A stretch of DNA of 64,000 nt from Clostridiales bacterium (GTDB lineage Bacteria; Bacillota; Clostridia; Christensenellales; Aristaeellaceae), in the NCBI GenBank assembly GCA_024695415.1, contig JAILIE010000065.1:1-64000 (forward strand), written 5' to 3'. Numbering within the stretch: the stretch's first letter is position 1; each line of letters starts with the position of its first letter. Positions 1-64,000 of this stretch are shown piece after piece. The notes beneath the pieces were generated by a model. The model searched no databases and was not told the DNA's origin. It was given only the letters and a program-made list of their open reading frames with translations. Position numbers and translations under genes: made by a program.

Positions 1-1
1 G

Positions 2-160
2 ACGGAGGCGCCGCCGGAGGAAAGCGCGGAGCCCGCGGAAAGCCCGGCGCCGGAGGAGAGCGCGGCGCCTGCCGAAAGCGAAACGCCGGAGCCGCCGGAA
101 CCCGCGGAGACCCCCGGACCGGAGCCGGACGTGACGCCCCTGCCTTCTCCCGGAGCATAA
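2..160 (+). CDS. C-terminal fragment of a protein with a Pro/Glu/Ala-rich tail (5' end outside window)
   Basis: Open frame from base 2 to TAA at 158-160: TEAPPEESAEPAESPAPEESAAPAESETPEPPEPAETPGPEPDVTPLPSPGA*; low-complexity tail. Confidence 0.6.
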   Translation, partial: TEAPPEESAEPAESPAPEESAAPAESETPEPPEPAETPGPEPDVTPLPSPGA

Positions 161-221
161 GATTTCCGAATCTGTCAGGCGATGTTCACCTGATGAACAC
201 ATGAACGCGGTATGATGAACC

Positions 222-348
222 CGCAGGAAGGGAAGGAAACCACCTGCCTTCCCGGAAAGCAACCCTTTTCCCTGACACTTCAGGTGTCAGACCTCCCTAT
301 CCTCCATATGGCACAGGCCGCTCCGCAGCGGTCTGTGTTCTTTTTTTC
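222..348 (+). ncRNA. Candidate structured small RNA with C-rich anti-SD-like linkers and intrinsic terminator
   Basis: Hairpin GGGAAGG/CCTTCCC (230-236/247-253), hairpin CTGACAC/GTGTCAG (272-278/284-290), linker ACCTCCCTATCCTCC (291-305), terminator hairpin 312-337 plus T-run; TATGAT at 211-216 as possible -10. Confidence 0.45.
312..347 (+). terminator. Rho-independent terminator
   Basis: CACAGGCCGCT-CCGC-AGCGGTCTGTG followed by TTCTTTTTTT. Confidence 0.75.
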
Positions 349-380
349 ACGTTTCCCGGGAAACGGAAGCCGCCTTAGGA

Positions 381-399
381 TTTGTGCAGAGTGCACAAA
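381..399. promoter_or_regulatory. Perfect inverted repeat, putative operator upstream of ABC ATPase
   Basis: TTTGTGCA-GAG-TGCACAAA (8-3-8). Confidence 0.45.
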
Positions 400-507
400 C
401 GGGGTTCAACAAATTAGTCAAAATTGCATCTTTCTTTTTTTCTTCTTTCAGGCTATAATACACCCATCAAGGGGCTTCGGCCCTGTATGAAACGAGGAGG
501 ATTCAAA

Positions 508-1629
508 ATGGCCAGTGTATCCCTGCAGCACATCTACAAGATCTATTCCGGCAACGTGACCGCCGTCAGCGACTTCACTCTGGAAATCGCCGATAAGGAA
601 TTCATCGTTCTGGTCGGCCCCTCCGGCTGCGGAAAGTCCACCACCCTGCGCATGGTCGCCGGTCTGGAAGAGATTTCCGACGGCGAGCTGTACATCGGCG
701 ACAAGCTGGTGAACGACGTCGCTCCCAAGGATCGCGACATCGCCATGGTGTTCCAGAACTACGCGCTGTATCCGCATATGACCGTGTATGACAACATGGC
801 CTTCGGTCTGAAGCTGCGGAAGACCCCCAAGGATGAGATCAAGCGCCGCGTGGAAGAAGCTGCGAAGATCCTGGACATCGCCCACCTGCTGAACCGGAAG
901 CCGAAGGCTCTGTCCGGCGGCCAGCGCCAGCGTGTTGCCCTGGGCCGCGCCATCGTGCGTGAACCGAAGGTCTTCCTGTTCGACGAACCGCTGTCCAACC
1001 TGGACGCCAAGCTGCGCGTCGCCATGCGTACCGAAATTACCAAGCTGCATCAGCGCCTGCAGACCACCTTCATCTACGTTACCCACGACCAGACAGAAGC
1101 TATGACCATGGCCAGCCGTATCGTGGTTATGAAGGACGGCGTCGTGCAGCAGGTGGATACCCCCCAGAACCTGTATGACTATCCGGCCAACGAGTTCGTC
1201 GCCGGCTTCATCGGCAGCCCCCAGATGAACTTCTTCAATGTCCGCCTCGACCGTGAGGGACAGGACGTCGTGGCCCTGTTCGGCGACAACAAGATCGTCA
1301 TCCCCGAGAAGAAGATCGCGAAGTTCACCGACGAGAGCTACATCGGCAAGGACGTCGTGATGGGCATCCGTCCCGAGAACATCCACGACGACGAGCAGAA
1401 GCTGGCTGAGTTCGCCACCGCCACCATCGACGTGGACGTCGAAGTGACCGAACTGATGGGCTCTGAAACCTACCTGTACCTGAGCACCACCGGCAAGGAC
1501 GGCAACATCATCGCCCGCGTGGATCCCCGGACCACCAGCAAGGCCGGCAACAAGATCCGCATCGCCTTCGACACCAACCACCTGCACTTCTTCGACAAGG
1601 AAACGGAGAAGACCATCCTGAACAAGTAA
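508..1629 (+). CDS. ugpC: Sugar ABC transporter ATP-binding protein (MsmK/UgpC/MalK type)
   Basis: Walker A GPSGCGKST, LSGGQRQRVALGRA signature, Walker B FLFDEPLSNLDA, C-terminal OB/TOBE region; ATG at 508 after GAGGAGG. Confidence 0.9.
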   Translation: MASVSLQHIYKIYSGNVTAVSDFTLEIADKEFIVLVGPSGCGKSTTLRMVAGLEEISDGELYIGDKLVNDVAPKDRDIAMVFQNYALYPHMTVYDNMAFGLKLRKTPKDEIKRRVEEAAKILDIAHLLNRKPKALSGGQRQRVALGRAIVREPKVFLFDEPLSNLDAKLRVAMRTEITKLHQRLQTTFIYVTHDQTEAMTMASRIVVMKDGVVQQVDTPQNLYDYPANEFVAGFIGSPQMNFFNVRLDREGQDVVALFGDNKIVIPEKKIAKFTDESYIGKDVVMGIRPENIHDDEQKLAEFATATIDVDVEVTELMGSETYLYLSTTGKDGNIIARVDPRTTSKAGNKIRIAFDTNHLHFFDKETEKTILNK

Positions 1630-1646
1630 TTTCCAACAGTTCACCG

Positions 1647-1675
1647 CGCTCCCGGCACGTCCGGGAGCGTTTTTC
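1647..1675 (+). terminator. Rho-independent terminator after ugpC
   Basis: CGCTCCCGG-CACGT-CCGGGAGCG-TTTTT. Confidence 0.85.
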
Positions 1676-1782
1676 TGTCCCGGCGGTTTACAGGATTCCC
1701 GGGGACGGACATCGAATCCAATAAAGAATACCCTGCAAAAGGTCAGAGCCTGTCGGATACCCCGGAATAAGGAGATGCTGAT

Positions 1783-2478
1783 ATGAAGAAGATCGTTGTC
1801 CTGGCGGACCTGCACGGAAACATGACGGCGACAAAGGCCATGGAACAGGAGATCGACCGGATTAGTCCGGACGATATCTGGTTCCTGGGAGACGCCGTCG
1901 GAAAGGGCCCGGAAAGCGATCAGACCTGCGACTGGGCCAGGACCCACTGCAGGCACTGGATTGCCGGAAACTGGGACCGCGTGCTGACGCAGTTCCCGGA
2001 CTATAACGCCTGGTATATCCGCCAGCTCGGGCAGGAGCGGATCGACTGGCTGAACTCCCTTCCCCTGGAGGACGAACTGGAGATCAGCGGCATCCGTTTC
2101 CGCCTGGTTCACGGGCGTTTCCTGGATCCCCTGTACCTGAGCTTCGACCCGGATGAGAAACTCCGGGAAGGGTTTAAATTCCATGACGGCCGGCCGGAGG
2201 CGAACGGCCTGATCTGCGCGGACAGCCATCGGCCTTTCATCCGGCCGCTGGAGGGCGGATACGCACTGAACACCGGCAGCGTCGGCAACAACCTGAGCCT
2301 GCCGCGGGCGCACGCGCTGCTGCTGGAGGGCGAGGACGGCCCGGCGCCCCTGCGTATCACGATCCTTTCCGTTCCGTACGACAACCGGGAGGCAGCCGAG
2401 ACCGCGGAAAAATATCCCGGAATGCCGAAGAAGGAAGCGTATCAGAACGAGGTCATGACCGGGAGCTATTCCCGCTGA
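1783..2478 (+). CDS. Metallophosphoesterase family protein (YfcE/ApaH-like)
   Basis: VVLADLHGNMTA, FLGDAVGKGP, GNWD, VHGRFLDP and NTGSVG motifs. Confidence 0.85.
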   Translation: MKKIVVLADLHGNMTATKAMEQEIDRISPDDIWFLGDAVGKGPESDQTCDWARTHCRHWIAGNWDRVLTQFPDYNAWYIRQLGQERIDWLNSLPLEDELEISGIRFRLVHGRFLDPLYLSFDPDEKLREGFKFHDGRPEANGLICADSHRPFIRPLEGGYALNTGSVGNNLSLPRAHALLLEGEDGPAPLRITILSVPYDNREAAETAEKYPGMPKKEAYQNEVMTGSYSR

Positions 2479-2514
2479 CGGGCCGCGGGCGGACAACCCG
2501 GCCGGGAAAACATG

Positions 2515-2545
2515 AAAAACGGCGTGCCGGAAAAGCGGCACGCGG
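2515..2545 (-). terminator. Terminator for the minus-strand gene at 2570-3277
   Basis: GCGTGCCG/CGGCACGC hairpin followed on the minus strand by CGTTTTTC. Confidence 0.6.
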
Positions 2546-2569
2546 GAGTGAACTGAAAAGGGAATAAGG

Positions 2570-3277
2570 TTAATCGCCGTCCTCCTCCGGAAGGGCTTTG
2601 CTCAGCGGGGAGCGACAGATTTTAAACGACGGGATCCCGGAGATTACCTCCGGGTCTTTTTCGTCGGTATGGTTGCCGTCCGTGAAGCCCATCCCGACCG
2701 AAATCCGGTTGTAGTTTCCGCCGGAAACCTGGAGGAAGAGGACTTCGTTCTCGCTGACGGCGTAGACGACGGCGCTGTGGCGGTACTGCTTCTTATTCGC
2801 CCGGTAATCCACGCGGACGATATCGCCCACGCGGAACCCGCCCGCCTTTTCCAGGGAATAATAGAAATCCCATTCCCGGTGGGGATTGCGGTCCCCGGAG
2901 AGCAGGTAGCCGATGAACTGGGCGAAGCCGAAGCATTCGCCCCATCCGCCCTGGGACGGGGCGATGGCGAACACCTTATCCGTATTCCAGCGGCAGCCGT
3001 ACCAGCCGGGAATATACGCCTTTTTCCGCAGCTTGTTGACGGAGGTGTCCGTCCAGCCGGGCTTTTCAAAGAAACCGTGGTAGGTCTGGATCTCGTTTCC
3101 GCGGGTGGTCCAGAACCACCCGTCCTCCAGTTCGTATTCCTCCCTGATCGCGTCCATGTTCTCCGTGGTGAAAACGCCCTGGAAGCGGGTGTCCGTAAAG
3201 GAGGACGCCGCGAAAGCATTTGTGATGAACGAAAAGACCAGCAGGAAAAGAAGCAAAGCCCCGGTTCGCTTTTTCAT
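2570..3277 (-). CDS. Secreted protein with CHAP/amidase-like features
   Basis: N-terminal signal sequence MKKRTGALLLFLLVFSFITNAFA; GECFGFAQF and YRHSAVVYAVSENEVLFLQ resemble Cys/His CHAP-type motifs. Confidence 0.55.
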   Translation of the reverse strand: MKKRTGALLLFLLVFSFITNAFAASSFTDTRFQGVFTTENMDAIREEYELEDGWFWTTRGNEIQTYHGFFEKPGWTDTSVNKLRKKAYIPGWYGCRWNTDKVFAIAPSQGGWGECFGFAQFIGYLLSGDRNPHREWDFYYSLEKAGGFRVGDIVRVDYRANKKQYRHSAVVYAVSENEVLFLQVSGGNYNRISVGMGFTDGNHTDEKDPEVISGIPSFKICRSPLSKALPEEDGD

Positions 3278-3420
3278 CGGCCCGCCTCCTTTCTTTCCGC
3301 GCCCATTATAACCGAACCGGAAAGGGGAATCAAGAAAGCGGAACTCCTTTCCATTTCACCCTTTTTTTTCCTGCCGGAATGTGGTATGATTTTCAGAAGA
3401 AACGAAGGAAGGGGATGCCG

Positions 3421-4365
3421 ATGGAACCTGTATCCGTTACCGTTCACCTGCTTCGTTTCAGTGAGATTCCCGAACCCCTGAAGGAAAGGTTCCTCAAGGG
3501 CGGAGAGCCCCTGGCGGAATACCGGGGAAAGCTCTTTCTCCGGCAGGGGGACCGGGTCCTGAGCTGTGAAAGCTCGCCGGACGGAATGGAACTTCTCAAC
3601 ACCTTCACGGCGGGAAGCACTCCGCAAAGCGCGAAGAAAGCGGAAGACCCATGGCAGGCGGTCCTGCGGGGAGACTATACCGGACAGGGCGGAATCCGCG
3701 ACGGAATCCGCCGCCAGGTGATCGTTTTCGCCGCGGTTCCCGGGGACGGGAACCCGCTGCGCAGGGACCAGCTCGAACCCCTGATCCCCCTGGAAAAAGG
3801 CGATGCGCTGACCGCCGCCGGCAGCGGGATCGTCGCGATGATCCGGGGCTGCGGGGAGAGCGGGGAGGAAGACAACGCCGAGTTTGCCGCCGCGGTGACC
3901 GAGACGGTGCTCGGCGAGACCGGCGTCCAGATCTGCGCCGGGATCGGGAATCCGGCCGACAGCCTTAACGGCCTTCCGGAATCCCTGGCCCAGGCGGAAG
4001 AGGCGGTCCGCACCGGCTTTAAGCACTCCCGCGAAGGATATGTGTTCGTTTACCGGCGCCAGACGCTGGAACGGCTGATTGAGGCGGTTCCGCCGCAGCG
4101 CCGCGCCGAACTGAAGCGGGAGATCATCACCCCCGGCGCCCGAAGGATCCTGACGGAGGAAATGCTGGAAACCATCCGGGTCTATTTCCGGAATGACCTG
4201 AACCTTTCCACCACCGCCCGCCAGCTGTTCATCCACCGGAACACCCTGAATTACCGGCTGGAAAAAATCCGCAGGGAAACAGGCCTGGATCTCCGGAATT
4301 TCCGGGACGCCGCCGTGTTTCAGCTGATCAGCCTGCTTCCGTACGATCCGGAACAGGAAGAATAA
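3421..4365 (+). CDS. PucR/CdaR-type helix-turn-helix regulator
   Basis: C-terminal LSTTARQLFIHRNTLNYRLEKIRRETGLDLRNFRDAAVFQL is the PucR HTH_30 signature; start placed at 3421 because a TGG-TATGAT extended -10 lies at 3382-3390. Confidence 0.75.
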   Translation: MEPVSVTVHLLRFSEIPEPLKERFLKGGEPLAEYRGKLFLRQGDRVLSCESSPDGMELLNTFTAGSTPQSAKKAEDPWQAVLRGDYTGQGGIRDGIRRQVIVFAAVPGDGNPLRRDQLEPLIPLEKGDALTAAGSGIVAMIRGCGESGEEDNAEFAAAVTETVLGETGVQICAGIGNPADSLNGLPESLAQAEEAVRTGFKHSREGYVFVYRRQTLERLIEAVPPQRRAELKREIITPGARRILTEEMLETIRVYFRNDLNLSTTARQLFIHRNTLNYRLEKIRRETGLDLRNFRDAAVFQLISLLPYDPEQEE

Positions 4366-4390
4366 TCCCTGACGAAGAGAGGAAACCGAA

Positions 4391-5659
4391 ATGAAGAAGA
4401 AGATCCTGCTCATTGTATCCCTCCTGCTGGCGGCGTGCCTGCTTTCCGGCTGCGCGATGCTGAGCCTGAACCAGATGGAAAGCATGTTCCGGGCCGACAG
4501 CGCGTCCCAGCCGGTGAATTCCGGCACCGCCATCAGCACTTCCGGGGATACCGTGACCATCAGCCGGGAGGAATATGACCGGCTCGCGCAGTTCTCCGAG
4601 CTCGCGGAGCTGATGGATTACGCGACCGAATCCTTCTATATCGAACCGGACACGGACAAGATGCTGGAATACGCCGCCAAGGGGCTGATGAACGGCCTGG
4701 ACGATCCGTACAGTTATTACTACTCTCCCAAGGAATACGCGGAGATGTGGGAAGAAGACGAGGGCAAATACGTCGGCATCGGCGTGCTGATCAGCGCGAA
4801 CTACACCACCCAGATCTGTACGATTATCCGCGTGTTTGAGGGCAGCCCGGCCCAGGAAGTCGGCGTCCAGAAGGGGGATATCCTCTACCGCGTCGGGGAG
4901 GACCTGTACGTGAACGCCGACAACCTGCAGGACGCGGTGGATATCATGCGGGGCATCGAGGGAACGGACGTGGACGTTACCTTCATCCGCAACGGCGAGG
5001 AGATCACCTTTACCATCACCCGGCGGGAAGTCAACGTGAACCAGGTGGAGAGCAAGATGCTCGACAACCAGATCGGCTACATCACGCTGTACCAGTTTGA
5101 CACCGGATGCGACAAGGAATTTGAGAACGCGGTGAACAAGCTCATTTCCGACGGCGCGAAGGGACTTGTCATCGACCTGCGGGACAACCCCGGCGGGTGG
5201 GTGACCGCGGCGCAGCATATCGCCGACCTGTTCCTGGACGAAGGCGAACTCTGCTACCTGGTCTATCGGGACGGATCGGAGGAACACGAATATCCGACGT
5301 ATAACGGGAAAATCGACATCCCGCTGGTGGTTCTGATGAACGAGAACAGCGCCAGCGCATCCGAAATCCTGGCCGGCGCGCTGCGTGACTGCGCGGACGC
5401 CACGGTCGTCGGCACCGTCAGCTACGGCAAGGGCATCGTCCAGGCGGTGGCGGGCGTGGGCAGCAACGGCGCGGGATTCCAGCTGACCATCGCTTCCTAC
5501 CGCACACCCAAGGGCACCGAGGTCCATAAGATCGTCATCATCCCGGATGTGGAAGTCCTGCTTCCGGAAGGAGATACCGGCGACTACGATTTCGCGGATA
5601 CCGAGAACGACCCGCAGCTGAAAAAGGCGATCGAGGTCATGATGGAGAAAATGCAGTAA
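4391..5659 (+). CDS. S41 family C-terminal processing peptidase, lipoprotein
   Basis: Lipobox LSGC; PDZ region GSPAQEVGVQKGDILYRV; protease core ENSASASEILAGALRD...GTVSYGKGIVQ. Confidence 0.9.
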   Translation: MKKKILLIVSLLLAACLLSGCAMLSLNQMESMFRADSASQPVNSGTAISTSGDTVTISREEYDRLAQFSELAELMDYATESFYIEPDTDKMLEYAAKGLMNGLDDPYSYYYSPKEYAEMWEEDEGKYVGIGVLISANYTTQICTIIRVFEGSPAQEVGVQKGDILYRVGEDLYVNADNLQDAVDIMRGIEGTDVDVTFIRNGEEITFTITRREVNVNQVESKMLDNQIGYITLYQFDTGCDKEFENAVNKLISDGAKGLVIDLRDNPGGWVTAAQHIADLFLDEGELCYLVYRDGSEEHEYPTYNGKIDIPLVVLMNENSASASEILAGALRDCADATVVGTVSYGKGIVQAVAGVGSNGAGFQLTIASYRTPKGTEVHKIVIIPDVEVLLPEGDTGDYDFADTENDPQLKKAIEVMMEKMQ

Positions 5660-5669
5660 GAGGGAATCA

Positions 5670-5834
5670 CCCGTCCTGATCAAAACCGAATCCGCGGATG
5701 AGGCGGAGAGCGGGACGGATGAAAATACACCTGATTGAGCGCTGAGAAACAATCAAGGCGCAAGATGGGAAGGGGGAAAAACATATGGTCTGTTCTGCGC
5801 GCGCGGCTTAGGGAATGCTTTGCTGCGCGTTTTT
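5670..5834 (+). promoter_or_regulatory. Riboswitch-like leader/attenuator (unassigned class)
   Basis: CCGTCC...GGACGG, TCCGC...GCGGA, possible pseudoknot GATTG/CAATC with GCGC/GCGC (5733-5761), then terminator CGCGCGGC/GCTGCGCG-TTTTT (5800-5834) just before the 5860 ATG. Confidence 0.35.
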
Positions 5835-5859
5835 CTGTCCGGAAAGGAGAAGAAAAGGA

Positions 5860-6111
5860 ATGGAAACAAGACTGGGCTTTGTCGGAATCGTCGTCCGGCA
5901 GATGGAATCCGCCCAGGAAGTCAACCGGGTGCTTTCCCAGTTCGGGGATATGATCCGGGGACGGATCGGGGTTCCGAGCAAAACGGAGCACACCGCCGTG
6001 ATCGGTGTGATCATTGAGGGTGAAAACAGCCGGATCGGCGCGATGACCGGCAAGCTGGGCAACATTCCCGGCATCACGGTCAAGAGCGCGCTCGCCCCGG
6101 CGGAAATGTAA
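5860..6111 (+). CDS. TM1266-family iron-only hydrogenase system putative regulator
   Basis: METRLGFVGIVVRQMESAQEVNRVLSQFGDMIRGRIGVP...ISVIGVI-type small regulator; ~83 aa. Confidence 0.75.
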   Translation: METRLGFVGIVVRQMESAQEVNRVLSQFGDMIRGRIGVPSKTEHTAVIGVIIEGENSRIGAMTGKLGNIPGITVKSALAPAEM

Positions 6112-6132
6112 GAAAAGGAAAGGTGAAACAAA

Positions 6133-7032
6133 ATGAAAAAACTGATTGCTGTCCTGATGCTTCTGATGATGGCCTGCGGTATCGCCTGCGCGGAGGACGC
6201 GCAGCTGACCCTGACCGCGCCCAACGGCGCGCCGGCGGTTTCCGTCGCCACGCTGGCGGAAGAAAAACCGGAACTGTTCTCCTTCATCGCGGCGGACACC
6301 ATTGCCGCGGAATTTGCGAAGAACGAGTCGGACTTCATCATCGCCCCGGTGAACGCCGGCGCGAAGCTGTTCAAGGCCGGAAAGTCCACCTACCGCCTGG
6401 CGGCCGTGATCACCTGGGGCAACCTGGTGTTCGCTTCCCAGCGGGCGGATTTCAAGCCGGAGGATATCAACGGCCAGACCGTCACCCTGTTCGGTGAGAA
6501 CACGATCAACGCCTCCGTTGCCCTGTACGCGCTGGAACAGAAGGGAATCGTGCCCGCGCAGGCGGAATACCTGGCCGGCGCGGCGGAAACCCAGCAGCTG
6601 CTGCTCCAGGATCCGGACGCGATCGTGCTGACCGCGGAGCCGGCTGTGACCGCCGCGAAGATTAAGAACGAGGCCGTGATTTCATATCCGGTCAACGACC
6701 TGCTGGGCAACGGGTCCGGATTCACGCAGGCCGGCGTGTTCGTCCGCGCCGAAACCATTGAGGCGAACGCGGAAGCCGTGAACGAATGCCTGGCCCTGAT
6801 CGCGCAGTCCGCCGCGAAGTGCACGGAGGACCCGGATGCCGTGGCGAAGGCCGCGGTGGCGCTGGAAATCCTGCCGAACGAGAAGGTGGCCATGGCGGCG
6901 ATCCCGAACTGCGGCATCCGCTATATCGGCGCTTCCGAGGTGAAGGAAGCCATCGGGTTTACCGTGAACATCGACCCGGCGCAGTTCGGCGGCGCGGAGC
7001 CTGAAGACGGATTCTACTATGAAGCGCAGTAA
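6133..7032 (+). CDS. ABC transporter substrate-binding protein (NMT1/SsuA-like)
   Basis: Signal peptide MKKLIAVLMLLMMACGIACA; TLTAPNGAPAV..., NGQTVTLFGENT. Confidence 0.75.
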   Translation: MKKLIAVLMLLMMACGIACAEDAQLTLTAPNGAPAVSVATLAEEKPELFSFIAADTIAAEFAKNESDFIIAPVNAGAKLFKAGKSTYRLAAVITWGNLVFASQRADFKPEDINGQTVTLFGENTINASVALYALEQKGIVPAQAEYLAGAAETQQLLLQDPDAIVLTAEPAVTAAKIKNEAVISYPVNDLLGNGSGFTQAGVFVRAETIEANAEAVNECLALIAQSAAKCTEDPDAVAKAAVALEILPNEKVAMAAIPNCGIRYIGASEVKEAIGFTVNIDPAQFGGAEPEDGFYYEAQ

Positions 7033-7795
7033 AACACTGCGGGAAACCGTTCTCTTCTGCCTGGGCATCGCGCTGGCCGTCCTGCTGATCCAGGCGGCCG
7101 GAAGCCTGAAAGGGGACCGGCTGGTCTTTCCCGACGCGGGAGAGATCGGCCGGACCTTCCTGCGCCTGCTCGGCGAAGGGAGAACCTGGACACTGATCGG
7201 CACGACGATGCTCCACTGGTCGGTTTCCCTGGCCGCGGCCTTCGCCGCGGGCATCCTGGCCGGCCTGGCGGAAGGGCTGATCCCCGGCGCGCACAGCCTG
7301 CTGAAGCCGCTGATGATGATGCTCCGGAGCCTGCCGATGATCGTGCTGGTAATCATGATCATGGTGCTGGCGAAGTATAGATACGTGCCGCTGATCGCCT
7401 CGGCGATGGCGGTTTTCCCGCTGATCAGCGAAGGCGTGTATGAGGGTATCGTCCATATCGAGCCGGAGCTGATCGACGTGTACCGGATCAACAGCTCCTT
7501 CACGCCCCGGGTGCTTTTCCGGGTCTACCTGCCGCTGATTTCCGGATATATGAAAGCCGCGTTCATCAACGCGGCCGGAATGGGGCTGAAGGTGACCGTC
7601 ACATCGGAATACCTGGTGCAGACGCGGGAATCCCTGGGCAAGGCGGTATTCACCAGCAGCTATTTCAACGAGTATGCCGAGATCTACGCCTACGCGCTGA
7701 TCATGGTCTTACTGATCGTACTGGTGACCGGAATTCCGGAAATCATGGCGAAAACCTGGCGAAAGCTGAAGCCTTATTCCGCGTCCCAGTCCTGA
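7019..7795 (+). CDS. ABC transporter permease (NitT/TauT-like)
   Basis: Multiple hydrophobic segments and EAA-type loop EGVYEGIVHIEPELIDVYRINSSFTPRVLFRVYLPLI; overlaps upstream gene by 14 nt. Confidence 0.8.
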   Translation: MKRSKTLRETVLFCLGIALAVLLIQAAGSLKGDRLVFPDAGEIGRTFLRLLGEGRTWTLIGTTMLHWSVSLAAAFAAGILAGLAEGLIPGAHSLLKPLMMMLRSLPMIVLVIMIMVLAKYRYVPLIASAMAVFPLISEGVYEGIVHIEPELIDVYRINSSFTPRVLFRVYLPLISGYMKAAFINAAGMGLKVTVTSEYLVQTRESLGKAVFTSSYFNEYAEIYAYALIMVLLIVLVTGIPEIMAKTWRKLKPYSASQS

Positions 7796-9027
7796 ATCGC
7801 TTTTTCAATCAGGTCCGCGGCGGCGGCGGTACCATGTTCCGAGGCAAGGATACCGCTGACCTCGCGGGCTTTTTCATAGTATTCGCCGCGGCCGGTCAGC
7901 TCCAGCAGCGCCTTCGTCAGCTTCCGGACGGTCAGCGCGCTGCGCGCGATCGGCTTCGGGCCGCAGCCGATCCGGTGGACCTGATATCCCCAGAAGGGCT
8001 GGTCCCCGGCAAAGGGAATAACCAGCGTCGGCCGCCCGTGGCGCAGCCCGGCGGCGACGGTACCGGCCCCGCCGTGGTGAACCACGGCGCGGACGCGGGG
8101 AAACAGCCAGTCGTGGGGGATATAGTCGGCGAAATAAACCGTGCGGTTCGACTTCATCTTCCGGCCGGTCCAGCCGGTTGAGATCACGGCCCGGAGGCCG
8201 GCGGCGCGTACGGCGCGCAGGACGATCGTCATCAGCCGGTTCATATCCCCGGAGCTCATGGACCCGAAGCCGATATAGACGGGCTTCTCCCCGGCGGACA
8301 TGAATTCCACCAGGTCCTTCGGCGGCTGCCAGGCGCAGGGCGACTCGTCAAACCAGAAACCGCTCATGTATACCTTCGGTCCCCATTCCTCCGGGCGGGG
8401 AAACACGCAGGGGCTGATCGCGTAGATCACCGGCACCGTATGCCCGCCGATCCGGTAATCCGGGCCAGTGGAGGGCTTGCGGACGGTAACGCCGTTCTCC
8501 TTCCGCCAGGAGGAGAGAATGTGTTTTTCCAGGGAGCCGATCAGGTAATAGCCGGCCTTGTAGGTCGCCTTGTTCACGGCCGGGCCAAGCCGCTGGCTGC
8601 GGACCGAGGAGATCGGCGCTTTGCCGGTGGGATCCATGGGGAAAAACTGCGTCTGGATGCAGGGAATACCATATTTTTCAGCGACGGAATAATACACGGA
8701 CCCGAAGAAATTGCAGACCATCGCGTCCGCGCCGCGGCAGCCTTCGGACATATCCTCCAGCATCCGCGGGGCAGTGCTCTTCAGGCTTTTCCAGAGGCGG
8801 GGCAGATAGGTCAGGCCGTTGGTGTCCGGTTCCATGATCGCGGCCATCATATTCTCCGCGCTGCCGCTGAGCGGGCAGAAGGTGAGCCCGGCCTCCTCCG
8901 CCTCCCTGCGGAAGCGGGAAAAGGCCGAAAGGGTCACGGAATGCCCGCGGGAGGCAAGCTCCCGCCCGAGCAGGATATACGGCCGCACATCCCCCGTGGA
9001 ACCGATGGACAGCATCGTGATTCGCAT
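7774..9027 (-). CDS. GT1-family UDP-glucosyl/sterol-type glycosyltransferase
   Basis: MRITMLSIGSTGDVRPYILLGRELASRGHSVTL and VHHGGAGTVAAGLRHGRPTLVIPFAGDQPFWG; converges with and overlaps permease by 22 nt. Confidence 0.85.
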   Translation of the reverse strand: MRITMLSIGSTGDVRPYILLGRELASRGHSVTLSAFSRFRREAEEAGLTFCPLSGSAENMMAAIMEPDTNGLTYLPRLWKSLKSTAPRMLEDMSEGCRGADAMVCNFFGSVYYSVAEKYGIPCIQTQFFPMDPTGKAPISSVRSQRLGPAVNKATYKAGYYLIGSLEKHILSSWRKENGVTVRKPSTGPDYRIGGHTVPVIYAISPCVFPRPEEWGPKVYMSGFWFDESPCAWQPPKDLVEFMSAGEKPVYIGFGSMSSGDMNRLMTIVLRAVRAAGLRAVISTGWTGRKMKSNRTVYFADYIPHDWLFPRVRAVVHHGGAGTVAAGLRHGRPTLVIPFAGDQPFWGYQVHRIGCGPKPIARSALTVRKLTKALLELTGRGEYYEKAREVSGILASEHGTAAAADLIEKAIQDWDAE

Positions 9028-9142
9028 GAACGGACACCTCTTTTTGGAATGGAAGACCGGAAAGATTATACCATATTTCGCCCTTTTTCACAGGTCGGAG
9101 CGCTGAAAATACGGAAAACAAACGAAAAGCGGCGAAAACGAA

Positions 9143-9171
9143 TTGCATAAAGCAGGCAAAAGCGGTATAAT
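9143..9171 (+). promoter_or_regulatory. Sigma-A type promoter
   Basis: TTGCAT-N17-TATAAT. Confidence 0.75.
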
Positions 9172-9215
9172 ACACCGGTCACAGGAATATCCACTACTTT
9201 TTTGGAGGACGTTGG

Positions 9216-10031
9216 ATGTATAAGCTTCTGCTTGTATCAGACCGCGAAGACGTACTGACCGCATTTGACCAGGTCGAAAGCTGGGAACGGCAGGGATTCA
9301 AACCGCCGCATATCCGGCACGATTTTGACGGCACGGTGGACAGCCTTTCAAAGCATCACGCGGACGGCATCTGCCTGGCAGTCGTTCCCGATGAAGAGGA
9401 AAAGATCCTGGCCTACCTGCAGGAAAACTTTCCGAACATCCCCCTGTTTGAAGCGGGTACCACCCCGGAGGAAGTCCTCCGTTACCTGAACGAGCTGAAT
9501 ATCCTGCTGAACCGTATCCACGCGGACTTTTCCAACGACAAGTTCCGCGAGATCGATATGCTCCAGGAATGCCGGCATGAATTCTTCCGCAAGCTCATGC
9601 GCGGGAAGATCGCCACGCGGGAGGACCTGTACCGGAATATGCGCCTGCTCCGCAGCCGCATGGACCCGGACCAGCCCTGCCTTTTGATCGAGCTGGACCA
9701 GGCGCCATCCCCCGACAAGCTTGAAGGCCGCTGGCATTACGGCGAGGACCGGCTGGAACTGGCACTGCGCAATTCCTTCGGCGGCGACCTGAACGGGATC
9801 CATATCCTGCCCACGGTCCATTCCAACGGCCAGATCCTGGTCCTGGCGTGCCCGCTGCACGGCGTGGAATGCAAGGTGACCAGCGACGCGATGACCGCCA
9901 TGATGACGGACCATATCGCCCGGGGCGTGGATCACCTGAAGGATTTCTTCGGCCTGGAACTGCATATGAAGGGAATCCGGATTTTACCTGCGCTGCACGC
10001 GCTTTGCGCCGACGCGCAGGAACAGAAATAA
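9216..10031 (+). CDS. YesN-like pseudo-receiver protein without HTH output domain
   Basis: N-terminus MYKLLLVSDREDVLTAFDQVESWERQGF resembles YesN receivers; no C-terminal AraC HTH; ends at 271 aa. Confidence 0.5.
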   Translation: MYKLLLVSDREDVLTAFDQVESWERQGFKPPHIRHDFDGTVDSLSKHHADGICLAVVPDEEEKILAYLQENFPNIPLFEAGTTPEEVLRYLNELNILLNRIHADFSNDKFREIDMLQECRHEFFRKLMRGKIATREDLYRNMRLLRSRMDPDQPCLLIELDQAPSPDKLEGRWHYGEDRLELALRNSFGGDLNGIHILPTVHSNGQILVLACPLHGVECKVTSDAMTAMMTDHIARGVDHLKDFFGLELHMKGIRILPALHALCADAQEQK

Positions 10032-10058
10032 ACATTTTTCATTTTGGGAGGTAAAGGT

Positions 10059-11108
10059 ATGGGCATTCTGGACAAGATCAAGGGACAACTGATCGACGTC
10101 ATCGAGTGGTCCGACAATTCCGGCAAGACCATGGTCCACAAGTATGACATGAACGGCAAGGAAATCATGATGGGCGCTCAGCTGACCGTCCGGGAGAGCC
10201 AGGTGGCGATCTTCGTCAACGAAGGACAGCTGGCCGATATCTTCGAGCCCGGCCGGTATGAGCTGCAGACCAGCAACATGCCGATCCTGACCGCGCTGAA
10301 GAGCTGGAAGTACGGCTTCAACAGCCCCTTCAAATCCGACGTCTATTTCATCAACACCAAGCAGTTCCTCGACATGAAGTGGGGAACCAGCAATCCCGTA
10401 ATGATGCGGGACGCCGAGTTCGGCATGATCCGGCTGCGCGCCTTCGGTATCTACAGCTTTAAGGTATCCAATCCGGAAACCTTCCTGAAGGAAGTCTTCG
10501 GCACCAGTGAGCTCTTCACTGTCGAAGGCGTCGAAGGACAGATCAAGCGCACGCTGGTCAGCGGCCTGAGCGACGCGATCGCCGAAAGCAAGATCCCGGC
10601 GCTGGACCTTGCGGCCAACTATGACGAGCTGGCTAATTACGCCCTGAAGGCGATCAACCCGAAGCTGGCGGCCCTGGGCCTGACCCTGTGCAGCTTCGTG
10701 ATCGAGAACATCTCCCTGCCGGAAGATGTCGAGAAAGCCATGGACAAGCGCACCTCCATGGGCGTCCTCGGCAACCTGGACCAGTACGCGACGTACCAGG
10801 CCGCCGAAGCCATGCGTGAAGCCGCCAACAACGACGGAAACGGTATGGCCGGCATGGGTGTCGGCATGGGCGCCGGCGCGGCCATGGGCCAGATGTTCGC
10901 CCAGAGCCTGAACAATCCCGCGCAGCCCGCTCCCGCGGCTCCCGCTGCCGGCGCGGTGTGCGTCGCCTGCGGCGCGGCGATCCCGGCCGGATCCAAGTTC
11001 TGCCCGGAATGCGGCGCGAAGCAGAACGCCTCCGCCTTCTGCACCAGCTGCGGAAAGGAAATCCCCGCGGGCACCAAGTTCTGCCCCGAGTGCGGCGCGA
11101 AGCAGTAA
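10059..11108 (+). CDS. SPFH domain protein with two C-terminal zinc ribbons (YdjI-like)
   Basis: SPFH-type region; CVACGAAIPAGSKFCPECGAKQ and CTSCGKEIPAGTKFCPECGAKQ; SD GGGAGG before ATG 10059. Confidence 0.85.
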   Translation: MGILDKIKGQLIDVIEWSDNSGKTMVHKYDMNGKEIMMGAQLTVRESQVAIFVNEGQLADIFEPGRYELQTSNMPILTALKSWKYGFNSPFKSDVYFINTKQFLDMKWGTSNPVMMRDAEFGMIRLRAFGIYSFKVSNPETFLKEVFGTSELFTVEGVEGQIKRTLVSGLSDAIAESKIPALDLAANYDELANYALKAINPKLAALGLTLCSFVIENISLPEDVEKAMDKRTSMGVLGNLDQYATYQAAEAMREAANNDGNGMAGMGVGMGAGAAMGQMFAQSLNNPAQPAPAAPAAGAVCVACGAAIPAGSKFCPECGAKQNASAFCTSCGKEIPAGTKFCPECGAKQ

Positions 11109-11281
11109 TAAAACTCATGCAGTCAGCGGAAAATTCCGCTCATGAAAAAGCCTCAGGGAGTATCATTCATACGCGACCAGGAACGGGGATCTTTCGCGTA
11201 ATTGCCTTTTGCGAAGCGGCAATGGAACAGGGTAAAGCATTCAGATAACTGGGATCGTTTTACAAGGTTCTTAAAGCATAA

Positions 11282-11316
11282 CGAAAAGACCGGGGACGAT
11301 TGCCCCGGTCTTCGTT
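11282..11316 (-). terminator. Terminator after LRR gene
   Basis: AAGACCGGGG/CCCCGGTCTT hairpin. Confidence 0.7.
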
Positions 11317-11323
11317 CTGCGTG

Positions 11324-12763
11324 TTACACTTCGGAGAACAGGATCCCGTAATCCTGGGCGAAGGATTTCGCGTAGGAATCCGGGTAGACGAACAGCATCA
11401 GGTGGCGGCATTCGGCGAAGGCGTCCGCCGCGATTTCGGTGACGGATTCCGGAATCTGGAGGGAAAGCAGGTTCTCGCAGTTCTCGAAAGCTTCCATACC
11501 GATTTCCTCCAGGCCGTCGGGAATGGTGACGCTGTTCAGGTTCGAGCAGCGCGCGAAGGTGTGCGGCGCGATGGCCCGGAGACCGGGATTGAGGGAGACG
11601 CTCTCCAGCATGACGCAGGAGCCGAAGGCGTGGGCGCCGAGGGACTCCAGGGAGTCGGGGAGGCGGACGCTTTCCAGCGCCCGGCATCCTTCAAAGGCAG
11701 ATTCCCCGATATCGATGATGCCGTCCGGAAGGTTGATCTCCGCCAGGGCGCTGCAGCCGCTGAAGGCGCAGGGGGAGATGATCCGGATCGATTCCGGAAG
11801 CGTGACGGAGGTCAGCGACAGGCAGGCGTAGAACACGGAGTATTCCACGGCGGTCAGCCGCGGCGGCAGGTTCACCGACTGCAGCATGGAGCAGGCGTGG
11901 AACGCGTTGCTGCCGATCCGGGTCAGGTTCGGGGAAAGGACGATCTTCTTCAGGTTTTTGCAGCCGTAGAAGGCCTTCTGCTCGATGGCGGTAACCGTTT
12001 CCGGAAGGATGACGGATTCCAGGCACTGGCGGTTCGCGAAGGCTTCCTCCGCGATGACGCGCACCCGGTCCGGCACCCGGTACTCGGGATCGGAACGGTC
12101 GAAGGGATAGAAGAGCAGATAATGGTCCGTTTTGCTGATCAGGACGCCGTCGTCCGACTCAAACACCGGATGGTCCGGGACAATATCGAACTTCTTCAGG
12201 GAAACACAGCCGGAGAAGGCGTTGCTGCCGATCGACTCCATTTTCAGGGGGATATTGATCGACTCCAGCGCGTCACAGGACGCGAAGGCGTTGTCCCCGA
12301 GGGAGGTGACACCCTTGGGGAGCGAGACGGACTTCAGGCTGCGGCATTCGGAAAACGCCTCCGGCCCGATGCTCCTGAGCGCCTCCGGGAGGACGACGGA
12401 TTCCAGCGAGACGCAGGACTGGAAGGTGGAATAATTGATCTTCCGCACAGAGGGAGGCAGGACGACGGATTTCAGGGAGGAACAGCCGATAAAGCACCAT
12501 TCGCCGATGGTTCTGACCGATTCGGGAATGGAGACGTTAACCAGGGACTCACACCAGGAAAACGCCGCTTCGCCCAGGACGGTGACGGAATCCGGAATGA
12601 CGACCGTACGGATAAAGGACTGCCAGGAGAACGCGTTGTCCGCGATCACGGTGACAGGATGGCCCTCATACCGGTCCGGGATGACGACAAGGGATTTCGT
12701 TCCCTCATATCCGTCCAGCTGGGCACTTCCGTCCCTGCGCAGACTGAATAGATATTCAGGCAT
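11324..12763 (-). CDS. BspA-type leucine-rich repeat (LRR_5) protein
   Basis: ~15 repeats of the type IGSNAFSGCVSLKKF / LESVSLPKGVTSLGDNAFASCDAL. Confidence 0.9.
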   Translation of the reverse strand: MPEYLFSLRRDGSAQLDGYEGTKSLVVIPDRYEGHPVTVIADNAFSWQSFIRTVVIPDSVTVLGEAAFSWCESLVNVSIPESVRTIGEWCFIGCSSLKSVVLPPSVRKINYSTFQSCVSLESVVLPEALRSIGPEAFSECRSLKSVSLPKGVTSLGDNAFASCDALESINIPLKMESIGSNAFSGCVSLKKFDIVPDHPVFESDDGVLISKTDHYLLFYPFDRSDPEYRVPDRVRVIAEEAFANRQCLESVILPETVTAIEQKAFYGCKNLKKIVLSPNLTRIGSNAFHACSMLQSVNLPPRLTAVEYSVFYACLSLTSVTLPESIRIISPCAFSGCSALAEINLPDGIIDIGESAFEGCRALESVRLPDSLESLGAHAFGSCVMLESVSLNPGLRAIAPHTFARCSNLNSVTIPDGLEEIGMEAFENCENLLSLQIPESVTEIAADAFAECRHLMLFVYPDSYAKSFAQDYGILFSEV

Positions 12764-12787
12764 AACCGTTACCTCCTTCGGGATTGA

Positions 12788-13726
12788 TCAGGAAAGCATG
12801 GCCGCGCCGATGATGCCGGCCTTGGCGCCGAGGACCGCGATCTTGATCTGCGGCATCGGCTGGTCGTTGTAGATGACGTATTTCGGGTATTCCCTGCAGA
12901 TCGCGTCCATCAGGAAACTGCCGGCCTTGCTGACGCCGCCGCCGATAACGATGACTTCCGGATCGAGCAGGTTGATGACGCTGGCGATGGCCTGGCTGAG
13001 GTAGCTGATGTAGCGGGTATAGACCTCGGTGGCCGCCGGGTCGCCCTTGCGGGCGGCGTCGATCAGCGATCTAGCCTCGATCTTCTCGAACTTTCCGCCG
13101 GCCTCGGCGAGGATCTGGGAATCCGGATGCGCGGCGACCGCCTCCCGGGCCATCCGGATCAGGGCGGTGGCGGAGCAGTAGCGCTCCAGGCAGCCGCGGT
13201 TTCCGCAGGTGCAGGGCTCGCCATCCAGGCACAGGGTCACATGGCCCAGCTCGCCGCCGATGCCGTGGAACCCGTTCCAGATCCGGCCGTTGATGATGAT
13301 GCCGCTGCCGATGCCGGTGCCGATGGTGATGAATACGCTGGAGGAGGTTCCGGCGCTGACGCCCGCCACGCTCTCCGCGAGGGCGGCGACGTTCGCGTCG
13401 TTGTCAATCAGGACCGGGACATTCAGGTATTTCTGGAACACCCGGCGGAAGGGCACATGGTACCAGCCCATGTTCGTGCACTTGATCACGTCGCCGTCCG
13501 CGTTCGCGATGCCCGGGATGCCGGCGCCGACGGACTCGATCTGGTCCACCGGGATGCCGGCGGAAGCGGCGGTTTCCGTGACGCAGGAAACGATATGCTG
13601 AACCTGTTCCTCAAAAGGAATATCCGTGCGGGTCGGGATGGATCCCTCCGCGAGGATGGACTTGTCCTCCCCGATAATGCCGACCTGGATTCCGGTGCCT
13701 CCGACGTCGATACCCACGCGTACCAT
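12788..13726 (-). CDS. ROK family glucokinase
   Basis: VGIDVGGTGIQVGII, GIGSGIIING, CTCGNRGCLERYCSATAL. Confidence 0.9.
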   Translation of the reverse strand: MVRVGIDVGGTGIQVGIIGEDKSILAEGSIPTRTDIPFEEQVQHIVSCVTETAASAGIPVDQIESVGAGIPGIANADGDVIKCTNMGWYHVPFRRVFQKYLNVPVLIDNDANVAALAESVAGVSAGTSSSVFITIGTGIGSGIIINGRIWNGFHGIGGELGHVTLCLDGEPCTCGNRGCLERYCSATALIRMAREAVAAHPDSQILAEAGGKFEKIEARSLIDAARKGDPAATEVYTRYISYLSQAIASVINLLDPEVIVIGGGVSKAGSFLMDAICREYPKYVIYNDQPMPQIKIAVLGAKAGIIGAAMLS

Positions 13727-13741
13727 GGTGATTTCCTCCTT

Positions 13742-14641
13742 CTATTCCTGGAAAATGTTATTCAGATCACGGACCGGGCTGAAACCGGTCCGCTTCAGGC
13801 TGTGGTTCCGGGCGGCGACCTCCACGATGATCGCGAGGTTCCGGCCGGGGCGGATCGGGATGACCTGGTGGGGAATGGGAACCCCGAGGATTTCGATGGT
13901 TTCCTCTTCCAGGCCGATCCGGTCGTAGGGTTTATCCTCGTCCCATACCTCCAGTTCGATCATCAGGTCGATGCTCTTGGAATCGGACACCGCGCCGATG
14001 CCGTACATCGCCTGGATGTCGATGACGCCGATGCCGCGGATTTCCATCAGGTGGCGGACCTGCTCCGGGCAGGTGCCGATCAGCCGGTCGTCCGCGATGC
14101 GGCAGATCTCCACCACGTCGTCCGCGATCAGCTGGTGACCACGCTTGATCAGTTCCAGGGCAGCCTCGCTTTTGCCGACGCCGCTTTTGCCGGCGAGCAG
14201 CACGCCGACACCGTACACGTCCAGCAGCACGCCGTGGCGCGTCATCCGGGGCGCGAGGCAGCGGTTCAGGTAATGGATCGCGGCCACGGTGAACTTCGAG
14301 GTGACCTGGGCGCTGCGGTAAACCGGCACCTGGTGCTTCTCCGCACTGAGCAGGAGCTCATGGGGCGGCGTCTGGTTCCGGCAGATGACGAGGCAGGGAA
14401 TCCGGTAGGAAAAATACTTGTCCAGGATTTCCAGCCGGCGCTCGGGGGACTGGCGGTTCAGATACGCCATTTCCACCTTGCCGATGACCTGGGGACGCTC
14501 AAAGGCGAAGAACTCGTAAAAACCGCAGAACTGCATGCCGGGCCGGTTCAGGTCCGGGGTACGGATATCCCAGGACTCCCGGGGGGAGGCGACCAGGCAC
14601 TCCAGCTGGAGCGATTTCTGAAAATCCCGCGCGAGAATCAA
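13742..14641 (-). CDS. hprK: HPr kinase/phosphorylase (TTG start)
   Basis: Walker A GVLLAGKSGVGKSEAALELIKRGHQLIADDVVEI; HprK signature EIRGIGVIDIQAMYGIGAV; GGGAGG upstream of TTG. Confidence 0.93.
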   Translation of the reverse strand: MILARDFQKSLQLECLVASPRESWDIRTPDLNRPGMQFCGFYEFFAFERPQVIGKVEMAYLNRQSPERRLEILDKYFSYRIPCLVICRNQTPPHELLLSAEKHQVPVYRSAQVTSKFTVAAIHYLNRCLAPRMTRHGVLLDVYGVGVLLAGKSGVGKSEAALELIKRGHQLIADDVVEICRIADDRLIGTCPEQVRHLMEIRGIGVIDIQAMYGIGAVSDSKSIDLMIELEVWDEDKPYDRIGLEEETIEILGVPIPHQVIPIRPGRNLAIIVEVAARNHSLKRTGFSPVRDLNNIFQE

Positions 14642-15453
14642 AGCTTTTCCTCCCCTGAAAGAAAGTGTCCGGCCAGGTAACGGGCGACGCCGTCCTCCAT
14701 ATTGCCGGGGCAGACGTCGTCGCACAGCGGGCGGACGTCCTCCCGGCCGTTGGCGACGATCACGGAGCGGCCGGCAGCCCGGAACATCGGAAGATCGTTC
14801 AGGCTGTCGCCGAAGGCGACGAATTCCGACAGCGGAATACCGAGGTAATCCGAGACGAACTCCAGGGCGGTGCCCTTGGTGGCCCCGGGCGGATTGAATT
14901 CCAGGAAATACGCCTTGGAGCAGGTGACGGACGCGCGGCCGGCGAAGCGCTCCCGCGCCTCGGTAAGCATGGCGGCGATCTGATCCTCCTCCGCCATCAT
15001 CAGGATCTTGTTCCGGGGCTCCCGGATAAAGTCCCGCAGGTCGCCCACGTATTTTCCCTTCAGGACCGAGGCGGCCGCGTAACGCTCGGCGTAGGGCGAG
15101 CGCTCGTTGTAAAAGAAGTACTCTCCGGCGTAGGTCTGGGCGTAGACGCCGTGTTCGACGCCGAAGGACGCGATTTCCCGCGCCAGGTCCGCCGAAAACA
15201 TCTCGCTGTGGAGCAGTTCGTCCTTTTCCGTGTCCCAGATTTCCGCGCCGTTGCAGGCGATATACAGGGGTACGCAACCGATGCGTTTCACGAAGGGGAG
15301 CATGCTCATCTTCGCGCGGCCGCTGGCCGCGACGAGCGTGAATCCGGAGGCGGAGAGCTTCCGGAGGGTTTCCATGGTAAAGGGAGAGATGGACAGGTCG
15401 TCACGCAGCAAAGTGTCGTCCAGGTCAAAAACCGCGGCCCGCAGGGGGATCAA
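14638..15453 (-). CDS. HAD superfamily (Cof-type) hydrolase
   Basis: VFDLDDTLLRDD, ATKGTALEFVSDYLGIPLSEFVAFGDSLNDLPMF. Confidence 0.9.
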   Translation of the reverse strand: MIPLRAAVFDLDDTLLRDDLSISPFTMETLRKLSASGFTLVAASGRAKMSMLPFVKRIGCVPLYIACNGAEIWDTEKDELLHSEMFSADLAREIASFGVEHGVYAQTYAGEYFFYNERSPYAERYAAASVLKGKYVGDLRDFIREPRNKILMMAEEDQIAAMLTEARERFAGRASVTCSKAYFLEFNPPGATKGTALEFVSDYLGIPLSEFVAFGDSLNDLPMFRAAGRSVIVANGREDVRPLCDDVCPGNMEDGVARYLAGHFLSGEEKL

Positions 15454-15459
15454 CTCCTC

Positions 15460-17046
15460 TTATTTCATTCCTTCGACAGCCGCCTTCTGGGCGGGGATGC
15501 AGGCCATGAAGCGCTCCATGTAACGGTCGAAACCGGCTTCGTCCTCCGGATCGGGGGAGACCGTGACCTGCTTCATGCCGGCGAAAACGCGGTTCTGGAG
15601 ATAATTCTCAAGGGATTCGCCGCCCTCGGCGTGGATCCGGTAATCCGCCAGCAGGGCGATGCCCCAGGCGCCGCCTTCACCGGCGGTCTCCATGACGGTG
15701 ACCGGCGCGTGGATCGCGGCGGCCAGCAGGTTCTGGGCGACGCCCTCGGTCTTGAACAGGCCGCCGTGGCCGTAGACCCGGTCGATGGCGACGCACTCGC
15801 GGTTCATGATCTCCATGCCGGCCTTCAGGGTTTCCATGCTGGCGTAGATCTGCGCCCGCATGAAGTTGGCCATGTTCATCTTCGCGTCGGGCAGGCGGAT
15901 CAGCATCGGGCGGCCCTCGGAAAGGCCGGTGACCGGTTCGCCGGCGAAGTAGTTGAAGCTGACGATGCCGCCGCAGTCGCGGTCGCCTTCCATCGCCTTT
16001 TTAAACAGGCGGGTATAGACGTCGCCCGCGTCGGTATCCAGGCCCATGATCTTCGCGAACTCACGAAAGAGGGAAACCCAGGCGTTGATGTCGGAGGTGC
16101 AGCTGTTGCAGTGGACCATGCCGACCTGTTTGCCGGTGGGGGTGGTGACGATATCGATTTCCGGATAGACCCGGCTCATCGGGTTCTCCAGGACGATCAT
16201 CGAGAAGATGGAGGTGCCTGCGCTGACGTTGCCCGTCCGCTCCCGCACGCTGTTGGTGGCGGTCATGCCGGTGCCCGCGTCGCCTTCCGGCGGGCAGAGG
16301 GGGCAGCCGGGAAGCAGGTCGCCTTCCGGATCCAGGAGCCTGGCGCCGTCCGCGGTGAGGCTGCCGGCGTCCTGACCCGCGGAAAGGACCTCGGGAAGGA
16401 TCTGCTTCAGCTTCCAGGGATAGCCGCAGGGCGCAACCAGGGCGTCGAACTCGCTGACCATGCGCGCGTCGTAATCACAGGTGACGCTGTCGATGGGCAT
16501 CATGCCGCTGGCGTCGCCTACGCCCAGCACCTTTTTCCCGGTGAGCAGGAAATGCACCCAGCCGGCGAGGGTGGTCAGGAAGCGGATGTCCTTCACGTGC
16601 GGCTCGCCGTTCAGGATCGCCTGGTAGAGGTGGCTGAGGCTCCAGCGCTGCGGCATATTGAAGGAGAAGACCTCGGTCAGTTTTTCCGCGGCCGGGCCGG
16701 TGATCGTGTTCCGCCAGGTGCGGAAGGGCACCAGCAGGTTCATGGCGCCGTCAAAGGGGAGATAGCCGTGCATCATCGCGCTGACGCCGATGGCGGCGAC
16801 GCGGGTGAGCTTAACGCCGTACTGCTTCGCGACGTCCTTTTTCAGGTCCAGGTAGCTGGCGCGGAGCCCGTCGAGGATGGCGCTCTCACTGTAGGTCCAG
16901 ATGCCGTCCCGGTAGTCGTTTTCCCATTCGTGGCTGCCGGAAGCGATCACCCGGTGGTCCGGGGCGATCAGCACGCTTTTAATCCGCGTGGAACCAAACT
17001 CAATACCAAGGATCGCTTCGCCTTTTTCAATACACTGAGCGCTCAT
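15460..17046 (-). CDS. FGGY-family carbohydrate kinase
   Basis: ILGIEFGSTRIKSVLI; AGTSIFSMIV; YGHGGLFKTEGVAQNLLAAAIHAPV. Confidence 0.85.
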   Translation of the reverse strand: MSAQCIEKGEAILGIEFGSTRIKSVLIAPDHRVIASGSHEWENDYRDGIWTYSESAILDGLRASYLDLKKDVAKQYGVKLTRVAAIGVSAMMHGYLPFDGAMNLLVPFRTWRNTITGPAAEKLTEVFSFNMPQRWSLSHLYQAILNGEPHVKDIRFLTTLAGWVHFLLTGKKVLGVGDASGMMPIDSVTCDYDARMVSEFDALVAPCGYPWKLKQILPEVLSAGQDAGSLTADGARLLDPEGDLLPGCPLCPPEGDAGTGMTATNSVRERTGNVSAGTSIFSMIVLENPMSRVYPEIDIVTTPTGKQVGMVHCNSCTSDINAWVSLFREFAKIMGLDTDAGDVYTRLFKKAMEGDRDCGGIVSFNYFAGEPVTGLSEGRPMLIRLPDAKMNMANFMRAQIYASMETLKAGMEIMNRECVAIDRVYGHGGLFKTEGVAQNLLAAAIHAPVTVMETAGEGGAWGIALLADYRIHAEGGESLENYLQNRVFAGMKQVTVSPDPEDEAGFDRYMERFMACIPAQKAAVEGMK

Positions 17047-17100
17047 CTGAAAATACCTCCGGAAATCATATTATTCTCTATGTATTTGAACCCTGGAACC

Positions 17101-17129
17101 ATTTTAGCACAGGGCCGGGAGCGTGTAAA
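17101..17129 (-). promoter_or_regulatory. Sigma-A type promoter for the kinase gene cluster
   Basis: Minus strand TTTACA-N17-TAAAAT. Confidence 0.65.
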
Positions 17130-17141
17130 CCGCCGGAAGAC

Positions 17142-18611
17142 TTATTTCACGTAACGGTTGGACGTCTTCGGGGGGCGCAGGCGGTGGGACCGGCGCTTCT
17201 TCCGCAGGATGATGACCGCCACGACGAAGGCGGCGAGCACCAGGAGGGGAGAGGCGAAGATCAGGACCAGCTCAAAGGACAGCGGGGGCAGCGGATTCGG
17301 GTCCGCGAGGGTTTCGTTGATGATGTCCTCCAGGGACCTGGGCGCGTCTTCCCGTCGGTCCACGGTGCGGGAGGCGGTGAGGGAATAGACGACCGGGTCG
17401 CCGAATTCCGGGAACCAGGTCAGGGTGCCGATCTGCTCGCCGGCGGTGATCGGCGCGGCGAAATCGCGCGTGTACTGGATCAGGACATGTTCGGTCAGGT
17501 TCGCGGCCATGCGGTCGACCTCCGCCTTCGTGGCGACGATGCGCGCGGAATCCCCGTCCGCTGGAGGCTGGCAGACCAGGAGGACCTTGCCGCGGTTCGT
17601 GTCCGAGGTGGAGTAGCCGCTGGTCTCGATGGTGATCGGGCTCATGTTGTACAGGTCGACGGGGGAGATGCTGACATACTGGCTGAAGCCGTAGTTCATC
17701 AGCTTGATGGTGTCGGCCCAGCGGGCCCGGTTCCCGGTATAGAGCACGACGGAAATCAGGCGGACGTCGTTCTTCTCCGCGGAACCGACGAAGCAGTAGC
17801 TGGACATGGAATGGGAGCCGGTCTTCACGCCGGTGGCGTAGGGATAATAATACTTGTTCGGCTTCTCGTCCGTGCCGGTCAGCATGTACTGGGACTTGGT
17901 CGTGATCGTCCGCGCGCGCTGCTTGTTGGTGCGGGGGATGGAATGGGTGACGGCGCCGGCGATCTCGCAGAAGGTTTTGTTCTGCATCGCGTAGGCGGTG
18001 ATCTTCGCCAGGTCGCGCGCGGTGGTGTAGTGGTTCGGGTCGTGGTACCCGTGGGCGTTCATGAAATGCGTGTTCTCGCAGCCGATCATGGCGGCGGTCT
18101 CGTTCATCAGCTCCACAAAGCGGGGAATGGAGCCGGAGACGGTCTCGGCGATGACGTTCGCGCCGTCGTTGCCGGACAGGAGCATCGTGCCGTACAGGAC
18201 GTCGATGAAGGGAATTTCCTCCCCGGCGATCAGGTGCATGGTGGAGGAATCCTCCGGCAGCATGAGTGCGGTATCGGAGACGATGACCGTCTGGTCCAGG
18301 TCCTCGACCATCATGATGCCGAGGAGGACCGTGAGGATTTTCGTCGTGGAGGCGGGATAGCGGATCTCGTCCGGGTCCTTCTCAAAGATCACCTCGCCGG
18401 TATCCGCGGCGATCAGGATCGCGGAAAGGGCGTAGAGCTGTTCCTCGACCAGATCCTCCGGATGCGTATCGTCATATTTCGGGGCCTCGGGATTGAGCGT
18501 CGGCTCCGGAATCGGCTCGGCGGTGACCTGGGGATCCGCGGCGAGGGCGGGGGAAAGGAAAAGGGACAGCGCGAGCATCATCGCCAGCAGCGCGGCAGCG
18601 GCTTTTCTCAT
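17142..18611 (-). CDS. D-alanyl-D-alanine carboxypeptidase (peptidase S11)
   Basis: Signal peptide; RYPASTTKIL (SxxK), SGND (SxN), VKTG (KTG) motifs; C-terminal TM. Confidence 0.92.
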   Translation of the reverse strand: MRKAAAALLAMMLALSLFLSPALAADPQVTAEPIPEPTLNPEAPKYDDTHPEDLVEEQLYALSAILIAADTGEVIFEKDPDEIRYPASTTKILTVLLGIMMVEDLDQTVIVSDTALMLPEDSSTMHLIAGEEIPFIDVLYGTMLLSGNDGANVIAETVSGSIPRFVELMNETAAMIGCENTHFMNAHGYHDPNHYTTARDLAKITAYAMQNKTFCEIAGAVTHSIPRTNKQRARTITTKSQYMLTGTDEKPNKYYYPYATGVKTGSHSMSSYCFVGSAEKNDVRLISVVLYTGNRARWADTIKLMNYGFSQYVSISPVDLYNMSPITIETSGYSTSDTNRGKVLLVCQPPADGDSARIVATKAEVDRMAANLTEHVLIQYTRDFAAPITAGEQIGTLTWFPEFGDPVVYSLTASRTVDRREDAPRSLEDIINETLADPNPLPPLSFELVLIFASPLLVLAAFVVAVIILRKKRRSHRLRPPKTSNRYVK

Positions 18612-18681
18612 GGGCGGTCGTCCTCCTTTCCCGGGCAGTCTATCCTTTATATATTATCATAATCCAATCCGTTTGGAAAGC

Positions 18682-18710
18682 TTGACTGACGGAAGAAGCT
18701 TCTATATAAT
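18682..18710 (+). promoter_or_regulatory. Sigma-A type promoter
   Basis: TTGACT-N17-TATAAT upstream of ychF. Confidence 0.8.
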
Positions 18711-18746
18711 GGCACCTGATGTGACCGGAAGGAGCGTAGACAGCCT

Positions 18747-19844
18747 ATGAAGCTTGGAGTTGTCGGATTGCCGAATGTCGGAAAGAGCACCCTGTTCAAT
18801 GCCATTACCAACGCCGGGGCGCAGGCGGAGAACTATCCGTTCTGCACGATCGAGCCGAACACCGGCGTCGTGCTGGTGCCGGACGACCGCCTGAACGTAC
18901 TGGCGGAAATGTACCATCCCAAAAAGGTGACGCCGACGACCATCGAGTTCGTGGACATCGCCGGCCTCGTGAAGGGCGCGAGCCGCGGGGAGGGCCTGGG
19001 CAACAAGTTCCTGAGCCATATCCGCGAGGTGGACGCCATCGTGCACGTGGTCCGCTGCTTTGAGGACGAGAACATCATCCACGTGGACGGGTCCGTGGAT
19101 CCGGTCCGCGATATCGAGACGATCAACCTGGAGCTGATCTTTGCCGACATGGACACGGTGCAGCGCCGGAAGGAGAAGGCGGAGAAAAGCTTCCGCGGCG
19201 GCGACAAGAAGGCCGGCGCCGAGGCGGAGCTGGCCGCGAAAATCTACGCGCACCTGGAGAGCGGGAAGCCTGCGCGCACCTATCCCGCGGACGAGGAGGA
19301 GAAGGAGATCCTGGACGGATGGTTCCTTTTGACCACCAAGCCCGTGATCTACGCCGCGAACATCTCCGAGGACGACCTGGGCAAGCCGGAGAGCGAGATC
19401 CGGCACCTGGACCGGGTGCGGGAGACCGCGAAGCAGGAGAACGCCGAAATAATCGTGATCTCCGCCGCCATCGAGCAGGACATCGCGCAGATGGGCCCGG
19501 AGGAGAAGACGGAGTTCCTCGAGGAGCTCGGCATCGGCCAGAGCGGCCTGGACCGCCTGATTACCGCCTGTTACCGCCTGCTCGGCCTGATTTCCTTCCT
19601 GACTGTCGGCGAGGACGAATGCCGCGCCTGGACGATCACCCGCGGCACGAAGGCGCCGCAGGCCGCCGGCAAGATCCATACGGACTTCGAAAAGGGCTTC
19701 ATCCGGGCGGAGATCGTGCCCTATGACGTGCTGATCGAGAACGGCAGCATGGCCGCGTGCCGGGAAAAGGGCCTGATCCGCAGCGAAGGCAAGGACTACG
19801 TAATGAAGGACGGCGACGTGACGCTGTTCCGCTTCAACGTGTAA
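18747..19844 (+). CDS. ychF: Redox-regulated ATPase YchF
   Basis: MKLGVVGLPNVGKSTLFNAITNAGAQAENYPFCTIEPNTGVV; C-terminal TGS-like end. Confidence 0.96.
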   Translation: MKLGVVGLPNVGKSTLFNAITNAGAQAENYPFCTIEPNTGVVLVPDDRLNVLAEMYHPKKVTPTTIEFVDIAGLVKGASRGEGLGNKFLSHIREVDAIVHVVRCFEDENIIHVDGSVDPVRDIETINLELIFADMDTVQRRKEKAEKSFRGGDKKAGAEAELAAKIYAHLESGKPARTYPADEEEKEILDGWFLLTTKPVIYAANISEDDLGKPESEIRHLDRVRETAKQENAEIIVISAAIEQDIAQMGPEEKTEFLEELGIGQSGLDRLITACYRLLGLISFLTVGEDECRAWTITRGTKAPQAAGKIHTDFEKGFIRAEIVPYDVLIENGSMAACREKGLIRSEGKDYVMKDGDVTLFRFNV

Positions 19845-19859
19845 GAAAGGGACGAGGAC

Positions 19860-20870
19860 ATGAACCGCCTGAAATACTTCTGGCACCGGCTGGTCCGGAT
19901 GGACTGGAAAGCCATGTGGAAGACCACCGGCCTTCTGAAAAAGCGCAGCGGCAAAGGCCGCCTGTGGCTGATGTGCGACATGCTCAAATGCGCGGTGAAA
20001 TACAACGCCGGGTACATCGACTACAAGATCGCGCAGATGTACAAGCTCAACGACGAGCAGCGCAAAACCGTGATCACGCGGGGCATCTCCAACGAGATCG
20101 TCCGGAGGATGAACCCGAAGGAGTACTGGCACCTGTTCGACGACAAGGCCCAGTTCAACGAACTGTTCAAAGAGTGGATCCCGCGGAAATGGCTTTTGAT
20201 CAACGGGGAGACGGACAAAGAAGCGCTGTTTAACCTGTGCCGGAGCAACGACAAACTGATCGGCAAGCCGCTGGAAGGATCCAGCGGGCAGGGAATCCTG
20301 AAGTATACGGAAGAGGACTGGAAGGACGGGGCGGAAGCGTTCCTGGAACGCCTGAAGGCGGACGGGATCGGCATCCTGGAGGAAATCGTGGTCCAGCACC
20401 CGAAGATGGCCTCCCTTTGCCCGACCTCCGTCAATACCTGCCGGATCGCGACGCTCTTCGGCGATAAGCAGGAGGGGATTGTCTACGCTTTCCTGCGGAT
20501 CGGCAACGGCAAGGTGATGGACAACGTGGACTGCGGCGGCATGGCGGCCCGGATCGACCTGGAAACCGGCAAGCTGCTGACCGTCGGCGCCGACAAGCAG
20601 GGCAATACCTATATCAAGCACCCGATGACCAATACCAGCATCATCGGTTTCCAGATCCCGTACTGGAATGAGGCGAAGGAAATGTGCATGAAGGCGGCGC
20701 TGAAGGTACCCCAGATGCGCTTCATCGCCTGGGACGTGGCGATCACCGAGAAGGGGCCGACCTTCATAGAGGGCAACAGCTTCCCGTCCCACGCGATTCC
20801 CCAGTTCGCCGCCCATTACCCGGACGGGATCGGCATCCTGCCGGAATTCCGGAAATTTATCGACATCTGA
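19860..20870 (+). CDS. Sugar-transfer-associated ATP-grasp family protein
   Basis: IGKPLEGSSGQGI, SVNTCRIATLF, FIEGNSFPSHAIPQF consistent with the ATP-grasp family linked to sugar transfer. Confidence 0.7.
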   Translation: MNRLKYFWHRLVRMDWKAMWKTTGLLKKRSGKGRLWLMCDMLKCAVKYNAGYIDYKIAQMYKLNDEQRKTVITRGISNEIVRRMNPKEYWHLFDDKAQFNELFKEWIPRKWLLINGETDKEALFNLCRSNDKLIGKPLEGSSGQGILKYTEEDWKDGAEAFLERLKADGIGILEEIVVQHPKMASLCPTSVNTCRIATLFGDKQEGIVYAFLRIGNGKVMDNVDCGGMAARIDLETGKLLTVGADKQGNTYIKHPMTNTSIIGFQIPYWNEAKEMCMKAALKVPQMRFIAWDVAITEKGPTFIEGNSFPSHAIPQFAAHYPDGIGILPEFRKFIDI

Positions 20871-20881
20871 CACGATTTTCC

Positions 20882-20910
20882 TTGCATTTTGTTTTCCGGT
20901 ATGATATCAT
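20882..20910 (+). promoter_or_regulatory. Sigma-A type promoter for rplS
   Basis: TTGCAT-N17-TATCAT. Confidence 0.65.
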
Positions 20911-20919
20911 GCTGACGTT

Positions 20920-21005
20920 ATGCGGACGGTCCTCTGTCCGGAAGACAAGGTTACCCGTTCGGGCAACCTGCCGGTTCACGAACGTCTATGAGGGAAGGAG
21001 GCACT
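20920..21005 (+). promoter_or_regulatory. Putative ribosomal protein L19 leader
   Basis: Structured 5' UTR with hairpins CGGAC/GTCCG and AGGTTaCCCG/CGGGcAACCT directly upstream of rplS. Confidence 0.4.
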
Positions 21006-21009
21006 TATC

Positions 21010-21360
21010 ATGAATGAAATTATCCGCTCCATCGAAGCGAAGCAGATCCGCAGCGACATGCCCCAGATCAACGTCGGCGATACCATCCGCGTATGGGTCA
21101 AGGTTGTTGAAGGCAACCGCGAACGTCTGCAGGCTTTCGAAGGCACTGTGATCGCCAAGCGCAACGGCGGCGTCCGCGAGACATTCACTGTCCGCCGGGT
21201 GTCCTACGGCATTGGCGTCGAAAGGACTTTCCCGATCCATTCCCCGCGCGTTGACCATGTGGATCTGATCCGCCATGGCAAGGTGCGCCGCGCCAAGCTT
21301 TATTACCTGCGTGAACGGCAGGGCAAGGCCGCGAAGATCAAGGAAGTCAAGCGCGTCTGA
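21010..21360 (+). CDS. rplS: 50S ribosomal protein L19
   Basis: [58 protein letters not shown]. Confidence 0.98.
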
Positions 21361-21371
21361 TATGTGTCCGC

Positions 21372-21400
21372 AAACCGCTGCGTCAGCAGCGGTTTTCTTA
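21372..21400 (+). terminator. Terminator after rplS
   Basis: AACCGCTG-CGTCAG-CAGCGGTT-TTCTT. Confidence 0.8.
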
Positions 21401-21510
21401 TGCCCCGAAAGCCCCGGGTCCGGAAGGAAAACCGGAGACAGGTGTCAAATTAATAAATGTATGTACTTTTTTGAATCCGGCCGGTAGCGCCGTGACGACA
21501 GGAGAAAAAG

Positions 21511-23580
21511 ATGAGAAACAGAGAAGAAGCCGCGCGCAGGGCCCGGGAGCTGGTCGCGCAGATGACCCTGGAGGAGAAAGCATCCCAGCTGAAATACGAC
21601 GCGCCGGCGATTCCCCGGCTCGGGATTCCCGCGTACAACTGGTGGAACGAAGTGCTGCACGGGGTGGCCCGCGCCGGCACGGCAACCGTGTTTCCCCAGG
21701 CGATCGGCCTGGCCGCGATGTTCGACGAGGATTTCCAGGAGAAAATCGGCGACATCATCTCCGACGAGGCCCGGGCAAAGTACAACGGGCAGAGCCGGCA
21801 CGGGGACCGGGATATCTACAAGGGCCTGACCGTATGGAGCCCGAACATCAACATCTTCCGGGATCCCCGGTGGGGCCGCGGACATGAGACCTACGGCGAA
21901 GACCCGTACCTGACGACGCGCCTGGGCATCCGCTTTATCGAGGGCCTGCAGGGGCACGGGAAGTACCTGAAGACCGCGGCGTGCAGCAAGCATTTCGCCG
22001 TGCATTCCGGACCGGAGGCCCTGCGCCACGAGTTCGACGCCGTGGCGAACCCGAAGGACATGACCGAAACCTACCTGGCCGCGTTTGAGGCGACCGTGAA
22101 GGAAGCGGAGGTCGAGTCCGTGATGGGCGCGTACAACCGCGTGAACGGCGAGCCGGCCTGCGGCAGTGAAACCCTGCTGAAGAAGACCCTGCGGGAAAAA
22201 TGGGGCTTCCGCGGCCACGTGGTCAGCGACTGCTGGGCGGTGCGGGATTTCCACACGAACCACAAGGTGACCGCGACCGCCCCGGAAAGCGCCGCCCTGG
22301 CGATTTCCAACGGCTGCGACCTGAACTGCGGCAACACCTACCTGCATATGATGGAGGCGTACCAGGAGGGCCTGGTGACCGAGGAAATGATCACCACGGC
22401 CTGTGAGCGGCTGTTCACTACCCGGTGCATGCTGGGCCTGTTCGCGGACGACTGCGAGTGGGACAGCATCCCGGTAACGGAGACGGATACGGACGCCCAC
22501 GCCGCCGCGGCGCTGGAAGCGGCGGAAAAGTCCATGGTGCTGCTGGAAAACGACGGCGTGCTGCCGCTGGATCCGGCGAAGGTGAAGACCGTGGCCGTGA
22601 TCGGGCCGAACGCGGACAGCGTGCCCGCGCTGGAGGGCAACTATAACGGCACGAGCAGCCGGTACGTGACCTTCCTGGAGGGCATCCGCGCCTACTGCGC
22701 GCAGCACGGGATCCGCGTGCTCTACAGCCTGGGAAGCCACCTGTTCAAGGACCGGACCTCCGGCCTCGCCCGGGCGGACGACCGGCTGGCGGAAGCGGCG
22801 ATGTACGCGGAAGCCGCGGACGTCACGATCGCCTGCGTCGGTCTGGACGCCGGGCTGGAAGGCGAGGAGGGCGACACCGGCAACGAGTATTTCAGCGGCG
22901 ACAAAAAGGACCTGCTGATTCCGGAATCCCAGCGGCGGCTGATGACCGTGCTGCAGAAGAGCGCGAAGAAGCTGGTGACGGTGATCGCCGCCGGCTCCTC
23001 CCTGAACGTGGAGGGCGGAAACGCCAAGCTCCTGGCCTGGTATCCGGGACAGGCGGGCGGCACGGCCCTGGCGGAGCTGCTCTTCGGCGAAAAGAACCCG
23101 AGCGGCCACCTGCCGGTGACCTTCTACCGGGATATCAGCGAGATCCCGGCCTTTGAGGACTACAGCATGGATAACCGCACCTACCGGTATTTCACCGGGG
23201 AGCCGCTGTATCCATTCGGCTTCGGGCTGAGCTATACGAAGTGGGCCGTTTCCGGCGCGGAGTACAGCGGCGGCGTGATCCGGGCAAAGGTGAAGAACGA
23301 AGGGGACGCGGACGGGGACGCGGTGGTCCAGGTGTACGTTCGCTGCGACAGCCCCCTGGCGCCCGCGCATCCGCGGCTGTGCGGATTTAAGCGGATCAGC
23401 GTGCCGGCCGGCGGGGAGAAGGAAGCGGAGATCGCCCTGGATCCGCTGACGAACACCGTGGTCAACGACAAGGGCGGACGGGAAGAGGTCGCGCATATGA
23501 CCCTGTATGTGGGCATGAGCCAGCCGGACGAACAGAGCGTGCGCATGAGCGGCGTGAAGCCCGCCGAAATCGCCCTGTAA
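21511..23580 (+). CDS. Glycoside hydrolase family 3 protein (beta-glucosidase/beta-xylosidase type)
   Basis: NWWNEVLHGVARAGTATVFPQAIGLAAMFD; GFRGHVVSDCWAV; C-terminal fibronectin-III-like domain. Confidence 0.9.
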   Translation: MRNREEAARRARELVAQMTLEEKASQLKYDAPAIPRLGIPAYNWWNEVLHGVARAGTATVFPQAIGLAAMFDEDFQEKIGDIISDEARAKYNGQSRHGDRDIYKGLTVWSPNINIFRDPRWGRGHETYGEDPYLTTRLGIRFIEGLQGHGKYLKTAACSKHFAVHSGPEALRHEFDAVANPKDMTETYLAAFEATVKEAEVESVMGAYNRVNGEPACGSETLLKKTLREKWGFRGHVVSDCWAVRDFHTNHKVTATAPESAALAISNGCDLNCGNTYLHMMEAYQEGLVTEEMITTACERLFTTRCMLGLFADDCEWDSIPVTETDTDAHAAAALEAAEKSMVLLENDGVLPLDPAKVKTVAVIGPNADSVPALEGNYNGTSSRYVTFLEGIRAYCAQHGIRVLYSLGSHLFKDRTSGLARADDRLAEAAMYAEAADVTIACVGLDAGLEGEEGDTGNEYFSGDKKDLLIPESQRRLMTVLQKSAKKLVTVIAAGSSLNVEGGNAKLLAWYPGQAGGTALAELLFGEKNPSGHLPVTFYRDISEIPAFEDYSMDNRTYRYFTGEPLYPFGFGLSYTKWAVSGAEYSGGVIRAKVKNEGDADGDAVVQVYVRCDSPLAPAHPRLCGFKRISVPAGGEKEAEIALDPLTNTVVNDKGGREEVAHMTLYVGMSQPDEQSVRMSGVKPAEIAL

Positions 23581-23602
23581 TTCCCATCCGATCGGAGGAA
23601 GC

Positions 23603-24289
23603 ATGTTTACCGGATTTACCGACGACACAATCCAGTTTTTTCTGGACCTGAAATTCCACAATAGCACGGATTACTTCCACGCGAACCATGACCGGTACAT
23701 CGAAACAGTCCAAAGTCCATTTTATGAGTTCATCAGCGACCTGGCCCCGGACATGCTGAAGATCGATCCGCGGATGGAGGTACGCCCGCACAAAGCCCTG
23801 TCCCATATCCACCGGGACACCCGCTTTTCCCGGGACAAGAGCCCGTACCGGGACCACCTGTGGCTTTTGTTCCGGCGGGAGGCCGAGCCGCGGGACAAGT
23901 CCCTGATGTACTGGTTCGAGTTCGGTCCGGAGCGGCTGAGCTGGGGCATGGGCTTCTGGGGCGAGAACCGGGAGGCGCTGGACCTTTTCCGGAAGCGGAT
24001 GCGCGCCAATCCCGACGGGACCATGGCGCTGATCGACGACCTGGACCTGGAGGCGCGGGGAATGATGCTCGACGGCACCGCCTTCAAACGGATGGAGGTG
24101 CCGGCGGAGATCCCGGAGCGCCTGAAGCGCTGGTACCTGGTGAAGGACATGTATATCAGCAAGATCAATCCGGATTACCGGATGGCGTTTTCAGACCGGA
24201 TTCTAAAAGAAGTACGAAAGGATTTTGTATCGCTGGCGCCCCTGTACCGCCTGCTGCGCGGTTTCTGCGACGAGGCGGCGGACGAATAA
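23603..24289 (+). CDS. DUF2461 domain-containing protein
   Basis: FTGFTDDTIQFFLDLKFHNSTDYFHANHDRY...HRDTRFSRDKSPYRDHLW. Confidence 0.85.
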   Translation: MFTGFTDDTIQFFLDLKFHNSTDYFHANHDRYIETVQSPFYEFISDLAPDMLKIDPRMEVRPHKALSHIHRDTRFSRDKSPYRDHLWLLFRREAEPRDKSLMYWFEFGPERLSWGMGFWGENREALDLFRKRMRANPDGTMALIDDLDLEARGMMLDGTAFKRMEVPAEIPERLKRWYLVKDMYISKINPDYRMAFSDRILKEVRKDFVSLAPLYRLLRGFCDEAADE

Positions 24290-24304
24290 GCAGGATTTCA
24301 TCCG

Positions 24305-24343
24305 AAGAAAGAAAGGAAGACGCGCGCGCTTTCTTTCTTTTTT
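24305..24343 (+). terminator. Terminator
   Basis: AAGAAAGAAAG...CTTTCTTTCTT followed by T-run. Confidence 0.75.
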
Positions 24344-24353
24344 TGCGTCCGGC

Positions 24354-24382
24354 TTGACGGTTCTTTTTTCTTTCGCTAATAT
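24354..24382 (+). promoter_or_regulatory. Sigma-A type promoter
   Basis: TTGACG-N17-TAATAT. Confidence 0.55.
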
Positions 24383-24432
24383 AATGAAAGGATTTTTCTG
24401 AAACGACCGGAGAGACAGGGAGAAGACGACGG

Positions 24433-25350
24433 ATGAGCGATCTGGAAATGCCGATTAACTGGTTCCCGGGGCATATGGCCAAATCCCGCAGGCTGCTGCA
24501 GGACCAGCTGAAAAAGGTGGACCTGGTGATCGAGCTGTGCGACGCGAGGCTGCCGTATTCCAGCCGGAATCCGGAGCTGAACCGGATGATCGGGTCAAAG
24601 CGGCGGATCCTGCTTCTGAACAAGGCGGACCTGGCGGACCCGGCCGTGACGAAACGCTGGGTGGAATACTTCCGCGCCGCGGGCATCGACGCGTACCAGA
24701 CCGACGCCACGAAGGCGAAGAGCCGGGACACGCTGGACGCGATCCAGCGCGCCACCCGGGAGACGGCGGAAAAGGCGCTGAGCAAGGGCGTGCGCAAGAC
24801 GATCCGCGCGATGGTTGTCGGCGTGCCGAACGTCGGGAAAAGCACGCTGATCAACCGGCTGTACGGCGGAAACGTGACGAAGACCGAAGACCGGCCCGGC
24901 GTGACCCGCAGCAACCGCTGGGTCCGCGTCGGCACCTACCTGGAGATCCTGGATACCCCCGGGATGCTCTGGCCCCGCCTGGACGACCAGGCAGCCGCAA
25001 GGCGGCTGTGCTATATCGGATCCGTGCGGGACGAGGCGGTGGACGTATACGGGCTGACGATCAGCCTGCTGGAGGACCTGAAGGAGGCCTGCCCCGCGAC
25101 GATGGCCGGGCGCTTCCACCTGGAGGAACCGATTCCGGAGGGCGCGGAGCTGCTGGACGCGGTCTGCCGCGGCCGGGGATGGCTCCTGAAGGGCGGGCGG
25201 TACGATTACGACCGCTGCTGCAGCACGGTACTGGACGAGTTCCGGGGCGGAAAGCTCGGGCGGATCTCCCTGGAACGCCCCGAAGAAAAGAAAAAGGAAA
25301 CGCCCCGGGAGGAGAACGAGGATGACGGACCGGAAGACACACGCGCTTGA
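24433..25350 (+). CDS. rbgA: Ribosome biogenesis GTPase YlqF/RbgA
   Basis: INWFPGHMAKSRRLL; circularly permuted GTPase motifs; VGVPNVGKSTLINRL. Confidence 0.95.
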   Translation: MSDLEMPINWFPGHMAKSRRLLQDQLKKVDLVIELCDARLPYSSRNPELNRMIGSKRRILLLNKADLADPAVTKRWVEYFRAAGIDAYQTDATKAKSRDTLDAIQRATRETAEKALSKGVRKTIRAMVVGVPNVGKSTLINRLYGGNVTKTEDRPGVTRSNRWVRVGTYLEILDTPGMLWPRLDDQAAARRLCYIGSVRDEAVDVYGLTISLLEDLKEACPATMAGRFHLEEPIPEGAELLDAVCRGRGWLLKGGRYDYDRCCSTVLDEFRGGKLGRISLERPEEKKKETPREENEDDGPEDTRA

Positions 25351-25933
25351 GCTGATCGCCTTCGAGGCGGAATACCGCGCCGGCGGCCTGGTTGTCGCCG
25401 GGATGGACGAGGTCGGCCGCGGGCCGCTGGCCGGCAACGTCGTGACCGCCTGCGTCGTCATGCCTGAGGAACCGCTCCTGATCTGGGTGGACGACAGCAA
25501 GAAGCTGAGCGAAAGCCGCCGGGAAAAGGTGTATGACGAGATCATGGAAGCTGCATTGTACGTCGGCATCGGGCAGGTGGATCCCCGGGAGATCGACGGG
25601 ATCAATATCCTGCAGGCGACGAAAAAGGCGATGCGCCTGGCGGCGGAGAGCGTGCCGGCGGACGTCTTCCTGATCGACGCGGTGACCGGCCTGGGCCTGA
25701 AGGGGCGGGAGGTGCCGCTGATCAAAGGGGACGCAAAGTCCTACAGCATCGCGGCGGCCAGCATCGTGGCGAAGGTGACGAGAGACCGGCAGATGCGGGA
25801 GATGGACGAAAAGTATCCGGAGTACGGGTTTGCCCGGAACAAGGGATACGGCACGAAGGAACATATTGAAGCGATCCGGAAATACGGTCCCTGCCCTGAG
25901 CACCGGCGGAGCTTCATCGGGAATTTCGTATGA
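25322..25933 (+). CDS. rnhB: Ribonuclease HII
   Basis: VAGMDEVGRGPLAGNVVTACVV; DDSKKLSESRRE; SIVAKVTRDRQM. Confidence 0.96.
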   Translation: MTDRKTHALELIAFEAEYRAGGLVVAGMDEVGRGPLAGNVVTACVVMPEEPLLIWVDDSKKLSESRREKVYDEIMEAALYVGIGQVDPREIDGINILQATKKAMRLAAESVPADVFLIDAVTGLGLKGREVPLIKGDAKSYSIAAASIVAKVTRDRQMREMDEKYPEYGFARNKGYGTKEHIEAIRKYGPCPEHRRSFIGNFV

Positions 25934-26298
25934 AGAAGACGTATGAGACCGGCCTGGAGGGCGAAAAGCAGGCGGAAGAGTACCTGTGCGCCCGGAAGGG
26001 CATGACCTGCGTCGAGCGGCGGTTCCGCGCGAAATGCGGCGAGATCGACCTGATCATGCGCGACGGCGGCACGCTGGTGTTCGTCGAGGTCAAGACGCGG
26101 AAAACCGGCGCGCCCGGGTTCGGGATCGCGGCGGTGGACGGGCGCAAACAGCAGCGCATCGCGCGGGGCGCGATGACTTACCTGATGTCCCGGCGCCTGG
26201 TCGGGGCGCCGGTCCGGTTCGACGTCGTCGAGGTCTGCCGCGGGGAGATTACGCATATCCCCAACGCGTTCCAGCCCGGAAACATGTTTTACTGCTGA
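25930..26298 (+). CDS. YraN family (UPF0102) protein
   Basis: GEKQAEEYLCARKGMTCVERRFRAKCGEIDLIMRDGGTLVFVEVKTRK. Confidence 0.92.
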   Translation: MKKTYETGLEGEKQAEEYLCARKGMTCVERRFRAKCGEIDLIMRDGGTLVFVEVKTRKTGAPGFGIAAVDGRKQQRIARGAMTYLMSRRLVGAPVRFDVVEVCRGEITHIPNAFQPGNMFYC

Positions 26299-26318
26299 CA
26301 GTTGGAGGAAAAGACGAG

Positions 26319-29300
26319 ATGAAGTTTTCCCTGAGGAGGGCCGCGCTGTTTTCCGCGCTGCTGGCCGGAATCCTGCTGCTGCTCTGCTCCGCCGCCCTGG
26401 GCGAGGGCGGCAACCTGATCCTCAACGGCGATTTCGCGTCCGCGGACGCGGACGGAATACCGGCGGAATGGTATACCGACGCGTATATCACCACCGCCGG
26501 GTATACCAAGTTCGCCCTGGCGGAAGGGGAAGGCCCGGACGGCACAGCCGCGGTGATGATTAAAAACATGGGCGACAACGACGCCCGGTACGCCCAGGAA
26601 GTACCTGTGGAACCGGAAACGGTTTACTGCCTGAGCGGGTATATCCGCGCGGACGGCGTGGAAAAGGGCCGCGGCGCCAACCTGAGCATCGAGGGCCTGT
26701 ACGCATTTTCCGAAAGCGTATACGACACCCACGGGGAATGGCAGTATATCGAGTATTACGGGGAAACCGGGCCGGACCAGTACAGCCTGACCGTATACGC
26801 CCGGCTGGGCGGATACAGCGGGGAGAGCACCGGCACCGCCTGGTTCAGCGATATCCGCCTGCGGGCCGTGGACTCCATCCCGGACGACGTGATCGCGGAC
26901 CTGTGGTGCGCGCAGGATTATTCCGACGACGAGGACGACTATGCCGACGAGGAGGATGACGGCACCGGAACTCCGGCCTGGCCGAAGCTGGTGGTAATCG
27001 CCCTGTGCTGGGCAATCGCGGTCCTTGGCGTTGTGTATTATTACCGGGACGGAAAGCGTGTACGGCCGGAGCTCGGGGAGGAAAACACCCCTTTCTTCTT
27101 CCCGCTGCTTTTCCTCGCCTTCGGAGCGCGGATCATCGTCAGCTACTTTACCGAAGGCTATATGGTGGACGTCAACTGCTTCCTGAGCTGGGGGCACACC
27201 ATGGCCGTCAACGGGCCGGCGCAGTTCTACCAGGCGACCAGCTTCTGCGACTACCCGCCGCTGTACACCTACGTGCTGGGCATCAATTCCGCCCTGTCCT
27301 CGGCGCTGCACGCCGACGCGGGCTGGACGCGGGTGATCTTCCGGCTGATTCCTTCGCTGTGCGACGTGCTTTCCTGCGTGATTCTCCGGAATGTAATCCG
27401 GAAGCATCACGGAAGGAGCACGCTTTATACCGACCTGATCCTGATCCTGTTCGCCTTCAATCCCGCGGCGGCGCTGAACAGCGCGGCCTGGGGCCAGATG
27501 GACAGCGTGCTGTGCCTGATGCTGGTCCTGGTGGCGGTATTCGCCATGGAGGGCGGATGGAAATGGGCGTTCGCCATCCCGGTCTACGCGCTGAGCGTGC
27601 TGGTCAAGCCGCAGGCGCTGATGCTGGGCTTCCTGGGCCTGGCGTTCATGGTGATCGCGCTGGTGAAGGATCCGAAAAAGAACCTGGTCCCGATGGCGGT
27701 CGGCATGGGCGCGGGCATTCTCGCGCTGGTGATCGGCATCCTGCCCTTCGGCATCCGCCAGGAATTCGGCTGGCTCATCAGGCAGTATTCCCAGACGCTT
27801 TCCTCCTATCCCTACGCCACGGTGAACACCGCCAACCTGTATTACCTTGTCGGCGGGAACTGGTCGAAGATCGCGAACAGCGCCCATTTCGCGGCGCCGG
27901 TCTTCTTCGCGCTTCTTTCCGCCGCGTACGGCGCGGCCTGGTTCATGCTCCGGAAGGAAAGGAAGAATACCTGGATCGAGACGGCGCTCTCCGGCGCGTT
28001 CACGGCCTGGTTCATCCTGTGCGCCGCCCTCGGCTTCAGCTGGGCTTACTGCGGCGCGGCGGCGATGGCCTTCGCCTTCCTGGTCGTGATCTCCTTCGGG
28101 GTGCGCAGGGGCGATATGAAAATGCTGCCGTACCTGGGCGCGCTGCTGTTCATCCTGCTGTACGTGTTCGGCGTCAAGATGCACGAGCGGTACCTGTTCC
28201 CGGCACTGTTCCTGCTGATCTGCGCCTGGGCGGTGAAGGACCGCCGGATCATCAGGCTTCTGATCCTGTTTACGGTGACGCTGTTCATCAACGAGGGAAT
28301 CGTGCTGGACAACAGCATGCGGCTCGGGTCCACGATGGGCCACCTGAATACCGATACCACCGCGCTGGCGGACATCCTGAGCGTGCTGAACGTTTTCGGC
28401 GCGCTGTACGGCATCTTCCTGGGTTTCCGGATGCTCCGCGGGGAGGAGCCCGCAGAGGTGCGCGCGCTGCCGCACTTCCTGCCCATCCGGACGCTGATGA
28501 GGGAGCGCTCGCCGCTGAATTACCGCCCGGACCGCTCCCTGCACTGGAACATCAGGGATACGGTGATCCTGGCCGCGATTACAGTCGCTTTCTCCGCGGT
28601 TTCCCTGCTGACGCTGGGCAGCACCCGCGCGCCGCAGACGGCCTGGACCTCCTCCGGGTTTGACGAGCAGGTAGTGTTCGACCTCGGGGAGAACCGGCAG
28701 GACGTCCGGATCCTCTATTTCGCGCAGGTCAGCCGGTATGACTTCAGCTTCGCCCAGAGCGAAGACGGCGAAAACTGGTCGGAGGAAACCTGGGCACAGA
28801 TGGACCAGGGCCAGTGCTGGAAATGGAAATACGTGACGCAGTCCTGGGAGAACAGCCAGGAGGGCCGCGACTACTACAACAGCCCGGACTACGTGATTGC
28901 CTTCCGCGGGCGTTATATCCGCCTGACCTCGCAGCAGATCGGCCTGACGCTGAACGAGGTCCTGTTCCGCGACACGGAAGGCAACGTGATTCCTGCCAAA
29001 ATCGTTTCGCATACCGGCGCGGCCGACGATTCCGAGCTGTATTGCGATCCGGCCGCCCTCATGGACGAACCGGACACGCTGGAGGACGTTCCGAAGCTTT
29101 TCGCCGGTGATAACGGAAACAAGGCGGCGGAACCCGGATGGTGGAACAGCACGTACTTCGACGAAATCTACCACGCGCGGACCGGCTTCGAGTTCCTGAA
29201 GGGGACGGCGCCCTATGAAACCAGCCATCCGCCGCTGGGCAAGGTGCTGATCAGCTGGTGCATCGCCCTGTTCGGCATGACGCCCTTCGGATGGCGCTTC

Positions 29301-30509
29301 GCCGGGGCGATGGCCGGAATCCTGATGCTGCCGGGCATTTACCTGCTGGCGAAACAGCTGACGAAAAAAACGCTGATCGCTTCCCTGGCCTGCGCGCTGA
29401 TGGCGCTGGACAGCATGCACCTGACCCAGACGCAGATCGCCACGATCGACAGCTTCCCGGTGCTGTTCATCATATTCGCGTACTTTTTCATGCTGCGCTA
29501 TACGCAGACCGATATCGTCCGCGAACCGCTGAAGCGGTCGCTGGTCCCGCTGGCGTTCAGCGGCCTGTTCATGGGCCTGTCCGTCGCCAGCAAATGGATC
29601 GGAATCTACGCCGGGATCGGCCTGGCGCTCCTGTTCGCCTGGCACGGAATCCGGCATATCCGGATCGGCCGGGAGGCGGTACGCCTCGCAGAATACGGAA
29701 GGATGAGCGGGCCGGAGATGGCGGAACTGAAGCCGTATCTCGCGGACCGGAAAGGAAGAACCCGTCCGGAGCTTTACCGGCTGACCTACATTTCCCTGTG
29801 GTGCCTTCTTTTCTTCGTCGCGGTTCCCCTGGCAATCTATCTGGTCAGCTATATTCCGTATATGGCTTACAATAAGCACATTCATGGGATCGCGGACTAT
29901 CTTGCCGCGGTCTGGAAGTCCCAGCAGGGCATGCTGAATTACCACAGCACGCCGGGCCTGGGCATGGACCACCCGTTCTATTCCCCCTGGTATGAATGGC
30001 CGGTCATCGGCAAGCCGATGTATTACGCCACGGAAAGCTACCATGCCGCCGGCGCCGCGATCCGGTACAGCATCTTCTGCTTCGGCAACCCGGCGGTCTG
30101 GTGGGGCGGCCTGGCGGCCATCCTGCTGTGCATCGGCCGATGGATCCGGGAGAAGCACTACCTGGTTCCCGGCGGGGATACGCGCTGGCATATCCTTTCG
30201 GAAGGCTATGAAGGGAAGTACGGATTCACCTTCCTCGGCCTGATGGCGCAGTACCTGCCCTGGGTGCTGGTTCCCCGGGGAACCTATATCTACCACTATT
30301 TCGCCAGCGTACCTTTCCTGATCCTGTTCATCTGCCTGTGCTTTGACGGATGGAACGGGCGCGGGAGGACCGCGCGGATCATCGCGGGCGGCGTGCTGAC
30401 GGCCCTGGCCGCGGCGTTCTTCATCATCCTGTTCCCCTACGCCAGCGGTCTGGCGGTGCCGACCGCCTGGCTGGACTTCGGAAAGATCTTCCTGCATATT
30501 TACTACTGA
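26319..30509 (+). CDS. Multidomain membrane glycosyltransferase: CBM-like domain, GT-C module 1, discoidin-like domain, GT39/PMT-like GT-C module 2
   Basis: Signal peptide at MKFSLRRAALFSALLAG (ATG 26319); NLILNGDFASADADGIPAEWY CBM_4_9-like; VDVNCFLSWGHTM...DYPPLYTYVLG; F5/8-type insert ~28.6-29.0 kb; YFDEIYHARTGFEFLKG...ETSHPPLGK PMT motif. Confidence 0.8.
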   Translation: MKFSLRRAALFSALLAGILLLLCSAALGEGGNLILNGDFASADADGIPAEWYTDAYITTAGYTKFALAEGEGPDGTAAVMIKNMGDNDARYAQEVPVEPETVYCLSGYIRADGVEKGRGANLSIEGLYAFSESVYDTHGEWQYIEYYGETGPDQYSLTVYARLGGYSGESTGTAWFSDIRLRAVDSIPDDVIADLWCAQDYSDDEDDYADEEDDGTGTPAWPKLVVIALCWAIAVLGVVYYYRDGKRVRPELGEENTPFFFPLLFLAFGARIIVSYFTEGYMVDVNCFLSWGHTMAVNGPAQFYQATSFCDYPPLYTYVLGINSALSSALHADAGWTRVIFRLIPSLCDVLSCVILRNVIRKHHGRSTLYTDLILILFAFNPAAALNSAAWGQMDSVLCLMLVLVAVFAMEGGWKWAFAIPVYALSVLVKPQALMLGFLGLAFMVIALVKDPKKNLVPMAVGMGAGILALVIGILPFGIRQEFGWLIRQYSQTLSSYPYATVNTANLYYLVGGNWSKIANSAHFAAPVFFALLSAAYGAAWFMLRKERKNTWIETALSGAFTAWFILCAALGFSWAYCGAAAMAFAFLVVISFGVRRGDMKMLPYLGALLFILLYVFGVKMHERYLFPALFLLICAWAVKDRRIIRLLILFTVTLFINEGIVLDNSMRLGSTMGHLNTDTTALADILSVLNVFGALYGIFLGFRMLRGEEPAEVRALPHFLPIRTLMRERSPLNYRPDRSLHWNIRDTVILAAITVAFSAVSLLTLGSTRAPQTAWTSSGFDEQVVFDLGENRQDVRILYFAQVSRYDFSFAQSEDGENWSEETWAQMDQGQCWKWKYVTQSWENSQEGRDYYNSPDYVIAFRGRYIRLTSQQIGLTLNEVLFRDTEGNVIPAKIVSHTGAADDSELYCDPAALMDEPDTLEDVPKLFAGDNGNKAAEPGWWNSTYFDEIYHARTGFEFLKGTAPYETSHPPLGKVLISWCIALFGMTPFGWRFAGAMAGILMLPGIYLLAKQLTKKTLIASLACALMALDSMHLTQTQIATIDSFPVLFIIFAYFFMLRYTQTDIVREPLKRSLVPLAFSGLFMGLSVASKWIGIYAGIGLALLFAWHGIRHIRIGREAVRLAEYGRMSGPEMAELKPYLADRKGRTRPELYRLTYISLWCLLFFVAVPLAIYLVSYIPYMAYNKHIHGIADYLAAVWKSQQGMLNYHSTPGLGMDHPFYSPWYEWPVIGKPMYYATESYHAAGAAIRYSIFCFGNPAVWWGGLAAILLCIGRWIREKHYLVPGGDTRWHILSEGYEGKYGFTFLGLMAQYLPWVLVPRGTYIYHYFASVPFLILFICLCFDGWNGRGRTARIIAGGVLTALAAAFFIILFPYASGLAVPTAWLDFGKIFLHIYY

Positions 30510-30531
30510 ACGCGAGGATGGAGCATCTGAC

Positions 30532-32112
30532 ATGGCACAGGAAACCGCAGAAGACAAACTGCATATGAAGATTGCGCGGACGCTGAGCTTCGGCCTGGCC
30601 GGCGTCAGCGGGTATCCGGTGTACGTGGAGGTGTTCTGCCAGAACGGCATGCCGGTGATGGACATTATCGGGCTTCCGGACACCTCCGTGCGGGAAAGCA
30701 AGGACCGGGTCAACGCAGCGATCATCAACTGCGGACGGACCCGGAAGGATCCCGTGCGGATCACGATCAACCTGGCGCCGGCGGATACCAAAAAGGAAGG
30801 GCCGTCCTTCGACCTGCCCATCGCGGTCGGTGTGATGATCGGGATGGAGACGCTGCATCCCGCGCCGGAAAAGGACGCGGAAAACATCGCGATGTTCGGG
30901 GAACTGAGCCTGGACGGCTATGTGCGCCCGATCAGCGGCGCGCTGCCGATGGCCATCAGCGCGAAGGAGAACGGGGTAGGCGAGATCATCCTGCCCGCGG
31001 AGAACGCGCGGGAGGCGGCCTGCATCGAGGGCCTGCGGATTATCCCGGTCTGCCACCTGGCGGAAGTGATCGATTACCTGGAAGGAAAAACGGACATCGC
31101 GCCGCAGGCGCAGGTATCCTATGAGGAGCTGAAACGGGAGTCCGTCCATACGGTGGACATGGCACAGATCCGCGGACAGGCGGCGGCGCGCCGGGCGATG
31201 GAGGTGGCGGCTGCCGGCGGGCACAACATGCTGATGGTCGGCGTGCCCGGCAGCGGAAAAACCATGCTGGCGAGATGCCTGCCGGGAATCCTGCCGCCGC
31301 TGACCTTCGAGGAAGCGCTGGAAACCACGCGGATCCACTCCATCAGCGGGCGGCTGCGCTCCGGCGGCGGGCTGATGGTCACGCGGCCGTTCTGCGCGCC
31401 GCATCACAGCGCGTCCGTCGCCTCGCTGATCGGCGGGGGCCAGGACGCGAAGCCCGGGGAGGTTTCCCTGGCCCATAACGGCGTGCTGTTCCTGGACGAG
31501 CTGCCGGAGTTCAGCCGGGCGGCCCTGGAGGCGCTGCGCCAGCCGCTGGAGGACGGCGTGGTCACGGTGTCGCGGGTGCGGAAGCAGGCGCTGTACCAGT
31601 CCTCCTTCATGCTCGTCGCGGCGATGAACCCGTGTCCCTGCGGATTCTATGGAAGCTCCCGGAAGGCATGCCGGTGCACGCCGCCGGAAATCCGCCGGTA
31701 CCTGGACCGGGTGTCCGGCCCGCTGCTGGACCGGATCGATATCCAGATCGAGGTCGACTCGGTTCCGGTAGAGGAAATCGAGCACTCCGCGCCCTCCGAA
31801 TCCTCCGCCGTCGTGGCGGCGCGCGTCGCCGCGGCCCGCGCCCTCCAGCAGGAGCGCTACAGCGGAAGCGGACGCTTCTGCAACGCGCAGCTGGACAACG
31901 AGTCCCTGCGGCAGTACTGCGAGCTGGGCGGGGAGGCCTCGCGCCTGCTGCACGCCGCGGTGGACGCCATGCACATGAGCATGCGGGGATACAACCGGAT
32001 CCTGAAGGTCGCGCGGACGATCGCGGACCTGGCGGGCGAGGAGAAGATCTCCACGAACCACATCGCCGAGGCGGTCCAGTACCGCGAACTGGACCAGAAA
32101 TACTGGAGATGA
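30532..32112 (+). CDS. YifB/ComM family Mg-chelatase-like AAA ATPase
   Basis: GLAGVSGYPVYVEVFCQNGMPVMDIIGLPDTSVRESKDRV; GVPGSGKTMLARCLPGILPPL. Confidence 0.95.
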   Translation: MAQETAEDKLHMKIARTLSFGLAGVSGYPVYVEVFCQNGMPVMDIIGLPDTSVRESKDRVNAAIINCGRTRKDPVRITINLAPADTKKEGPSFDLPIAVGVMIGMETLHPAPEKDAENIAMFGELSLDGYVRPISGALPMAISAKENGVGEIILPAENAREAACIEGLRIIPVCHLAEVIDYLEGKTDIAPQAQVSYEELKRESVHTVDMAQIRGQAAARRAMEVAAAGGHNMLMVGVPGSGKTMLARCLPGILPPLTFEEALETTRIHSISGRLRSGGGLMVTRPFCAPHHSASVASLIGGGQDAKPGEVSLAHNGVLFLDELPEFSRAALEALRQPLEDGVVTVSRVRKQALYQSSFMLVAAMNPCPCGFYGSSRKACRCTPPEIRRYLDRVSGPLLDRIDIQIEVDSVPVEEIEHSAPSESSAVVAARVAAARALQQERYSGSGRFCNAQLDNESLRQYCELGGEASRLLHAAVDAMHMSMRGYNRILKVARTIADLAGEEKISTNHIAEAVQYRELDQKYWR

Positions 32113-32116
32113 CCCA

Positions 32117-33232
32117 ATGAGCTATCAACCGACCGAGGAAGCCTGCCTGGCCTGGCTCGCGGAAGCGTATGTCCCGGCGGAAAGCCTGAAGGCGGCACTG
32201 GAGGCCTGGAAGTCCGGAAGCGCCGTGCTGGACGCAGTCCGGCGGCAGGACGAAGCGGCGGCCGAAACGATTCCGGAATCCGCCCTGAAACGCCTGCAGC
32301 GGAACGACGGGGAGGAACGCTTCCGGAAGTACGAGACGTTGATCCGGGAGCACGGTATCCGAGTGATGACCTCTATGGACAGCGCGTTTCCACAGGTGCT
32401 GACCCAGATCAGGGACCCGGCGTCCATCCTGTTTTACCAGGGGAACCCGGAATGCCTGAAGGGCCCTGTCATCGGCATGTTCGGAAGCCGGGCGGCGTCA
32501 TGGACCGGACGCAAGGCGGCGCGGCGCGTCGCCCGGGAGCTCAGCGGCCGGGGCATCCGGATCGCGAGCGGGTTCGCCTACGGGATCGACACGGAGGCGC
32601 ATACCGGATGCGTGGAAGGCGGAAGCCCGACGATCGCGGTGATGGGCGGCGGGCTGGACCAGCTGTATCCGCGGGAGAACGAGCCCCTGAAGAAACAGCT
32701 GCTGGATGGCGGCGGGGTCATGATCAGCGAGTATGCCCCCGGCATGCGGTCCATCGGGCGGCATTTCCCGTACCGGAACCGGATCACCAGCGCGATCAGC
32801 GACGGGCTGGTCCTGATCGAGGCGAAGATCCGCAGCGGCAGCATGACGACGGTCGCCCACGCCCTGGACCAGGGAAAGGAACTGTTCGTGTTTCCCGGGG
32901 AACCGGATTCCCCGCTGTTTGAGGGAAACCATATCCTGCTGCGGGAAGGCGCGCGGATTTTCCTGACGGCGGAAGACATCCTGGACGACATGGGATGGCT
33001 TGACAATCCGGCACAGGATGTGCAAAATAACGTTTGTTCAGTCAGCGGGCAGGCGGAAAACGAAACAGAGCGCCGGATCCTCGGCGTGCTGGAGCGCGGG
33101 CCGGCCGGGTTTGAACAGATCGCCGCCCTGACAGGGATCCCCGCGCAGGACCTGCTGGGCGCCCTGACGATGATGCAGATCCGGGGAACGCTGGAGGCGC
33201 TTCCCGGCAAGAAATACCAGATCAGACGGTAA
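32117..33232 (+). CDS. dprA: DNA-processing protein DprA
   Basis: GMFGSRAASWTGRKAARRVARELSGRGIRIASGFAYGIDTEAHTG...VMGGGLDQLYPREN. Confidence 0.95.
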   Translation: MSYQPTEEACLAWLAEAYVPAESLKAALEAWKSGSAVLDAVRRQDEAAAETIPESALKRLQRNDGEERFRKYETLIREHGIRVMTSMDSAFPQVLTQIRDPASILFYQGNPECLKGPVIGMFGSRAASWTGRKAARRVARELSGRGIRIASGFAYGIDTEAHTGCVEGGSPTIAVMGGGLDQLYPRENEPLKKQLLDGGGVMISEYAPGMRSIGRHFPYRNRITSAISDGLVLIEAKIRSGSMTTVAHALDQGKELFVFPGEPDSPLFEGNHILLREGARIFLTAEDILDDMGWLDNPAQDVQNNVCSVSGQAENETERRILGVLERGPAGFEQIAALTGIPAQDLLGALTMMQIRGTLEALPGKKYQIRR

Positions 33233-33257
33233 ACAAAGGATTCGGAGGAACCAGACA

Positions 33258-35381
33258 ATGGCAGCTGCAAAACAGAAACTGATTATCGTGGAGTCCCCGG
33301 CGAAGGCGAAGACCATCGGCCGGTATCTCGGCAAGGGATACAAGGTGGAGGCGTCCCAGGGGCATGTGTGCGACCTGCCCAAGAGCCAGCTCGGCGTGGA
33401 CCCGGATAACGATTTCGCGCTGAAATACATCACGATCCGCGGCCGGGGGGACATCCTGAGCCGGATCCGCAAGGAAGCCCGGAACGCGTCCCAGGTCTAC
33501 TTCGCGACAGACCCTGACCGCGAAGGGGAAGCGATCAGCTGGCACCTGTACCATGTGCTGGGCGTGGACGAAAGCAAGCCCTGCCGGATCGAGTTCAACG
33601 AGGTCACGAAGAAGGCCGTCCAGAACGCGATCAAGAATCCCCGCTGCCTGGACATGGGCCGGATCGACGCGCAGCAGGCGCGCCGCGCGCTGGACCGCCT
33701 GGTCGGCTATAAGATCAGCCCGCTGCTGTGGGCCAAGGTCAAGAAGGGCCTGTCCGCCGGCCGCGTACAGAGCGTGGCGACCCGGATGGTCGTGGACCGG
33801 GAAAACGAGATCAATTCCTTCATTCCTGAGGAGTACTGGGACATTTCCGCGCAGTGCAGCGTGAACGCCGGGAAGAAGGCGCAGGAATTCTCCGCGCGCC
33901 TGGCGACCGTCGACGGGGAGAAGGCGCAGGTCGGGAACGAGCAGCAGGCGAACGACATCGTGAAGAAGATCGAGGGCGACACGTTCACCGTTTCCGACGT
34001 CCGCCGGAAGGAGCGCCGCCGCATGCCGGCACCGCCCTTCACGACCTCCAGCCTGCAGCAGGAAGCCGGGCGCAAGCTCAGCTTCACCACCTCCCGGACG
34101 ATGCAGATCGTTCAGCAGCTATATGAAGGCGTGGACCTGGAAGGCGAGGGAAGCCAGGGCCTGGTGACCTATATCCGTACTGACAGCGTCCGCATCAGCG
34201 ACGACGCGATGAACGCGGTGCGCGAATTCATTCCGGGCAAGTTCGGCGCGGAGTACCTGCCGGCGGAGAAGAACGAGTTCAAGGGCCGCAAGAACGCCCA
34301 GGACGCCCACGAAGCCATCCGCCCGACGGACGTGAACCGTACGCCGGAATCCATCAAGTCCTCCCTGAGCCGGGAGCAGTACATGCTCTACCGCCTGATC
34401 TACAACCGCTTCGTCGCCAGCCAGATGGCGCCGGCGGTCTACGAAACCCTTTCCGCGGACATTACCGGAAAGCAGATCACCCTGCGCTTCTACGGCGAGC
34501 ACAAGAAGTTCGCCGGTTTCACCGCGCTGTATGAAGAGGGCACGGACGAGAGCGAGGATTCCGTCGAGATGACGCTGCCGGTGATGGAAACCGGACAGAA
34601 GGTCTCCATCCTGAAGATCTCCAGCGACCAGCATTTCACCCAGCCGCCGAGCCGCTACACCGAAGCGAGCCTGGTCCGGACGCTGGAGGAAAACGGCATC
34701 GGCCGCCCGTCCACCTACGCGCCGACGATCTCCACCATCATTTCCCGCGGGTACGTATCCCGGGAGAAGAAGCGCCTGTACCCCACGGAGCTGGGCGTTA
34801 TGGTTACCGACATGATGGAGAAGTATTTCAGCGAAATCGTGGACACGGAATTCACCGCGAATATGGAAACCAAGCTGGACCAGATCGAAGAGGGGAACGC
34901 GGACTGGAAGCAGATCCTCCGCGATTTCTGGCCGGACTTCGAGAAGACCCTGGAAGTGGCCGAAAAGGAAATCGAGAAGGTCGAGGTACGGGATGAGGTC
35001 AGCAATGTGGTCTGCGACCAGTGCGGCGCGATGATGGTCTACAAGATGGGCCGCTTCGGCAAGTTCCTGGCCTGCCCGAATTTCCCGGAATGCCGGAACA
35101 CCAAACCCCTGGTCAACTATATTGACGCGGCTTGCCCGAAGTGCGGAAAACGCCTGCTGGAGAAGATCAGCCGGAAGAGCCGGAAGTTCTTCGGCTGCGA
35201 AGGCTATCCGGAATGCGACTTCGTCAGCTGGGACAAGCCGGTGTCCGAACGCTGCCCGGTCTGCGGAAGCTATATGGTTGAGAAACACAACGGGCGGGGT
35301 GAGGTCATTCACCTGTGCGCCAACGAGAACTGCCGCCATAAGGTCCTCGCCGGGACGAACGAGGAGGAAGCCGATGAGTGA
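33258..35381 (+). CDS. topA: DNA topoisomerase I
   Basis: [34 protein letters not shown]-terminal zinc-finger repeats. Confidence 0.97.
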
Positions 35382-36702
35382 CCTCCGGGCCACGGTCGTC
35401 GGCGCCGGCCTGGCGGGCTGTGAAGCCGCCTGGCAGCTGGCCCAAAGCGGCATTCCGGTCCGTCTGATCGAGATGAAACCGGAGCGGAAATCCCCCGCGC
35501 ACCATACGGACCTTTTCGCGGAGCTGGTGTGTTCCAACAGCTTCCGCGGGGCAAGGCTGTCCAGCGCGGTCGGACTTCTGAAGGAAGAGATGCGCCGGAT
35601 GGGTTCGCTGATCATGCGGTGCGCGGACGCGCACAGCGTACCCGCGGGCGACGCGCTGGCCGTGGACCGGGAGGGCTTTTCCCGCGGCGTGACGGAAGCG
35701 CTGAAGAACCATCCGCTCGTAGAGACGGAAAGCCGCGAGGTGACGGAGATCCCGGACGGGCCGGTGATCATCGCGACCGGGCCGCTGACGAGCGACGCGC
35801 TGGCGGAATCCATCGCGGCGCTGCCGGGGCTCGGGACGCTGAACTTCTACGACGCCGCCGCGCCGATCGTGACCCTGGAGTCCCTGGACGAAAGCCGGAT
35901 GTTCCGGATGAGCCGATGGGGGCGGGGAGACGATTACCTGAACTGCCCGATGACCGAGGAGGAATACAACCGCTTTATCGACGCGCTGCTGTCCGCCGAA
36001 ACCGCGGAGATCCACGGCTTTGAGGAGACGCGCGTTTTCGAGGGCTGCATGCCGATCGAGAGCATGGCGCGGCGGGGGCGCATGGTCCCCGCCTTCGGCC
36101 CGATGAAGCCCGTCGGCCTGAAAGACCCGCGGACCGGAAGGGAACCCTTCGCCGCGGTGCAGCTGCGGCAGGACGACGCGGGCAACACGATGTACAATAT
36201 CGTCGGGTTCCAGACCCGGCTGAAGTTCGGGGAGCAGAAACGGGTGTTCGGCATGATCCCGGGGCTGGAAAACGCGGTTTTCGCCCGGTACGGGGTGATG
36301 CACCGGAACACGTTCCTGAACAGCCCCGGCTTCCTGAACGAACGCTTTGAAATGATCAGCCGGCCGATGTGCTATTTCGCCGGGCAGATGACCGGCGTGG
36401 AAGGCTATGTCGAGAGCGCCGGCAGCGGCCTGGTCGCCGGGCGCGCCCTGGCGGCCCAGATGGCGGGAAAGCAGCCGGAATCCCTGCCGGGGTTCACGGC
36501 GCTGGGGGCGATGGGACGCTATGTATCCACGCCGAACCGGCATTTCCAGCCGATGAACTGTACATTCTCCCTGATCGATCCGCTGCCGGTTCAGCCCGGG
36601 AGGAAAAAGATCCGGGACAAGAAGGAGCGCTACGAGGCGATTTCCGCGCGGGCGCTCGCGTATATCGATTCCATCAACGATACAGGAGGAAAAACCGAAT
36701 GA
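35374..36702 (+). CDS. trmFO: tRNA (uracil-54-C5)-methyltransferase, folate-dependent
   Basis: [45 protein letters not shown] 35374 overlaps topA stop by 8 nt. Confidence 0.96.
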
Positions 36703-37238
36703 GCAGTCCTTTCCGGGGAACCACGATCTGCGCGGTGCAGCGCAACGGTCAGATCGCCATCGCCGGCGACGGCCAGGTGACCATGGGAGAACACACGGTA
36801 TTCAAAACCGGGGCGCGGAAGGTCCGCCGCCTGTTTGACGGACGGGTCGCGGTCGGTTTCGCGGGATCCGTCGCGGACGCGTTCACGCTTTGCGAAAAGT
36901 TTGAGGAGAAGCTGCAGCAGTGCGGCGGAAACCTCGAACGCGCGGCCGTGGCGCTGGCCCAGAACTGGCGCGGGGACCAGGTGATGCGGCAGCTGGATTC
37001 CATGATGATCGTCGCGGACAGCGAGCAGCTGCTGATCATCAGCGGCACCGGCGAGGTGATCGAGCCGGACGAGGGCATCGCTGCCATCGGCTCCGGCGGA
37101 AACTACGCTCTGGCCGCCGCCCGCGCGCTGGTCCAGAACACGGACCTTTCCGCGGCGGAAATCGCGGAAAAGGCGCTGAAGATCGCCGCGAGCATCTGTG
37201 TCTATACCAACGACCATATTATTGTCGAAACCGTCTGA
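36699..37238 (+). CDS. hslV: ATP-dependent protease subunit HslV
   Basis: [26 protein letters not shown]. Confidence 0.95.
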
Positions 37239-37251
37239 AGGAGGGACGCCG

Positions 37252-38625
37252 ATGAGTCAGCAGCTTACACCGCGGCAGATCGTTCATGAGCTGGACCGCT
37301 TTATCGTCGGGCAGGACGACGCCAAGAAGGCCGTCGCTATCGCCCTCCGGAACCGGTACCGCAGGAGCCGTGTGGACGAAGCGCTCCGCGAGGAGATCAT
37401 TCCCAAGAATATCCTGATGATCGGACCTACGGGCGTCGGCAAGACCGAGATCGCCCGGCGGCTGGCCAAGCTGGTAAACGCTCCGTTCATCAAGGTCGAG
37501 GCGACCAAGTTCACCGAGGTGGGCTATGTGGGCCGGGATGTGGAAAGCATCATCCGCGACCTGACGGAGAACGCCGTGCGCCTGGTCCGGAAGGAGCACG
37601 AGGAACGGGTGATGCCCCGGGCCCGCGTGCTGGCGGAAGAGCGCCTGTCCGAGATCCTGACGAACGGAAACAAAAAGAACACCGCCTCCAACCCGCTGGA
37701 CTTCCTGCTGGGCCGCCAGAAGGAGCAGCAGGCGCCCACATCCGAGGAAACCACCGCCCTGGCGAAGAAGAAGGAAGACATCCGCCAGCAGCTGATGCGC
37801 GGCGAGATCGAGGACATGGAGCTGGAGATCGAAGTGGAGGAAGAGGCGCCGACGCTCGAGGTCGGCGGCAGCAGTATCAGCCTCGGCGACATGATGGGCA
37901 ATATGATGCCCAAGCGGACGCGCATGCGCCACGTCAAGGTGAAGGAAGCCCGGAAGATCCTGATCGACGAGGAAGCGGCCAAGCTGATCGACAACGACGC
38001 GGTGCAGGAGGAAGCCGTCAACCGTACGGAACAGAACGGCATCGTCTTCATCGACGAAATCGACAAGATCGCCGGCAACAAAGGCAGCCAGGGCCCGGAC
38101 GTCAGCCGGGAGGGCGTGCAGCGGGATATCCTGCCCATCGTCGAGGGCTGCACGGTCAACACCAAATACGGCGCGGTCAAGACGGATTTCATGCTGTTCA
38201 TCGCCGCCGGCGCGTTCCACGTCAGCAAGGTGACGGACCTGATTCCGGAATTGCAGGGACGCTTCCCGGTGCATGTCCAGCTCAAGAGCCTGACGCGGGA
38301 GGATTTCCGGCAGATCCTGACGGTGCCGGAGAACGCGCTGACGAAGCAGTACCGCGCGCTGCTCGAGGTGGACAGGGTGCTGCTCCGCTTTGAGGACAGC
38401 GCGATCGACGCCATCGCCGAGGCGGCCTGCAACGCGAACGACAACGCCGAGGACATCGGCGCCCGGCGCCTGCACGCGGTGTTCGAGCAGCTGCTGGAGG
38501 ACGTGTCCTTCAACGCGGGGGACGAGAACATGCCGCCCTTCGAGCTGGTGATCGACGCGGATTACGTGAACCAGCACCTGAAGGGCGAGAACAAGCCCGC
38601 GGATATCAAAAAATACATACTGTAA
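37252..38625 (+). CDS. hslU: ATP-dependent protease ATPase subunit HslU
   Basis: LTPRQIVHELDRFIVGQDDAKKAVAIALRNRYRR; GPTGVGKTEIARRLAK; HDIGARRLHAVFE-type C-terminus. Confidence 0.97.
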   Translation: MSQQLTPRQIVHELDRFIVGQDDAKKAVAIALRNRYRRSRVDEALREEIIPKNILMIGPTGVGKTEIARRLAKLVNAPFIKVEATKFTEVGYVGRDVESIIRDLTENAVRLVRKEHEERVMPRARVLAEERLSEILTNGNKKNTASNPLDFLLGRQKEQQAPTSEETTALAKKKEDIRQQLMRGEIEDMELEIEVEEEAPTLEVGGSSISLGDMMGNMMPKRTRMRHVKVKEARKILIDEEAAKLIDNDAVQEEAVNRTEQNGIVFIDEIDKIAGNKGSQGPDVSREGVQRDILPIVEGCTVNTKYGAVKTDFMLFIAAGAFHVSKVTDLIPELQGRFPVHVQLKSLTREDFRQILTVPENALTKQYRALLEVDRVLLRFEDSAIDAIAEAACNANDNAEDIGARRLHAVFEQLLEDVSFNAGDENMPPFELVIDADYVNQHLKGENKPADIKKYIL

Positions 38626-38645
38626 GCAGACTTCCACAGGCAAGC

Positions 38646-38679
38646 GACGCTGTCCGGACCTTTCCAGACAGCGTTTTTC
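38646..38679 (+). terminator. Terminator after hslU
   Basis: ACGCTGTC...GACAGCGT-TTTTC. Confidence 0.8.
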
Positions 38680-38717
38680 ATGCTATAATTGGCAAAACAG
38701 CGAGGGGGAGACGACAG

Positions 38718-39527
38718 ATGATTCAGACCATCGGAATGATCGGAACCGGAAATATGGGCTCCGCGATTCTCCGCGGCGTGGTGGATGCCGGCTATATCCG
38801 CGCCTCCATGATTACCGCCTATGACGCGAGCGCCAAGCGGATGCGTGAACTGGAAGAGGATATCCCCGGGATCCATACGGCCCAGGACTGCCGGGAAGTG
38901 GCGGAGAATGCCGACCTGATTATCATCGCCGTCAAGCCGATTTACGTCCAGGACGTGATCAACGAGATCAAAATGGACCTGAACGGCAAGGCCGTCGTTT
39001 CCATCGCCGCCGGATGGACGGTGGACATGCTGTCCCGCGCGCTGAGCGGGACCGGCGCCACCTACCTGCGCGTGATGCCGAATACGCCGGCGCTGGTCGG
39101 GGAGGGAATGACCGCCCTGTGCGACGATTCCACCTTCTCCAAGGAAGATTTTGAGTACGCCAAGGGCATCTTCGATTCCGTCGGCAAGACCCGGATCCTT
39201 CCGGAACGCCTGTTCGACGGCGTGGTGGCGATCAGCGGGAGCAGCCCGGCTTATGTCTATATGATGATCGAGGCGATGGCGGACGCGGGCGTCCGGGAGG
39301 GGCTGCCGCGGGTGCACGCCTATGAGATGGCCGCCCAGAGCGTGCTGGGCAGCGCGCTGATGGTCCTGTCCTCCGGCACGCATCCCGCCGCCCTGAAGGA
39401 CGCGGTCTGCTCGCCCGGCGGAACGACGATCGAGGCGGTGGAGGAACTGGAGCGGAAGGGCTTCCGCGCCGCGATCATGGACGCGATGAAGGCCTGCGCG
39501 GACAAGAGCCGCGAGATGTCCAAATAA
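38718..39527 (+). CDS. proC: Pyrroline-5-carboxylate reductase
   Basis: TIGMIGTGNMGSAILRGVVDAG; SGSSPAYVYMMIEAMADAGV; SPGGTTIEAVEELERKGFRAAIMDA. Confidence 0.95.
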   Translation: MIQTIGMIGTGNMGSAILRGVVDAGYIRASMITAYDASAKRMRELEEDIPGIHTAQDCREVAENADLIIIAVKPIYVQDVINEIKMDLNGKAVVSIAAGWTVDMLSRALSGTGATYLRVMPNTPALVGEGMTALCDDSTFSKEDFEYAKGIFDSVGKTRILPERLFDGVVAISGSSPAYVYMMIEAMADAGVREGLPRVHAYEMAAQSVLGSALMVLSSGTHPAALKDAVCSPGGTTIEAVEELERKGFRAAIMDAMKACADKSREMSK

Positions 39528-39552
39528 CGCCGGGACTGAAGGAGCCTGAAAC

Positions 39553-40041
39553 ATGGAGAACGCGCGCAAAAAAGTGAATATCTACACGGACGGCGCCTGC
39601 AGCGGCAATCCCGGCCCCGGCGGATGGGCGGCGATCCTGGAGTTCGGACCGCACCGCAAGGAAATCAGCGGATACATGGCCGGGACCACCAACAACCGCA
39701 TGGAGCTGTTCGCCGCGATCAGCGGGCTCGGCGCCCTGAAGGAACCCTGCGACGTGACGCTCTATTCCGACAGCAATTACCTGGTCCAGGCGTTCAACGA
39801 CCACTGGATCGACAACTGGAAGCAGAAGGGCTGGAAAACCAGCAACGGGACGCCGGTGGAGAACCAGGACCTGTGGTTCATCCTGACGGCCCAGACGAAG
39901 AAGCACAACGTGACCTTCGTCAAGGTCAAGGGTCACGCGGACCATCCGGAGAACAACCGCTGCGACGAACTGGCCCGTGCCGCCATCGACGAATACCGCA
40001 AAGCCTATCCGGACCCGGAGCAGGGAAGTAAGGAAGACTGA
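39553..40041 (+). CDS. rnhA: Ribonuclease HI
   Basis: [49 protein letters not shown]. Confidence 0.96.
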
Positions 40042-40048
40042 CCGATCA

Positions 40049-40103
40049 GGCAAGGGGACGGTTCTGTTGTCAGGTTATCTGACAGCAGAACCGTCCCCTT
40101 GCC
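40049..40103. repeat. Long imperfect palindrome, REP/MITE-like (GGGGACGGTTCT family)
   Basis: GGCAAGGGGACGGTTCTGTTGTCAG-GTTAT-CTGACAGCAGAACCGTCCCCTTGCC; 25-bp arms with one G.T mismatch. Confidence 0.75.
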
Positions 40104-40107
40104 GGTT

Positions 40108-40824
40108 TCAGTCCGCGAAGTGCTCGCGGGCGTGGAAGGATTTGCAGATGGTTTTGTAGTCCCCGAAGACGGTCAGCTTGTCGCCGGTCAGGAAGACGGT
40201 ATCCGCCTGGGCGGCGAAAGCTTCCTCGCCGCGGCGCTCCACCAGCATGACCATGATGCCGGTTTCCGCGCGGAGCTTCGTCTCCGCCAGGGTGTAGCCG
40301 TTGTATTCGTCCGGAATGTGCCGGAGCGTGACCTGGGCGATGGTGCCGTTGCCGATGTTGTCGATGACCATGACCGCGTTGAAGGTTTCCTTGCGCTCAA
40401 AGGCCCGGTCCGCCAGGCGGTGGAGCTGGTTTTCGGCCCAGGCGTGCACCTTCGGCACCCGCATGAAAACGAAGATCAGGGCCGCCGCGCCCAGCGGAAT
40501 CAGGAAGCCGAGAAAATGGTAACCGGCCTGCGATACTTCCTTCATCGAAAGAAACACGTTGATAAACGCAGAGACGATCGTGACGTTGAACACATAACCG
40601 AAGAGCATGGTGATTTTCGCAAGCCTTCGGCGCTGGCGGGAGGACATGATCATTTCGCTTTCCCGGGTGGTAAAGCCGGCCCCGGTCAGCAGCGAAATGA
40701 CCTGGAAGCGCGCCTTTTCCGCCGGAAGGCCGGTCAGGCGGAAGAAAAAGGTAAACAGCTCCGTAATTACCCAGTACAGGATAATCATCATGGAAAAGAG
40801 CAGCAGCGCCAGGTATACGTTCAT
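40108..40824 (-). CDS. Membrane protein with C-terminal TrkA-C (RCK_C) domain
   Basis: Three or more hydrophobic segments then GYTLAETKLRAETGIMVMLVERRGEEAFAAQADTVFLTGDKLTVFG. Confidence 0.7.
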   Translation of the reverse strand: MNVYLALLLFSMMIILYWVITELFTFFFRLTGLPAEKARFQVISLLTGAGFTTRESEMIMSSRQRRRLAKITMLFGYVFNVTIVSAFINVFLSMKEVSQAGYHFLGFLIPLGAAALIFVFMRVPKVHAWAENQLHRLADRAFERKETFNAVMVIDNIGNGTIAQVTLRHIPDEYNGYTLAETKLRAETGIMVMLVERRGEEAFAAQADTVFLTGDKLTVFGDYKTICKSFHAREHFAD

Positions 40825-40891
40825 TGCGCAGATTCTCCTGTCGGCATTTCACAGCTTTGATCATTGATGCCATGCGAATGCCTTTTTCCAT

Positions 40892-40920
40892 ATTATACTA
40901 AGATTTTACAGCTGTTTCAA
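40892..40920 (-). promoter_or_regulatory. Sigma-A type promoter for TrkA-C gene
   Basis: Minus strand TTGAAA-N17-TATAAT. Confidence 0.75.
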
Positions 40921-40986
40921 CCGCGCTGTTCAGGACGATCACTATAACAGGTCATTCAATCATGAATCAGCAGGAATGATCTGACA

Positions 40987-41030
40987 GTGTTTGACCGGGG
41001 GAGGAAACCCCGACACACCCTGCTTTTTTC
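40987..41030 (+). terminator. Terminator-like hairpin in divergent intergenic region
   Basis: GTGT..CGGGG-GAGGAAA-CCCCG-ACAC then TGCTTTTTTC. Confidence 0.4.
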
Positions 41031-41060
41031 AATCAGGCAGATATCCGGTTTTTCATTCAC

Positions 41061-41073
41061 TCATTCCGAATGA
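41061..41073. promoter_or_regulatory. Palindromic operator-like site
   Basis: TCATTC-C-GAATGA perfect; same half-sites recur at 40952-40957/40974-40979. Confidence 0.35.
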
Positions 41074-41108
41074 TCCTGTTTCAATATGACCATCAGGAAA
41101 AAGAACAA

Positions 41109-41137
41109 TTGACAGGACCGGGAAACCGGTATATGAT
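41109..41137 (+). promoter_or_regulatory. Consensus sigma-A promoter for tyrosine recombinase
   Basis: TTGACA-N17-TATGAT. Confidence 0.85.
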
Positions 41138-41152
41138 ATCCTTGTTGTTAGA

Positions 41153-41184
41153 ACTATTCGCTAAACCACAGTTTTACGAATAGT
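41153..41184. repeat. Inverted repeat with 6-bp spacer upstream of tyrosine recombinase (crossover-site-like)
   Basis: ACTATTCGCTAAA-CCACAG-TTTTACGAATAGT; 11/13 arm symmetry. Confidence 0.5.
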
Positions 41185-41229
41185 ACAGCCATAAAAACCC
41201 GGAAAACCGGAAGAAAGGCGGATAATCGC

Positions 41230-42330
41230 ATGGCGGATCCGAAAACGCTTTCCTATAAAGAAGAAATGGACGCGAAGAGAATTCTGCAGATCCGCGAGGT
41301 TCTTCACGATCTCCCGCAGGCCTGTTCCGATTTTATCCGCTCTATCGCGGTGACGACCGGTACGTTTACCCGGCTGGCCTACGCGATCGACCTGCGTACG
41401 TTTTTCAATTTCCTGCATACGGAGCGTGTCGCCTTCTCCGAGAAGCCGGTCCGCCTGCTGGAGGACGCCGACCTGGAGAAGCTGACCCGGAACGATATTA
41501 CCGCCTATACGGAATACCTGACGTACTACTTGAAAAATGAGGACGATAATTCGGTACCTAACAAAGCGTATATCAACCACGAGCTGTCCATCAAGCGAAA
41601 GCTGTGTTCCATCCGGTCATTCTATGACTACCTGTTCAAGAACCAGCGGATTTCCTCCAACGTGACGGAGCTCGTTCCCCTGCCGAAGATCCATGAGAAG
41701 CCGATTATCCGCCTCTCAAAGGAAGAAATGGAGCGGATCCTGAACGCCGCGCAGACCGGCGAGCAGATGACGAAAGCGCAGCAGCGCTACCAGAAACTGA
41801 CCGCGAAACGGGATTACGCGATGCTCGCTCTGTTCCTGGGCACCGGAATCCGCGTCAGCGAATGCGTCGGCCTCAATATCGGCGACCTGGACATGGAGAA
41901 CAACGCCTTCCTGGTCACCCGCAAGGGCGGCAACCAGGTGGTGCTGTACTTCCCGCCCGAGGTGGCGGACGCCCTGGGAGAATACCTGGAGGAACGCAAA
42001 GGCATCGAGGCCCTTCCGGGCCACGAGGAGGCCCTGTTCCTGAGCCTGCAGCGCCGCCGGATCACCCAGCGCGCGGTGCAGAACCTGGTCAAGAAATACG
42101 CCGCCATGGCGGCGCCGCTGAAGACGCGGATCAGCCCGCACAAGCTGCGCAGCACCTACGCCACGAACCTGTACCAGGAAACCGGAGATATTTACCTGGT
42201 GGCGGATGTGCTCGGCCATACCTCCGTGGACACGACCCGGAAACATTACGCCGATATGACAGACGCCCGGCGCCGGATGGCCGCCGAGCATGTCCATCTT
42301 CCCGGAGATCCGGATTTTAAGACTGAATGA
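41230..42330 (+). CDS. XerC/XerD-like tyrosine recombinase
   Basis: LFLGTGIRVSECVGLNIGDLD; SPHKLRSTYATNLYQETGDIYLVADVLGHTSVDTTRKHYADM (R-H-R-H-Y catalytic set). Confidence 0.9.
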   Translation: MADPKTLSYKEEMDAKRILQIREVLHDLPQACSDFIRSIAVTTGTFTRLAYAIDLRTFFNFLHTERVAFSEKPVRLLEDADLEKLTRNDITAYTEYLTYYLKNEDDNSVPNKAYINHELSIKRKLCSIRSFYDYLFKNQRISSNVTELVPLPKIHEKPIIRLSKEEMERILNAAQTGEQMTKAQQRYQKLTAKRDYAMLALFLGTGIRVSECVGLNIGDLDMENNAFLVTRKGGNQVVLYFPPEVADALGEYLEERKGIEALPGHEEALFLSLQRRRITQRAVQNLVKKYAAMAAPLKTRISPHKLRSTYATNLYQETGDIYLVADVLGHTSVDTTRKHYADMTDARRRMAAEHVHLPGDPDFKTE

Positions 42331-43924
42331 GATCCCGGATCCGGCTGATCAGCTTTTTGATTTCGGCGTTTGAATGCCCTTCCATGCCGCGGATCTTCTC
42401 GTTCAGAGCGGCCGCTTCCTGCAGCAGCTGGTGATACAGGTTCTCCTGTTTCGTAGCCTTCTCACCGGCTTTTTTCTTCGTTTCCTTTTTGTATACAGGA
42501 TCCATTAACCGGACCCATTCACCGGCGGCCAGGTCATAGGTCGAACCGGAATACGGCGCGGCGGCCGGAATGCCGAAGGTATCGGTGACCGCCCGGGCGA
42601 AGGCGGCGCAGGATTCGTCGTCCCCGTGGTTGACGAAGACCATGGACGGCTTTTTCCCGAATTTGCTGATCCAGTCCAGCAAACCGTCTTTGTCCGCGTG
42701 GCCGGAAATCCCGTCCAGCAGGGTTACTTCGGCCTTGACCTCGATCGTTTCGCCGAGGATTTTCACCTGTTTCGCGCCGTCGTAAATGATCCGGCCGAGG
42801 GTTCCGGCGGCCTGGTAGCCGGCGAACATTACGGTATTCTTTTCATTCCACAGGTTATGCTTCAGGTGGTGCCGGATGCGGCCGCCCTCGCACATGCCGC
42901 CGGAGGCGATGATTACCTTCGGCGTGGTGTCCGTGTTAAGGGCCTTGGATTCCTCGGCGGAGACCACGGTATGCAGGCCGTCGAACCAGATCGGGTTCTC
43001 CCCGCTCCGCATGACCGCCTGCGCCTCCTCGTCGAGGCAGTCCGTTCCGCACTGCAGGAAGACCGCGGTGGCCTCGTTGGCCAGCGGGCTGTCCACATAC
43101 ACCGGGAAATCCGGATATACGGGCATCAGGCCCTGCTGTTTGATCTCCCGGATGAAGTAAAGGAGCTCCTGGGTCCGGCCGACGGCGAAGGACGGAATGA
43201 TGACCGTGCCTCCCCGCCCGAAGGTCCGGGACAGGATGTCCGTCAGGACGGGAAGCGGATCCCGGGCATGGTCGTGGAGCCGGGTGCCGTAGGTGGATTC
43301 GATCAGCAGGTAATCCGCCTCGCGCACGGGCTGCGGATCGCGGATAATCGGCTGGTCCAGGTTTCCGACGTCCCCGCTGCAGACCAGGCGGACAGTTTTT
43401 CCGCCTTCCTCCAGGAAGAATTCGGCGAAGGAGGATCCGAGCAGGTGGCCCGCGTCCGTGAAGCGGACGGCCAGCCCCTCGTCCGCCTGGAAAATGCGGC
43501 CGTATTCACAGGGACGGAACAGCTTCATGACGTTCGCGGCGTCCTCGGCGGTATACTGCGGCTCCACCTCAGGCAGGCCGACGCGCAGGTTTTTCTTCGT
43601 CTGGAACGCGGCCTCCGACTCCTGGATCTGGGCGCTGTCAGCCAGCATGATGCTGCACAGGTTTTCCGTTTCCGGGGTGGAATAGATCGTGCCCCGGAAC
43701 CCCTGGCGGTACAGGAGCGGCAGGTTGCCGGAATGATCGATATGGGAATGGGTCAGGAAGATGTATTCCACCCGGGAGGCCGGAACGGGCAGCGGCTCCA
43801 TCACCAGGGGGTTATCGCCCTGCTCCATGCCGCAGTCCACGAGAAAAAAGCGGTCCGGGAGCCATTCCACCAGGGTGCAGCTGCCGGTGACCTGATGCGC
43901 GGCGCCGATAAACGTGATCTTCAT
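42317..43924 (-). CDS. MBL-fold beta-CASP RNA-processing-type hydrolase
   Basis: HSHIDHSGNLPLLYRQG; GDVGNLDQPII; ASGGMCEGGRIRHHLKHNL; start at MKITFIGAAHQVTGSC. Confidence 0.9.
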   Translation of the reverse strand: MKITFIGAAHQVTGSCTLVEWLPDRFFLVDCGMEQGDNPLVMEPLPVPASRVEYIFLTHSHIDHSGNLPLLYRQGFRGTIYSTPETENLCSIMLADSAQIQESEAAFQTKKNLRVGLPEVEPQYTAEDAANVMKLFRPCEYGRIFQADEGLAVRFTDAGHLLGSSFAEFFLEEGGKTVRLVCSGDVGNLDQPIIRDPQPVREADYLLIESTYGTRLHDHARDPLPVLTDILSRTFGRGGTVIIPSFAVGRTQELLYFIREIKQQGLMPVYPDFPVYVDSPLANEATAVFLQCGTDCLDEEAQAVMRSGENPIWFDGLHTVVSAEESKALNTDTTPKVIIASGGMCEGGRIRHHLKHNLWNEKNTVMFAGYQAAGTLGRIIYDGAKQVKILGETIEVKAEVTLLDGISGHADKDGLLDWISKFGKKPSMVFVNHGDDESCAAFARAVTDTFGIPAAAPYSGSTYDLAAGEWVRLMDPVYKKETKKKAGEKATKQENLYHQLLQEAAALNEKIRGMEGHSNAEIKKLISRIRDLIQS

Positions 43925-43985
43925 GGCTTTGTCCTTTCGTTCGGAAGAATTGATTTTGGGCACGCCGGGGCATATAATGAATCCG

Positions 43986-44198
43986 TCAGGAGACCGGGGA
44001 TCCGGCCGGGCCGGGACGCTTCGCGCCCTCCCCTTCCAGCATGATTCCGTCAATCGCGACGGAGCGGTATTCCGCGTCCCCGTTGACGCACTTCATACAA
44101 TTGTCGCAGATCTTATCCGGGTCCAGGTCGCAGCGGTCGCATTCGCCGCAGCCGATACATTCCCGGTCATACAGAACACACTGACGATGAACGGCCAT
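43986..44198 (-). CDS. Small 8-Cys ferredoxin-like protein
   Basis: CVLYDRECIGCGECDRCDLDPDKICDNCMKC. Confidence 0.6.
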   Translation of the reverse strand: MAVHRQCVLYDRECIGCGECDRCDLDPDKICDNCMKCVNGDAEYRSVAIDGIMLEGEGAKRPGPAGSPVS

Positions 44199-44256
44199 AT
44201 GGAAATCCCTCCCTGAGACGATTATACTCCCGGGCCCAAAGAAAGGTCAAGAAAGC

Positions 44257-44775
44257 ATGAGAGAGATCACGCTCGCCCCGTTTACGGAGGAGCAGTACCA
44301 CGTCTTTTTCCGCGGGTACCGGCAGGATCCGCTGATGACGCCGGATCCGTTCGTCTACAGCGAGGAACAGGTGTCCATGTCCTACCGGTGGAACTACGGC
44401 GGTTTCCAGCAGCATTACGCGCATTACGGGATTTTCCTGGACGGGGTGCCGGTGGGATCCTTCCAGCTCAAACGCATCGATCCGGAAACGAAAACCTGCG
44501 AGTTCGGCATCATCCTGCAGCATGACGGATACAAGGACCGGGGCATCGGAACAGAGGCGATCCGCCGGGGCATGCGGCTGGCCGCCGATGAGTTCGGCGT
44601 GGAGACGGTGATCGGCGATACGGCGGGCCGGAATAAACGGATGCAGCGTGTATTTGAAAAGCTCGGATTTGAAATGACGGAGACGATTCCGGACGCGTTT
44701 GAGCTTCCGGACGGAACGAAAGACAGCTGCCTCATCTGGCGGAAAACCCTGAAGGAAACGGAGGAAACGAAATGA
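44257..44775 (+). CDS. GNAT family N-acetyltransferase
   Basis: EFGIILQHDGYKDRGIGTEAIRRGMRLAADEFGVETVIGDTAGRNKRMQRVFEKLGF. Confidence 0.88.
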   Translation: MREITLAPFTEEQYHVFFRGYRQDPLMTPDPFVYSEEQVSMSYRWNYGGFQQHYAHYGIFLDGVPVGSFQLKRIDPETKTCEFGIILQHDGYKDRGIGTEAIRRGMRLAADEFGVETVIGDTAGRNKRMQRVFEKLGFEMTETIPDAFELPDGTKDSCLIWRKTLKETEETK

Positions 44776-45947
44776 GCGCGAAAGCCATCCTGGTCCCTGG
44801 ACGGGAAAAACGGGTATACAGCCGGCATCCCTGGATCTTCCGCAGCGATATCGATAAAACCGAGGGCGCTATCACCCCCGGCGACGTCGTGAGCGTGTAT
44901 TCCGCCAAGGGAAAATTCCTGGCGAAGGCTTTCTATAACCCGAACAGCCAGATCGCCCTGCGGGTCATGAGCTGGAAGGACGAGGAAATCGACCGGGCGC
45001 TGATCTTCCGCAGGGTTCACGAGGCGGTGGAATACCGCCGGAGCTTCGCGGACCTGAAAAGCTGCCGGCTGATCTTCGCGGAGAGCGACCGGCTGCCGGC
45101 CATGATCGCGGACGCCTTCGGGGACGTGATCGTGATCCAGTGCCTGGCCCTGGGCATGGAGCGGTTCAAGCAGGACGTGGTGGACGCCCTGGTGGAGGAA
45201 CTGCACCCCGCCGGGATCTGGGAACGGAACGATGTGCCGGTGCGGAAACTGGAAGGCATGGAAATGACCACCGGGCTCCTGTACGGCGAGGTGCCGGACC
45301 GGGTGGAAATGACCGAGAACGGCGTGCGCTTCCTGGTGGACGTGAAGGAAGGCCAGAAGACGGGTTTCTTCCTGGACCAGAAGGAAAACCGCGCGGCCAT
45401 CGCCCCGTTCGTGAAGGGTAAGCGGGTACTGGACTGCTTTACCCATACCGGTTCCTTTGCCCTGCACGCGGCGCATTACGGCGCGCGCGAGGTGACCGGC
45501 GTGGACATCAGCGAATACGCCTGTGAATTCGCTGCGGAGAACGCGCGGCTGAACGGCGTGGAGGACCGGGTCCGCTTCGTGACGGCCAACGCCTTCGACC
45601 TGCTTGCGGAGGAAAGCCGTGAGGGAAAGAAATATGACGTGATCATCCTGGATCCGCCCGCGTTTACGAAAACCCGTTCCGCGGTGGAGAGCGCGATCCG
45701 CGGATATAAAGAAATCAACCTCCGGGCCATGAAGATGGTCGAGCCCGGAGGGTATCTGGTCACCTGTTCCTGCAGCCAGCACGTGACGCCGGATCTGTTC
45801 AGAAAGATGGTCCTGGACGCCGCGTCGGACGCGAGGGTCCTGCTGCGCCAGGTGGAGTTCCGGACCCAGGGAAAGGATCATCCGATTCTTCCCTCTTCCC
45901 CGGAAACCGAGTACCTGAAGTGCGGAATCTACCAGGTCATAAAATAG
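44772..45947 (+). CDS. Class I SAM-dependent rRNA methyltransferase (RlmI-like, PUA domain)
   Basis: GREKRVYSRHPWIFRSDI PUA; VLDCFTHTGSFALHA; VIILDPPAFTK. Confidence 0.92.
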   Translation: MSAKAILVPGREKRVYSRHPWIFRSDIDKTEGAITPGDVVSVYSAKGKFLAKAFYNPNSQIALRVMSWKDEEIDRALIFRRVHEAVEYRRSFADLKSCRLIFAESDRLPAMIADAFGDVIVIQCLALGMERFKQDVVDALVEELHPAGIWERNDVPVRKLEGMEMTTGLLYGEVPDRVEMTENGVRFLVDVKEGQKTGFFLDQKENRAAIAPFVKGKRVLDCFTHTGSFALHAAHYGAREVTGVDISEYACEFAAENARLNGVEDRVRFVTANAFDLLAEESREGKKYDVIILDPPAFTKTRSAVESAIRGYKEINLRAMKMVEPGGYLVTCSCSQHVTPDLFRKMVLDAASDARVLLRQVEFRTQGKDHPILPSSPETEYLKCGIYQVIK

Positions 45948-45959
45948 ACTCCGGTCCGA

Positions 45960-46856
45960 TTAACGGTCCTCGTAGCCGAGGTTTTTCAGGTCCGCGGCGT
46001 TGTTGCGCCAGTCCGGGCGGATCTTGACCCACAGCTTCAGGTTGACGTGGGTATCCAGCAGGTTTTCGATATCTTCCCGCGCTTGGGAACCGATCGTCTG
46101 CAGCATGGCGCCGTGCTTTCCGATGATAATGCCCTTGTGCGCGTCGCGTTCGCAGTAGATCGTCGCGTTGATTTCCGTCAGGTCGTCCCGGACCTTTTCG
46201 ATTCCCAGGATTTCCACACCGATCCCGTGCGGCACCTCATCCCGGAGGTGCCGCAGCGCTTTTTCCCGGATGATTTCCGCGCAGAGGATCCGCTCCGGCT
46301 GGTCGGTCATCATGTCGTCCGGGAAATACTTCGGGCCTTCCGGAAGATGCTTCCGCAGATTATCCGTCAATTCGTCCAGGCCGCTGCCGGTCTTCGCGCT
46401 GACGGGAATGATTTCGTCAAAACCGAAGTCCGCGAAGCGGGCCGTGGCTTCCAGGACCGCTTCGGGACGCACGAGGTCGATCTTGTTCAGGGCCAGGATT
46501 TTCGGGACCTTTCCGGATGGAAGGCTTTCGGCGACGGAGATGTCCTTCGCCGTGACGTGGGATACGTCCGCCAGCATCAGGACACAGTCCATGCCGTCCA
46601 TCGCGCCGCGGACGGACTGCATCATATACTCTCCCAGCTTTGTCCGGGGCTGGTGGATGCCGGGGGTGTCCAGGAAGACCATCTGGTCGTTTTCATGCGT
46701 GATGACGCCCATAATCCGGCTCCGGGTCGTCTGCGGACGGCTGGAGACGATGGCGACCTTTTCGCCGATCATGGCGTTCATCAGCGAGGATTTCCCCACG
46801 TTGGGCAGGCCGACGATGGTGATAAAACCGGAATGGAATTTCGCTTTTTCAGTCAT
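45960..46856 (-). CDS. era: GTPase Era
   Basis: HSGFITIVGLPNVGKSSLMNAMIGEKVAIVSSRPQTTRSRIMGV; KH-domain C-terminus. Confidence 0.96.
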   Translation of the reverse strand: MTEKAKFHSGFITIVGLPNVGKSSLMNAMIGEKVAIVSSRPQTTRSRIMGVITHENDQMVFLDTPGIHQPRTKLGEYMMQSVRGAMDGMDCVLMLADVSHVTAKDISVAESLPSGKVPKILALNKIDLVRPEAVLEATARFADFGFDEIIPVSAKTGSGLDELTDNLRKHLPEGPKYFPDDMMTDQPERILCAEIIREKALRHLRDEVPHGIGVEILGIEKVRDDLTEINATIYCERDAHKGIIIGKHGAMLQTIGSQAREDIENLLDTHVNLKLWVKIRPDWRNNAADLKNLGYEDR

Positions 46857-47754
46857 GGGACGGTTCGGGCTCCTTTTCATTCAGTTCGATGCTGCCGGGC
46901 AGCAGGCGGGTCAGGCTGGACTCGATCACCTGGTCCTCCCAGGTCATCAGGATACGCAGGTCCGGCGCGAATTCCTGCAGGGCCTGGCGGCAGGCGCCGC
47001 AGGGCCAGGGCGTGGAATTGGCGGCGATGGCGATGTCGGTAAACGCCCGGGCCCCTTCGCTGACCGCCTTGAAGAGGGCGGTGCGCTCAGCGCAGTTCGT
47101 CAGGCCGAAGGAGATATTCTCCACGTTGCAGCCGGTAAAGATCCGGCCGTCCGCGGCGCGGAGCGCGGCGCCGACCGGGAAATGCGAATAGGGCGAGTAG
47201 CTGAACTTCATCGCTTCGCGGGCAGCGTCCAGCAGTTCCCTGTCCGCGCCGGACAGTTCCGGCCCGCGGACAGCGGAGACGGATGAAAGAATCTTTTCCT
47301 CCATGGCGCGCATAACGATCTGATCCTCCTTGCGAATATGGTCATAACCCATCAGGTGGCAGAGCCCGTGCACCAGCAGGTAGGCCGCTTCCCGGGAAGC
47401 GGAATGCCCGTATTCCTTCGCCTGGGTGTAAATATGCGGTACCGCGATGACGATATCGCCCAGGAAACAGGCGCCGAGCTCGTCATCAAATTCCCGGCGG
47501 AGCAGCGCCGGGCAGCTGCCCGCGGTTTTCCCGGCGGGCCAGGAGACCGCAGGAAAGGACAGCACGTCCGTGGAACGGCTGATTCCCCGGCACTGTTCGT
47601 TGATGACGGCGATGTCCTCATCCGAGCAGAGGCGCACGGAAACCGCGCACGGAAAACCGATCCCCTCGCAGGCCGGAGCGCTGTCGGCGGCGGCACGCAT
47701 CAGGGAAAGCATGTCCTCCGGGAGCGGCATATCGTTAATCCAGTCGATGACCAT
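46849..47754 (-). CDS. Fused rRNA maturation RNase YbeY - cytidine deaminase
   Basis: VHGLCHLMGYDH (YbeY) followed in the same frame by FSYSPYSHFPVGAAL...CAERTALFKAV...PCGACRQALQEF (Cdd). Confidence 0.9.
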   Translation of the reverse strand: MVIDWINDMPLPEDMLSLMRAAADSAPACEGIGFPCAVSVRLCSDEDIAVINEQCRGISRSTDVLSFPAVSWPAGKTAGSCPALLRREFDDELGACFLGDIVIAVPHIYTQAKEYGHSASREAAYLLVHGLCHLMGYDHIRKEDQIVMRAMEEKILSSVSAVRGPELSGADRELLDAAREAMKFSYSPYSHFPVGAALRAADGRIFTGCNVENISFGLTNCAERTALFKAVSEGARAFTDIAIAANSTPWPCGACRQALQEFAPDLRILMTWEDQVIESSLTRLLPGSIELNEKEPEPSHD

Positions 47755-47756
47755 GG

Positions 47757-50111
47757 TCAGTTCTCTTTCTCTCCGGCGCTGGCCGGGGTTTCCGCAGCGG
47801 GCGGGGCGGCAGGCGCGGCGTCCACCGGAGCCGCCGGTGCTTCAGCGGGGGCCTGGGTTTCAGGGGCAGGCGCGGCCGGAGCGGGCTCGGCAGGCGCCGG
47901 AGCGGTTTCCGGAATCGGCTGGCCGGCGTAATGGCGGACCTGCGGATACTCGATCCGCTCGTGATAGACGCCCTTCAGAATGCCGGAGAACGCCTCGCAG
48001 ATCTTGTCGATATCCCGCAGGGACAACGGGCTGTCGCTCAGCTGCCCGTCCTCCAGCTTGCCGCGGACGAGCTGTTCGATAAACTGGTCGATCGCCTTGG
48101 GCGTGGGGGTCTTCATGGAGCGGACCGCGGCCTCGATCGTATCGGCCAGCATGACGACCGCCGCCTCTTTTGTCTGCGGCTTCGGGCCGGCATATCGGAA
48201 CTCGTTGATATCCACGTGGCTGCCGTTGGAAAGCTGCAGGGCCTTGTGGTAGAAATACATGACCGGCGTGACGCCGTGGTGCTGCAGGATGATGTCCATG
48301 ACCTCCTGCGGCATGCGTTCCTTCTGGGCCAGCAGGACGCCGTCCATCGTATGGCTGGTGACGATGGCCGCGGAAACATAGGGATCCGTCCGCTCATGCG
48401 GGTTGTCCCCGTTCTGGTTTTCCTTGAAATAGCCGGGGCGCTTGAGCTTGCCGATATCGTGGTAATACGCGCCGGCGCGGGCCAGGTACGGGTTCGCGCC
48501 GATGCTGTCCGACGCCGCCTCGGCCAGGTTGGCGACGATGATCGAATGGTGATAGGTTCCGGGCGCCTCGATCATCAGGCGCTTCATCAGCGGCTGGTTC
48601 GGGTTGGTCAGCTCCAGCAGGCGGCTGGGGGTGGCCAGGCGGAAAATCGTCTCAAAGGCAGGCTGGAACGCGACGGCCAGCAGGCCGCTCAGGAATCCGC
48701 CGCCGATGGTCCAGGCGGAATATTCCACCAGGCGCACCGATTCAGCGGAGGTCAGCCATTTGACGGCCAGGAGCAGCAGGACGCCGGTGACGGCGGACAA
48801 AAGGCCGGCGATCAGGACGCGGATACGCTGGGGGCGGCCTTTCATGAACCACATGCAGACGATACCCTGCGCGAGGGACATCAGAGTGATCAGCGCCACG
48901 CCGTCAAAGCCGGACTTACTGTTGCCGGCAATCAGGAAGGCGTAGAGCAGCGTCAGCGTACAGGTGACGGAGATGCCGATCCGGTATCCGATCAGGATCG
49001 TTCCGAGGATCGATCCCAGCGCCACGGGGATAATAAACAGGCTGGGCAGGAAATGCGCGAGCGCCGCCAGCGCCATGCACAGGAGCAGGATCAGCAGCAC
49101 GACCGAGTACTGCCGGACATCCCGCAGGATATCGGGGCGCAGCATCTTCAGGCACATGGTCAGGATGACGATGGCAAGGATCACCGCCAGGGCGGAGCCG
49201 GAATACGAGGAGTAATCGTAGGTGCCGTCCTTCAGCAGGTTCAGGGACTGAAGGAGCTGGATCTGGGCATAGGTAATGGTGTCGCCCTCGGTGATGACTG
49301 GCTCTCCCTGGTGGATGACCAGGGGGTTGACCGACTCCATCGCCTCGTTCCGGGCAGCTTCCGTGTCCTCCTGGTTGATCAGCCAGTTAGGCTGGATGCA
49401 TTCCTTCAGGACGATCGGGAGGATGATGTTCCGAAGGTCCGCCTTGATTTCCGGATAGTAAGTGCCGAAGTCCTTCAGCATGCCGTCGATGAAGACGGTT
49501 TCCTGCTCCTGGAGGATTTTGACGTTGTCCCGGTCCATGTTCAGCTTGGTGGACAGGGCCAGGGACACGTTATCCACCATCTTGTCAAAATCGGAAGTGC
49601 TGGTGCGCATCAGGACGCGGATGCCCTCCCCGTCGATGGGCACCTGGTCCACCAGGTTAAAGGCGGCGTACTCGATCTGGTCCACGGAGAAGAGATCCCC
49701 GCGGGACTCCCCGCTCAGCCGGAGGCTTTCGCCGTACTGCTGTATGGCGCGGAGCTCGTCAAACGCCGACTCCAGGGAACTCATGACCTCCTGGGTCACG
49801 TTGCGGTACTTGTACTGGACTTCCACCTTGGCCGCGGCGGTTTCGCGGCGCTCCTGGGTGCGGACCTCGTCCACCACGTCGCGGGTCGCGACGATGGTTT
49901 CATGCGCCTCGGCGCCCTCCTTCAGGTCATACTTCTTGGGGGTGCAGACAAAAAAGAAGATCAGGAAGAGGAGGACCGCGGCGCCCACCGTCAGCAGAAA
50001 ACAGCGGCATGACGGGGAACGCGTCCAGGCGCGGAAACGGGCAAGAAGGGGGGTGGTTTCCTTCCCTTCCTTTTCCGGGGCCGCGCTGGTTTCCTTTGCT
50101 TCAGTCGTCAT
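47757..50111 (-). CDS. 7TMR-HD family phosphohydrolase (PgpH-type) with Pro/Ala-rich tail
   Basis: Extracellular 7TMR-HDED-like region, TM bundle, ARAGAYYHDIGKLKRPGYFKENQ HD motif. Confidence 0.92.
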   Translation of the reverse strand: MTTEAKETSAAPEKEGKETTPLLARFRAWTRSPSCRCFLLTVGAAVLLFLIFFFVCTPKKYDLKEGAEAHETIVATRDVVDEVRTQERRETAAAKVEVQYKYRNVTQEVMSSLESAFDELRAIQQYGESLRLSGESRGDLFSVDQIEYAAFNLVDQVPIDGEGIRVLMRTSTSDFDKMVDNVSLALSTKLNMDRDNVKILQEQETVFIDGMLKDFGTYYPEIKADLRNIILPIVLKECIQPNWLINQEDTEAARNEAMESVNPLVIHQGEPVITEGDTITYAQIQLLQSLNLLKDGTYDYSSYSGSALAVILAIVILTMCLKMLRPDILRDVRQYSVVLLILLLCMALAALAHFLPSLFIIPVALGSILGTILIGYRIGISVTCTLTLLYAFLIAGNSKSGFDGVALITLMSLAQGIVCMWFMKGRPQRIRVLIAGLLSAVTGVLLLLAVKWLTSAESVRLVEYSAWTIGGGFLSGLLAVAFQPAFETIFRLATPSRLLELTNPNQPLMKRLMIEAPGTYHHSIIVANLAEAASDSIGANPYLARAGAYYHDIGKLKRPGYFKENQNGDNPHERTDPYVSAAIVTSHTMDGVLLAQKERMPQEVMDIILQHHGVTPVMYFYHKALQLSNGSHVDINEFRYAGPKPQTKEAAVVMLADTIEAAVRSMKTPTPKAIDQFIEQLVRGKLEDGQLSDSPLSLRDIDKICEAFSGILKGVYHERIEYPQVRHYAGQPIPETAPAPAEPAPAAPAPETQAPAEAPAAPVDAAPAAPPAAETPASAGEKEN

Positions 50112-50162
50112 AACAATATCCTTTCCGGTACGAACCTGAGAATACATATACGGCGGAAACGG

Positions 50163-51131
50163 TTATTTCCCGGGATTTTTCCGGTTTTCATAGGCTTCCA
50201 CGATCCGCTGCACCAGTTCATGGCGGACGATGTCCCTTCCGGTCAGCTCGGCGATCCCGATGCCGGGGATATCGCGGAGCAGCTGGATGGCTTCCGCCAG
50301 GCCGGAGGTTTTTCCGGGGGGCAGGTCGGTCTGCGTGATGTCGCCGGTGACGATCACCTTGGAGCCGAAGCCCATGCGGGTCAGGAACATTTTCATCTGC
50401 TCGGAGGTGGTGTTCTGCGCCTCGTCCAGGATGATGAACGCGTCGGAAAGCGTCCGGCCGCGCATATAGGCCAGGGGGGCGACCTCCACGGTGCCGCGCT
50501 CGAGCAGGCGGGAGTAGGCGTCGGCACCCATGAAATCGTACATGGCGTCGTACAGGGGGCGGAGATAGGGGTCGACCTTCTGGGTCAGGTCGCCGGGCAG
50601 GAAACCGAGCTTCTCCCCGGCCTCGACCGCGGGGCGCGTCAGGATGATCCGCTCCGCATCCTTGTTCTTCAGCGCCATAACCGCCAGCGCCATGGCCAGG
50701 TAGGTCTTTCCGGTGCCCGCGGGGCCCACGGCGAAGGTCAGCATGTTCTTCCGGATGGAATCGACATACTTTTCCTGGCCGACGGTCTTGCAGGTGATCT
50801 GCTTTCCGCGGTGCGTCACGGCGATGACGCGGTTCATCGATTCATGGATCTGGTCCGTTTTCCCTTCCCGGACCATGGAGACGATATAGCGGATCCGCAG
50901 GCGGTCCACATGCTCGTTCCGGCGGATCATGTCAAAAAGCTCGAGAATCACCTGCTCCGCCAGGTCCAGCCGCTCGGGCTCCCCCTGGACCGTCAGCTGG
51001 TTGCCCCTCAGCGCGGCGGATACGCCGCATTCCTGCTCGATCAGGGTCATGTTCTGGTCGTTCAGGCCGAAGAGGGATACGTAGGCGTCCATATTGTCCG
51101 CGGAGAGGGTGATAACACGGGTGTAGGTCAA
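50163..51131 (-). CDS. PhoH family protein
   Basis: VGPAGTGKTYLAMALAVMALK; FIILDEAQNTTSEQMKMFLTRMGFGSKVIVTGDITQTDLP. Confidence 0.95.
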   Translation of the reverse strand: MTYTRVITLSADNMDAYVSLFGLNDQNMTLIEQECGVSAALRGNQLTVQGEPERLDLAEQVILELFDMIRRNEHVDRLRIRYIVSMVREGKTDQIHESMNRVIAVTHRGKQITCKTVGQEKYVDSIRKNMLTFAVGPAGTGKTYLAMALAVMALKNKDAERIILTRPAVEAGEKLGFLPGDLTQKVDPYLRPLYDAMYDFMGADAYSRLLERGTVEVAPLAYMRGRTLSDAFIILDEAQNTTSEQMKMFLTRMGFGSKVIVTGDITQTDLPPGKTSGLAEAIQLLRDIPGIGIAELTGRDIVRHELVQRIVEAYENRKNPGK

Positions 51132-51271
51132 ATAGCTGACTTCCCTTCATTCCAATAATCTTCCTTTTATATCATACTTTTTTTGGAGCGTTTGTCAATG
51201 AAAGCGGGGGGCGCGGGGGAAAAACACCGCGCGGGAACAGGAAAAGAACAGCGGCGGGCGTCGCGGCGGCG

Positions 51272-51300
51272 TTGACAGGGCAGTGGAAGTATGGTAGGAT
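51272..51300 (+). promoter_or_regulatory. Sigma-A type promoter for T-box operon
   Basis: TTGACA-N17-TAGGAT. Confidence 0.7.
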
Positions 51301-51306
51301 TGCCGC

Positions 51307-51583
51307 TGAACTGAATCATCGACGATGAAGGAAAGAATGTTTCCGGTGGTGCTTTCAGAGAGCCGTCGGTCGCTGCGAGACGGTACAGATCCGGGAATGA
51401 CTGCTTCCTGAGTTGGTTCTGTGAACGGGAAATCTCCTCAGTAATGGAACCCGGGCGCCCCGTAACCGGCTGTGGACTTGTTGGAGTCCGAGAGTGACTG
51501 CAGACAGCGATGCTGCAGTAAGACGGGTGGTACCGCGAAACCGTGTTTCGTCCCTGAGGCTTTGCTTCAGGGTTATTTTTTTC
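51307..51583 (+). promoter_or_regulatory. T-box riboswitch
   Basis: AGAGAG...GGTCGCTGCGA stem I elements, GGGTGGTACCGCG at 51527-51539, terminator CCCTGAGGC-TTTGCTTCAGGG-TTATTTTTTT. Confidence 0.93.
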
Positions 51584-51599
51584 AGGAGGGATATCGGAA

Positions 51600-53021
51600 A
51601 TGACGAACAGAGAAACTGTCCGGATCAGCGACTGCACACTGCGGCAGAAGAAGGACCTGCCCGAACTGAGTTTTCGGGAGAAACTGGAGCTGTGCCGCCT
51701 GATGGACCGGCTGAATCCCGATATGATCGAACTGGACGAAATCCGCCAGACGAAGATTGACAGCCTTTTGATCAAATCGGTCTGCTCCGCGGTGCGCAGC
51801 GCCGGGATCGCCGTTCCGGTCGGGCTGAACAGCGAAAGCGTCCGCACGACCTGGGAAGCGCTGAAGGAAGCCGCCCATCCGCGGCTGCAGGTGGCCGCGC
51901 CGGTCAGCTCCGTGCAGATGGAATACCTGTACCATATGAAGCCGAAGGCGATGGTCAAGGCTGTGGAGGAAACGATCGCGATGTGCCGGGAATGCACCCC
52001 GGACGTCGAGTTCATCGCGGAGGACGCGACGAGGAGCGACGGGGCATTCCTGCGCGAGATCCTGTCCGCCGCTGTCGCCGCGGGCGCGCAGACGGTGACG
52101 CTGTGCGACACCGCTGGCACGATGCTGCCGGAGGAAGTGGCGGAATTCATCCTCGCGCTGCGGCGGGACGTGCCGGAACTCGGGGAGATCAGAACCGGTT
52201 TCTCCTGCTCCGACGGCATGAGCCTGGCGGACGCCTGCGCGGTGGCCGCGGTGCGGAGCGGCATCCGGGAGATCAAGGCCGCGTCCTTCCGGACGGACGG
52301 GATCTCCCTGAAGAACATCGTCCGCATCCTCGATACCAAGGGCAGCCAGTTCGGCGTTTCCTGCCGGGTGGGCGTGGAACAGATCCGGAACCTGACGGTG
52401 CGGATCGAGACGCTGTGCCGGAAGGGCCTGAAGGGCGCTGCGCTGCCGGCGGAAAACGGCGACGGAATCGACAGCGGCATCATGCTGAGCACGCACGATT
52501 CCCGGGAATCTGTGCTGGCGGCCGCCCAGAAGCTGGGCTACGACCTGTCTGACGAGGACATGGAAAAGGTATGGAACCGTTTCTCCGAGATCGCGGAGAA
52601 GAAGGACCTGATCTCCCTGCGGGAGCTGGACGCGATCATCGCCGCGGAAGCCATGCAGGTTCCCCCGGTCTACTATGATTTCAACTACGTGATCAACACC
52701 GGCAACAAGATCGGCGCGATGTCCCATATGAAACTGAAATATCACGAGCAGGAGCTCGAGGGCATCTCCGTCGGCGACGGCTCGATCGACGCGGCGTTCA
52801 ATTCCATTGAAAAGGCCACCGGCCGGCATTTCGAGCTGGACGATTTCCAGATCCAGGCCATTTCCGAAGGCCGCGAAGCCGTCGGCGAAACGATCGTGAA
52901 GCTGCGCTCCGAAGGCAAGCTCTATTCCGGCCGCGGAATCTCCACCGACATCGTCGGCGCCAGCATCATGGCCTACCTCAACGCGCTGAACAAGATCGTC
53001 TATGAGGAGGAAGAGGCATGA
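51600..53021 (+). CDS. LeuA-like protein (HMGL-like barrel + LeuA allosteric/dimerisation domain), divergent metal motif
   Basis: ISDCTLRQ N-terminus; C-terminal EGISVGDGSIDAAFNSIEKATG...GRGISTDIVGASIMAYLNALNKI; canonical HxHND motif absent. Confidence 0.8.
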   Translation: MTNRETVRISDCTLRQKKDLPELSFREKLELCRLMDRLNPDMIELDEIRQTKIDSLLIKSVCSAVRSAGIAVPVGLNSESVRTTWEALKEAAHPRLQVAAPVSSVQMEYLYHMKPKAMVKAVEETIAMCRECTPDVEFIAEDATRSDGAFLREILSAAVAAGAQTVTLCDTAGTMLPEEVAEFILALRRDVPELGEIRTGFSCSDGMSLADACAVAAVRSGIREIKAASFRTDGISLKNIVRILDTKGSQFGVSCRVGVEQIRNLTVRIETLCRKGLKGAALPAENGDGIDSGIMLSTHDSRESVLAAAQKLGYDLSDEDMEKVWNRFSEIAEKKDLISLRELDAIIAAEAMQVPPVYYDFNYVINTGNKIGAMSHMKLKYHEQELEGISVGDGSIDAAFNSIEKATGRHFELDDFQIQAISEGREAVGETIVKLRSEGKLYSGRGISTDIVGASIMAYLNALNKIVYEEEEA

Positions 53022-55537
53022 AGATTTCCTTTTCAACCCGCGGATGGCGGAACCTTCCCTGGGAGGAGCAGGTCCGGGACGCTTCGGAGCTCCGCTTCCA
53101 GGGAATCGAGGTATACAATCTCCACCGCTGCGCCGCGCTGACGGACCGCGCCGGCGCCTTCCACAAGTACCACCGGAACGAAACCATGCGCGCGCTGCGG
53201 GACAAGGGGCTGGAGATTCCCTGCCTGGACACTTCCTTCGACCTGTCCGACCCGGCGGAAAACATCGAAGAGATGACGGAGCTGATCCGGACGGCATCCG
53301 CGATGAAGATCCCCTACATCGCCGTCTGCACCCTGAAGGAAAATGACGAACTGATGCGCCGGAGGCTGGACCTCCTGACCCGGGAAGCCCTGGAGGGCGG
53401 CGTGTGCGTGCTGATCAAGACGGTCGGCATTTTCGCGGACACCGCGAAGCTGCGCACCCTGATGGACGACTATGCCTGCGACCAGCTGGCCGCGCTGTGG
53501 GATATGCACCATCCCTTCCGCGACCACGCGGAAACGCCGGACACCACGATCCGCAACCTGGGCGGATACGTCCGCCATGTCCACCTGCGCGACTCGGACG
53601 AGAACCTGAACTACAACCTGATCGGCGAAGGCACCATTCCGGTTCCGGCGATGATGAACGCCCTGTACTCCATCGACTACAGCGGGTTCATCTCCCTGGA
53701 ATGGAAACCGGAATGGATTCCGGATATCCCGGACCGGGAGATCATCTTTGCCCATTTCCTGAACTACATGAACCGGTTCGACAACCCGAAGGGCAAGAAG
53801 AAATCCCTCTACTTCAACCATGACGGCACCGGCAAATATGTCTGGAAGAAGGACGAGCTGATCGACGCGACCTTCGGCCAGGTGCTGGACCGGATGGCCG
53901 AGGAGTTTCCGGACCAGTACGCCTTCAAATACACGACGCTGGACTACATCCGGACCTATTCCGAGTTCCGCGACGACGTGAACCGCTTCGCGCGGGCGCT
54001 GATTTCCATGGGCGTGCGGGCCGGCAGCAAGGTGGCTGTCTGGGCGACGAACGTTCCGGCGTGGTACATCACCTTCTGGGCGACAGCGAAGATCGGCGCG
54101 GTGCTCGTGACTGTCAACACCGCGTACAAGATCCACGAGGCGGATTACCTGTTCCGCCAGAGCGACACCCATACGCTGGTGATGATCGAGAGCGCCCTGG
54201 ACAGCAACTACCGGAGCATCATCAACGAGCTGTGCCCGGAGATCGCCGGCTCCGTTCCCGGGGAACCGCTGCACTGCAAGCGGCTGCCCTTCCTGCGCAA
54301 CGTGATCACCGTCGGCTTCCGCCAGAGCGGCTGCCTGACCTTCGAGGAGGCCATGCGCCGGGCGGACTCCGTGCCGGAGGAAAAACTGAACGCCATGGCG
54401 GCCAGGGTCAAGCCGGACGACGTATGCAACATGCAGTACACGTCGGGCACCACCGGATTCCCGAAGGGCGTCATGCTGACGCACTACAACGTGGTCAACG
54501 ACGGCAAGTGTATCGGCGACCGGATGGGCCTGTCCACCGCGGACCGCATGATGATCCAGGTGCCGATGTTCCACTGCTTCGGCATGGTGCTGGCCATGAC
54601 GGCCTCCATGACCCACGGAACCACGCTCTGCCCCCTGCCCTATTTCTCCGCGAAGAACTCCCTGGCGTGCATCAACCAGGAGCGGATCACGTGTTTCCAC
54701 GGCGTTCCGACCATGTTCATCGCGATGTTCAACCATGAGGATTACCGGAAGACGGATTTCTCCTACATGCGCACCGGCATCATGGCCGGCTCGGGATGCC
54801 CGCCGGAACTGATGAAGCGCGCCGCCCAGCCGGACGAGATGAACATGCGCGGCATCGTCAGCGTCTACGGCCAGACGGAGTCCTCCCCCGGCAGCACCAT
54901 GTCCGCCTGGACGGACTCCCTGGAGCTGCGGACGGAAACCGTCGGCTACGCTTTCCCGCATGTGCAGTGCAAGATCGTGGACCCGGAGACCGGCGCGGAG
55001 CTGCCGGACGGTGTGGACGGCGAGTTCTGCTCCCGGGGATACAATATCATGAAGGGCTACTATAAAATGCCGGACGCCACCAGCGCCACCATCGACGCGG
55101 ACGGATGGCTGCATTCCGGCGACCTGGCGCGGCGGAACCCGGACGGCACTTTCCTGATCACCGGCCGGCTGAAGGATATGATCATCCGAGGCGGCGAGAA
55201 CATTTACCCGAAGGAGATCGAGGAATTCATCTATACCCATCCGGACGTGGCGGACGTACAGGTCATCGGCGTTCCGGACGCCCGTTACGGTGAAGCGGTG
55301 ATGGCGTGCATCATCCGGAAGGAAGGCGGAACCGTTACGGCGGAAGAGATGACGGAATACATCAAGAGCCATATGGCCCGTCATAAAGTGCCGCAGTACA
55401 TCGAGTTCGTGGATTCGTTCCCGATGAACGCGGCAGGCAAGATTCTGAAATATAAAATGAGAGAGGAAGCGGCGGAGCGGCTGGGCCTGGTGGGCGCGGC
55501 CGGGATCGACACCGCGGGGGGCAGGAAGGAATCCTGA
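53018..55537 (+). CDS. Fusion: sugar phosphate isomerase/epimerase-type TIM barrel + AMP-dependent acyl-CoA synthetase
   Basis: ISFSTRGWRNLPWEEQV...ALWDMHHPFRDH...HVHLRDS...LEWKPEW; then MQYTSGTTGFPKGVMLTH, GDLARRNPDGTFLITGRLKDMIIRGGENIYPKEIEE, NAAGKILKYKMRE, no stop between. Confidence 0.92.
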   Translation: MKISFSTRGWRNLPWEEQVRDASELRFQGIEVYNLHRCAALTDRAGAFHKYHRNETMRALRDKGLEIPCLDTSFDLSDPAENIEEMTELIRTASAMKIPYIAVCTLKENDELMRRRLDLLTREALEGGVCVLIKTVGIFADTAKLRTLMDDYACDQLAALWDMHHPFRDHAETPDTTIRNLGGYVRHVHLRDSDENLNYNLIGEGTIPVPAMMNALYSIDYSGFISLEWKPEWIPDIPDREIIFAHFLNYMNRFDNPKGKKKSLYFNHDGTGKYVWKKDELIDATFGQVLDRMAEEFPDQYAFKYTTLDYIRTYSEFRDDVNRFARALISMGVRAGSKVAVWATNVPAWYITFWATAKIGAVLVTVNTAYKIHEADYLFRQSDTHTLVMIESALDSNYRSIINELCPEIAGSVPGEPLHCKRLPFLRNVITVGFRQSGCLTFEEAMRRADSVPEEKLNAMAARVKPDDVCNMQYTSGTTGFPKGVMLTHYNVVNDGKCIGDRMGLSTADRMMIQVPMFHCFGMVLAMTASMTHGTTLCPLPYFSAKNSLACINQERITCFHGVPTMFIAMFNHEDYRKTDFSYMRTGIMAGSGCPPELMKRAAQPDEMNMRGIVSVYGQTESSPGSTMSAWTDSLELRTETVGYAFPHVQCKIVDPETGAELPDGVDGEFCSRGYNIMKGYYKMPDATSATIDADGWLHSGDLARRNPDGTFLITGRLKDMIIRGGENIYPKEIEEFIYTHPDVADVQVIGVPDARYGEAVMACIIRKEGGTVTAEEMTEYIKSHMARHKVPQYIEFVDSFPMNAAGKILKYKMREEAAERLGLVGAAGIDTAGGRKES

Positions 55538-55539
55538 CC

Positions 55540-56550
55540 TCAGGCGGATTCCAGCAGATGCCTCATTCCGGACGGATCCGCGAGCACCTTCGCGCATCCG
55601 AGAACCACACAATCCCTTGCATCGGCCGCGACCCTGCAGGGGATTTTCAATACGCTGCCGATGGCTTCCGCCAGCCCGTACAGGGCCGCAGCGCCGCCGG
55701 TCAGCGTTACGCCGCCCTCGAAGATGTCGGAAGCGAGCTGCGGCGGAGTGCGCTCGATCACGGCCTGGACGCTTTCGATCAGGTCGTTCACATGGTCGAT
55801 GAGCGCCTCGTAGATTTCATCGGACTCGATGCTGAGGGTCTTGGGCAGGCCGGAGATCAGGTTTCGCCCGGTGACGTCCATCTCCACCTTCGGATCCCGG
55901 CGCACCGCGCCGCCCAGCGTAATCTTGACCTGCTCCGCGGTCTTTTCGCCGATGAGCAGGTTATATTTTTTCCGCAGGTAGCGGATAATCGCGTCGTCAA
56001 AATGGTCGCCGCCCACATGGACAGAACTGAGGACGGAGACGGAACCGTTGCACAGCACCGCCATGTCCGTGCCGCCGGCGCTCATATCCGCCACCATGCT
56101 GCCGTAGGCGCCCAGGAAATTCAGCTCAGCGCCGAGGGCGGCCGCGACGGTGCGGTCCAGGAGCTGGGTACGCCGCAGGCCGGCGTCAAACATGGAGGTG
56201 ACCAGCGCCTTCTTTTCCATTTCCTTGATGCCGGCCGGAACGGACATGATCGCCCGCGGGCGGGCCAGGATATGCCGGCCGGTGACGCTGGTAATATAGT
56301 AGCGGAGCATGGAACTGGTCAGGTTGAAATCGATCATTTCCCCCTGCGCAAGGGGGCGGATAATGCTGATGCTGGAGGGCGTGCGGCCGATCATGCGGTA
56401 CGCTTCCGTTCCGAACGCGATGATATTCTGGGTTTCCCGGTCCACGGCAACGACAGCGGGCTCACGGAAGACGACTCCCTTGCCCTTCATATAGATCACC
56501 ACGTTGGATGTACCCAGATCGATGCCGATATCCCCGTTCACCTGTGCCAT
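55540..56550 (-). CDS. MreB/Mbl-family rod-shape protein
   Basis: DIGIDLGTSNVVIYMKGKGVVFREPAVVAVD; VADMSAGGTDMAVL; start ATG 56550. Confidence 0.9.
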   Translation of the reverse strand: MAQVNGDIGIDLGTSNVVIYMKGKGVVFREPAVVAVDRETQNIIAFGTEAYRMIGRTPSSISIIRPLAQGEMIDFNLTSSMLRYYITSVTGRHILARPRAIMSVPAGIKEMEKKALVTSMFDAGLRRTQLLDRTVAAALGAELNFLGAYGSMVADMSAGGTDMAVLCNGSVSVLSSVHVGGDHFDDAIIRYLRKKYNLLIGEKTAEQVKITLGGAVRRDPKVEMDVTGRNLISGLPKTLSIESDEIYEALIDHVNDLIESVQAVIERTPPQLASDIFEGGVTLTGGAAALYGLAEAIGSVLKIPCRVAADARDCVVLGCAKVLADPSGMRHLLESA

Positions 56551-56721
56551 AAAACTACACCTTTCAGGACGGGCGGCGCGCGCCCGTTTCTTGAACATAG
56601 TGCATCATATCATTTCCGGCGGAAAAACACAACCGCGGGAAAGCGGAAAAAGCCGCCACGGCGCCCGGGTCAGGCCGGGGAAAACACGCGGGAAAACAGC
56701 GGCCGCGGAAACGGCGAATCC

Positions 56722-56750
56722 TTGACAACCTACGGGGAAAACTTCATAAT
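56722..56750 (+). promoter_or_regulatory. Sigma-A type promoter
   Basis: TTGACA-N17-CATAAT. Confidence 0.65.
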
Positions 56751-56785
56751 ATAACATGGATATTTATGGACGGGAGGGTTTTCTC

Positions 56786-58117
56786 TTGGGCATCAGGATT
56801 CTGGAGGTAACGCCTTCGTCTCCCGCGGACCGCGCCGGGATCAGGGCCGGGGAAACCCTGCTATCGATCAACGACGAGGCCGTACTGGACGAGATTGATT
56901 ACCAGGCGCTGACGACCTCCGGACACCTGGCGGTGACTGTGCAGGATACCGAAGGCACCGCGCGGCAGGTGGAGATCCGAAAGCCCCGTTGGGAACCCCT
57001 GGGCCTGAGCCTGGACGAAACCCAGGCCATGAAGCCCCGGCACTGCCGGAACCACTGCCTGTTCTGCTTTATCGACCAGCTGCCGCGCGGCATGCGGGAC
57101 ACGCTGTACGTGAAGGACGACGACTGGCGGCTGAGCCTGATGATGGGCAACTACGTCACGCTGACCAATGTGGACGACGCGGAATTCGAGCGGATGCTCC
57201 GGAGGCGGGCGTCGCCGGTATATATCTCCGTCCACGCGACCGATCCGGAGGTCCGGGTCCGCCTGCTCCGGAACCCGCACGCGGGAAATATCATGGAGCG
57301 GCTGATCCGGATGAAGGAAGCCGGGATCCGCTTCCACGGCCAGATCGTCCTGTGCCCCGGCATCAACGACGGCGCGGTCCTGGAAAAGACGATCGAGGAC
57401 TTCGCCTCCCTCTGGCCCGCATCCCAGTCCCTCGCGATCGTGCCGATCGGCATGACCTGCCACCGGGAGAAACTGGTGAAAATGCAGCCGGTGGATCCGG
57501 ACAAGGCGCTGGAGGTCATCCGGACCGCGGAGAAGTACCAGGAGCGGTTCCTGAAGGAATTCGGCACGCGGTTCGTCTTTCCGTCGGACGAGTTCTACTG
57601 CATCTGCGAACACGAGCTGCCGTCCGGGGACGATTATGAGGACTATCCCCAGATCGAGAACGGCGTGGGCATGCTGCGGCAGCTGGAGGAGGAATGCGAG
57701 GCCGCCGCGGAGGAAACCGCGCCGGAGAGCGGCGCCGCGAACCCGGACGGAAAAGAAATCCGCGTCCTGATACCGACCGGCACGTCCGCCCGGCCGTTTA
57801 TCGAGCGGCTGGCGGAACGCTACGCGCCGCCGGGCGTGAAGACCGAGGTGATCGCGGTCAAAAACCGCTTCTTCGGCGAGAGCATCACGGTGACCGGCCT
57901 GATCGTCGGGCGGGACCTGATCGACGCGGTGAAGGGGCATGAATTCGACCGGGTGCTGATTTCCGAGACCATGCTCCGGGAGAACACGGACAGCTTCCTG
58001 GACGATACGACGCTGGAGGAGGTCCGCAGGGCCATCGGCAAACCCGTCATCGTTGTCGGCAATACCGGGGACGCGTTTATCCGCGCGCTCCGGGAAACGG
58101 AGGAAGAGAATGAATAA
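56786..58117 (+). CDS. DUF512 / PDZ-radical-SAM family protein (TTG start proposed)
   Basis: PDZ-like ILEVTPSSPADRAGIRAGETLLSIND; KPRHCRNHCLFCFIDQLPRGMRDTLYVKDDDWRLS; GGGAGGG before TTG 56786. Confidence 0.85.
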   Translation: MGIRILEVTPSSPADRAGIRAGETLLSINDEAVLDEIDYQALTTSGHLAVTVQDTEGTARQVEIRKPRWEPLGLSLDETQAMKPRHCRNHCLFCFIDQLPRGMRDTLYVKDDDWRLSLMMGNYVTLTNVDDAEFERMLRRRASPVYISVHATDPEVRVRLLRNPHAGNIMERLIRMKEAGIRFHGQIVLCPGINDGAVLEKTIEDFASLWPASQSLAIVPIGMTCHREKLVKMQPVDPDKALEVIRTAEKYQERFLKEFGTRFVFPSDEFYCICEHELPSGDDYEDYPQIENGVGMLRQLEEECEAAAEETAPESGAANPDGKEIRVLIPTGTSARPFIERLAERYAPPGVKTEVIAVKNRFFGESITVTGLIVGRDLIDAVKGHEFDRVLISETMLRENTDSFLDDTTLEEVRRAIGKPVIVVGNTGDAFIRALRETEEENE

Positions 58118-59444
58118 ACCATTGGTGGCCGTCGTCGGAAGGCCGAACGTCGGCAAATCCACTTTTTTCAATAAAATCGCCGGAAAGCGCATCAGCATCG
58201 TGGAGGATGTGCCCGGCGTGACGCGCGACCGCGTCCACGCGGACGCGGAATGGCTCGGGCGGGCGTTCACCCTGATCGATACCGGCGGTATCGACCCGAA
58301 GAGCGACGACGAACTGCTGAGCCAGATGCGCGCCCAGGCGGAGACCGCCATGGAGCTCGCGGACGTGATCTGCTTTTTCACCGACGCCCGGGACGGGCTG
58401 ACCGACGACGACCGGGACGTGGCGAACCTGCTGCGCCGGACCGGGAAGCCGGTGATCCTGGTGGTCAACAAGATCGACTATATGGGCCTGAACGACCAGC
58501 TGTACGAGTTTTACGAGCTGGGCCTCGGCGACCCCGTGGGCATCAGCAGCACCAACATGCTGGGCTTCGGTGACCTGCTGGACCAGATCATCAGCTACTT
58601 CCCTCCCGCGGAGGAAAACGGGGACGAAGATGAGGTGAAGCCGATCCAGCTGGCGATCGTCGGCAAGCCGAACGCCGGGAAAAGCTCCCTGACCAACCGC
58701 CTGCTCGGCCAGGAGCGGACGATGGTTTCCGACATTCCCGGAACCACCCGGGACGCCGTGGACACGCTGTTCACCGACACGGACGGAACGGTATACAACA
58801 TCATCGACACCGCCGGGATCCGGCGGAAACGCGCCATCGAGGAGGAATCGCTCGAGCGCTTCAGCGTGCTGCGCTCCATCGCCGCGATCCGGCGGTGCGA
58901 CGTCGCCGTGCTGATGATCGACGCGACGGACGGCGTGACGGAGCAGGACACGAAGATCGCGGGGCTGATCCGGGAGGAAGGCAAAGCCGTGATCGTGGCG
59001 GTAAACAAATGGGACCTGCCGGAGAAGGAAACCGGTACGCTCGAAAAATACCGCAAGCAGGTGCTCGAGGACCTGAAGTTCATGGCCTACGCCCCTGTCC
59101 TGTTTATCTCCGCCAAGTCCGGCCAGCGCGTCAACACCGTGCTGGAACAGGTGAAGAAGGTATATGAAACATCCTGCCGGCGGATTACCACCGGGATCCT
59201 CAACGACGTGCTGAACGACGCGACGAACGAACTGCAGCCCCCGATCCAGGGCACGCGGAGACTGAAAATCTATTACGCGACCCAGTGCGCCGTCCAGCCG
59301 CCGACCTTTGTGCTGTTTGTGAACGACGAGAAGCTCATGCCCTTCTCCTATGAACGGTACCTGGAGAACTATTTCCGGAAAACCTTCGACTTTTCCGGCA
59401 CCCCGATCCGCTTCATCCTGCGGGAAAAGAAAAAGGAGGCGTAA
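58110..59444 (+). CDS. der: Ribosome-associated GTPase Der (EngA)
   Basis: Two G domains: VVGRPNVGKSTFFNKI and IVGKPNAGKSSLTNRLLG; KH-like C-terminus. Confidence 0.97.
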   Translation: MNKPLVAVVGRPNVGKSTFFNKIAGKRISIVEDVPGVTRDRVHADAEWLGRAFTLIDTGGIDPKSDDELLSQMRAQAETAMELADVICFFTDARDGLTDDDRDVANLLRRTGKPVILVVNKIDYMGLNDQLYEFYELGLGDPVGISSTNMLGFGDLLDQIISYFPPAEENGDEDEVKPIQLAIVGKPNAGKSSLTNRLLGQERTMVSDIPGTTRDAVDTLFTDTDGTVYNIIDTAGIRRKRAIEEESLERFSVLRSIAAIRRCDVAVLMIDATDGVTEQDTKIAGLIREEGKAVIVAVNKWDLPEKETGTLEKYRKQVLEDLKFMAYAPVLFISAKSGQRVNTVLEQVKKVYETSCRRITTGILNDVLNDATNELQPPIQGTRRLKIYYATQCAVQPPTFVLFVNDEKLMPFSYERYLENYFRKTFDFSGTPIRFILREKKKEA

Positions 59445-59449
59445 AGGAA

Positions 59450-60082
59450 ATGATTCCATCCGTCTTTTCTGAAAAAACGCTGGAGGTCGTCATTTCCTGC
59501 GTGCTCGCCTACCTGATCGGATCGATCTCCACCGGGCTGTTGGTCGCGAAGGCCGCCGGCGGACCGGACCTGCGGCAGGTCGGCAGCGGGAACACCGGCG
59601 CGAGCAACGTCCAGCGGACCATGGGCTGGAAATACGGGCTGATCACCTTTTTCGCGGACGCGATGAAGGGCGTCATTTCCTGCCTGATCGCGCTTTTGCT
59701 TACGGGCGACCAGATGGCCTGCCTCGCGGCGGGGCTGTTCGCCGTGATCGGCCATAACTGGCCGGTTTTCTTCGGATTCAAAGGGGGAAAAGGCGTCTCC
59801 ACCAGCGCGGGGGTCCTGCTGTTCTGCTTCCCCTGGCAGGGGGCCGTCTGCGCGGCGCTGACGATCGCGCTGATCGCGTGGCTGCGCTACATCTCCCTCG
59901 GGAGCATGTTCCTCCTGACTTCCTACGCAATACTGGTCTCCCTGACCTATCAGGGGAAATGGCTTCCCTTCGTCATCGCATGGTCGGTCGTGATGGCGCT
60001 GATCTGTATCGGCAGGCATCACGCCAATATCGTCCGCCTGGTGAAAGGGACGGAAAACAAACTTGGCAATAAAACGAAATAA
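59450..60082 (+). CDS. plsY: Glycerol-3-phosphate acyltransferase PlsY
   Basis: [61 protein letters not shown]. Confidence 0.95.
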
Positions 60083-60096
60083 GGCGGGAACGCGAA

Positions 60097-61896
60097 ATGA
60101 GCGATATGCGGAAAATACGCAACTTCTGTATCGTGGCGCACATCGACCACGGCAAGAGCACGCTGGCGGACCGGATCCTGGAAAAGACCGGTGTGTTCGA
60201 GCAGCGCGAAATGGTCGAACAGATCCTCGACAGCATGGAGCTGGAGCGGGAGCGCGGCATCACGATCAAGAGCAAGGCGGTCCATATGAAATACCGGGCG
60301 AAGGACGGGCAGGAATATATCCTGAACCTGATCGACACCCCCGGCCATGTGGACTTTACCTATGAGGTGAGCCGTGCCCTGGCCGCCTGCGAAGGCGCGC
60401 TGCTGGTGGTCGACGCGACCCAGGGAATCGAGGCCCAGACGCTGGCCAATGTCTATATGGCGCTGGAGCACAACCTGGAGACGATCCCGGTGATCAACAA
60501 GATCGACCTGCCTTCCGCCCGGCCGGAGGAGGTCCGGCAGGAAATCGAGGACGTGATCGGCCTGGACGCCAGCTACGCCCCCTGCATTTCCGCGAAAACC
60601 GGACTGAACGTGGACGAAGTGCTCGAGGCGGTCGTGCAGCATATTCCCGCGCCGGAGGGAGATCCGGACGCGCCGCTGCAGGCTCTGATCTTTGACGCTT
60701 TCTATGACAACTACCGCGGCGCGATCTGCTTTATCCGCGTGAAGGAGGGCTCGATCCGGCCGGGCATGCGCATGCGCCTGATGGCGACCGGAAGCGAGTT
60801 CGACGTCGTGGAGGTCGGGCATTTCACCCCGGGATACACTCCCGGTGAAAGCCTGGAAGCCGGCGACGTCGGCTATGTCGCGGCCTCGATCAAGGACGTC
60901 CGGGATACGCGCGTAGGTGACACAATCACGGACGCGGCGCGCCCGGCGGCCGCTCCCCTGCCCGGCTACCGGAACGTTACGCCCATGGTCTACTGCGGCA
61001 TCTATCCCGCGGACGGGGCGGATTACCCGGCCCTGAAGGACGCGCTGGAAAAGCTGCGGATGAACGACGCCGCCCTCTCCTTTGAGCCGGAGACCTCCGT
61101 CGCGCTGGGATACGGCTTCCGGTGCGGCTTCCTCGGCCTTCTTCACATGGATATCCTGACGACCCGGCTGGAACGGGAGTTTGACCTGAACCTGGTCACC
61201 ACCGCACCGAGCGTTATTTACCGGGTAAAGAAGACCAACGGCACGGAGATCATGATCGACAACCCGACCAACCTGCCGCCCGTCGGGGAAATCGCCTCGA
61301 TGGAGGAGCCCTTCGTCCACGCGACGATCTATACGCCCCAGGACAGCGTGGGCACCCTGATGGAGCTCTGCCAGGACAAGCGAGGCGTGTTCCTGGACAT
61401 GCAGTATGAGGGCAACCGGGTGAAACTCAACTACGACATGCCGCTGAACGAGATCATTTTCGACTTCTTCGACCAGGTCAAGAGCCGCAGCCGGGGATAC
61501 GCGTCCTTCGACTATGAGCTGAAGGATTACCGGGAAAGCGACCTGGTCAAGATGGACATCCTGCTTAACGGCGACCTGTGCGACGCGTTTTCCATCATCG
61601 TCCACCGGGACAAGGCCTACGCCCGGGGGCGCGGCATCGCCGAGAAGCTGAAGGACGTCATTCCGCGCCAGATGTTCGAAATCCCGATCCAGGCCGCCAT
61701 CGGCGGAAAGGTGATCGCCCGCGAAACCGTGAAGGCCATGCGCAAGGACGTGCTGGCCAAGTGCTACGGCGGCGATATCACCCGGAAAAAGAAACTGCTG
61801 GAAAAACAGAAGGAAGGGAAAAAACGGATGCGGCAGTTCGGAACGGTCCAGGTCCCCAGCGAGGCGTTCCTTGCCGTACTGAAAATGGATACCTGA
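60097..61896 (+). CDS. lepA: Elongation factor 4 (LepA)
   Basis: [67 protein letters not shown]. Confidence 0.98.
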
Positions 61897-61899
61897 CCG

Positions 61900-62568
61900 A
61901 TGAACAGCGAACTGAAATACGCTCCGGAATCCACGGCCTGCTTTACCGGCCACCGTCTCATTCCGGCCGCGGAGAAAGACCGCGTCATCCGGCGCCTGGA
62001 CGACGCGGTCTCCCGGGCGTACCGGGACGGCTACCGCCGGTTTATCTGCGGCGGCGCGCTGGGTTTCGACACGATGGCCGCCCAGGCGGTGATTCGCTTC
62101 CGCCGCGGGCATCCGGATGTTTCCCTGGTCCTGGCGGTTCCCTGCGCCGGGCAGGCGGACCGCTGGAGCGAGGCGGAGAAAAAGACGTACAGCGATATCC
62201 TGCTTGAGGCAGACACGGTCTGCGAGCTTTCACCCGCCTATTATGACGGGTGCATGCTGGCCCGGAACCAGTTCATGGTCAACCATTCCTCCCTGTGCGT
62301 CTGCTACCTGAAGCACTTCCGGGGCGGAACCGGCTATACGGTCCGGTACGCGGTCAGCAGGCAGCTGAAGCTGGTCAACCTGGCCATGGACACGCTCACG
62401 GGTCCCATCCTTATGAAGGAGTGGTCGCCACGGAACTCTATATTCACATTCCCTTCTGCGCCCGGAAATGCCGGTACTGTTCCTTCATATCGTTTGAAGG
62501 ACGCGAAGGGGACATGCCCCGCTACGTCCGTGCGGTACTCCGGGAGGCGGAACAAAGAAAAGCACTGA
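61900..62568 (+). CDS. SLOG/DUF1273-type protein with C-terminal tail overlapping hemW
   Basis: ACFTGHRLIPAAEKDRVIRRLDDAV; ICGGALGFDTMAAQAVI; GGTGYTVRYAVSRQLKLVNL. Confidence 0.75.
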   Translation: MNSELKYAPESTACFTGHRLIPAAEKDRVIRRLDDAVSRAYRDGYRRFICGGALGFDTMAAQAVIRFRRGHPDVSLVLAVPCAGQADRWSEAEKKTYSDILLEADTVCELSPAYYDGCMLARNQFMVNHSSLCVCYLKHFRGGTGYTVRYAVSRQLKLVNLAMDTLTGPILMKEWSPRNSIFTFPSAPGNAGTVPSYRLKDAKGTCPATSVRYSGRRNKEKH

Positions 62569-63584
62569 TGGACGAGCCGGTCCAAACCGTCTATATCGGC
62601 GGCGGGACTCCTTCTCTTCTTCCCGCTTCCCGGATGGAGGAACTGATCCGGGGAATCCGGGGCATCCTGGACCTGTCCGATGTGAAAGAATTCACCGTGG
62701 AGGCAAATCCGGGAACCGTTACGCCCGAATGGCTGGACGCCTGCGCGCTCGGCGGGGTAAACCGGATTTCCTTCGGCGTCCAGGCGTACCAGGACGAACT
62801 GCTGCGGACGCTGGGCCGGATCCACCGCTTCCCCGACGCGGTCCGCTCCGTGGAATCGGCCCGGAGAGCCGGGATCGATAACATCAGCCTGGACCTGATG
62901 TTCGGGCTGCCGGGCCAGACACGGGCACAGTGGACGGAAACGCTGGAGGCCGCCCTCAGCCTGAAACCAACGCATATCAGCGCCTACGGCCTGATTCCCG
63001 AGGAAGGAACACCGATCTTTGAACAATTGCAGAAAGGGCTTCTCACCCTGCCGGAACCCGAAGAGGAACGGGAGATGTACGACGACGTGATCCGGATCCT
63101 GGACCGCGCCGGCATGAAACAGTATGAGATCTCCAATTTCGCGATGCCGGGCTTTGAGAGCCGCCATAACATCGGCTACTGGGACCAGGTTCCGTACCTG
63201 GGCCTGGGCGTCGCCGCCGCGTCCATGTACCGGCCGCGGCGGGACGGGATTTTCTGCATCCGGGAGAACAACCCGGAGAGCATGGAGGAATATATCCGGA
63301 TGACGGAAACCGGGGACGGCGCGGCGCGGACCGCGGAGACCGTCGCCGGAAAGGACGCGCGCTTTGAAACCCTCATGCTGGCCCTGCGGATGAACAAGGG
63401 GCTTTCACGGCGGCGCTTCCGGGAACTCCACGGAACGGATTTGGAGGATTGTTACGGAGACACGGCGGAACGCCTGCGCGCCCAGGGACTCCTGATGACG
63501 GATGAAGAAGGCTGGAGGCTGACGCGCAGGGGAATGGATATCCAGAACAGCGTGCTGCTGGAGTTTATGGAAGAAAAGGATTGA
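62421..63584 (+). CDS. hemW: Radical SAM heme chaperone HemW (start codon uncertain, non-ATG)
   Basis: ELYIHIPFCARKCRYCSFISFEG; VNRISFGVQAYQDELLRTLGRIH; only non-ATG starts available close to the conserved N-terminus. Confidence 0.88.
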   Translation: MVATELYIHIPFCARKCRYCSFISFEGREGDMPRYVRAVLREAEQRKALMDEPVQTVYIGGGTPSLLPASRMEELIRGIRGILDLSDVKEFTVEANPGTVTPEWLDACALGGVNRISFGVQAYQDELLRTLGRIHRFPDAVRSVESARRAGIDNISLDLMFGLPGQTRAQWTETLEAALSLKPTHISAYGLIPEEGTPIFEQLQKGLLTLPEPEEEREMYDDVIRILDRAGMKQYEISNFAMPGFESRHNIGYWDQVPYLGLGVAAASMYRPRRDGIFCIRENNPESMEEYIRMTETGDGAARTAETVAGKDARFETLMLALRMNKGLSRRRFRELHGTDLEDCYGDTAERLRAQGLLMTDEEGWRLTRRGMDIQNSVLLEFMEEKD

Positions 63585-63585
63585 A

Positions 63586-64000
63586 TCAGCTCAGGGCAAT
63601 CCCCCGCCCCTCATCTTCAAAAAACGATACAGCCGCCTCTTCCAGGGCGCGGAGCGTCTGTTTTTCGTCCGGATTCCGGCGCAGTTCCCGGACCGTATCC
63701 GCCGCTTCGTCCAGCAGGCGGACATCCGCGCCCGGCATGGCGGGCCCCAGGGCTTCGCCGGACTGGCGGGTACCGAGCAGGTCCCCGGGTCCGCGGAGCT
63801 CCAGGTCCCGCTGGGAAACGGCGAATCCGTCGTTGGTGCCGCAGAGGATCCGGAGTTTTTCGGTGGCGTCGGACAGGAGGAAGCACCAGCTTTCCTCCGT
63901 GCCGCGGCCGACCCGGCCGCGCAGCTGGTGCAGCTGGCTGAGGCCGAAGCGCTCCGCGTTCTCGATGATCATCAGCGTCGCGTTGGGATTGTTCACGCCG
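63586..64000 (-). CDS. recG: ATP-dependent DNA helicase RecG, C-terminal part (5' end outside window)
   Basis: [52 protein letters not shown]. Confidence 0.95.

Follow-up and report, generated by a model that had tools for sequence, protein, structure and literature searches.

A YbeY-cytidine deaminase fusion of several origins in the era operon of Aristaeellaceae and other Bacillota

The 64,000-nucleotide stretch of a Clostridiales genome analysed here (the window) contains a gene on the reverse strand (46849..47754, -) that encodes YbeY and a cytidine deaminase (Cdd) in a single frame of 301 codons plus a stop. This join is real and old and has several origins, with about six independent appearances across the phylum, and both its fission and the loss of its Cdd domain are observed among relatives. 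We regard it as probable that the product is a bifunctional YbeY-Cdd protein, generated by loss of a stop codon between co-transcribed genes and composed of two independent modules.

Inspection of the open frame revealed zero internal stops, in agreement with a sequence-only reading of this DNA that had reported a single 301-residue frame. Residues 14-158 of the encoded protein match the Pfam YbeY domain (PF02130; 119 bits against a cut-off of 25), and the NCBIfam YbeY model TIGR00043 is likewise matched at 117 bits (cut-off 45). Residues 171-263 match Pfam dCMP_cyt_deam_1 (63 bits), and TIGR01354, the model for tetramer-type cytidine deaminases, scores above its cut-off (130.1 against 113.65 bits). 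The YbeY part (residues 1-163; 47266..47754, -) displays the usual C-terminal helix, at residues 142-158 in the AlphaFold2 model, and an ILxxxGxxR-type end (ILSxxGxxR in the family), whose arginine R163 is retained in 59 of 69 fusions. The zinc motif HGLCHLMGYDH previously claimed for it is found at residues 129-139 (47338..47370, -); across an alignment of 69 distinct fusions H129, H133 and H139 of the H-x3-H-x5-H signature are unvarying, as are G136, D138 and the conserved arginine R56. The Cdd part (residues 171-292; 46879..47244, -) is complete and stands where that reading had placed it, about 45 residues past the motif, with PYSHFPVG beginning at residue 188. Its CAE motif (residues 221-223; 47086..47094, -) supplies a zinc-binding cysteine and the catalytic glutamate, and its PCGAC motif (residues 251-255; 46990..47004, -) supplies two further zinc cysteines; C221, E223, P251, C252 and C255, along with N210 and E212 of the NxE substrate motif, are invariant in the same 69 fusions. 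The fold of this part matches the CDA of B. subtilis and other solved CDAs (TMt 0.83-0.91), and its identity to the closest of them is 43-50%; the solved relatives comprise the CDAs of B. subtilis, mouse and human and EfCDA, and the YbeY proteins of S. aureus, E. coli and Aquifex.

Between the two parts lies a linker of about seven residues in this protein (GPELSGA, residues 164-170; 47245..47265, -), which lacks any in-frame start codon accompanied by a Shine-Dalgarno site. The block spanning residues 161-170 is the least conserved across the 69 fusions and varies in length. AlphaFold2, run with 51 homologues, predicts two confident domains (mean pLDDT 94.2) and assigns this block a pLDDT of 73; because the pTM is 0.66 and the linker is weaker, the model does not fix the placement of the two domains relative to each other. 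Both domains are under purifying selection in close pairs, dN/dS being about 0.12 for YbeY and 0.03 for Cdd in one of them (L003/L032); these values were taken from close pairs only, as distant pairs are near saturation.

The same stop-free frame recurs in other genomes, well over 150 of them, some assembled into one or two contigs, which excludes chance as well as sequencing or assembly error as its source; although the source genome is an 80% complete metagenome-assembled genome (MAG) of 143 contigs, the chance that an error deleted a stop codon here is vanishingly small. It is also very improbable that the fusion is nominal, with free Cdd made by internal initiation or the chain cut by a protease. 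Close to where Cdd begins, 16 of 71 fusions do retain an in-frame start with a Shine-Dalgarno-like site, compared with 30 of 38 adjacent genes, but the other 55 fusions, the present one included, lack such a site, and the shortness of the linker here also speaks against a nominal fusion. As the gene at 46849..47754 has no internal start with a Shine-Dalgarno site near the beginning of Cdd, its product is likely to be a single chain.

The gene belongs to the series phoH-pgpH-ybeY::cdd-era, all encoded on one strand (-). Upstream are phoH/ybeZ (50163..51131, -; Pfam PhoH, 319 bits) and pgpH, coding for a 7TMR-HD phosphodiesterase (47757..50147, -; Pfam 7TMR-HDED, 7TM-7TMR_HD and HD), the latter separated from the fusion by 2 nucleotides. 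The C-terminus of PgpH, directly ahead of ybeY (47757-47920, -), is a long low-complexity tail rich in alanine, proline and glutamate (PAPAEPAPAAPAPETQAPAEAPAAP...). Downstream, the GTPase Era is encoded by a separate frame (45960..46856, -; NF000908, 368 bits), and no Era domain is present on the YbeY-Cdd chain. The 8-nucleotide overlap proposed between the two genes (46849..46856, -; ATGACTGA) stands if era begins at the ATG at 46856, while the longest era frame begins at 46880; the start at 46856 is favored because in most cases the alignment with Era relatives sets in at about residue 9. With era the operon ends: recO is not found downstream, and the next gene (44772-45947, +), by eye an RlmI-like SAM methyltransferase, is convergent and lies 12 nucleotides away.

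Elsewhere in the phylum ybeY-dgkA-cdd-era is the common order, consistent with the earlier statement that these are separate neighbors in many Firmicutes, and PMC6738653 gives it for S. aureus too. As that reading had noted, dgkA is absent from the locus; moreover, none was detected in the source genome (gut-type Clostridia, 80% complete MAG), which speaks against its relocation there, and of 100 genomes of the same family 91 lack it and nine have one. The few copies of DgkA in the family (L220-L222 and others) mostly occur in open frames of 340-470 residues, perhaps fused to another domain. Whereas dgkA separates ybeY from cdd in 18 of 20 loci with a wide gap, it does so in none of 91 fused loci, which bears out the proposal that the flanking genes merged after its departure.

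A search for the same fusion across genomes, suggested in the sequence-only reading, recovered many cases in the family and few outside it. We drew 250 genomes of the same family, 233 of which had a match, and at least 170 of these 233 carry the fusion, the fused and unfused cases having been counted by hand from match tables. Nearly all of the approximately 150 best matches listed (of 233) span both domains in one open frame, and one has a stop. Re-examination of 66 weaker matches yielded about 24 fused cases and three in frame with one stop; in the remainder the genes overlap or abut, or the Cdd lies at another locus or is truncated where the contig ends. Few fusions were found beyond the family: of 231 further genomes of the order a single one has it (family f152), and of about 398 genomes in the phylum sample four do (f55, f62 and f127 twice). 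Among named genomes, MAGs of the Acidaminococcaceae and Peptococcaceae also carry it. A single stop separates ybeY and cdd, which otherwise share a frame, in families f47, f56, f150, f151 and f157, in a MAG of Phascolarctobacterium and in some genomes of the same family; relatives of the same order and family display either this state or overlapping genes, as intermediates. Such an in-frame pair is one mutation away from fusion. Among close relatives, L051 and L068 differ in that one is fused and the other has the genes overlapping in another frame, being either a recent fusion/fission pair or the result of a frameshift in one assembly.

Phylogenetic analysis shows the multiplicity of these origins. 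The fused/unfused label must change 15 times on a FastTree phylogeny of PhoH+PgpH+Era, and starred branches force at least 13 of these changes. On the YbeY+Cdd tree 13 changes are required, and placing all fusions in one clade is rejected (p-AU 7.6e-15), which rules out a single origin. The separateness of the lineages is exemplified by an Acidaminococcaceae fusion found beside an unfused Phascolarctobacterium relative.

A census of 62 genomes from five genera, scoring TIGR01354 matches above the cut-off, returned exactly one Cdd in each (62/62), which in fused genomes is the fused domain. Because of this strict single occurrence, the fused domain is predicted to be the working cytidine deaminase of the cell. 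In the source genome the fusion, used as a query, recovered no further match; the other PF00383 matches there were considered as a second cytidine deaminase and set aside, since by eye two of them resemble TadA-type proteins and one a longer deaminase-acetyltransferase frame. A protein that looks secreted and contains a long (TPEP)n repeat is encoded beside a tadA-like gene in the same genome (L111, 1756-2586). Ten genomes from three clades (the genus of the window, g48 and g32) have a ybeY locus without Cdd and their single Cdd at another locus. Three of them, from the genus of the window, encode a YbeY lacking the Cdd domain (L183, L184 and L185, that is G236, G224 and G218), with replacement Cdd loci L200-L202. 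These replacement proteins are 42-46% identical to the fused Cdd and are encoded next to deoC in all three, next to tdk (thymidine kinase) as well in two, and near a gene for a PnrA-type nucleoside-binding protein in one. The deoC of fused genomes is just 41-54% identical to the deoC of the replacement cluster, which suggests that the cluster may have been gained as one block. The fused Cdd can thus be exchanged for a Cdd encoded in a nucleoside-salvage cluster without loss of YbeY.

Fusion is also unevenly distributed over the junctions of the operon. In a set of loci picked partly for being fused, and hence not independent events, 72 of 129 ybeY|cdd junctions are fused, as against none of 132 for pgpH|ybeY (98% within 40 nucleotides of each other), none of 118 for cdd|era (87% within 40 nucleotides) and none of 12 for ybeY|era where cdd is absent. 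Separate origins differ by junction as well, with about six at ybeY|cdd and none at the others. This junction is thus special, which may reflect selection for linkage or a tolerance of the YbeY C-terminus and the Cdd N-terminus to joining that the other termini lack. YbeY-Era fusions are described from several Clostridia, Selenomonadales and Thermoleophilum in PMC10582724 and PMC6738653. Since YbeY also joins Era in other Clostridia and Selenomonadales (PMC10582724), its C-terminus is at least permissive for fusion.

In the explanation we favor, the departure of dgkA from the ybeY-dgkA-cdd-era operon would have brought ybeY and cdd into direct contact, and the ybeY stop codon would then have been lost in frame. 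The resulting chain, translated as one, would carry both activities. Its N-terminal module would be the YbeY endoribonuclease, with an expected role in maturation of the 16S rRNA 3' end, and its C-terminal module the sole cytidine deaminase, converting cytidine and deoxycytidine to the uridines and presumably forming the usual tetramer. The modules would fold separately and act independently across the short linker, with no exchange between the active sites needed. Against this explanation, recurrence of the fusion at ybeY|cdd alone and its retention over most of the family could mean selection for a YbeY-Cdd linkage rather than indifference.

Such a selected coupling might take the form of YbeY recruiting Cdd to the degradation machinery or to the small subunit during its maturation, or of a need for fixed 1:1 supply, thereby tying pyrimidine salvage to rRNA turnover. 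The independent fusions confined to one junction argue for it, as does the ancient association of ybeY/era with cdd, named as an open question in PMC10582724. However, fission and loss recur inside the family, the replacement Cdd in the genus of the window adjoins deoC/tdk and no ribosome genes, and Era did not interact with Cdd in S. aureus (PMC6738653); on balance we hold selected coupling to be unlikely. The related claim of the sequence-only reading, that the fusion links rRNA maturation and quality control with pyrimidine salvage, is not supported: in close relatives the two genes may be unfused, overlap or lie apart, YbeY has persisted where its Cdd domain was lost and replaced by a Cdd beside deoC/tdk, and the linker is the least conserved segment. 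It is also very unlikely that the Cdd tetramer acts as a scaffold for a tetravalent YbeY with altered activity or ribosome binding. A tetramer is to be expected from the fully conserved, tetramer-type Cdd part (TIGR01354), but sister species of the same genus have YbeY alone, so that a multimeric YbeY is not needed. Selection acting in one of these two ways, by YbeY tethering the sole Cdd to the nascent or decaying small subunit for on-site deamination of released cytidine or by the Cdd tetramer multimerizing YbeY, strikes us as quite unlikely; if true, it would account for the ancient ybeY/era-cdd synteny. Should the modules instead be independent, as in the stop-loss explanation, the protein would be a clean case of a long-kept, functionally unneeded enzyme fusion and a caution against inferring function from fusion alone. 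Because this lineage offers ybeY-cdd in fused, split and domain-lost form in nature, in part within a single genus, the question of the ybeY/era-cdd association becomes testable.

We found no description of a YbeY-Cdd fusion in the open-access literature. Protein databases label some proteins of this type as multifunctional fusions. Compared with stand-alone YbeY (TIGR00043; 7y7o of S. aureus, 1xm5 of E. coli, 1oz9 of Aquifex), the protein at 46849..47754 shares the fold, the zinc motif, the conserved arginine and the phoH-ybeY neighborhood, but differs by its C-terminal Cdd. With tetrameric CDAs (TIGR01354; 1jtk of B. subtilis, 8x6u of EfCDA) it shares the fold and the CAE and PCGAC zinc site; those are separate proteins, whereas here the Cdd N-terminus is joined to YbeY. 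PMC6738653 gives the S. aureus era operon as ybeZ-ybeY-dgkA-cdd-era-recO, and the order here is the same except for dgkA and recO: dgkA is lost, ybeY and cdd are merged, pgpH stands between phoH and ybeY, and era comes last. Neither Cdd-Era nor YbeY-Era fusions occur in the sampled loci. The YbeY-Era fusions known elsewhere are alike in that an N-terminal YbeY is followed on the chain by a protein encoded further downstream in its operon; their partner is Era, whereas here it is the metabolic enzyme Cdd and Era remains separate. The C-terminus of YbeY is thus a recurrent place of fusion for neighboring genes, with Cdd here and Era elsewhere.
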